Shown here piece by piece: positions 1-33,017 of a stretch of DNA of 33,017 nt. Position numbers and translations under genes: made by a program. Origin of the DNA: Bacillota bacterium (GTDB taxonomy: Bacteria > Bacillota > Sulfobacillia > Sulfobacillales > JAIMBI01). Position 1 is the first letter of the stretch; each line of letters starts with the position of its first letter. The stretch lies in assembly GCA_021846565.1 (NCBI GenBank), contig JAJZWS010000033.1:1-33017 (forward strand), given 5' to 3'. The notes beneath the pieces are model-generated. The model saw nothing but the letters and a program-made list of their open reading frames with translations. It was not told where the DNA came from and did no database searches.

Positions 1-276
1 GCTCGTCTACCAGTAGTATGCCCGAGGTATTTTTCAAAGGAGACACGTCCACGTTCATGCTGTAGGGCTGCAGCAGGCGGGACTGCTCCCGGATGGCGGA
101 CAGCCCCACGCGAGCCCCGGCGCGGCAGGTGGTCGCGTCGTCAAACGCCACGTCGACGTCGGTGGGGTCCGCGTCGTGGGGCAGCCGCGCAAACGTGGCC
201 ATCTGGCCCAACCGGGGGGACACCATGGCGTCCAGCGGCTGACTGCGGCGCGCGTAGGCATCGACTCGTCGGACAT
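1..276 (-). pseudogene. Agmatinase/arginase-family N-terminus, frameshifted remnant, cut by window edge
   Basis: Reading the minus strand from about 270 down to 1 gives a peptide with clear agmatinase (SpeB-like ureohydrolase) N-terminal signatures: SQPLDAMVSPRLGQMATF, then RLPHDADPTDVDVAFDDATT, then CRAGARVGLSAIREQSRLLQ. These correspond to the family's PLDA..PRF..TF, LPH and PGAR.GP.AIRE.S..L blocks. A well-placed ATG with upstream GAGAGCAGGTG lies at 276-274 but is in a different frame, so a one-base lesion near 262-264 is implied. The hydrophobic strand normally between VDVA and FD (about five residues, IVGVP-like) is absent, and similarity fades after VSP near the left edge, where another frame change is possible. 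It is the family start, but not evidently a working enzyme. The metal-binding domain lies outside the window. Confidence 0.6.
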
Positions 277-344
277 CAGGACACCTGCTCTCTCGTATGT
301 TGACAACCTGATGATCGCGTTTACGTGGGATGGGTTTGCAAGAC

Positions 345-372
345 GGAGGCTCGGCGCGTTCCCCGAGCCTCC
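345..372 (-). terminator. Perfect 10-bp hairpin after the BNR-repeat gene
   Basis: GGAGGCTCGG (345-354) and CCGAGCCTCC (363-372) form a perfect stem with an 8-nt loop. It begins 16 bases beyond the stop of the minus-strand gene ending at 388. No clean U-run follows (GTCTTGC on the minus strand), so it is a probable rather than canonical intrinsic terminator. Confidence 0.55.
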
Positions 373-387
373 TTCGCGTGAGGCCGT

Positions 388-3300
388 CTACCCGATGAGG
401 GGCACATGGGCGTCGCGCATCTGCTCGGTAAGCGCGGCCGTGTCGTCGGTCATGAGGGACCCGAGCTCCGCCATGGCGGCCTCGGCTTGCTCGCGCAGCG
501 TGTGGAACACCGCGTAGCACTGGATGGGCGGCCGTGACGGCCCATACGACACGGTGGATTCCAGCGACGCGATTTTGCTGTTGAGCTTGGGCGGGTAATT
601 GAATGAGTCGGCGCGGCTGGTGCCGCGCGACTCCACCAGCTTCCCCTCGGCGGCCCTCAAGCGGTCCGCAAGCGCCCTGGCGGCGCCCGCCAGCGCGTCG
701 AAGTCTTTGGACGCAAGCTCCGTGGCCCATCGGTCGAGGGAGGTCCGGACGCGCCGGCTGTCCAGCACCAACTCGTGAACCGCCGTGAGCTGGTCCCGAA
801 TCTGCATGAGCAGGTCAAACTGCGCTTCGAGGTCCTCCGGGGGGGCCGTACTGCGGGGGTCTGCCTGGACGGCGAACGTTTGGGTTTGGCGGTGGCCTCC
901 TGCCGTGAGCGTCACCCGGTAGGTTCCCGGCAGCGCCACCGGTCCCCGGAGGCTGCCACCCCAGTACGGCGACAGCGCGCTGTCGTCCAGCTTGGTGGCG
1001 TCGGGGTACCGGAGGTCCCACGCGAACCGGTGGAGGCCGGCGCCAGTGGTCACCCGGTGCCGCTTGGCCTTCTGCTCGTCTTCCGTGTCGGTGCTGGCAA
1101 ACTCCTGGATGAGCCGGCCCCCGGCATCCTCGAACCGCAGCACGACGGGAATGTCGCTGTCCAGCCAGTATGTCACCACCGCACCGTCGGGCGGGTTCTC
1201 GCCCGCCGTGAGCGGTACGAGCGCCTTGCCGTTCGACGCTCCGGGATCTCGCCGCACCTCGGCGATGGCGTGGCCCACGCCGGACCCCACATACACCCGC
1301 TGACCCACCTCGGCCCTGGGCATCCACCCCGAGGATCGGCGGTAGGTCGGACGCGGCGGCGACAGGTAGACAGGGGTGCTGGCATCCCGGTCAGGCCACG
1401 TGCGCAACGGGGTCACATCGTCCAGCACCCAGAACGCGCGGCCATGGGTGGCCAGGACCAAGTCGTCGTGGGCCACGATGAGGTCGTGCACCGGGACCAC
1501 GGGGAGGTTGCCGCCAAGCGCGTGCCATCGCTGCCCCTGGTCCCACGACACATACGCGCCCGTTTCGGTGCCAGCGTACAACAGACCCGGGCGGACGGGA
1601 TCCTCCCGGATGGCCCGGGTGAAGTCACCCGCGCGAATGCCCGTCACGATTTTGGCCCACGTGCAGCCGAAGTCGGTGGTGCGGTACAGGTACGGCGCGG
1701 GATCGTCCAGCTTGTAGCGGGTGGCCGCCACATACGCCGTGCCCGCGTCGTGCGGCGACGCCTCGATGAGGCTCACCAGCGCCCATTCCGGCAGGTCCGG
1801 GGGCGTCACCGCCTGCCAGGACGCGCCGCCATCCTGCGAGACGTGCACCAGGCCGTCATCGGAGCCGGCCCACAGCACCTGGGCCGACACCGGCGACGGA
1901 GCGAAGGCAAAGATGGTCCCGTAGTACTCGGTGCCGACATTGTCCTGGGTGATCGGTCCGCCCGATGACCCAAGCGTCGTGGGATCGTTGCGCGTGAGGT
2001 CGGGACTCGTCACTTCCCAGCTTTGTCCGCCGTCGCGCGACCGAAAGACATGGTTGCCGGTGGCATACAGGCAATCCGGATCGTGAGGCGACAGCACGAT
2101 GGGAAATGTCCACTGAAACCGGTACCGAAGGTCGCCCGCACCGTAGCCAATGGGGTCTTCCGGCCAAACGGTGATGTCCACCTGCTCGCCGCTGGCATGG
2201 TTGTACCGGGTCATGCGCGATGCATAGCTGCCCGCATACACGATGGCGGGGTTGTCCGGCCGCACCGCGATGTAGCCACTCTCCCCGCCGCCGACTTCAA
2301 AGCAGTCGGCCATGCTGATGTTGCCGTGGTCCGACCGGCTGGGCACTGACAGCGTGGTGTTGTCCTGCTGGGCCCCGTATACGCGATACGGGTGCTGGTT
2401 GTCCGCGACGACGTGATAAAACTGGGCGGTGGGTTGGTTGAAAATCGTGGACCAGGTGCGCCCGTCGTTCAAGGTCACGGTGGCGCCGCCGTCATTGCCC
2501 AAAATCTTGCGTGCGGGGTCGTGGGGATCGATCCACAGGTCGTGGTTGTCACCGTACGGGTTCGACACTTCGTCAAAGTGCCGGCCGCCGTCGTGCGACA
2601 CCCAGACGCCCAGGTTCAAGACGTACAAAGTCTCAGGGTCGACCGGGTCCGCAAACAGGTGCATATAGTACCAGGGCCGCTGGCGCAGGTCGGGCTGGTC
2701 CGTAAGCCGCTCCCAGTGGGCCCCACTGTCGTCTGAGCGATACAGGCCTCCCGCGGCCTCCGCGGCTTCCACCACGCTCCACACGCGGTGGGGGCGCGCT
2801 GGGGAGAGCGCCACCCCGATGCGGCCCTTGACCGCCGTCGGGAATCCCGGGTTCGTGCTGATCTCGGTCCACGTGTCCCCGCCGTCCGCGGTTTTCCAGA
2901 CGCTGCTGCCAGGTCCGCCACTTCTGAGCCCCCACGGATAGCGGCGCACGTCCCAACAGGCCGCGTACAGCACGTTGGGGTTTTGGGGGTCCATGACCAG
3001 GTCGATGGCGCCGGTCGTGTCGTCGCGGAACAGCACCTGGTCCCAATGGGCGCCGCCGTCACGGCTCCGATACACGCCGCGCGCGCGGTGGGGGCCAAAG
3101 GCGTGGCCCAGCGCCGCCACGTACACGGTGCCCGGATCGTAGGGGTGCACGCGCACGCGGCCGATGTGCCGCGTGTCGGCGAGGCCACGGTGCATCCAGG
3201 TTTCCCCCCCGTCGTCGGAGCGATAGACGCCGTCGCCGTAGGACACGTTGCCCCGAATGCACGCCTCGCCCATGCCTGCATAAATCACGCGGGGAGCCGA

Positions 3301-3516
3301 GGGGGCAACTGCCAGCGCGCCGACCGATGCCGTCTGAAAATAGCCGTCCGATATGTTTTGCCACGTGATGCCCGCGTCATCGGTCTTAAACACGCCGCCC
3401 GCCGCCGCCCCAAAGTAAAACACCAGTGGGTTGGCGGGGTGCCCCACCACGGCGGACACCCGCCCACCCCGAAACGGCCCCAGCGGTCGCCATGAAAGCG
3501 CCTGCAGGAGATCCAA
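388..3516 (-). CDS. Large BNR/Asp-box beta-propeller protein (VPS10/sialidase-like glycosyl-hydrolase-type repeats)
   Basis: The 1042-residue product is built from Asp-box repeats of the S/T-x-D-x-G-x-T/S-W type. Visible copies include TDDAGITW, SDDGGETW, SRDGGAHW, TADGGDTW, SDDSGAHW, SRDGGQSW, SQDGGASW and TTDFGCTW over roughly residues 40-650, as in paired VPS10/BNR seven-bladed propellers. The C-terminal 350 residues carry a beta-sandwich-like section and an alpha-helical tail rich in Ala, Leu and Arg. Length matches the family of about 1000-residue bacterial 'glycosyl hydrolase, BNR repeat' proteins, whose substrates are mostly unknown. No signal peptide is visible at the N-terminus, which starts directly in the first blade (WRPLGPFRGGRVSAV). 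The start is a TTG preceded by GGGAGG at 8-nt spacing. Enzymatic activity is not demonstrable from sequence; a structural or binding propeller is equally possible. Confidence 0.85.
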   Translation of the reverse strand: MDLLQALSWRPLGPFRGGRVSAVVGHPANPLVFYFGAAAGGVFKTDDAGITWQNISDGYFQTASVGALAVAPSAPRVIYAGMGEACIRGNVSYGDGVYRSDDGGETWMHRGLADTRHIGRVRVHPYDPGTVYVAALGHAFGPHRARGVYRSRDGGAHWDQVLFRDDTTGAIDLVMDPQNPNVLYAACWDVRRYPWGLRSGGPGSSVWKTADGGDTWTEISTNPGFPTAVKGRIGVALSPARPHRVWSVVEAAEAAGGLYRSDDSGAHWERLTDQPDLRQRPWYYMHLFADPVDPETLYVLNLGVWVSHDGGRHFDEVSNPYGDNHDLWIDPHDPARKILGNDGGATVTLNDGRTWSTIFNQPTAQFYHVVADNQHPYRVYGAQQDNTTLSVPSRSDHGNISMADCFEVGGGESGYIAVRPDNPAIVYAGSYASRMTRYNHASGEQVDITVWPEDPIGYGAGDLRYRFQWTFPIVLSPHDPDCLYATGNHVFRSRDGGQSWEVTSPDLTRNDPTTLGSSGGPITQDNVGTEYYGTIFAFAPSPVSAQVLWAGSDDGLVHVSQDGGASWQAVTPPDLPEWALVSLIEASPHDAGTAYVAATRYKLDDPAPYLYRTTDFGCTWAKIVTGIRAGDFTRAIREDPVRPGLLYAGTETGAYVSWDQGQRWHALGGNLPVVPVHDLIVAHDDLVLATHGRAFWVLDDVTPLRTWPDRDASTPVYLSPPRPTYRRSSGWMPRAEVGQRVYVGSGVGHAIAEVRRDPGASNGKALVPLTAGENPPDGAVVTYWLDSDIPVVLRFEDAGGRLIQEFASTDTEDEQKAKRHRVTTGAGLHRFAWDLRYPDATKLDDSALSPYWGGSLRGPVALPGTYRVTLTAGGHRQTQTFAVQADPRSTAPPEDLEAQFDLLMQIRDQLTAVHELVLDSRRVRTSLDRWATELASKDFDALAGAARALADRLRAAEGKLVESRGTSRADSFNYPPKLNSKIASLESTVSYGPSRPPIQCYAVFHTLREQAEAAMAELGSLMTDDTAALTEQMRDAHVPLIG

Positions 3517-3608
3517 TGTTTCCGCCTCCCGGTCCCGTTAAGATTGTTCATCGGTTCCTCGCTGGGTTCTTGATCTGGCGGGCGGTCCCTGCTGACGATG
3601 AAACGTTT

Positions 3609-4076
3609 TCAGGGTGGCGGTTGTGCATCCCTTGGCCGCCCCGGCGTCATCGCCATGCCGTACCCAACCCGCGCCACCGCAAAACCCAGCGACATCAGCA
3701 TGGAATTGAGGGGGGCCCCGCCGTCGAGGAAAGCGGTGCCATTGCCGGATGCGCCCAGGACACCGCCGAGGCCCATCAGGAACCAGAGCAGGCGTCCTGC
3801 CGCGGGCTGGCCGCAGACCGTGGCTGTGTGGACCAGGGCGCACGCGCCCAAGACCATGCCCAGCGCCACGTGCAGCCGCAGAGCCAGGGGGCCGGCCGTC
3901 AACGCCCATCCGATGCCGGCAGATGCCCCCATCCCGTAACTGGTGGCTGCGCCGGGATGGTAGGGCGAGATGACCACGAAGAGATTGACCCCCATGCCGA
4001 CGAGGAATTCCAGCACCAACAGGCCCATGATGGCCAGCGTCAGACGTCGGAAACGGCGACCGACGTGCTGGGTCAT
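3609..4076 (-). CDS. Small four-helix integral membrane protein, function unknown
   Basis: The 155-residue protein begins with a basic segment (MTQHVGRRFRRLTL) followed by about four hydrophobic helices: AIMGLLVLEFLVGMGVNLFV, a segment around LALRLHVALGMVLGACALV, one around LLWFLMGLGGVLGASG, and a weaker one near the C-terminus. A histidine in helix two (RLHVAL) and another at its end (LVHTAT) would allow haem or metal ligation, but no family motif is recognised. The start was set at the ATG at 4076 because GAGGAGGG lies five bases upstream, rather than at an upstream in-frame ATG. It diverges from the molybdenum hydroxylase operon, so it may share its control region. A DoxX or cytochrome-b-like role is only a guess. 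Confidence 0.75.
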   Translation of the reverse strand: MTQHVGRRFRRLTLAIMGLLVLEFLVGMGVNLFVVISPYHPGAATSYGMGASAGIGWALTAGPLALRLHVALGMVLGACALVHTATVCGQPAAGRLLWFLMGLGGVLGASGNGTAFLDGGAPLNSMLMSLGFAVARVGYGMAMTPGRPRDAQPPP

Positions 4077-4105
4077 GGCAACCCTCCTCTGGCTCGACGG
4101 GGTTG

Positions 4106-4114
4106 ATTGTAGCA
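4106..4114 (-). promoter_or_regulatory. Extended -10 promoter for the membrane protein gene
   Basis: On the minus strand TG-C-TACAAT (TACAAT = 4111-4106) forms an extended -10 element about 30 bases upstream of the ATG at 4076. No good -35 is seen; instead the -35 region overlaps the inverted repeat at 4118-4150. Confidence 0.45.
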
Positions 4115-4117
4115 AGG

Positions 4118-4150
4118 GCCGGTGTCGGACGGGCACCGGGCGACACCGGC
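4118..4150. promoter_or_regulatory. Perfect 10-bp inverted repeat in the divergent promoter region
   Basis: GCCGGTGTCG (4118-4127) and CGACACCGGC (4141-4150) are exact reverse complements around a 13-nt spacer. They lie in the 217-bp gap between the membrane protein (minus) and the Mo-hydroxylase operon (plus), where the -35 of the minus promoter would fall. A dimeric regulator operator is the simplest reading; an RNA hairpin near an operon leader is the alternative. Confidence 0.45.
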
Positions 4151-4293
4151 GTGAGGGGCTTTGACGCGCAAATCAGGTAAAGGGGGTCCGATGGGCCGTC
4201 GGGTGTGGTATGATCGCCTGGATTTGCCAGTGGTCCAAGCTGTTGCCGCGCACCGCACCGTCCCCGACCCACTCGGGTAAGGAGGTTTCGTGT

Positions 4294-4797
4294 ATGATGG
4301 ACCCATCGAACAACCACCACGCCGTCACACTGACCGTGAACGGCCAGACGCGAACCGAGTCGCTGCCCCCGAATCTGCTGCTTTCTGAATATCTGCGGGA
4401 TCACCTCCGCCTCACCGGTACCCACGTCGGGTGCGACACGAGCCAGTGCGGCGCGTGCACCGTGCTGGTGGACGGCGCCGCGGTCAAGTCCTGCACCGTG
4501 CTGGTGGTCCAGTTGCCCGGCACGACGATTGAAACCGTCGAGGGCCTCGGCCGTCCCGATCAGCTCCACCCGGTTCAGGAGGCATTCCGGGAGGCGCATG
4601 CGCTGCAGTGTGGCTTTTGCACCCCCGGTGTGCTGATGACGGCCGTCGCCCTGCTGAACGGCGATCCCCACCCCACCGATGCGGAGATCCGCAGAGGGCT
4701 CGACGGCATCATCTGTCGCTGCACCGGATACGAGAACATCGTCGCCGCCGTCACCCGTGCGGGTAATGGGATGGCGGCGGCCCAGGAGGTGGGGTAG
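4294..4797 (+). CDS. (2Fe-2S)-binding small subunit of a molybdenum hydroxylase (CoxS/XDH-type)
   Basis: This 167-residue protein is the electron-transfer subunit of a xanthine dehydrogenase/CO dehydrogenase-family enzyme. Plant-type ferredoxin cysteines are C47, C52, C55 and C67 (GCDTSQCGAC...KSC). The second cluster ligands are C106, C109, C141 and C143 (QCGFCTPG and CRCTGY). The length is typical of separate small subunits. The start at ATG 4294 has TAAGGAGG with 8-nt spacing; longer in-frame starts lack this. It is followed two bases later by the Mo subunit, giving the operon order small-large-medium. Electrons would pass from the Mo site through both clusters to the FAD subunit. The physiological substrate is discussed under the large subunit. 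Confidence 0.93.
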   Translation: MMDPSNNHHAVTLTVNGQTRTESLPPNLLLSEYLRDHLRLTGTHVGCDTSQCGACTVLVDGAAVKSCTVLVVQLPGTTIETVEGLGRPDQLHPVQEAFREAHALQCGFCTPGVLMTAVALLNGDPHPTDAEIRRGLDGIICRCTGYENIVAAVTRAGNGMAAAQEVG

Positions 4798-4798
4798 C

Positions 4799-7213
4799 AT
4801 GCCGTCCGAGCAATTAGCCCCCACCCGCCCCGGATCCCCGATGGGTCAGTCCATCCCGCGGCGGGAGGATGCCCGGCTCCTCACGGGGCACGGGCACTAC
4901 ACGGCCGATGTGAATCGCCCGGGGCAGCTTTATGCCGTCATGGTGCGAAGTCCTCATGCGCATGCCCACATCCGGTCGATTCGGACGGATGCCGCCCGAG
5001 CCGTGGCGGGCGTTGCCGCCATCTACACGGGGACTGACGTCGCGGGGCGCATCGCGCCGATTCCCACCGCCTGGATTCCCCCGGGATCCGACCTGGCCAT
5101 CACGGACCATCCGGCCTTGGCCGACACCACCGTACGCTACGTCGGCGATGGTGTGGCGATGGTGGTGGCCGAGTCCCTGGACTCGGCCCGGGAGGCTCGC
5201 GCCCTTATCGACGTCGACTATGAGCCACTTGGCGCCGTCACATCGGTCGCCGACGCCATGCGTGAGGGGGCTCCCCGGGTTCACGAGGGGGTGTCCCAGA
5301 ATGTGGCCCTCCACTGGCGGGCCGGCTCGGACCCGAGCGCCGTGGACCACGCGATGAAGACCGCGGAAGTGGTGGTGCGCCAAGCCATCGTGCAGCAGCG
5401 CCTCGTGCCCAACCCCATGGAGCCCCGGGCCGCCGTGGCGGAGTTCGACGCGGCGGCGGAAGCGCTCACGCTGTGGGTCACGAGCCAGAACCCGCACATT
5501 CACCGGCTCCTGGTGGCGGGGGTGCTGGGACTGGCCGAGCATCGCGTGCGCGTTATCGCCCAGGATGTGGGGGGGGGATTTGGCAGTAAAATCGCCTGCT
5601 ATCCCGATGAGGTGCTGGTGGCGTTTGCCGCCCGAGATCTGGGGCGGCCGGTGAAGTGGGTGGAGGAGCGGCGCGAGCACTTTGTGGCCACGACGCATGG
5701 CCGGGATCACGTGGACGAGGTGGAGCTCGCGGGCCGCCGTGACGGTACCTTTACGGCACTCCGGGTGCGTACGCGGGCCAACCTGGGTGCGTATCTGTCC
5801 ACGGCAGGGCCGGGCGTGCCCACCATCCTGTTTGGCCTCATTACCAACGGGCCCTACGACATCCCCCTAGCGGCCACCGAGGTGTACGGCCTATACACCC
5901 ACACTACGCCGGTGGACGCGTACCGCGGCGCCGGCCGACCGGAGGCCACCTTTCTCATCGAACGGCTCGTGGACCTGTTCGCGCGGGAGATTGGGATGGA
6001 CCCGGTGGCGGTGCGCTCGAAGAACCTCGTGACCGAAGATCGCTTTCCCTATACGAACGCGTTTGGCATCACCTACGACTCCGGCCGGTATCACGCGTCG
6101 TTGGACCGCGCGCTGGAGCACCTGGATCTCGGCGCCTTCCGCAGCGAGCAGGCCGCGGCTGCGCGCCATGGGCGGCTTTTGGGTCTCGGTGTCTCGACAT
6201 ACGTGGAGATGTGCGGGCTGGGACCGTCCGAGGTGGCCGGCGCGGTGGGGTTCCAGGGAGGACTCTGGGAGCATGCCTTGGTACGCGTGCTGCCCACCGG
6301 CAAAGTCATGGTGATGACAGGCATCTCTCCGCACGGACAGGGCGAGGAAACCACATTTGCGCAAGTCGTGGCGGACCGTCTCGGCTGCGCCCTCGACGAC
6401 ATCGAGGTGATGCACGGCGACACCCAGCTGGTGTCAATGGGCTGGGGCACGTACGGCTCGCGCTCCACAGCGGTGGGGGGCGGGGCGCTGTCGGTGGCGT
6501 TGGACCGCGTCGTGGACAAGGCGCGAAAGATTGCCGCCCACGTGTTGGAGGCCGACGTGGAGGATCTGGCCTTTCGTGAAGGGCGCTTCGCTGTGCACGG
6601 GGTGCCCGACCGGTCGGTGGCGTTCACGGACGTGGCGCTCAAGGCGCATCTGGCGTGGAGCCTGCCCGAAGGCGTCGAGCCGGGCCTGGAAGCCGAGGCG
6701 TCTTACAATCCCTCGAACTTCACGTATCCGTTCGGCACGCACATGGCGGTGGTCGAGGTGGATCCCGACACCGGGGACATCAACGTTCAGCGCTATCTGG
6801 CGGTGGACGACTGCGGCCCACGCATCAATCCCCTGATTGTGGAGGGGCAGGTGCGCGGCGGCATCGTGCAGGGCATCGGTCAGGCCCTGTGGGAGGGAGG
6901 GGCCTACGACGCTCAGGGCCAGTTGCTGACCGGATCGCTGATGGACTACGCGCTCCCGAAGGCGCGGTGGCTCCCGCCCATCGAGACGGACTTCACGGAA
7001 ACACCGGCGCCGCACAATCCCCTGGGGGTGAAGGGCGTGGGCGAGACCGGCACGATCGCGGCCACCCCCACCATTGTGAACGCGGTGATGGATGCCCTGG
7101 CACCCATGGGGATTCACCACTTGGACATGCCGCTCACCCCGGAGCGAGTGTGGCGCGCCATCCAGGACGCCCGCACCACGGCACCAGCAGCCACAGGAGG
7201 GATGAGGTCATGA
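4799..7213 (+). CDS. Molybdopterin-binding large subunit, form II CO-dehydrogenase-like hydroxylase
   Basis: This 804-residue protein is of the xanthine oxidase/CoxL family and should bind molybdopterin cytosine dinucleotide. The N-terminal a/b-hammerhead domain starts at MGQSIPRREDARLLTG; the glycine-rich QDVGGGFGSK Mo-cofactor loop is near residue 260. The active-site loop is AYRGAGR at residues 374-380, not the AYxCSFR of genuine (form I) CO dehydrogenase, so the copper-ligating cysteine is missing. The catalytic glutamate lies in GVGETG (E749). Family knowledge says AYRGAGR enzymes are 'form II' hydroxylases with uncertain substrates (aldehydes, purines, aromatic heterocycles), and weak or no CO activity. 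The ATG at 4799 has AGGAGGTGGGG upstream inside the previous gene's end. Its stop overlaps the next gene's ATG (ATGA), implying coupled translation. Confidence 0.92.
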   Translation: MPSEQLAPTRPGSPMGQSIPRREDARLLTGHGHYTADVNRPGQLYAVMVRSPHAHAHIRSIRTDAARAVAGVAAIYTGTDVAGRIAPIPTAWIPPGSDLAITDHPALADTTVRYVGDGVAMVVAESLDSAREARALIDVDYEPLGAVTSVADAMREGAPRVHEGVSQNVALHWRAGSDPSAVDHAMKTAEVVVRQAIVQQRLVPNPMEPRAAVAEFDAAAEALTLWVTSQNPHIHRLLVAGVLGLAEHRVRVIAQDVGGGFGSKIACYPDEVLVAFAARDLGRPVKWVEERREHFVATTHGRDHVDEVELAGRRDGTFTALRVRTRANLGAYLSTAGPGVPTILFGLITNGPYDIPLAATEVYGLYTHTTPVDAYRGAGRPEATFLIERLVDLFAREIGMDPVAVRSKNLVTEDRFPYTNAFGITYDSGRYHASLDRALEHLDLGAFRSEQAAAARHGRLLGLGVSTYVEMCGLGPSEVAGAVGFQGGLWEHALVRVLPTGKVMVMTGISPHGQGEETTFAQVVADRLGCALDDIEVMHGDTQLVSMGWGTYGSRSTAVGGGALSVALDRVVDKARKIAAHVLEADVEDLAFREGRFAVHGVPDRSVAFTDVALKAHLAWSLPEGVEPGLEAEASYNPSNFTYPFGTHMAVVEVDPDTGDINVQRYLAVDDCGPRINPLIVEGQVRGGIVQGIGQALWEGGAYDAQGQLLTGSLMDYALPKARWLPPIETDFTETPAPHNPLGVKGVGETGTIAATPTIVNAVMDALAPMGIHHLDMPLTPERVWRAIQDARTTAPAATGGMRS

Positions 7214-8064
7214 CGCTTGGGACTTTCCGGTACGAGCGGCCCTCGTCGCTGGATGAGGCGATCCGGCAGGCGGTCGAGGCGCCGGGCGCGCGCTGGCTGG
7301 CAGGCGGCATGAGCCTGCTGCCCCTGATGAAGATGGAGTTGGCAGCCCCCCCGGCGCTGGTGGACTTGGCCGGCGTGGAGGACTTGGTGGGGGTGCGCGA
7401 ACGGGACGACGTGCTATGGGTCGGCGCCATGACGCGCCATGCCGAGTTGGCGTTGCACCCGCTGGTGGCGCGGCATGCCTCGCTGTTGGCGGCAGCAGCG
7501 TCGCAAGTCGGAGATCCCCAGGTGCGCAACCGTGGCACCATCGGGGGAAGCCTCGCCCATGCGGATCCCGCCGCCGACCTGCCCGCCGCCGTCCTGGCCC
7601 TGGACGCCACCATCCAGGTGGCCTCCCCCCGGGGACGGCGGGGGATCCCTGCGGGCGGCTTCTTTCTGGGACCACTCATGACCGCGCTCGAACCAGACGA
7701 AGTGATTGTGGCGGTGACGGTTCCCCAGCGCGGGGCGCGGCGCCAAGCCTACCGCAAGCGGCCGCACCCCGCGTCGGGATACGCGGTGGTCGGCATCGCC
7801 GCGTCGCTGCGGTGGGAGGGGGATCGGGTGGCGTCGGCTGCGGTGGCCGTCACGGGGGTGGCGGACCACGCCTTCCGGGCCCAGCGCACGGAGGCGCTGC
7901 TCACCGGGGAGGTGCTGACTGATGCGCTGCTGGTTGAGGCGTCCGGCGTGGTGACGGACGGCCAGGAGGTGTGGGGCGACCTTTATGCCTCTGCCGAATA
8001 CCGTCGCCACTTGGCCGGGGTCACCACCCGCCAGGTGCTGGAGCACCTCCGGGCTGACGGGTAG
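7210..8064 (+). CDS. FAD-binding medium subunit of the molybdenum hydroxylase (CoxM-type)
   Basis: The 284-residue protein has the FAD_binding_5 motifs AGGMSLLPLMK near residue 34 and TIGGSLAHADPAADLP near residue 112, which hold the FAD pyrophosphate and ribityl chain. A C-terminal CO-dehydrogenase flavoprotein domain follows. It accepts electrons from the iron-sulfur subunit and passes them to quinone or another acceptor. The ATG overlaps the large-subunit stop by four bases. The operon ends here with a strong hairpin, and no cox accessory genes (coxD/E/F) follow, which is unlike complete cox operons. Confidence 0.92.
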   Translation: MTLGTFRYERPSSLDEAIRQAVEAPGARWLAGGMSLLPLMKMELAAPPALVDLAGVEDLVGVRERDDVLWVGAMTRHAELALHPLVARHASLLAAAASQVGDPQVRNRGTIGGSLAHADPAADLPAAVLALDATIQVASPRGRRGIPAGGFFLGPLMTALEPDEVIVAVTVPQRGARRQAYRKRPHPASGYAVVGIAASLRWEGDRVASAAVAVTGVADHAFRAQRTEALLTGEVLTDALLVEASGVVTDGQEVWGDLYASAEYRRHLAGVTTRQVLEHLRADG

Positions 8065-8075
8065 ATCACCCACAG

Positions 8076-8111
8076 CACCAGCGCACCCGCGGTGACGTGG
8101 GTGCGCTGGTG
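8076..8111. terminator. Perfect 13-bp hairpin between convergent genes
   Basis: CACCAGCGCACCC (8076-8088) pairs exactly with GGGTGCGCTGGTG (8099-8111) around a 10-nt loop. It lies between the end of the Mo-hydroxylase operon (8064) and the end of trpS (8124), where it could stop transcription from both sides. No T-run follows on either strand. Confidence 0.65.
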
Positions 8112-8123
8112 GCCTGTCGGCCG

Positions 8124-9101
8124 CTAGGCGGTGGGAAATCCCATCGCCTGCTTGAGACGCGCCACCTTGGGGTTGGCCCGCCGCGCGGCGGATTCCTGGC
8201 CGCTCTTAGCCACGGCCAGAAGGGCATCCGGATGCGCCAGCAGGTCATTGGCCCGCTGCCGCACCGGCGCGGTGGACTCGACCACCACCTCGGCTACGGC
8301 GCGCTTGAAGGCGCCGTAGCCGGACGTGCGGTGGCGCTGGGCCCATGCGTCGCGGTCTTCGCCGGACAGCGCGGCCGCGATCTCTAAAAGGTTGGAGATG
8401 CCCGGCTTGTGTTCCGGGTCGTAAACGACTTCGTTGTCCGAGTCCGTGACGGCCGACAGAAACTTCTTGCGGATCTTATCGGCCGGCTCGAGGAGCAACA
8501 CCGTGCCGTCAGGGTCGTCGGTGCTTTTGCTCATCTTGTCGGTGGGGGTTCTGAGCGACATGATGCGCGCCCCGACCGTAGGAATCACGGGGTCCGGGAC
8601 GGTGAAAATGTCTCCGTACCGGTTGTTGGCCCTCAGCGCCAAATCGCGTGTCAGCTCCACGTGCTGCTTTTGATCTTCGCCGACCGGGACCGTGGCGGCA
8701 TCGTACAGCAGGATGTCGGCCGCCATCAGGACGGGATACGCGAAGAAGCCGACACTGACGGCGTCGTTGCCACGTCCCTTGGCCTTGAACTGCGTCATGC
8801 GCGAAAGCTCCCCCATGTGCGCCACGCATTCCAAAAGCCATGCCATCTCAGCGTGGGCGGGCACGCCGCTCTGCAGAAAGACGAGACTGCCGTTGGTGTG
8901 CAGGTCGAGCGCCACCAGCACCGACAGGACTTCCATAATCCCGGCATGGAGCGCCTCGGGTGGCCTCTCCACGGTGATCGCGTGCAGGTCGCACACGCCA
9001 AACACGCTGCCCGGCGTTGGCTTCCAGTGAGACAACGCGCCGATGTAGTTGCCGAGGGTCACGTGCCCGGTCGGCTGAATAAACGACAATGCCTGGTCCA
9101 C
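8124..9101 (-). CDS. trpS: Tryptophan--tRNA ligase
   Basis: Class Ic aminoacyl-tRNA synthetase of 325 residues, the normal length for bacterial TrpRS, charging tRNA-Trp in the cytoplasm. The HIGH-type signature is in IQPTGHVTLGNYIGAL at the N-terminus and the KMSKS loop is DKMSKST. GEDQKQHVELTRDLA is a conserved TrpRS block. The first strand reads ALSFIQPTG where most family members have a glycine (SGIQPTG), a small deviation. The GTG at 9101 is chosen because GAGGAG lies 7 bases upstream; the upstream TTG codons at 9119 and 9116 lack such a site. The leader was inspected for a T-box (GGGTGGTACCGCG-like) and none was found. Confidence 0.95.
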   Translation of the reverse strand: MDQALSFIQPTGHVTLGNYIGALSHWKPTPGSVFGVCDLHAITVERPPEALHAGIMEVLSVLVALDLHTNGSLVFLQSGVPAHAEMAWLLECVAHMGELSRMTQFKAKGRGNDAVSVGFFAYPVLMAADILLYDAATVPVGEDQKQHVELTRDLALRANNRYGDIFTVPDPVIPTVGARIMSLRTPTDKMSKSTDDPDGTVLLLEPADKIRKKFLSAVTDSDNEVVYDPEHKPGISNLLEIAAALSGEDRDAWAQRHRTSGYGAFKRAVAEVVVESTAPVRQRANDLLAHPDALLAVAKSGQESAARRANPKVARLKQAMGFPTA

Positions 9102-9524
9102 CTGATCGCTCCTCAACAAGTGTTGGACACAGGAGACTGCAAGCTCCCCCTCGGCTCCCGCACCCCGTCAGCCGCATTATCGTCCCCAAAGCGGCCCCAG
9201 GCGTCAAGTTGCCGCGCCTTCCTCCCGGGTGCGGGTCGGGTCGCGAGGCCACACGGGGCATGCGGACCTTATCGCTTGCCGGGGCGTGGGGGGTGACAGG
9301 CGGCGACGGGCGGCGTATCGTGGCGGCAAGGCCGATGGACAGACGCGTCGTCGACAGCAGCAATCGACATCGTGAATCAAACGACACGCCTGCGAGGGGC
9401 CGGACGGGACGCAGAACCGTCCCGTCCTGGTCGCGACCTCCGGCGTCATGTTGCCAGCCGAGGTCACCACTCAGGCGAGCGATCAGCCAGGGAGATGCAC
9501 AGACCACATGACGGAGCGATCGGT
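9102..9524. other. Divergent intergenic region between trpS and DUF4012 gene, with hairpin
   Basis: About 420 bases without a convincing gene. It contains GGACGGGACG (9402-9411) and CGTCCCGTCC (9418-9427), a perfect 10-bp stem with a 6-nt loop. The 10-bp palindrome GGTCGCGACC (9429-9438) follows immediately. Either may be an operator or a leader structure for the divergent genes. An in-frame extension of the DUF4012 gene back to 9372 runs through this region but has no ribosome binding site and reads as low-complexity basic sequence. Confidence 0.5.
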
Positions 9525-11372
9525 ATGACCTTGTCCACCGTGTGGAGCGCGCTGGGAAGATGGTGGCGGCGCTGGCGCACCACCTTGATTCTGAGTGTCC
9601 TGGCGCTTTTGGTGGGCGGGCCCTGCCTGGTGGTGGGGTCCAGCGCACTGGTGCTGGTGTGGCAGGGCGTCGGTGCACGGCAGGCCGTGGCGGCGCACAA
9701 CATCGCGGCCGTGCACCGTGACCTGTCGGGGGTAGTGCCCGCACTGTCTGCCCTGAACCTGGGATTGCATGGCCTCTTTTGGCTGTCGGATGCCCCCGGC
9801 ATCGGCCCCACCTATCGGGCGACGGTTGATCTGACCCAGTTCAGCATCAGCGCTGCCCAAGTCGCACGGTCGGCCACCGGCGTGCTGCCGTCCAGTCTCC
9901 CCGCGTCCACGAGCACACTGGGGACAGTTAGCACGCTGGTGTCGCGGCTGCCACAACTGACCGCGAGTCTCGCAGCGGATCAGCCACAGCTGCACACCAT
10001 GGCGGCCATGCTGCGACGGGTGCCACAGCACGGCGTGTGGTCCCCGTTGTCGCGGCCCCTGGCTGCCTGGACCCCGCGGTTGCTGGCGGGCATGAAAGAC
10101 CTGGAGCAGATTCTGCCCACGTGGCGGCGGGCACTCCCCGCCGTCATGCGGGCGCTCGGGTTCCCCCATACGCAGCACTATCTGGTGTTTTTTCAAAACA
10201 ACGGTGAGATGCGGGCCACCGGCGGTTTCCTGACGGCATACGCCGTCGTCACCGTCAGCCACGGCGTCGTGGCGCCCATTCACGAGCACGGCATCTATTC
10301 GCTGGCCAGCGCCATTCGGTACCGCCCTCCCGCTCCGGGTCCCATCGCCTATGAATTTGCTCTCAAGCATTGGCACCTGCGCGATGCGAACACTTCCCCC
10401 GACGTTCCGACGACCGTTCAGACCATCTATAAGTTTTGGAATTCAATTCCTCATCATCCCCAGATCAACGGCGTGCTGTTTGTCGACGTGTGGGTGGCCG
10501 ACCAGCTGATCGGCGATGTGGGCCGCATCAACCTGGTTACGCCATACCACCACGCTGTCTTTACGGCCAAGAATGCCAACGTCACGATGGAGTACCTGGC
10601 GGAGCTGGCCCCGTATCCCCGTCCTGGCCTGCGCAAGCAGTTTTTGGGGGTCCTGGCTCACGACCTCGTGGCGCGCATTGCCCAGGGCAGCACTCATCTG
10701 AAGCTCCAGGTGCTCCAGTCACTGAAGACCGCCCTCGCGCGCAAGTGGATCCTGCTGTACTTCAACAATCCGCTCGAGGAGCAGTGGGTCTCGCACTTCG
10801 GATGGGGTGGGCAGGTCATTCGGCATACTCACGGGGCGAACTATCTGCAGGTGGTGGACGAAAACTTGGGCGGTCATAAAGACAACTTCTTTCTGCAGGA
10901 GCATGTGACCACCCAAATTGAGCAGGCGGCCCCACACGAATACATCCAGGTCACCACCGTGACGCTGGTCAACCCCGCACTCTACAACGGATGGCTGGTG
11001 GTGCCCTACAGCGGGCTGGTGCGCCTGTACGTGCCCCGGGGCGCCGAGCTCGTGAGCCTGCAGGGCAGCGCCGGCTTCTCCCAGAACCATGTGAATCCCA
11101 CGCTCAACAAATCGGTGTTCGGCGGCTTCATCGTGATGGGGGCCCGCCGCTCCCTGAAGGATCCGCCCGCCACGGGCAGCCTGACCGTGGCCTACCGGCT
11201 GCCCTTTCAGACCCTGCCGCGCCGCCTCATCCTGCAGGAGCAGCCGGGGAGCCGGGCCGTGCCCGTCACCATCAGCATCGGGGCGTTTCACCGCCGGGTG
11301 ATTTTGCGCCAAGACACGACAGTCTCGCTGCCTGCCGGGCTCTCCGTTCCGGCGTATCAGCCCCCAAGCTGA
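9525..11372 (+). CDS. DUF4012-domain membrane-anchored extracytoplasmic protein
   Basis: The 615-residue protein has a basic N-terminus (WSALGRWWRRWRTT) and one transmembrane helix at about residues 20-47, predicting a large external domain. The segment FFQNNGEMRATGGFLTAYAV near residue 222 matches the DUF4012 signature (QNNAELRPTGGF), and the C-terminal half is rich in beta strands. DUF4012 proteins occur in Gram-positive and CPR bacteria; their function is unknown, though cell-envelope roles are suggested by location and by similarity of the core to LytR/CpsA-like folds. The ATG at 9525 has GGAG with 8-nt spacing. It appears monocistronic. Confidence 0.8.
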   Translation: MTLSTVWSALGRWWRRWRTTLILSVLALLVGGPCLVVGSSALVLVWQGVGARQAVAAHNIAAVHRDLSGVVPALSALNLGLHGLFWLSDAPGIGPTYRATVDLTQFSISAAQVARSATGVLPSSLPASTSTLGTVSTLVSRLPQLTASLAADQPQLHTMAAMLRRVPQHGVWSPLSRPLAAWTPRLLAGMKDLEQILPTWRRALPAVMRALGFPHTQHYLVFFQNNGEMRATGGFLTAYAVVTVSHGVVAPIHEHGIYSLASAIRYRPPAPGPIAYEFALKHWHLRDANTSPDVPTTVQTIYKFWNSIPHHPQINGVLFVDVWVADQLIGDVGRINLVTPYHHAVFTAKNANVTMEYLAELAPYPRPGLRKQFLGVLAHDLVARIAQGSTHLKLQVLQSLKTALARKWILLYFNNPLEEQWVSHFGWGGQVIRHTHGANYLQVVDENLGGHKDNFFLQEHVTTQIEQAAPHEYIQVTTVTLVNPALYNGWLVVPYSGLVRLYVPRGAELVSLQGSAGFSQNHVNPTLNKSVFGGFIVMGARRSLKDPPATGSLTVAYRLPFQTLPRRLILQEQPGSRAVPVTISIGAFHRRVILRQDTTVSLPAGLSVPAYQPPS

Positions 11373-11511
11373 TCAGGCGAGCTCCCATCCCGGGTCGCCT
11401 TGCCTATCCCCGGCAGGGCTCTTGCCATCCCCCTGCGCCATCTGCCGTGTCAGTCCGTATCAGTCTAAGATGGGTCCAGCGAATCATGGGCGCATCATAA
11501 GGAGGGACCTC

Positions 11512-12021
11512 GTGGACGCTTTTTTCCTGGACCCAAGTGAATTCCAGGCGTGGCAGCTGGGCCCCGCCGCCGCCGCGCACCACGAGCAGCGGCGCTGGGC
11601 CGACATGAGTGCCTGCTTCGCCGGTCGGCCGGCCGACGGCGACGATCCCGTCATCTATGAGGTGTACACTTGGCCTACTCAAGGGTCCGGCCCCACGGAC
11701 CTGGATGTGAGCCTGACCGTGCTGATGGCCGGACGGCTTGGCGACGAGCCTTTTCACACCAAGGGGCACTTTCATCTGGATCCGGACGGACCGGAATACG
11801 TGTCGGTGGTGTCGGGGGATGGGATTTTGGAACGGGCGACGCGCAGCGGGTTGGTGGAGTCCGTGGCACTGCGCCGCGGTGTGCAGACGCTGGTGCCGGC
11901 TGGATGGGCTCATCGCGTGCTCAACCCCGGGCCCACGCCGCTCGCCTTCGTCAGCATCGCGTCGCGACACGTGGGCCACGACTATGCTGGCGTGGGCAGG
12001 GTGGGCTGGGTGAGGCCCTAG
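11512..12021 (+). CDS. Cupin-type glucose-6-phosphate isomerase-like protein
   Basis: The 169-residue single-domain cupin has the archaeal-type phosphoglucose isomerase signature: DLDVSLTVLMAGRLGDE, then FHTKGHFHLDPDGPEYVSVV, then AHRVLNPGPTPLAF. GHFH and the downstream E and H (AHR) supply the expected metal ligands of the H-x-H, E, H set. Enzymes of this family interconvert glucose-6-phosphate and fructose-6-phosphate with Fe or another divalent metal. The GTG start at 11512 is supported by AAGGAGGG 6 bases upstream. No sugar-metabolism genes adjoin it, so the substrate could be another phosphosugar. Confidence 0.8.
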   Translation: MDAFFLDPSEFQAWQLGPAAAAHHEQRRWADMSACFAGRPADGDDPVIYEVYTWPTQGSGPTDLDVSLTVLMAGRLGDEPFHTKGHFHLDPDGPEYVSVVSGDGILERATRSGLVESVALRRGVQTLVPAGWAHRVLNPGPTPLAFVSIASRHVGHDYAGVGRVGWVRP

Positions 12022-12325
12022 CGACGCCCCGCCACGCGCGCCTGCTGACGAATCGATGTCACCGCCCGCACCCCCGGGCCCGGGTCGCGGTGGGGTTGCG
12101 GTTTGGCGCCGTCACCGGATTTCTCGGGGCCCTCTTGGTGCTAGGGGGTTCGCGCTGGTGCCGATGGCGCCGACCGGTTGCCCCGACGCCCATCGTGTGG
12201 GCCTGTCGCGGCGGAGAGCTGACACTCGGGGATGGGGCGTCCCACCGCCGCCGCGCTGGCGAGGGCGATCAGCCGGTGGGGGGCGGTGTGTCTCTAGGAT
12301 GCGCGGCAGATGATAACCGCCAGTG
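12022..12325. other. Intergenic stretch upstream of sulfur operon
   Basis: About 300 bases with no well-supported gene. A weak open frame on the plus strand from a GTG at 12092 to 12326 encodes one possible transmembrane helix (GLRFGAVTGFLGALLVLGG) and a basic tail. It lacks a good ribosome binding site and runs into the operator at 12326, so it is not called. A 12-bp GC palindrome CCCGGGCCCGGG is present near 12073. Confidence 0.4.
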
Positions 12326-12341
12326 ATACCCGTGGGGGTAT
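12326..12341. promoter_or_regulatory. CsoR/CstR-type operator 1 (ATACCC-N4-GGGTAT)
   Basis: ATACCC-GTGG-GGGTAT is a perfect 6-bp inverted repeat with a 4-nt GC-containing centre, ending 31 bases before the DUF302 start. It matches the known operator type of the CsoR/CstR/RcnR repressor family. With persulfide enzymes downstream, the persulfide sensor CstR is the best candidate. A second copy lies at 12815. Confidence 0.75.
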
Positions 12342-12371
12342 GTAGTACCATGGAGCCAGGAGGGATGCGTG

Positions 12372-12770
12372 ATGGCGGAGAACTTCGTGGCCGTGACGAC
12401 GCGCGAGTCCGTAAACGAGGCCATTCAGTCGGTGACCGAGCGGCTCCAGGCGCATCAGTTTGGGGTGCTGTGGCATCTGGACATCAATGAAAAACTTGTG
12501 GAGAAGGGGTTGGAGCCCGGATTGCCGTTTCATGTCCTCGAGGTGTGCAGCGCGCCCCGTGCCAAGGAGGCGCTCACCACCAACCAGCAGGTGGGCTACT
12601 TCCTACCGTGCAAAATTGTCGTGTACACCGACGGACAGACCGATGGCACGGTGATTGGGCTTCAGCGGCCCCGCCTCATGACGGATCTTTTGGGGGATCC
12701 GGCGCTTGAGCCCTTGGCCAACGAAGTCGAATCGCTGCTGACCACAGCCATCCAGGAGGCGGCCCACTAG
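12372..12770 (+). CDS. DUF302 domain protein, first gene of sulfur operon
   Basis: The 132-residue soluble protein matches DUF302 through FGVLWHLDINEKLVEKGL, then HVLEVCSAPRAKEAL, then GYFLPCKIVVYTDG and IGLQRPRLM. The two cysteines (VCSAP and LPCKI) sit at positions conserved in many DUF302 proteins near sulfur-oxidation genes. No reaction is established for the family; a role in binding or relaying sulfane sulfur or sensing redox is inference from context. The ATG at 12372 is preceded by AGGAGGG with 7-nt spacing, and an in-frame GTG lies one codon upstream. The operator at 12326-12341 sits in its promoter region. A 74-base gap with its own operator separates it from the next gene. Confidence 0.85.
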   Translation: MAENFVAVTTRESVNEAIQSVTERLQAHQFGVLWHLDINEKLVEKGLEPGLPFHVLEVCSAPRAKEALTTNQQVGYFLPCKIVVYTDGQTDGTVIGLQRPRLMTDLLGDPALEPLANEVESLLTTAIQEAAH

Positions 12771-12814
12771 CCTCGGCGCCCTCTCGACAGGCACGCTGGC
12801 AGAAGCATACCATC

Positions 12815-12830
12815 ATACCCACGAGGGTAT
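12815..12830. promoter_or_regulatory. CsoR/CstR-type operator 2 (ATACCC-N4-GGGTAT)
   Basis: ATACCC-ACGA-GGGTAT repeats the half-sites of operator 1 exactly, differing only in the four central bases. It ends 14 bases before the ATG at 12845, so a bound repressor would block initiation or early elongation at the dioxygenase gene. Confidence 0.75.
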
Positions 12831-12844
12831 AGGGGGTGATTTCG

Positions 12845-13669
12845 ATGTTTTGGCAAGTGCTGCGCGACCCCACGTTAGGGTGTAGCTCGTACGTGCTGGG
12901 CGACGACCTGGAGGGCAGCGCCATGGTGGTGGATGCCCTGGGGGCGGTGGGTGCCGAGGCATACGTGCTGGCGGCCCAGGAGGCGGGCCTGGCCATTCGC
13001 TGGGTCGTGGAGACGCATGTGCATGCGGATCATGCATCGGCAGCTCACGAGCTGGCCGTAGCGGTGAATGTGCCGGTCACGTTGAGTCATCGGGCGGTGG
13101 CCTCTTTTCCCACGACCCCGGTGCGGGACGGCGATGTGATTCGGTGGGGATCCGTGGGCGTGACGGTCTGGGAGACGCCTGGCCACACGCCTGACAGCAT
13201 CTCGCTGGTCGTGCGCGATACGGTGCGCGGCGACGACCCGTGGGTCGTGCTGACCGGCGACAGCCTGTTCGTAGGGGACGTGGGCCGGCCGGACCTGGGG
13301 GACGCGGCGTCGGCGAAGATTCGGGCGGCCGCGTTGGATCAGTTTCATAGCGTGCGGCGCTTCCTCACGCTGCCGGATTTTACCGAGGTGCACCCGGCGC
13401 ACTATGGATCCTCGCCGTGTGGGGGCTTGTTTATGAGCAAGAAGCCCAGCTCGACGGTGGGTTACGAACGACGCTTCAACCGCATGCTGATGTTAGATGA
13501 GCCGGAAGGGTTCGTGGACCAGCAGCTGGCGCTGCTAAAGCCGCCGCCGGCCGACGCGGAGCGCTTGCGACAAGTTAATCTCGGGGCGGTGGTGGCTCCG
13601 GCGGTCCACGAGGCCGCACCGGCGCTGCCGCTGGCCCCCTGGCTGCAACAGGGAGGGTTGATTCGATGA
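12845..13669 (+). CDS. ETHE1-like persulfide dioxygenase (MBL-fold)
   Basis: This 274-residue metallo-beta-lactamase-fold protein has H58-x-H60-x-D62-H63 (THVHADH), then ETPGHTPDS, DSLFVGDVGRPDL and HPAHYGSSPCGG, the series of motifs of the ETHE1/persulfide dioxygenase and bacterial sulfur dioxygenase group. The family oxidises glutathione or other thiol persulfides to sulfite with a mononuclear Fe(II). GDVGRPDL and the short distance to the next motif favour this over glyoxalase II. The C-terminal segment after YERRFNRML extends beyond the catalytic core. The ATG at 12845 has GGGGGTG 6 bases upstream. It overlaps the rhodanese gene by ATGA, so the two are translationally coupled. Confidence 0.88.
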   Translation: MFWQVLRDPTLGCSSYVLGDDLEGSAMVVDALGAVGAEAYVLAAQEAGLAIRWVVETHVHADHASAAHELAVAVNVPVTLSHRAVASFPTTPVRDGDVIRWGSVGVTVWETPGHTPDSISLVVRDTVRGDDPWVVLTGDSLFVGDVGRPDLGDAASAKIRAAALDQFHSVRRFLTLPDFTEVHPAHYGSSPCGGLFMSKKPSSTVGYERRFNRMLMLDEPEGFVDQQLALLKPPPADAERLRQVNLGAVVAPAVHEAAPALPLAPWLQQGGLIR

Positions 13670-14289
13670 CAGGAACCGGTGAGGAACTCATGAACGAGGC
13701 GGCCGCGGGCCGGCGGCTCCTGTTGGATGTCCGCCCGGGCGCTGCATACACCAAAGGACACGTGGCCCACAGTCTGTCGGCCCCGTATGTCCAGCGTGGG
13801 TGGGCGGCGGCCGTGAAAAATTGGTTGGATCGCCAGGGCCCCATTCCCGTCGTCGTGCTGGCCGACAATGCCGTCGTGGGGGCTGCCGCCCAGCATGCCC
13901 TCACGGACGCGGGCGTATCGTCCGTGTCGGTCATGGACGGGGGCCCCGAGGCATGGCAGACTGCGGGGCTCCGGCTGGTGTCGGTGCCGGACATCGCGGC
14001 GGACCAGCTGGCGGGGGAGTTGGCCGAGTGGACCGTCATCGACGTGCGCGAGCCGTACGAATGGCGGTCCGGGGTGATTCCCGGCGCCCGCACCATTCCC
14101 TTGAACCAGTTGCCCCATGAGGCTGGCGCGCTCGAGACGTCGCGGCGCTATGCCTTGGTGTGCGCGCACGGCAACCGCTCGCAGGCGGCTGCGGCGTTTC
14201 TGGCGGACCGGGGCTACCAGGTGGCCAACGTGCGCGGCGGCATGGCGTTGTGGCTGGCCGGCCGGCACCCAACGGCGCCGGTCGGCTAG
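13666..14289 (+). CDS. Tandem rhodanese-domain sulfurtransferase, one active site
   Basis: The 207-residue protein has two rhodanese-like domains. In the first (residues 1-105) the position of the catalytic cysteine reads VVLADNAVVGAAA, so it is inactive. The second (106-207) has C166 in CAHGNRS, a complete rhodanese active loop, plus the conserved VIDVREPYEW and GARTIPLNQ motifs. Such proteins move sulfane sulfur between persulfide carriers. Coupling to the persulfide dioxygenase suggests the rhodanese makes or removes the persulfide oxidised by that enzyme. The ATG overlaps the dioxygenase stop. Confidence 0.9.
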   Translation: MTGTGEELMNEAAAGRRLLLDVRPGAAYTKGHVAHSLSAPYVQRGWAAAVKNWLDRQGPIPVVVLADNAVVGAAAQHALTDAGVSSVSVMDGGPEAWQTAGLRLVSVPDIAADQLAGELAEWTVIDVREPYEWRSGVIPGARTIPLNQLPHEAGALETSRRYALVCAHGNRSQAAAAFLADRGYQVANVRGGMALWLAGRHPTAPVG

Positions 14290-14321
14290 CGACCGGTGCT
14301 CTATTGAGAAGGAGTCGATAC

Positions 14322-14972
14322 ATGAGCTTGATGACCGATGACGTCAAGGCAGAGGTGCGGCAATTTCTGGACGGCTTGGACAAGCCGGTGACGGTGCATG
14401 TGCATCCGGTGGCCGGGAACCCGGCCTCCGACGCCGTGGAGGAGTTGTGGCGCGATCTGGGTGCGATGAATCCCAAGGTGGTGGTGGCGGTGGAGAACCA
14501 GCGGCCCGCGCCGCTGGCGCCCGAGACCGCCGAGGATCTGGAGAGCGCGGTGACCACGTTCAGCGTGGACGGCGCAGACACGGGCATCCGGTACCTGGGC
14601 TTCCCGGGCGGCCACGAGTTTGGCCCCATGTTGCAGACGTTGCGGGATTTGTCGGCAGGTACGCCCCCCGAGCTCAGCCCGGCGGCGCGCAACTATGTGT
14701 CGCAGTTGAAGCAGCCGCTCCATCTGGAGGTGTTTGTCACCCCCACCTGACCCTACTGCCCCCAGGCAGTTCGCCTGGCCCAGCAGATGGCTCTGGTCAA
14801 CCCCACGTACGTGACGGTTGACATGGTGGATGCGCAGAGCTTCATGCGGTTGTCTCAGCGGTTTCGCGTCATGGGTGTGCCCATGACGCTGGTGAACGGT
14901 CAGGAGCAGGTGGTGGGCGCGGTGCCCGAGGACGCGCTGTTGGCGAAGATTCGTCAGGTGGCCACTCCCTGA
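14322..14972 (+). CDS. Candidate selenoprotein: thioredoxin-fold protein disulfide oxidoreductase with U-P-Y-C
   Basis: The frame opens at ATG 14322 (AAGGAG, 8-nt spacing) and reaches TGA at 14748-14750 (codon 143), then continues in the same frame to TGA at 14970-14972, 216 codons. Around the internal TGA the protein reads LEVFVTPT-TGA-PYCPQAV, exactly where archaeal-type protein disulfide oxidoreductases (two thioredoxin units, GlrX-like) carry VFVTPTCPYC. Family features continue after it: LAQQMALVNPTYV, then FRVMGVPMTLVNG with the cis-proline, then VGAVPED. UGA at the nucleophilic cysteine plus a downstream hairpin indicates selenocysteine (U143-P-Y-C146). The N-terminal thioredoxin unit has no CxxC. 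It follows the rhodanese by 32 bases. Alternatives are a TGC/TGT-to-TGA nonsense mutation or sequencing error; stopping at codon 143 would remove the whole redox site. Confidence 0.72.
14756..14786 (+). promoter_or_regulatory. SECIS-like hairpin just downstream of the in-frame TGA
   Basis: Inner stem CCAGGC (14762-14767) pairs with GCCTGG (14773-14778) around loop AGTTC. Outer stem CTGC (14756-14759) pairs with GCAG (14783-14786), with an internal loop of CC against CCCA. The apical loop lies 18-22 bases after the UGA and contains GU, as expected for bacterial SECIS elements, which lie within the coding sequence. The fit is by eye, not by a folding program. Confidence 0.6.
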
Positions 14973-14989
14973 CCGCGTCGGCGCGCCGC

Positions 14990-16138
14990 TTGGTGTGGGC
15001 CACACTGTCTGTCAGTGTGGCCCTTTCCCTATCCGATGCCTTTGTGGTGCCGTTCCTATGGCTTGAGCGCGTGCCGCCGGCCCAGCTGCTGCTGTTTGCC
15101 GGCCTGCAGTTTCTGGCCATGGCCGGCGTGTTTTTCGGTGCGCGGTGGCTTCTGTGGCCGCCGCGCCGCTTCATGCAATGGGGTATCGCGCTCATGGCCC
15201 TGTTCTTGGTGAGCGTCGCCGGTCTCGGCCGGGCCGTCGCCCCGTGGGTGGATCCCTTGGGCATGGTGGCCGGCCTGGGCTACGGGTCCTACTGGCTGGG
15301 CTTGTACGTGGCCGCGTTGGGCGACACGCGGGACCGGGATCGGGACCGGTTCAATGGCACGGTGGGCACCGCCGAGGCGGCTGCCAGTCTGATGGGCCCG
15401 TTGGCCGGCGCCGCACTCATCCGGTGGGCGGGTGGGTTTGTGACGGTGTTTGCCATCTCGGTGGGGGGACTCGTGCCGTCCTGGCTCCTGACGCGGGGCG
15501 TGGAGGCTCACGCGCCGTCTGCCGCCGGCCCACGGCAGACGATGGGGCCCGACTGGCGTCCCCTCATGACCTGCATGGCGGCGCGCGGCGCCTATGAGGG
15601 CCTTCTGGTGGTGGTGCCCGGCCTCCTGCTGTTTGAGACGACCGGGTCTGCCGTTCAGGTGGGCGTGTTCACCAGCCTCTGGGCGGCGATGGCTCTGGTG
15701 GGGAACCATTGGGCGGGCAACGCCCAGGGCCTCGTCGCGCGCCGCCGGCTGGCCTGGATGGGGGCCGGGCTGGTCGCGACCGCCAGTGCGCTGTTGGCGG
15801 CTCTGCCCCTGTCGCTCAGCCTGTGGGGCTTTGGAGCCGCCGTGGGGCTGGCCATCCCGCTGCAGAAAGTGCCGCTCGAGGCGTGGAGCCTGGACGTGAT
15901 TGGTCGCGCGCCCCACCCTCACCGCGCCACCGCCAACAAGGAACTGGTGTTGAATGGGTCCCGCGCCGTGGGACTCCTGCTCGTGGCCCTGATGCTGGCG
16001 GGCGCGCGGGATGTGCCGGGACTCACGCGGGTGCTGCTGGTGGTGCCGGCGCCCGCCCTGGTCATGGCGGTGATGCTGGCGCGCGGCGCGCCGGGTTCCG
16101 GTCTCGAGGGCTCGGCGCAGCCCACGCAAATCCGCTGA
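14990..16138 (+). CDS. MFS-like transporter
   Basis: The 382-residue hydrophobic protein has about 10-12 helices. A short polar loop with DTRDRDRDRFNGTVGTAEA follows the first four helices, as in the loop between transmembrane segments 4 and 5 of MFS proteins. The halves are joined by a hydrophilic stretch around residues 165-185 (EAHAPSAAGPRQTMGPDWRP). No substrate can be assigned. Position directly after the sulfur operon would suit export of sulfite or another sulfur compound, but this is speculation. The start is uncertain: TTG 14990, GTG 14993 or a GTG at 15017 after the hairpin are all possible, none with a good ribosome binding site, so translation may be coupled to the previous gene. 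Confidence 0.75.
   Translation: MVWATLSVSVALSLSDAFVVPFLWLERVPPAQLLLFAGLQFLAMAGVFFGARWLLWPPRRFMQWGIALMALFLVSVAGLGRAVAPWVDPLGMVAGLGYGSYWLGLYVAALGDTRDRDRDRFNGTVGTAEAAASLMGPLAGAALIRWAGGFVTVFAISVGGLVPSWLLTRGVEAHAPSAAGPRQTMGPDWRPLMTCMAARGAYEGLLVVVPGLLLFETTGSAVQVGVFTSLWAAMALVGNHWAGNAQGLVARRRLAWMGAGLVATASALLAALPLSLSLWGFGAAVGLAIPLQKVPLEAWSLDVIGRAPHPHRATANKELVLNGSRAVGLLLVALMLAGARDVPGLTRVLLVVPAPALVMAVMLARGAPGSGLEGSAQPTQIR
14997..15023 (+). terminator. Perfect 11-bp hairpin followed by T-rich tract, at start of MFS gene
   Basis: GGGCCACACTG (14997-15007) pairs with CAGTGTGGCCC (15013-15023) around TCTGT, then TTTCCCT. This is the most terminator-like structure near the end of the sulfur operon, yet it lies within the first codons of the transporter frame. 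It could terminate most operon transcripts or attenuate transporter expression. Confidence 0.5.
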
Positions 16139-16211
16139 TCCCAAGGGGCAGGGCCTGTTTACGCATTTGCACAGCCCGTTGGATTTGTTTTCTATGAATC
16201 ATGAGGGGGGA

Positions 16212-17230
16212 GTGATAATTAGCCCGAATCCGTTCAACCTGCTGTTTCCCGCACCGCACGGCCTGTTTGCCAACGGCCGTGCGGAACCGCAGCGGTTTGT
16301 CCGCAGGCGGGGACGCCACGACCGCGCCCGAGTCCCCAGGCCCGTGGAACGTCGCCCTGCTTGGACCGTGGGGCATCGGGGAAACCAGCCGGCTGGCTCG
16401 ATTCACCCAATTGGCAGAGTCCCATGAGTCGGCGCTGGGCGAGATCGAGGGATTTTGTGAGTCCCTCCTGCGGCGCATGCACAGCGGCCAGAGCTCAGGC
16501 GGGCCTGGCCAGCCGGAGTCAGGACCGAGGTGCGGCGCTGGCAGCCGCGGCTGGCGCTCGGCCCGGCCGGGGCCGTCCGCACCGTGGTGAACGAGGGAGT
16601 CGCCTTGGACCGCCTGTACACCGAACCCGGTCACCTTTGGACAAGGCTGGCGCACCAGGACCTGGCCCGGGTGCTGATTTTTCTGGACCACGTCGAACAT
16701 CTTCTGGTCCGCGATGCGTCGGCGCTCTGGGCGCTCCGATCCGTGTTTGAGCTGGTCATCACCGGGCCGGAGACCCTGCTGGAAGTCGTGTGAGAGGTGT
16801 CCAAACCGGTCACCCGCTTTTTTGGACCGTCTTCCGCTGGGCGCGTGCTCACTGGCAGACACGGCGGAGGCGATTCAGGAGCCGCTGCGCGTCAATGGGG
16901 CCTCGCTGGATGTGTCGGATGAGGCGGTGGCGCCGCCGTCTGGTCCAAACCCACGGCCACCCCTCCTTCGTCGCATGCACCATGCGGGAGCTGACGGAGC
17001 GGGCTTACGAGGCGAACGTACGCCACCTGGACGACCGCTGGATTGCGACCCAGTGGCCGGCGGTCGCCCGGCGGTTGTCAGCCGACCGGTTTGCGTTCGA
17101 ATGGCAGGCCTGCACCGCCGCCGAGCGCCGTGTTCTGAGACGTCTGGCCGAGGGGCGCTTTCGGGGGCCAGGGCCGCCGACCGGCGAGGCGACACCACTC
17201 CACCCGCTTCCGATCCCGAATCAAAGATGA
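16212..17230 (+). pseudogene. Degraded AAA-family ATPase (ORC/STAND-like), several frameshifts
   Basis: Joining frames yields a recognisable ATPase. A ribosome binding site (GGGGGGA) and GTG at 16212 lead into SPNPFNLLFPAP and GLFANGRAEPQRFV; a frame change gives NVALLGPWGIGETSRLARFT. Later pieces are LARVLIFLDHVEHLLV, then DRLPLGACSLADTAEAIQEP, then THGHPSFVACTMRELTERAY and AAERRVLRRLAEGRFRG. These are the Walker A, sensor/Walker B-like and C-terminal winged-helix portions of archaeal/bacterial AAA ATPases of the 'NPF' type. The Walker A lysine codon is GAA (GIGET instead of GIGKT), adding a point lesion. At least three frame changes separate the parts, so no functional product is expected. 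Confidence 0.7.
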
Positions 17231-17263
17231 ACGGCTCCGGGCGGCCCGCTGGACGGGACCCGG

Positions 17264-17644
17264 CTAACGAATCAGGCGCACGCGGTAACGGGGGAGCAAC
17301 TCGCCCCACACCCGGTCCGCGGTGAGTGCCGCATCCTGACGCATGTCGGCCAGGACCAGGCAGGCTCGGTCTCCGAGCGACAGCCCCAGCCGTCGCGTCT
17401 CGAGCGAGAGCACCTCAGCCGCTTCGGCATCCGGCTGGGTAAAGGGAACGACCGCGATATCGCGCAAGTCGGCCAGCACAGCGCGCCATGCATGGGAGGA
17501 GAGGCCGCCTTGGTGCAGCTTGGCCACAACCTCCGCCCAGTTGACAGCGCTCATGACCGCATCGGCCTCGAGAGCCTCAGCGACAATATCTGCCCCGGGC
17601 TCGGCGTGCAGGTAGGCCAGCAGGGCGGAGGCATCCAGCACCAT
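17264..17644 (-). CDS. vapC: VapC-family PIN-domain ribonuclease toxin
   Basis: The 126-residue PIN domain has the four acidic metal-binding residues D4 (VLDASALL), E38 (NWAEVV), D92 (LSLGDRACLVLA) and D110 (ALTADRVW). Type II VapC toxins are Mg-dependent endoribonucleases cutting tRNA or rRNA and are held inactive by the cognate antitoxin. The gene starts two bases after the antitoxin stop, in standard antitoxin-first order. All catalytic residues are present, so it should be functional. Confidence 0.93.
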   Translation of the reverse strand: MVLDASALLAYLHAEPGADIVAEALEADAVMSAVNWAEVVAKLHQGGLSSHAWRAVLADLRDIAVVPFTQPDAEAAEVLSLETRRLGLSLGDRACLVLADMRQDAALTADRVWGELLPRYRVRLIR

Positions 17645-17646
17645 CC

Positions 17647-17892
17647 CTATTCGCGGGCCGCTTCGCGGCGCCGCTCCGCTAAGAGTTCCTCCACAAGCGA
17701 TCGTTCAGGCGGCACGGATTGGGTGACCAGTTGCTGCGCGTGACGGTGGCGCTGCCGGGCGGACGTAACGCGAACGGCCTCTCCATCCCAGTCCAGCACC
17801 ACTGAGTCCCCATCCTTTACGTCCAAATACTGGCGCAATTCTTTGGGCAGGACAATTCGGCCACCAGAGGACACCCGGGAAACGATTGCCAT
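17647..17892 (-). CDS. vapB: AbrB/SpoVT-type antitoxin of the VapBC pair
   Basis: The 81-residue protein has an N-terminal swapped-hairpin DNA-binding domain (VSSGGRIVLPKELRQYLDVK, followed by GDSVVLDWDG). Its Arg/Glu-rich C-terminal tail (SLVEELLAERRREAARE) would wrap the toxin. The ATG at 17892 is preceded by CAGGGAGTG; six further in-frame residues upstream are possible. Autorepression is typical; a short TGAT-N2-ATCA inverted repeat at 17913-17922 just upstream is a candidate operator but too short to be firm. Confidence 0.9.
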   Translation of the reverse strand: MAIVSRVSSGGRIVLPKELRQYLDVKDGDSVVLDWDGEAVRVTSARQRHRHAQQLVTQSVPPERSLVEELLAERRREAARE

Positions 17893-17928
17893 GTGATCAC
17901 TCCCTGACAAGGTGATACATCATGACAC

Positions 17929-17948
17929 GGACGGCGTCTATGCCGTCC
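17929..17948 (-). terminator. 7-bp hairpin between the aminotransferase and vapB
   Basis: GGACGGC (17929-17935) pairs with GCCGTCC (17942-17948) around a 6-nt loop, about 165 bases after the stop of the upstream minus-strand gene. It may end that transcript or act as an upstream element of vapB. The rest of 17949-18111 shows nothing else convincing. Confidence 0.35.
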
Positions 17949-18111
17949 CCAAGACCCTGTCAAGGTGAGCACCGGCAGCGCCCCGCACGACGCGCTTGAC
18001 TTCCGCCATCCTCGTCGGTTGAGCCCCCGTAGACCTATGGATTCGGCGGGAACCCGCCTGTTTTCACCACGCACCTGGCTCGGAGGTTCTCGAACGGCCT
18101 CCGTCGGCGAC

Positions 18112-19551
18112 TCAGCAGCCCGCCCGGGATTGAAAGGCCCGGTGCACCACCGCGCGGTCGGTGAATGTGCCCAGGAACGCGACGACCGTTTCCACATCAG
18201 CGAAATTGCTGACCGCGCCCATCGACAGCCGTACAACGCCCAGAGTCGGAATCTCCATCCACTCAACCAGTTCGTCAATGGAGTGCCACGCCCCGGCGTG
18301 CTGAAAGGCCTGGTTCAGGCGGTCGGCCGCGAAACCGAGGGCGGCTTCGCCCGCCCCGGGGTTGCAGAAGCAACCCGAACGCAGCACGATACCAGCCGCG
18401 TTGGCCTCTTCGATGACGAGCCGCTCATCTTGCGCCAGCCCGTCGGGGGCCAGCACGCGAAAGGCGACCGTGGGACCGTGGGCCTCTGGTTCACGGGGGC
18501 CCAGCACCTGAATCACCGGACGGCCGTTCGCGTGGCGCAGCGTTTGCAGGTCGGCCAGGATCCATGCCAGCAGGGCCGTCGTGCGGTCGTGAATGCGATC
18601 CAGACCAAGACGATTCAGGTGCCGCAGGCCGATGCTGACGGCCGGGATGTTTAAGAAGTCCGGCGTGCCGTCCTCAAATCCGGCCGGTGCCGGCAGCATG
18701 GCCGCCTTGTCGGCGGCCAGGGACGATGCCAACACCGTCCCGCCCGAGAACCAGGGCCGCGACAGTTGGTCCACCGCTTCGCGGCGGGCGATGAGGCACC
18801 CTACCCCGGTGGGATAGCCGAACATCTTGTAAAACGACAGCGGGACGAAATCGGGATGGACGATCGACAGATTGAGGGGCATGGTCGGCACCCAGGCGGC
18901 GGCGTCCAGCAAGACACGCCAGCCGCATTCCTGGGCCGCCTTCACCCACGCCAGGTCATGCCGGACGCCCGAAAAGTTGGACTGGGCCGGATAGGCGAAC
19001 AAGCGGGCGCCGCCCGTGGAGGGGGTGGCCAGAAGGTGGTGCCATGTGGCCTCGTCAGCGCGCAGGTCCCCCTTGGTCATGGGCAGGTAGGCCACCGGCG
19101 TGTGCCCACGACGGGCAAATTCTCTAAGCCCTAGCACCGAGTTGTGGTTGTCGGATGTCATGAGTAGCTGGGCATCGGCGGTGAAGGGGAAGGATTCGCC
19201 CAGCAGATGCAGTGCACCCGTCGCGTTTTGCGTGAAGACCACCACATACTCCTCGGGATCCGCGTGAAAGAATGCCAACACGTCGTCCCGCGCTTGGTCC
19301 AGGGCCTCGGTGGACTTCAGGGAGGGGCGGTTGGGCGAATGGGGATTGCCGTGCACCTCAGCGGTCAGCCAGGCAAAGTGCTCTTGGAGCTGACGAAGAC
19401 TGGCGAGCCCCGCCCCCGTGTAGTCCAGATACGTGAGGCGTTCCGCCGCCAACTGCGGGTACTCGTCGCGTCGGATGTCGTCTAAAGCCGCCGCCGCCGC
19501 GTAGGCAGGGTGCTGGGCCAAGAAGGCGGACGACGGCGCACTGATGTTCAT
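18112..19551 (-). CDS. PLP aminotransferase class V, molybdenum-cofactor sulfurase-like
   Basis: The 479-residue protein is a fold-type I PLP enzyme of the NifS/Csd superfamily. The PLP lysine is K242 in LSFYKMFGYPTGVG. The cysteine loop is RSGCFCNPGAGE (C394 and C396), closely like the RTGCFCNPGA loop of the N-terminal domain of Mo-cofactor sulfurase (MOCOS/ABA3) rather than the shorter loops of NifS or SufS. Such enzymes mobilise sulfur from L-cysteine as a persulfide to sulfurate Mo cofactor. No C-terminal MOSC domain is attached. A Mo hydroxylase operon lies about 10 kb upstream, which makes a maturation role plausible but not shown. The ATG at 19551 has AAGGGGGTT upstream; a GTG one codon earlier is an alternative. 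Confidence 0.82.
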   Translation of the reverse strand: MNISAPSSAFLAQHPAYAAAAALDDIRRDEYPQLAAERLTYLDYTGAGLASLRQLQEHFAWLTAEVHGNPHSPNRPSLKSTEALDQARDDVLAFFHADPEEYVVVFTQNATGALHLLGESFPFTADAQLLMTSDNHNSVLGLREFARRGHTPVAYLPMTKGDLRADEATWHHLLATPSTGGARLFAYPAQSNFSGVRHDLAWVKAAQECGWRVLLDAAAWVPTMPLNLSIVHPDFVPLSFYKMFGYPTGVGCLIARREAVDQLSRPWFSGGTVLASSLAADKAAMLPAPAGFEDGTPDFLNIPAVSIGLRHLNRLGLDRIHDRTTALLAWILADLQTLRHANGRPVIQVLGPREPEAHGPTVAFRVLAPDGLAQDERLVIEEANAAGIVLRSGCFCNPGAGEAALGFAADRLNQAFQHAGAWHSIDELVEWMEIPTLGVVRLSMGAVSNFADVETVVAFLGTFTDRAVVHRAFQSRAGC

Positions 19552-19912
19552 CACTCAACCCCCTTATGCTTATAATGCATGACCCGTGCCGGTGCCGCTA
19601 CGGCATGTCGACCCCGACGCCCGAGGCCGAATGGCGGCCCGGGCAGAACCCAACGCTCCCCGGAGACCACGGCACGGGGGCGATGAAAGCCGTGACCGCC
19701 ACCGTGTTTGCACATCGTACCGCCCACAGGTTCCCCTCCCCCTGTCGTTCCCAGTCGGCCATGCCATCCGATAAGTTTTTTGGGGCAGGAATTTGCGTGG
19801 GTGAGTCGAAAACGAGGGGTACGAGGAACTTCGTGGAAAACGGACCGAATGGCTCCCGGAGGGCGGTGGCCCATAGGGGATCGTGGCGGAACGGGGCGGG
19901 GAGGCCATGGAT
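19552..19912. other. Divergent intergenic region
   Basis: About 360 bases between two divergent genes with no supported gene; the open frames here are short and lack ribosome binding sites. On the minus strand ATTATAAG near 19570-19577 could be a -10 for the aminotransferase. A TTTTTT tract lies at about 19777-19782. No clear promoter for the metallophosphoesterase could be defined. Confidence 0.4.
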
Positions 19913-21037
19913 ATGCGATTTATCCACACCAGTGACTGGCAGCTGGGGATGACGCGGCACTTTCTGGATCCGGATGACCAGGCACGGTTCAGCGGCGCAC
20001 GCGACGAGGTAGTGCGCCGCGTGGGCGCCGTTGCCCGCGAGCGGGGCGCAGCTTTTGTGGTGGTGGCGGGCGATGTGTTTGAAACCAACGTGCTGGGTCC
20101 CCGCACGGTGGGCCGTGCACTGGATGCCTTACGCGCGGTGCCGGTGCCCGTGTATCTCTTGCCGGGCAACCACGATCCCTATGGTCCCGGGAGTGTGTAC
20201 CAATCGGCGGGATTTCGGAGCCAGTGTCCGCCGCATGTGCACGTGCTGGCCGAGTCGTCGGTACTGCCCGTGTCCGACGAGATGGAGTTGATCGGGGTGC
20301 CGTGGACATCCAAGCGGCCAGCCGAGGATCTGGTGGCGCGCTGCCTGGCCGAACTGCCTTCTCGCCAGGCGCGCTACCGGGTCATGGTGGCTCACGGGCA
20401 GTTCGAGAGCATGGGGAGTCAGTTCAGTCCCGCCCTCATCGACAGGTCGCCGCTCGAGGCAGAGATCCAGGCGGGACAACTCCACTACGTGGCGCTGGGG
20501 GATCGCCACTCCACGACGGCCGTGGGGGACACGGGCCGCATGTGGTACGCGGGCGCCCCTGAAGCCACCGACTACGACGAGGTGGACGCCGGCAACGTGC
20601 TGGTGGTGGACCTGAGCCCCGGCGACATCCGGGTCACGCCGGTCCGGGTCGGCACCTGGCGGTTCATCGCGCAGATGCTGGACGTGCGCCAGGGTGAGGC
20701 GGCGGCCATCGTGCGGGCGTGGCTCGCCGCCGTACCTGCCAAGTCCACCACGATTGTTCGCCTGACTCTCCGAGGCACCATCGGGGTGCTGGACCGAGCC
20801 CAAGTGGAGGCGGCCATCGACGAGGCCCGCCAGCTGTTTGCGGCCGTCGAGCGGCCTACGCATCACGACGAGGTGGCGGTGGTGCCGGATGGCGGGGCGT
20901 TTTCCGACCTGACCCTGTCGGGGTTCCAACGTCAAGCGTTTGAACATTTGATGGCCGGCGCCCAGGCCCACGGGCCAGACGTCCAAGTGTACCAGGATGC
21001 CCTGGCGCTCCTGTACCGGCTGGGGCGTGCGCCGTAG
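19913..21037 (+). CDS. SbcD/YhaO-like metallophosphoesterase (DNA repair exonuclease subunit)
   Basis: The 374-residue calcineurin-like phosphoesterase has FIHTSDWQLG at the N-terminus, then VVVAGDVFE, LLPGNHDP, MVAHGQF and VALGDRHST, the ordered motifs of Mre11/SbcD nucleases. The first motif is D-W-Q where classical SbcD has D-x-H, and the last is GDRHS rather than GHxH. These substitutions are shared, from memory, with a subfamily common in Actinobacteria that pairs with an AAA ATPase, so they are not necessarily lesions. It would cleave DNA ends or hairpins with its ATPase partner, 49 bases downstream. The ATG at 19913 gives 8-nt spacing to GGGGAGG; an ATG two codons earlier is too close. 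Confidence 0.88.
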   Translation: MRFIHTSDWQLGMTRHFLDPDDQARFSGARDEVVRRVGAVARERGAAFVVVAGDVFETNVLGPRTVGRALDALRAVPVPVYLLPGNHDPYGPGSVYQSAGFRSQCPPHVHVLAESSVLPVSDEMELIGVPWTSKRPAEDLVARCLAELPSRQARYRVMVAHGQFESMGSQFSPALIDRSPLEAEIQAGQLHYVALGDRHSTTAVGDTGRMWYAGAPEATDYDEVDAGNVLVVDLSPGDIRVTPVRVGTWRFIAQMLDVRQGEAAAIVRAWLAAVPAKSTTIVRLTLRGTIGVLDRAQVEAAIDEARQLFAAVERPTHHDEVAVVPDGGAFSDLTLSGFQRQAFEHLMAGAQAHGPDVQVYQDALALLYRLGRAP

Positions 21038-21086
21038 AAACGAGACACAGTCGCTTCGCTAGACGTGAGCAAAAGGAGGCGGCACG

Positions 21087-23759
21087 ATGCGGCTGTTGGC
21101 GGTGGGGGTTCGCAACTTTCGCGGTGTTCGGGACCGCACGGTGAACCTGGCCCCGGTGGGCGTAACGATCATTCAGGGGCCCAACGAAGTGGGCAAGACG
21201 TCGCTGGCGGACGCCGTCGATCTTCTGATCACGTATGCCGACAATTCCCGAAACCAGGAGGTGCGGGACACTCAACCCATCGGCGAGGACGTGGCCACCG
21301 AGATTTGGGTGGAGATGGAGGTGGGCCGGTACGCGTTTACGTACTACAAGCGCTACCACAAAAATCCGGCGACCACCCTCGACATCACGGCTCCCCGGCG
21401 CGAGCAGGTGACGGGGCGGGCGGCCCACGACCGGGTGCAGGAAATTCTGGCGGCCCACGCCGACCTGACACTGTGGACCGCGCTCAAGATTCAACAGCGG
21501 CCGGCCGAGCGGCGGGGCGAGAAGGGGCCTCAGCTCACGGATGCGCCCTCGCTGCGCGCGGCGTTGGACCGCGAGGCGGGCGGATTGGAGCGGCCAGCGA
21601 CCGATACCCTCATGGAGCGGGTAGAGCGGGAATACCTGCGGTACTACACGCCCAAATCGGGACATCCGACGACCACCGTGTTTGGCCCGCTGGAATCGGC
21701 CGTCCAGGCGGCCCAACAACAGGTGGCGGAATTGGACCAGCGGATTGCTGCCGCCGAGACGGACGAAGAGCGGCTTCGCCGCCTCGAGGCAGAGCGGCAG
21801 GTTCGGCTGGAGCAGTCCGCAGAGGTCGAAGAGCTGGCGCGAACGTGGGGCCAGCGGCTTCGGGACGTTGTCGACCTGGAAGGACGCCACCGGGATGCGC
21901 TCAAGCGGGAGACCGCGCTCACCACTCAGCACGCAGACTTGACGGCAAAGCTGGCGCACCGGCGCCGGCTGGCCGAGAACGAGGCCGCCGGCCAAGCCCG
22001 GCTGGCTGAGCTGGAACACCAGCGTGAGACAGCGGCTGCCGCGCTGGCGACCGCCCAGCAGGAGCTGGGCAGCCAGCTGCTCGTGCAGGAAGAGGTGCGC
22101 GCGGCGCGTGACTGGGCCCGCCGCCGCGAGGACCGGGCCCTTCTCGATGAGCAGGACGTCGCTAGCCAGCGCCGGGCGGTGGCCCTGGAGAAGCGTGTGG
22201 AGGCGGTGGACCGGCTCGAGCAGGAGTTGGCCGAACTGAGGGCGCGCCGCGCCACCATCGCCATCACGCTGGACGAGTTGCAGGAGATTCGCCAGCAGGC
22301 GAAACGTCTTGCTGCCGCCGACGCGGCGCTGGCGGTGGGCAGCCCCACCGTGGAAGTCAGAGTCCCGCACGCCGAGACCGTTGAGGTCAATGGGGAGCCG
22401 CGCCCGCTGTCGGCGCACGAATCCGTGCGGTTCCCCGTGCAGGACGCGGTAACCCTGGAATGGCCCGATGGCCACATGGTCACGGTGCGGCCCGGCGCCA
22501 GCGTGTCTGAGCTGCAACGGAAGCGCCAGCGGTCCCATGAACAGCTTGTGGCGCTGTTGGTGCCCCATCAGCTGGCGGACGCGGAGAGTGCCGAGCGCGC
22601 CGCCCAGCGCGCGGCCGACTGGGACCGGGACAGGGACCGGCAGCGGCAGGCGTTGGACGAGGTGCTGGCGGGCGAGACAGCGGACGAGCTGCGTGGAGCC
22701 CTGCGCGAACTCAAGGCGGGCCATCGCGCCTACGAGCACGAGCGCCCCGACGAGTTTTCCCGGCCCGCCGACGCAGAGGCGGCGGCCCAAGCAACGGCCA
22801 TGGCGCGCGAGCAGGTGCGAGCGGCGGAGGAACGGCTGGCTCTCGTGGGAGCGGAGACAGCCGGGAAGGACAAGGCGCAGACCCACGCTGTGCGTGAATG
22901 CGAACGGCTGGATGCGGAACGGGCTCAGGTGTCCGCCGCGGTGGCCGTAGTACAGGTCCAGTTGGCCGAGGAGGCCGGCGAGTCCATGGAGGCGCTGGCC
23001 CAGGCACTGGCGGAAAGTGCCGAAGCGTTGCAGCAGGCACGTCGGCACACGCAGGACCTGCAGGCCCAGCTCACCGCCACCAACCCGGACGCCGTTCGCC
23101 TGCAGGATGACAATGCGCGCGCGCTGGTGGACCGGACCCGCGAGCAGCACCAGGAGCTGATGGGTGAACTGGCGGAGTGCCGTGGGCGGCTCGAGCAGGC
23201 CGGGCGGGACGAGTGGTACGAAAAACGGCCCATGGCCGTCCAGGCGCTCGCTGCGGCCCAGCGCGCCTTATCGGAGGTGCAGCGCCACGCGGCGGCGGCC
23301 CACCTGTTGCACGAGACGTTGGTTCAGTATCGGGATGCCCAGCAGCGTGCCTACCGCCAGCCGCTGGAGCAGGCCATCGTCGACTTGGGACGGGTGGTTT
23401 ACGGCGCGGACCTGGCGGTCGAGGTGGACGACACGCTCTCCGTGGCGCGCCGGACTTTGGGAGGCCAGACGCTGGAAGTGAAGCACCTGTCGGCGGGGGC
23501 GCGCGAGCAGATGCTGCTGTTGGAGCGCCTGGCCGCTGCGCGCCTGGTGGCGCCCGACGAGGGGGCCCCGGTGATTTTGGACGACACGCTCGGGTTCACG
23601 GACGACGAGCGGCTGCAGCACCTGGGGGCGGTTTTGGGTCATGTGGGCCAGCAGTGCCAGGTGATCATCCTGACCAGCAGCGCGCATCGCTACGCCGGGA
23701 TCGGCCGCGCAAACTGCATCGTCATTGACCGGGCTGACAGCGTAAGGAGGAGCGGATGA
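21087..23759 (+). CDS. SbcC/YhaN-like AAA ATPase with long coiled coils
   Basis: The 890-residue SMC/Rad50-like ATPase begins MRLLAVGVRNFRGV, with Walker A GPNEVGKTS at residues 31-39. About 500 residues of Glu/Arg/Ala/Leu coiled coil follow, interrupted around residues 415-480 by a compact beta-rich insert (VEVRVPHAETVEVNGE). The ABC signature LSAGAREQM is near residue 801 and Walker B VILDDTLG near 829. There is no CxxC zinc hook at the coiled-coil apex, unlike Rad50 or E. coli SbcC. It should dimerise and drive the neighbouring nuclease in DNA end or recombination-intermediate processing. AAAGGAGG precedes the ATG. Its stop overlaps the next gene (ATGA). Confidence 0.9.
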   Translation: MRLLAVGVRNFRGVRDRTVNLAPVGVTIIQGPNEVGKTSLADAVDLLITYADNSRNQEVRDTQPIGEDVATEIWVEMEVGRYAFTYYKRYHKNPATTLDITAPRREQVTGRAAHDRVQEILAAHADLTLWTALKIQQRPAERRGEKGPQLTDAPSLRAALDREAGGLERPATDTLMERVEREYLRYYTPKSGHPTTTVFGPLESAVQAAQQQVAELDQRIAAAETDEERLRRLEAERQVRLEQSAEVEELARTWGQRLRDVVDLEGRHRDALKRETALTTQHADLTAKLAHRRRLAENEAAGQARLAELEHQRETAAAALATAQQELGSQLLVQEEVRAARDWARRREDRALLDEQDVASQRRAVALEKRVEAVDRLEQELAELRARRATIAITLDELQEIRQQAKRLAAADAALAVGSPTVEVRVPHAETVEVNGEPRPLSAHESVRFPVQDAVTLEWPDGHMVTVRPGASVSELQRKRQRSHEQLVALLVPHQLADAESAERAAQRAADWDRDRDRQRQALDEVLAGETADELRGALRELKAGHRAYEHERPDEFSRPADAEAAAQATAMAREQVRAAEERLALVGAETAGKDKAQTHAVRECERLDAERAQVSAAVAVVQVQLAEEAGESMEALAQALAESAEALQQARRHTQDLQAQLTATNPDAVRLQDDNARALVDRTREQHQELMGELAECRGRLEQAGRDEWYEKRPMAVQALAAAQRALSEVQRHAAAAHLLHETLVQYRDAQQRAYRQPLEQAIVDLGRVVYGADLAVEVDDTLSVARRTLGGQTLEVKHLSAGAREQMLLLERLAAARLVAPDEGAPVILDDTLGFTDDERLQHLGAVLGHVGQQCQVIILTSSAHRYAGIGRANCIVIDRADSVRRSG

Positions 23760-24310
23760 GCGAGTTCGACGACGAAGAAGACCGCCAGATCATGAGCCCG
23801 GCTGAGCAGCGGGCCTTGGACAGGCTGTTGCACCACTTCATCGACCAGCTGTTCACGGATTTCTTAGGGGCCTTTGGCGACGGCGACGGGCTCATCGAGG
23901 GGACCCTGCTGCATCGTTTGCTGCCACCGCGCTACGAAGCGCTGTATACCGAACCGTTCGTGCGAAAGATTTTGGTCGCCGCCATCGTCTTGACCGACCG
24001 GGTGGTGCACTGGGACAAGGGAGGCACGGAATGTACGGCAGAGGACTTGGCGTGGGGGGCCTTTCTCTGGTGGGCGCCTCTACACGCGGAGACCTTTCAT
24101 ATAGACATTGATTATGATAGACTTACGTATATATTGGATGAAATAGATGGAATACTAGTTGAAGACGACGAATACCAGGCGTTATTCGTTGACACATACG
24201 ATTGGATGCGAGCCGAGGATCCGGACGAAGAACCGGATCCACGCACTGACTGGTTCACGCCATATTATGGGCGGGTGCATGTGTATCTCCGCGGGTCGCC
24301 CGACCTTTAG
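23756..24310 (+). CDS. Unrecognised acidic protein coupled to the SbcC-like gene
   Basis: The 184-residue protein is strongly acidic (SEFDDEEDRQIM at the start, EDPDEEPDP near the end), with a helical middle and aromatic-rich stretches (WGAFLWWAPL). No family is recognised. It overlaps the ATPase stop by ATGA, so it is probably made in proportion to the ATPase and may be a third subunit or DNA-mimic-like modulator of the nuclease; this is inference from position. Codons in 24098-24170 are unusually AT-rich (many ATA, TTA, GAT, TAT) compared with the rest of the gene, in a region coding for IDIDYDRLTYILDEIDGI. The reading frame stays open across this patch. Confidence 0.72.
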   Translation: MSEFDDEEDRQIMSPAEQRALDRLLHHFIDQLFTDFLGAFGDGDGLIEGTLLHRLLPPRYEALYTEPFVRKILVAAIVLTDRVVHWDKGGTECTAEDLAWGAFLWWAPLHAETFHIDIDYDRLTYILDEIDGILVEDDEYQALFVDTYDWMRAEDPDEEPDPRTDWFTPYYGRVHVYLRGSPDL

Positions 24311-24332
24311 GCGGACACCGGCGCCTGACCTG

Positions 24333-24354
24333 CTGGCCGGCCGCTATCGGCCAG
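24333..24354. terminator. 7-bp hairpin between convergent genes
   Basis: CTGGCCG (24333-24339) pairs with CGGCCAG (24348-24354) around 8 nt. It lies between the acidic protein (stop 24310) and the hydrolase, whose stop at 24344 it overlaps. Bidirectional termination is plausible; no T-run. Confidence 0.4.
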
Positions 24355-25000
24355 TTGGGTCGTCTGCGGCAAACGCCAGCACCAGTTGGGTGAGGGCGGA
24401 CTGGTGGGGCCCGCTCCACAGATTCTGCGCGTGAGCGTTTCCCGTGAAGACGTGAAGGGTTTTGGGTTCAGGAAGCTCGTGGGCATACGTCTGCAACGCC
24501 GGTGCCATGGCTTCGTCCGCCGACCACACGACCAGCTTCGGCATCGTTAAGGCTGGGACCAATTCGGCCGGAATGGGTACGGGGGACCAGCCGATGAGGC
24601 GCCCAAACAAGTCTGGCTCGCGGGTTGCAGCCCGAAAGACGGCCCCGCCACCCATGGAGGCGCCCAGCGCGATGGTGGGGTGCCCGGTGTGCTGGCGGAG
24701 CCAGGACGCCGCGGCCAACACGTCGTCGTCGCGCGCGTCGGGGCCGGCGGACCCAGCCGTCGAGGCGTGATAGCCTCGGAAGTTAATCCGCAACACCCCA
24801 TGTCCCGCCTCGTGGGCCAAGTCGCCAAACTGCCGAAAGCTTTCGGCGTCGAAGGCACGGCCATGGGCCAACAGGAAGGGCGTTTTCCCCCCGGCCCGCC
24901 AGAACGCCTGTATTTGGCCCCCGTCGCGGGCCGTGATGCGCAACTCCTCCCACCCATCGCGTGCGTCTCGAGACGCTGGTTCAGCCTTGGGTTCCTGCAC
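24344..25000 (-). CDS. Alpha/beta hydrolase
   Basis: The 218-residue alpha/beta-hydrolase has the nucleophile elbow GASMGGG (S115), a candidate acid D162 (VWSADEAMAP) and histidine H190 (TGNAHAQN), a complete catalytic triad in the right order. Other blocks are LLAHGRAFDAESF and RINFRGYHAST, similar to small serine esterases or dienelactone-hydrolase-like proteins. There is no signal peptide. The GTG at 25000 is chosen for GGGAGG with about 9-nt spacing; an upstream in-frame start would add 16 residues. The 290-base gap to the next gene (25001-25289) has no gene or clear promoter. Confidence 0.85.
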   Translation of the reverse strand: MQEPKAEPASRDARDGWEELRITARDGGQIQAFWRAGGKTPFLLAHGRAFDAESFRQFGDLAHEAGHGVLRINFRGYHASTAGSAGPDARDDDVLAAASWLRQHTGHPTIALGASMGGGAVFRAATREPDLFGRLIGWSPVPIPAELVPALTMPKLVVWSADEAMAPALQTYAHELPEPKTLHVFTGNAHAQNLWSGPHQSALTQLVLAFAADDPTGR

Positions 25001-25289
25001 GACCGCATTCCTCCCACTTCTCCTGATGCCCGAGCGGGGCGCGGCCACCGGTGCCCCTTACCCCATCGATGCATTGTAATCCCTCGGGGAACCTGGCTGG
25101 GCACCAGGTGAGGCTGATGCGAAAGATGGATGGCCATCCTGGCCCCCTTTCATCGTCGAGGCTGACGGGGTTGTCGACGGGTCATGGTCATTGGCCCGTA
25201 TGAGGTTTGGTCCAACGGACGCTGACCGGGTCCGGATCCCAGGGCACACTGGACATAAGTCTATCTCCAGGACGGACGGGGGGCGCCTC

Positions 25290-26411
25290 ATGGGGCACTA
25301 TCGCATTCGGGGTGGGCGCATGGCGGTGGCCGCCGTGCTGCTGGGGGTGGCGGTGCTCGGCTGGCAGCACCTCGTGGCTCGGGGGCCCGCGGCGCCTGGG
25401 GCATTGGCCCCGACGGGGCACCACCATCAGACGAACGCGTCACCCCCGCACCACTATCGGGGGCTCGTCGGCTCGCGCACGCCGTTCAGCGGATCCATCT
25501 ACATCGCGGACGAACGAGGCAATCGTATTATCAAGGTCAATGCCCAAAAGCAGGTGCTGTGGACGGCGCATGTACCGCTGCCGGACGACGTGAACCCGAC
25601 GCCGAACGGCGGTCCCCTGATTGTGAACTCCGATGCCACCCAGGTGGTGTACGCGGTGTCGCCCACGACCGGTCAGATTGTATGGACCTATGGCCATACC
25701 GGCCACTACGGGTCTCAGCCAGGTTATCTGTACATTCCCGAGGATTCCTATGGCATGCCCGGGCAGCGGGTCCTGATCACGGACCCCGGCAACGAGCGGG
25801 CCATCATGGTGAGCCGGACGACGGGCAAGATTCTCTGGCAGTATGGCCACACCGGTGTGGAAAGCACCCAGCCCGGCTATCTCTACTGGACGAACAATGC
25901 GGTGCCGCTCGCTGACGGCAACGTCCTCATCACGGATGGCGCTGCCCCTGGACAACCCCAGCAAGTGCTTGAGGTGAACCCCCAAGGTCAGCTGGTGTGG
26001 CACGTAACCCTGCCCAGCGTCATCACCTATCCCTCGGACGCCATGCCCGTGGGTCCCGGACTCTACGCGTTGGCGGACTACGCCAACCCCGGGGGCCTGT
26101 ACGTGATCAATCGCCAGGGACAGATTGTCTGGTCGTACAAGGTGACTTCGGGGTCCGGCATGCTGAATCACGCCTCGTCGATCAACCGGCTGCCGAACGG
26201 CAACTTTCTGGTCTCGGACGACCAAAACAACCGCGTGGTGGTGATCGACCCGGCGCTGGACCGCATCGTCTGGCAGTACGGCACCACCGGGGTGTCAGGG
26301 TCCGGCCCCGACCAGCTGGTTGGCAACACGGATGCCAAGGCCGTGGGAGAGCCCCTGCCGCCGTATGTGCCCTGGGAGGGTTATCTGAGTCGCGTTCCGA
26401 AGAAAAGCTGA
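25290..26411 (+). CDS. Secreted or anchored PQQ/NHL-type beta-propeller protein
   Basis: The 373-residue protein has an N-terminal basic stretch and a hydrophobic helix (MAVAAVLLGVAVLGWQHLVA), so it is exported or membrane-anchored, then a His-rich linker (GHHHQTNASPPHHYRG). The rest is repeated blades: SIYIADERGNRIIKVNAQ, then KILWQYGHTG, then NVLITDGAAPG, then QIVWSYKVTSG, then NFLVSDDQNNRVVVIDP and RIVWQYGTTG. The W-x-Y-G-x-T-G endings mark PQQ-like or NHL propellers, often seen in extracellular binding proteins with unknown ligands. The ATG at 25290 follows GGGGGGCG; an ATG at 25320 is an alternative. A strong hairpin follows the stop. Confidence 0.82.
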   Translation: MGHYRIRGGRMAVAAVLLGVAVLGWQHLVARGPAAPGALAPTGHHHQTNASPPHHYRGLVGSRTPFSGSIYIADERGNRIIKVNAQKQVLWTAHVPLPDDVNPTPNGGPLIVNSDATQVVYAVSPTTGQIVWTYGHTGHYGSQPGYLYIPEDSYGMPGQRVLITDPGNERAIMVSRTTGKILWQYGHTGVESTQPGYLYWTNNAVPLADGNVLITDGAAPGQPQQVLEVNPQGQLVWHVTLPSVITYPSDAMPVGPGLYALADYANPGGLYVINRQGQIVWSYKVTSGSGMLNHASSINRLPNGNFLVSDDQNNRVVVIDPALDRIVWQYGTTGVSGSGPDQLVGNTDAKAVGEPLPPYVPWEGYLSRVPKKS

Positions 26412-26463
26412 CCACTGCCAGCGGGGCGCCAGGGCAGCAAGCCGCTTTGGAATGACCGGTCTT

Positions 26464-26499
26464 GGACGGGGGCGCCGGCGGCTAGCCGCGCCCCCGTCC
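26464..26499 (+). terminator. 11-bp hairpin after the beta-propeller gene
   Basis: GGACGGGGGCG (26464-26474) pairs with CGCCCCCGTCC (26489-26499), and inner bases CGGC/GCCG extend the stem. It begins 52 bases after the stop. A T-run is lacking but the stem is very stable. Confidence 0.6.
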
Positions 26500-26546
26500 C
26501 CTGCGTGACCCGGGCGGTCCGTGGTGTGGGGCTTTAACAGTTCCTC

Positions 26547-26575
26547 TTGGCTTTATCTAACCGTATTCGTATAAT
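26547..26575 (+). promoter_or_regulatory. Strong sigma-70 promoter reading into tnpA
   Basis: TTGGCT (26547-26552), a 17-bp spacer and a perfect TATAAT (26570-26575). Transcription would begin near 26582, giving a leader of only about 12 bases before the GTG at 26594. Confidence 0.7.
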
Positions 26576-26593
26576 GCCACTATAAGCAAGTTA

Positions 26594-27199
26594 GTGACGA
26601 TTGCCGAGGCGGCCAAATTCCTGGGCGTCTCGAAATCCATCTTGCGCCGGTGGGAAAGAGAAGGGCGGCTGCTGCCCGATGAGCGCACTCCCGGTGGCCA
26701 AAGGCGATAGGACTTGGCCAGGCTGCGGCCCAACGCTTTTCACGCCGGGCCGGCGGCCAGAACCACCATCGCCTATGCCCGAGTATCGCGCCACGACCAG
26801 AAAGCGGATTTGGAACGGCAGGGTCGGATGCTGGAGATGTTCTGTTCCGCCAACGGGTGGTCCTTCGAAATCCTCTCGGATCTCGGATCGGGCATGAACT
26901 ATCACAAACGCGGTCTGCGGAAGCTCCTGGACCGGATCATTGCCGGGCATGTTGATCGTCTGGCCCTCACCCACAAGGACCGCCTTCTGCGTTTCGGTGC
27001 CGAATTGGTGTTTGCAATTTGTGAGATCAAGGACATCGAAGTCGTTATTATCAACAAAGGCGAGGAGCCGACGTTCGAGGAGGAACTGGCCCAGGACGTG
27101 CGGGAGATCATCACGGTCTTTTCGGCTCGACTGTACGGCAGTCGGAGCCACAAGAACAAGAAAATGCTGGAGAAACTGAGGGGGGCGATGGAAGAGTGA
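26594..27199 (+). pseudogene. tnpA: IS607 TnpA serine recombinase, interrupted by one in-frame TAG
   Basis: From GTG 26594 the frame encodes a MerR-like HTH (VTIAEAAKFLGVSKSILRRW) ending RTPGGQRR, then TAG at 26708-26710 (codon 39), then DLARLRP without frame change. The family normally reads TPGGHRRYDL here, so the TAG sits at a conserved tyrosine. After it comes the serine recombinase domain: YARVSRHDQ with the catalytic serine, LERQGRMLE, then VDRLALTHKDRLLRFG and a C-terminal basic tail. Length is normal apart from the stop. The ribosome binding site is weak, and an ATA at 26582 sits where an ATG start might once have been. It is non-functional unless TAG is read through. Confidence 0.85.
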
Positions 27200-28641
27200 C
27201 TCGAACCGTAAAGTAGCCGTCCGGCATTCTCAACACCGGCAAGTGGGCGGCGGTTCTGGCCATGGCCACGGCCTACTCCCTGCAGGAGGATGCCTTTCTC
27301 CGGGCCCTCGCCCGGACGGTCCGGTGGGGCGACCTGGACAACCCCCGCGCCTTCCGAAATCGGGACAAGGCGGCCCGGGTGAACGTCTGGACGCTGCCGG
27401 TCCACCTCTATGACCGCGCCCTCTTCGACGCCGTGGATACGATGAAACGCTGGATCCTGGCCGCCCTCGCCCAGGCGCACATCGAGGGAAAACTCTTCCG
27501 GGCCTTCGAGGGGCAACAGCGCCGGTACGCCTTCTGGCTGCTCCGGAAGTGCGTCCGGATCGGGGCGGTGCCTAGGGGTGATGCTCCGGAGCCTAGATTT
27601 GAGATGTCTCTGGCGGAGCGCCAGGCGGTGGTCCGGCGGCTGCGCCGTCTGCTCCGCAAGGCCCTGGGCAAATCACCGCGGGTGCACCGGCGCCGCTCGT
27701 TCGCACTGGACAATACGCTCTACCGCTTCTTTACGCACAAAGACCAAGCGTACCTTTCCCTTGCCAGCTTGATCCCGGGCCGGCGGATCGTCATCCCCCT
27801 CAGGGGCTGTCCCGTCCCAGCGGTCACCGGCAACGTTCGGGTGGTGATCAACCCGATCACGCATACGGTGGCCATCCATGTTCCCGTTCCGGTCCGGATC
27901 AAAACCGTGCCCGCACGCCGCGAACCTCTGGTGGTCGGCTTGGACGCCGGCGTGACCGAGGTCTTCGCCGACAGCCGGGGCCATTTCTACGGGGAGGGGT
28001 TCGGCCGCGTTTTGGACCGCCTGAGCGCACAGACCATGGCGCAGGGGGCGGCACGGAACCGCCTCCATGCGGCGGAGAAAACACTGGCCGCCTCGCCCCG
28101 GGTCGGGGAGCGGGAAAAAGCGGGCCGGATGCGGCGGTTCAACCTTGGGCGGATGAAACTGGATGCGCGCAGAGTCAAGGATCAAGCCGAGGTGACGCGT
28201 CGGATTGCCGAAGCGATGCGGGAGGTGCTGCGCTCCCGGCCGGAGGTGTTGGTGATGGAGGATCTGAGCCGGATGCGGGGCCGGACCCAAAGCCGGAACC
28301 TCTCCCGCGTGGTCTCGCGCTGGATGCGGTCAAGCCTGAAGGAACGGGCAGAGTTCCTGTCCCACGCGGGAGGTTCCCGCTTGGAGATGGTGAACGCGGC
28401 TTACACGTCCCAGGAGTGTCCGGAGTGCGGTTAGGTCCACAAGGATAACCGTCAGGGCGATCGGTTCCATTGCCAAAACTGCCATTTCACCGGCCACGCC
28501 GATACGGTGGGCGCGGTGAATGTGGGGCACCGGTATACCGATCCCGAACGGCGGGAACGAATCGCGGTCTTCACGCCGAAGGAGGGGGTGTTGAAGAGTC
28601 TCCGGGAGATTTTCGAGCGCCAGCAGGCGTTCTCCAACTGA
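27196..28641 (+). pseudogene. tnpB: IS607 TnpB RuvC-like nuclease, interrupted by two in-frame TAGs
   Basis: GTG 27196 overlaps the tnpA stop. The frame meets TAG at codon 7 (27214-27216) and TAG at codon 413 (28432-28434), and is otherwise open to TGA at 28639-28641 (482 codons). RuvC-I is VVGLDAGVTEVFADS, RuvC-II VLVMEDLSRM, and the zinc ribbon is CPECG-TAG-VHKDNRQ...HCQNC, where TnpB usually has CGYV. RuvC-III is GHADTVGAVNV. The second stop removes half the zinc ribbon and the RuvC-III aspartate. Internal ATG 27262 could restart translation but not repair the end. TnpB is an RNA-guided nuclease; this copy works only if the TAGs are suppressed. Confidence 0.85.
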
Positions 28642-29030
28642 TTTCGTGGCGGGAGGTTCCCCGCCGGAGCAAGCCAGCCACCGGACTTCTTTACCGGCCA
28701 AGGGGCAACTACCCTGGGAAATCCGCCTTGCCTCGCAAGGAGTACCAGCGTGGGGGTCGGCTTCACCCGCAAGGGGACGGGACAGGGAAGACGGTGGCGG
28801 TTGGGGGCCGGATCCCCCCTGTCGCCGGAAGGAAGCTTAGTACCGGAGAGAAGCCGCCCGGGGGCTTTCCGATGAAGGGAACGGTGACGGCTACCGGCAG
28901 GACTTCCGCGGTTGCGGTTCCCACCCTGCGGAGGGATAGCCAGATGGCTAGGAACAAAACTGCAATCTTCGGAAGAGCGAATAATTCCAGCGAAACTGGC
29001 TTATGCCCCTACGGGCAAGTTTGAGCAGGT
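28642..29030 (+). ncRNA. Candidate omegaRNA (reRNA) region at IS607 right end
   Basis: Nearly 400 non-coding bases lie between the tnpB end and the element's right end, the place where TnpB guide RNA scaffolds are encoded. Short hairpins are visible, including TGCCC-CTAC-GGGCA (29004-29017) close to the end. No conserved scaffold was recognised by eye, so exact ends are unknown. Confidence 0.4.
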
Positions 29031-29077
29031 TTCGTATAGCGGGTAGACTCAGCTTTGCGGCACCCCCCATTGCGCTG

Positions 29078-30007
29078 TTACGAGTGAGCGTCCGTCGATT
29101 TCGTGTGGCCCACCTGGGCGCCGGGAGGCGGTGGTGGCGCAGGTGCGTTGTTGAGTTGCGAGCTCCGTGTGGATGGAAATAGGTTGTACGCCATATTGGT
29201 GACCGTGGCGCTGAGACTTAAAAGCGGTTGGCTGTTCACCTGGGCCCACACGCACTGGACGCCCACGCGCACGACGGGCCCGGAGCGGCGGACCAGGCGC
29301 AGATGCACCGGCCCCACCTGCGGGCAGGTGAGCGGCCCCGCTAGCGTCGGAGCGGCCTGGAGCCCGTTGACCGCGCGGACAAAGTGGCGAATCCAGCGTG
29401 CATTGGTGACAACCGCGCGGGCTATGGGAGTTCCCCGGTGGTTCCCCAAGGTGGCATCGACCCGTACTACGTTTTGAGGCACGTACGACGCACCCGTCCG
29501 GTGGGGGAGAAGCAGGGCGGTGGTCCATAAGTTCACTAGTGTCGCGCGAGGTCCCAGGGATTCCCATGACACCGTGACCGCGCGAGGACTCGCACTTGAC
29601 GGCGCAAACGTCAGGGAGACGGTCAATGGGCCACCGTCCGGGGCAAATCCGGCCTGTCCCTGCGCCGCGCGGTCCTTGAAGCCGGCGGTCGGCATCCGTG
29701 CTTCGTACCAGCTGCGCACAGCGCTCGCTGACATCGGCACCACATATTCCGCCGACCCCGCGTAAAGCGGCCCGGCCGCCGGCCACGGGGCGACCGAACC
29801 GGGGAATACGGCATTCGACCGTGCGGATTCCGGTGGAACGGGGACGCGCATCGTGCGCCACGAGGGGTAGAGGCTGTCCACCGCCGCGGGCACCCAGAAC
29901 GGGTGAAGCGGTACGTAGACATAGCCCCCCCAGGGCGTCGTTTCCACCGCGGCTGCCATCAGCAGCGCGGCCAGGACCACCCCGATGATCCACCGCACGG
30001 CTCTCAT
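29078..30007 (-). CDS. Exported protein of unknown function
   Basis: The 309-residue protein begins MRAVRWIIGVVLAALLMAAA, a signal peptide or anchor with no lipobox cysteine. A mostly beta-strand region follows, with repeated Val/Thr-rich segments (PLTVSLTFAP, RAVTVSWES), and the C-terminus is proline-rich (NNAPAPPPPPGAQVG). Two cysteines (LTCPQVG and VQCVWAQ) about 30 residues apart may form a disulfide. No family is recognised. The ATG at 30007 is set by GAAGAAGGTG 5 bases upstream; upstream in-frame sequence is low-complexity. It lies between the IS607 right end and the formamidase gene, on the formamidase strand. Confidence 0.7.
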   Translation of the reverse strand: MRAVRWIIGVVLAALLMAAAVETTPWGGYVYVPLHPFWVPAAVDSLYPSWRTMRVPVPPESARSNAVFPGSVAPWPAAGPLYAGSAEYVVPMSASAVRSWYEARMPTAGFKDRAAQGQAGFAPDGGPLTVSLTFAPSSASPRAVTVSWESLGPRATLVNLWTTALLLPHRTGASYVPQNVVRVDATLGNHRGTPIARAVVTNARWIRHFVRAVNGLQAAPTLAGPLTCPQVGPVHLRLVRRSGPVVRVGVQCVWAQVNSQPLLSLSATVTNMAYNLFPSTRSSQLNNAPAPPPPPGAQVGHTKSTDAHS

Positions 30008-30028
30008 GTGGGCACCTTCTTCCGGCTG

Positions 30029-30048
30029 ACGGGCATGAGGATGCCCGT
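30029..30048 (-). terminator. Perfect 8-bp hairpin with GAGG loop
   Basis: ACGGGCAT (30029-30036) and ATGCCCGT (30041-30048) form a tight stem 21 bases upstream of the exported-protein start. It may be the end of the formamidase transcript or a leader hairpin of the exported protein. Confidence 0.4.
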
Positions 30049-30088
30049 GATGGGACGAACGCTTTGGAGGTCGGCAAAGTAACAGCGA

Positions 30089-30126
30089 TGGGCGGCGGCC
30101 GAGGGGGGTCAAACCGCGGCCGCCCA
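30089..30126 (-). terminator. 8-bp hairpin after the formamidase gene
   Basis: TGGGCGGC (30089-30096) pairs with GCCGCCCA (30119-30126) across a 22-nt loop, starting 52 bases beyond the formamidase stop. A plausible terminator, with a long loop. Confidence 0.35.
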
Positions 30127-30178
30127 CAGGCCCGGGTCGCGGCACCGCAGCGGATTCGTGGTCGGGTCGCCCCGTCGC

Positions 30179-31117
30179 TCACACCATCCCGCCTTGCAAG
30201 ATGTCGCGTTCCAGGTGAAGCGACACGACCCAGTGGGGTTGGTCCACAATTTCCGAGATTTTGAGGTCAGCGGCCACGCTGCACAACAGGTAAGCGTCGA
30301 CGGGGTCCAGTCCCACCGATTGGCCGAGGTGCTCGATCATGCTGCTCACGGCGTCGCGGGCGGCCTGAAACAGGTCCGGCCCAATGCCGGTGGTGGCCAC
30401 GGCCCGCCCGAAGCGCGCGGAGCGCGGATGGGTGTGCAGGACCGGAAAGCGGGGCGCCTCGCCTTTGGCAAGTCCGACGCGGAGGGTGACCACGGAACTG
30501 ATTTCGACGGCCGTCCCACACACCTCGCCGTCCCCCTGGGCGGCGTGAGTGTCACCGAGCGACAGCAGTGCGCCCGGCACCTCCACCGGAAGCACCAGGC
30601 GTGCGCCCGGTGTGACGTGCCGGACATCCATGTTTCCGCCCACGGGGCGGGGCGGCACCACAGAGTGGTCCCCGGCGGCGGCCGGTGCCACCCCGATGGT
30701 CCCGATAAACGGGGACGTCGGGATGCGAAGGCCCGGCAGAAGCTCCGCGTAAGTGCCGGTCACCCGGGAGATGCGGAGGTGCGGCTCTTGGAATTGATCG
30801 GCCAACAGGCCGAATCCCGGGATGTTGGCGGTCCATCCCCAGGCATCCACGTCCACGGCCAAAATGTCCAGCACGAGGGCGTCACCTGCCTCGGCGCCCT
30901 TGACAAACACGGGACCGGTCACGGGGTTGATGCGGCTGAAGTCCAGCTGGGCGACGTCCTCCACGGTCGAGTGGCGGTCGAGTTGGCCGCCGGAGGCGTT
31001 GTTGACCTCCAAGACGACCACCGCTCCCGGGTTCACCTCGACGGCGGGGTCAATGCGGTTGTTCCAAGCCAGGTGGGCCTTGTCACGGGTGAGATGAAAC
31101 GCTTGCCAGGGCGCCAT
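30179..31117 (-). CDS. Acetamidase/formamidase (FmdA/AmdA family)
   Basis: The 312-residue protein matches the FmdA_AmdA family, which hydrolyses formamide or short amides to ammonia and the acid. Visible blocks are VNPGAVVVLEVNNASGGQ, then INPVTGPVFVKGAEAGDAL, then IPTSPFIGTIGVAP, then GGNMDVRHVTPGARLVLPV, then LSLGDTHAAQGDGEVCGTAVE. The GDTHAAQGDGE block carries the conserved acid and histidine residues of the family. Length is typical. The ATG at 31117 is preceded by AAGGAGGAGGG; a longer in-frame start is unlikely. It is cytoplasmic, with no signal peptide. Confidence 0.93.
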   Translation of the reverse strand: MAPWQAFHLTRDKAHLAWNNRIDPAVEVNPGAVVVLEVNNASGGQLDRHSTVEDVAQLDFSRINPVTGPVFVKGAEAGDALVLDILAVDVDAWGWTANIPGFGLLADQFQEPHLRISRVTGTYAELLPGLRIPTSPFIGTIGVAPAAAGDHSVVPPRPVGGNMDVRHVTPGARLVLPVEVPGALLSLGDTHAAQGDGEVCGTAVEISSVVTLRVGLAKGEAPRFPVLHTHPRSARFGRAVATTGIGPDLFQAARDAVSSMIEHLGQSVGLDPVDAYLLCSVAADLKISEIVDQPHWVVSLHLERDILQGGMV

Positions 31118-31143
31118 GGTCCCTCCTCCTTGTATATCAATCG

Positions 31144-31161
31144 TGAGAGATGTGTCTCTCA
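31144..31161. promoter_or_regulatory. Perfect 7-bp inverted repeat upstream of formamidase
   Basis: TGAGAGA-TGTG-TCTCTCA lies 27 bases upstream of the formamidase ATG, at the place expected for an operator over the promoter. It also abuts the presumed left end of the IS110 element, so it may instead relate to that insertion. Confidence 0.4.
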
Positions 31162-31189
31162 ACCGTCGACCTGGACCGAAACCCTGGGA

Positions 31190-31511
31190 ACCGGTGGGCG
31201 CGGAGCTGACCGTTGTCGAGGACGGGATCCAGGAGATCGGAGGAGCTGCGCCGAAGGGGATGGAGACGTCCGATCGAGGGACAGGCTAAGTCCTCCTTGC
31301 GCCTGAGCGCTGCCGAAGAATGCCGCCGCGCCCCGGTCCGCCCATCGCTGACCCCCACGGTGCGCCCGGCGCCGCGGACTGCGGGAGCAGCAGCCCGCAG
31401 AACGCCCCGCGACGCTGCCGAAGCGCTAATCGGACAGCAAGGCGGCGAATAGCCGACCGGGCGGCGAGGCTCCCCGATCACGGACGGTCGCCCAGAAAGG
31501 AGGTGATTCAG
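31190..31511 (+). ncRNA. Candidate bridge RNA region of the IS110 element
   Basis: IS110-group elements encode their bridge RNA in the non-coding segment before the transposase. This 320-base segment is GC-rich and structured, for example CTGCGGG (31379-31385) pairing with CCCGCAG (31394-31400). Target- and donor-binding loops were not identified. Several open frames here look like shadows and lack ribosome binding sites. Confidence 0.4.
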
Positions 31512-32732
31512 ATGGAAACCATCTTGGTGGGCATCGACGTGACCGGCCAGGCCCGCTACGGCCACGGCCGCTTCCCCAATACGGCGCCCGGGGCCGCGAG
31601 TCTGGTCGCGGCGTTGACGACCGGGATCCCGGCGGGCCGTACGGGCGTCCGCCTCGGCTTGGAAGCCACGGGCGTCTACGCCGGGCATCTGGCCCTGTTC
31701 CTGAGCCAGGCCCCTGCCCTGACCCCGTACGCGGCCACGGTCTCCCGGCTCCAGCCGCGCACCGTCCATCGCTCCATCGCGGCCTTTGCCAGCCGCCGCA
31801 GCAAGACGGACCCCGAAGACGCGTGGCACATCGCCGCCGTGCTGGGCCAGCCGGCCTGGCGGCCTCACCCGTTCCAGATCACGGAGCGGACGGTGGCCCG
31901 GCAGCGGCTGACCCGCCACCGCCGCCACTGGGTCCAGACCCTGGCGCGGATGAACAACGACGGCGCCAGCTATCTCTTCTGGCAAGCCAGTGGCTTGGCC
32001 CGCGACCCGCCCGGGACGGACCCCTGGGGCGCCAGCGCCACGGGCGTCCTCACGCGCTATGCCACGAGTGAAGACATCGCCGCCGCCCCACTGGACGACT
32101 GGGTCCGGGACCTGGGGCACGACGCCCACGGACGCCTGGCCGACCCGGCCGCCGTCGCCCGCGCGATCCAGCGAGCCGCGCGCGACTCGTACCGCCTGCC
32201 CACCGTGCTGAAGGACCCCGTGCACCAGATCCTGAGCGGGACGGTGCAGGACATCCGCTACCTGACCCAGCAGATCCACGCCGTGGACCAGCGCATCGCG
32301 CGCGAACCCGCCGTGACCACGACCCGCTGGCAGACCGTACCCGGCATCGGCCCGGTCTTCGCCGCGGGCCTCCTCGCCGAAATCGGCGCCATCGGCGCCT
32401 TTCCGAGCGATGACCCACGGGCCCCGTGCGCCGGCCTCACGTGGCCGGCGGCCCAGTCCGGCCAGCTGACCCGCGAGGACCGCCCGCTGGCCCGGACCGG
32501 CAACGCCTTTCTCCGGTACTACCTGGTGGCAGCCGCCAACCGTGTCCGCCGGAATGAGCCCCGCTATGGGGCGTACTACGCCAAGCAGCTCGCCGAGAGC
32601 ACCCCGTGCGCCCACCGCCGGGCCTTGGTGCTCACGGCGCGGAAGTTGACCCGCTTGGTCTTCGCTGTGCTGCGCGATGACCGGGCGTACAATCCGGAGC
32701 ACCCGTCGGCGCTCCCCCATCGGTCCGCCTAG
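31512..32732 (+). CDS. IS110-family transposase
   Basis: The 406-residue recombinase has the RuvC-like N-terminal DEDD domain (VGIDVTG, LGLEATGVYAGHL, SKTDPEDAWHIA) and a C-terminal Transposase_20 domain with the helix-hairpin-helix-like VPGIGPVFAAGLLAEIG. A Ser-containing segment (AAQSGQLTRED, then ARTGNAFLRYYL) follows, where the catalytic serine of the C-terminal domain resides. Length is normal and no stops interrupt the frame. AAAGGAGGTGA lies just before the ATG at 31512. A 9-bp hairpin follows the stop. Activity is therefore plausible. Confidence 0.93.
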   Translation: METILVGIDVTGQARYGHGRFPNTAPGAASLVAALTTGIPAGRTGVRLGLEATGVYAGHLALFLSQAPALTPYAATVSRLQPRTVHRSIAAFASRRSKTDPEDAWHIAAVLGQPAWRPHPFQITERTVARQRLTRHRRHWVQTLARMNNDGASYLFWQASGLARDPPGTDPWGASATGVLTRYATSEDIAAAPLDDWVRDLGHDAHGRLADPAAVARAIQRAARDSYRLPTVLKDPVHQILSGTVQDIRYLTQQIHAVDQRIAREPAVTTTRWQTVPGIGPVFAAGLLAEIGAIGAFPSDDPRAPCAGLTWPAAQSGQLTREDRPLARTGNAFLRYYLVAAANRVRRNEPRYGAYYAKQLAESTPCAHRRALVLTARKLTRLVFAVLRDDRAYNPEHPSALPHRSA

Positions 32733-32760
32733 CCTCCCGGGGTCCGCCTTGGCCGGGAAC

Positions 32761-32785
32761 CCGATCCTGTTAGTCGCAGGATCGG
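32761..32785 (+). terminator. 9-bp hairpin after the IS110 transposase
   Basis: CCGATCCTG (32761-32769) pairs with CAGGATCGG (32777-32785) around a 7-nt loop, 28 bases after the stop. Confidence 0.5.
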
Positions 32786-33017
32786 CGAGGTTTAGGTGAC
32801 CTTGCCCTTCTTCGCTAGACCGAGCCCAAATTCCTCTTGACATCTACACCCCACTCTTCGGGCCATGGCCAACCTCCTTGCGGTGTCGTGCGGGGCGGAG
32901 CCCCCGCAGGGTTCGACCCGCCGGGACGGTCTTCATGGCGATGGGCCGAGGGCGCCCCACAGGCTGGTCAATTCTTTCCGGAATCCGTGGTCCGGACTTT
33001 CCGGAACGGAGGGTCAC
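32786..33017. other. Non-coding right edge with hairpin and short repeats
   Basis: No gene is seen. A 7-bp hairpin TGCGGGG/CCCCGCA spans 32889-32908. CTTTCCGGAA occurs twice (32974-32983 and 32997-33006), with a further TCCGGA at 32991-32996. Confidence 0.45.

Follow-up and report, generated by a model that had tools for sequence, protein, structure and literature searches.

The gene at positions 14322..14972 on the forward strand of the window (the whole stretch of 33,017 nucleotides analyzed here) is almost certainly a genuine selenoprotein gene, judging from its sequence and from that of its relatives. It is predicted to encode a Sec-containing protein disulfide oxidoreductase (PDO) of 216 aa with two thioredoxin-like domains and a sole redox centre, UPYC (U143/C146), in which Cys146 is the only cysteine of the protein. 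The protein is a member of an already catalogued selenoprotein family, of which it represents a single-centre form. The reading frame starts with an ATG at 14322, located 7 nt downstream of a ribosome-binding site visible in the sequence (AAGGAG, 14309..14314, +). It contains a single internal TGA at 14748..14750 (codon 143, the putative Sec codon), continues for 73 open codons and ends at a TGA stop at 14970-14972. Reading through with Sec gives the active site TPT-U-PYC, and the cis-proline segment VMGVPMT lies downstream of it. The original prediction had described a TGA in the place of the first CPYC cysteine, an open frame of 73 codons behind it and this same cis-proline segment, all of which are confirmed. 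The frame matches the Pfam families Thioredoxin_3 and Glutaredoxin. A standard gene caller would cut the protein short at residue 142.

The in-frame UGA is shared across the order. A homolog was found at some level in all 42 order genomes examined, and the 30 best-matching loci of the order were aligned for the UGA-column counts. The codon-143 column, which had been singled out earlier for a comparison of Cys and Sec among homologs, holds UGA (UPYC) in 27 of these 30 and TGC (CPYC) in the other three. Nearly all close pairs have a Ka/Ks (Nei-Gojobori) of 0.04-0.15 downstream of the UGA, matching the low values upstream, and the downstream part is therefore under purifying selection, as had been supposed from the window alone. 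An isolated nonsense TGA with decay behind it, the case that would have spoken against the original prediction, fails on both the order-wide UGA and the downstream selection. The window's genome is a single draft assembly (3.4 Mb, 134 contigs, 95.7% complete), and the TGA could in principle be a nonsense mutation, the mark of a pseudogene or a sequencing error. However, the same UGA occurs in homologs from genomes assembled in 1-3 contigs, the frame is intact with Ka/Ks well below 1 past the UGA, and the hairpin behind it (see below) is constrained. The comparative data refute a sequencing error or pseudogene, and this explanation has a negligible probability.

The selA, selB, selC and selD genes, for which the same genome was to be searched and whose absence would have refuted the original prediction, are all represented in it. 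The tRNA-Sec scores 67.8 bits, above the Rfam gathering score, and is confirmed by ARAGORN (anticodon tca). SelA scores 511 bits, SelB 300 bits (321 with a C-terminal piece) and SelD 350 bits. The SelD gene (G000:C53:6178-7104, minus strand; L017) carries an in-frame TGA, and SelD is thus probably a selenoprotein itself. In-frame UGA codons in SelD as well as in paralogs of the metallo-beta-lactamase-fold (MBL) protein of the window (see below) could also be read as a genome-wide reassignment of UGA, for instance to Trp or Gly, instead of Sec recoding. Yet the UGA at 14970-14972 terminates the Sec gene itself, the aligned residue is Cys and neither Trp nor Gly, and the Sec machinery is complete. 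UGA stops and Cys at the aligned column refute reassignment, which we consider extremely improbable.

The exceptions in the order concern both the codon and the machinery. Two of the three Cys forms belong to genus g6 (G010, G011), and no SelA, SelB or tRNA-Sec was found above cut-off in either genome; for this reason, Cys is taken to substitute for Sec in this genus where the machinery is absent. The third Cys form comes from a 59% complete genome (G031) that still has SelA and a contig-edge fragment with UPYC. One 97% complete assembly (G005, locus L032) contains UPYC and SelB, with SelA and tRNA-Sec not found. The simplest explanation is probably an assembly gap, but an early loss of the Sec trait may be an alternative.

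Directly behind the UGA, we found a predicted bSECIS hairpin at 14762..14778 (+) with the stem CCAGGC (14762-14767)/GCCUGG (14773-14778) and the loop AGUUC (14768-14772), exactly the GU-containing loop 18-22 bases past the TGA that had been described beforehand. The hairpin has a 6 bp stem, a 5-nt loop and a distance of 17 nt from UGA to loop, with -10.0 kcal/mol for the hairpin alone. A published bacterial SECIS model specifies a loop of 3-9 nt, a stem of 4-16 bp, a spacing of 16-37 nt from the UGA and a minimum free energy of at most -7.5 kcal/mol, with G among the first two bases of the loop, mostly as N-G-[G/U]-N-N (PMC13188914). The hairpin after UGA 143 agrees with this model in every respect, and this agreement together with the order-wide constraint on the stem bears out the earlier SECIS reading. 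A scan of the window against Rfam at gathering scores gave no matches, and the fold of the hairpin region in this one sequence exceeds chance only slightly (z -1.9).

Since the hairpin region is coding, the hairpin was tested at synonymous sites. The 27 Sec forms offer 71 four-fold-degenerate columns, and variation is lowest at codons +4 (CCC in 25/27), +8 (CGC in 24/25) and +9 (CTG in 25/27), exactly the three columns with their third base inside the stem (chance draw 1 in 57,155). Third bases within the loop are free to vary, and codon +5 (CAG or CGG) always ends in G. At codon +9, the Sec forms have CTN and the three Cys forms TTG, TTG and TTA. Among 26 distinct Sec sequences, relatives from outside the order included, 96% of the helix cells are paired, a value reached by none of 500 shuffles; sliding the partner lowers the pairing to at most 51%, and one compensatory change from a G-C to a U-A pair was found. 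Two order sequences depart from the stem, and folding still predicts a hairpin in the same region for both. Codon resampling sequence by sequence gave weak results (p about 0.01-0.25 for most), and the informative test is the column-wise one over all sequences, not the resampling of each. From this comparative evidence, namely a UGA and a stem kept across the order, the predicted hairpin is beyond chance. The gene is an unusually clean case of a selenoprotein, with the Sec codon kept across the order, Cys in one genus that has lost the machinery and the footprint of a SECIS stem at synonymous sites.

With regard to protein class, the NCBIfam model TIGR02187 (named PDO_seleno_TRX by NCBI) aligns to the window protein over its full length (residues 6-212 on model positions 2-208 of 209, E 3.6e-50), which supports the originally proposed UPYC protein disulfide oxidoreductase type, as do the PDO structures discussed below. 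The score of 170.2 bits is below the NCBI curated equivalog cut-off of 185 bits. Because members of the order straddle this cut-off (166-214 bits), we class the window protein by its sequence as a member of a TIGR02187-like selenoprotein group and not as an NCBI equivalog. Four Sec-containing relatives from outside the order score 256-274 bits on the same model. With the TIGR02187 family (representative ABB15282.1), the protein shares the UxxC in the C-terminal thioredoxin-like domain, the full-length match and a SECIS element directly after the UGA. It differs, besides the score, in its first thioredoxin-like domain, where none of the 30 aligned order homologs has a CXXC motif, whereas Sec-containing relatives from other parts of the class and phylum that span the motif (e.g., L053, L062, L065, L069) have kept CPYC, CEYC or similar. 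Since the order homologs lack this N-domain CXXC and Sec relatives outside the order retain it, the window protein is probably a derived single-centre form, here resembling the AhpF N-terminal domain.

The nearest solved relatives are archaeal and thermophile PDOs (1j08, E 7e-29), with AhpF N-terminal domains coming next. The PDOs (PDB 1a8l, 1j08, 2ayt, 2ywm) have the same two tandem thioredoxin-like domains, a C-terminal CPYC and the cis-Pro segment. In contrast to 1j08 and 1a8l, which have CQYC in the N-domain and CPYC in the C-domain, the window protein has one centre only, with Sec; with U143 and C146 alone, it is not a classical two-centre PDO with CXXC in both domains. The AhpF N-terminal domain likewise has one redox centre, in its second domain. 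Homology to this domain (PDB 1hyu, 1zyn, 4o5q) extends over residues 6-210 of the window protein. Unlike in AhpF, the protein stands alone and Sec replaces the nucleophilic Cys; its 216 aa comprise the N-terminal-type region only, and the C-terminal flavoprotein (TrxR-like) part of AhpF is absent. An AlphaFold model of the Sec protein, built on a 4-row alignment, is of low confidence (mean pLDDT 49.5). Taken together, the assignment as a selenoprotein of this protein class is very probably correct.

The gene had been put forward as a probable new selenoprotein, a claim to novelty that does not hold at the level of the family. The UxxC family ‘Homolog of AhpF N-terminal domain (Grx-like domain protein)’, TIGR02187, has been on selenoprotein lists since 2006, when Carboxydothermus hydrogenoformans and Symbiobacterium thermophilum were given as carrying members (PMC1794560), and was listed again in 2022 and 2026 (PMC9312934, PMC13188914). 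In Sulfobacillus, Sec-containing forms of formate dehydrogenase and of peroxiredoxin have been noted (PMC4378227, PMC7409299). Our literature search (Sulfobacillus with selenoprotein; persulfide dioxygenase with rhodanese and selenoprotein) returned no prior report of the operon.

The more novel lead is a persulfide-dioxygenase-like paralog of the window's MBL protein with two in-frame TGAs, located in the same genome but outside the window at G000:C106:10506-11222, minus strand (L119; L109:2507-3223 minus), between a gene for a rhodanese-like-domain protein and an MFS-like gene (annotation by eye). Paralogs with one or two TGAs were found at 18 loci in 16 order genomes (including L120-L134, L142 and L143). 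The first UGA lies in ASYLFG-U-G and the second in GST-U-GRDLSGK; both columns are occupied by Cys in L135-L137, which are Cys-only homologs, as well as in two solved homologs, 3tp9 and 3r2u. Both sites are followed by a hairpin, AGUGG-UGGAU-CCACU at 25 nt from UGA to loop (minimal hairpin -5.1 kcal/mol) and GUGGAAA-GGUCG-UUUCCAC at 20 nt (minimal hairpin -7.2 kcal/mol). The fit of these hairpins to the SECIS model is incomplete because both are weaker than the published limit of -7.5. In 14 double-UGA sequences, two four-fold third positions are invariant in each hairpin region, against a gene-wide median entropy of 1.49 bits, and for these putative SECIS elements conservation is a stronger argument than folding energy. 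No NCBIfam selenoprotein model matches the MBL paralog, and the words ‘MBL’, ‘lactamase’ and ‘hydrolase’ are absent from the text of the 2026 selenoprotein review (PMC13188914). Judged against this catalogue and the NCBIfam models, the paralog looks like a double selenoprotein that is probably uncatalogued.

Three orthologs of the double-UGA MBL protein (L128, L131 and L143, in G020 and G022) carry UGA only at the second site, the first being Cys, and the two sites therefore convert independently. As a separate observation, two-domain thioredoxin-fold UxxC paralogs are expanded in the order (L095-L106, L108). UGA is found at the active-site position in 13/13 of these sampled paralogs, with the motifs UPHC, UAFC, UTFC, UTRC, UPYC, UPKC and UPRC.

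Three genes lie upstream of the Sec gene on the same strand. They encode a DUF302 protein (12369..12770, +), which is present in a single copy in most order genomes and often adjoins the Sec gene, an MBL-fold protein resembling persulfide dioxygenases (ETHE1-like; 12836..13669, +; motifs THVHADH and GDSLFVGDVGRPD) and a tandem rhodanese (13666..14289, +) with the catalytic loop CAHGNRS in the C-terminal domain only and a single Cys166. The downstream gene, conserved in the genus, encodes an MFS-like transporter (14990..16138, +). Further along the window, a PIN toxin/MazE-like antitoxin pair (17264-17910, -) separates the sulfur cluster from a class-V aminotransferase (cysteine desulfurase-like) gene, and the window also contains a TnpB-like gene (27262-28434, +) and an IS110-family transposase gene (31320-32732, +).

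The original prediction had placed the Sec gene in a persulfide operon. The linkage itself recurs: at least one MBL, rhodanese or DUF302 relative is present in 13 of 20 homolog neighbourhoods (three of the 20 being close same-genus relatives). DUF302 is single-copy in 18/21 genomes and lies within 2 kb of the Sec gene on the same strand in 9/21, an arrangement that random placement would produce in about 0.1% of genomes by our own arithmetic. The functional part of that claim is drawn from gene neighbourhood, which makes a role in persulfide turnover plausible, with a presumed substrate. Such a role need not be general, since the sulfur-gene neighbours are absent at the other seven of the 20 homologs. 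As the main role of the Sec protein, we propose persulfide turnover tentatively, at somewhat less than an even chance.

Under the proposed mechanism, the hairpin just 3' of UGA 143 would recruit SelB carrying Sec-tRNA-Sec, so that this UGA is read as selenocysteine, while translation would stop at the terminal UGA, which has no such hairpin. The product would be a full-length cytosolic two-domain thioredoxin-fold reductase of the PDO/AhpF-N-terminal type with the centre Sec143-Pro-Tyr-Cys146. Sec143 would attack a disulfide or persulfide and Cys146 would resolve the intermediate, with re-reduction probably by a thioredoxin-reductase-like flavoprotein. The most likely physiological job would be the clearance or reduction of persulfides, those of proteins as well as low-molecular-weight ones, that the neighbouring rhodanese and dioxygenase-like MBL enzyme produce or use. 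Sec insertion itself, the redox partner and the substrate are what we infer here.

The selenoprotein could instead be a general disulfide or peroxiredoxin reductant, an AhpF-N-terminal-like carrier passing electrons from a flavoprotein to AhpC/Prx, whose operon neighbours merely share its regulation. The protein resembles the AhpF N-terminal domain, which also has its one redox centre in the second domain, and this speaks for such a carrier, as do the seven neighbourhoods mentioned above and the Sec peroxiredoxin reported in Sulfobacillus thermotolerans (PMC7409299). On the other hand, MBL, rhodanese and DUF302 genes are repeatedly found linked to the Sec gene in the same direction, and no peroxiredoxin gene was seen beside it in the window. 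We regard a general reductant as quite possible, though a little short of an even call.

Returning to persulfide turnover, the order may run a selenium-based sulfane-sulfur pathway, with the single-centre Sec-PDO as a selenol persulfide reductase beside the rhodanese and dioxygenase-like genes and the MBL paralog as a double selenoprotein of a family not found in the published catalogue, a proposal that we advance as a conjecture with slightly less than half of our confidence. The arrangement in the window places predicted Sec chemistry beside persulfide metabolism in apparently acidophilic sulfur bacteria.
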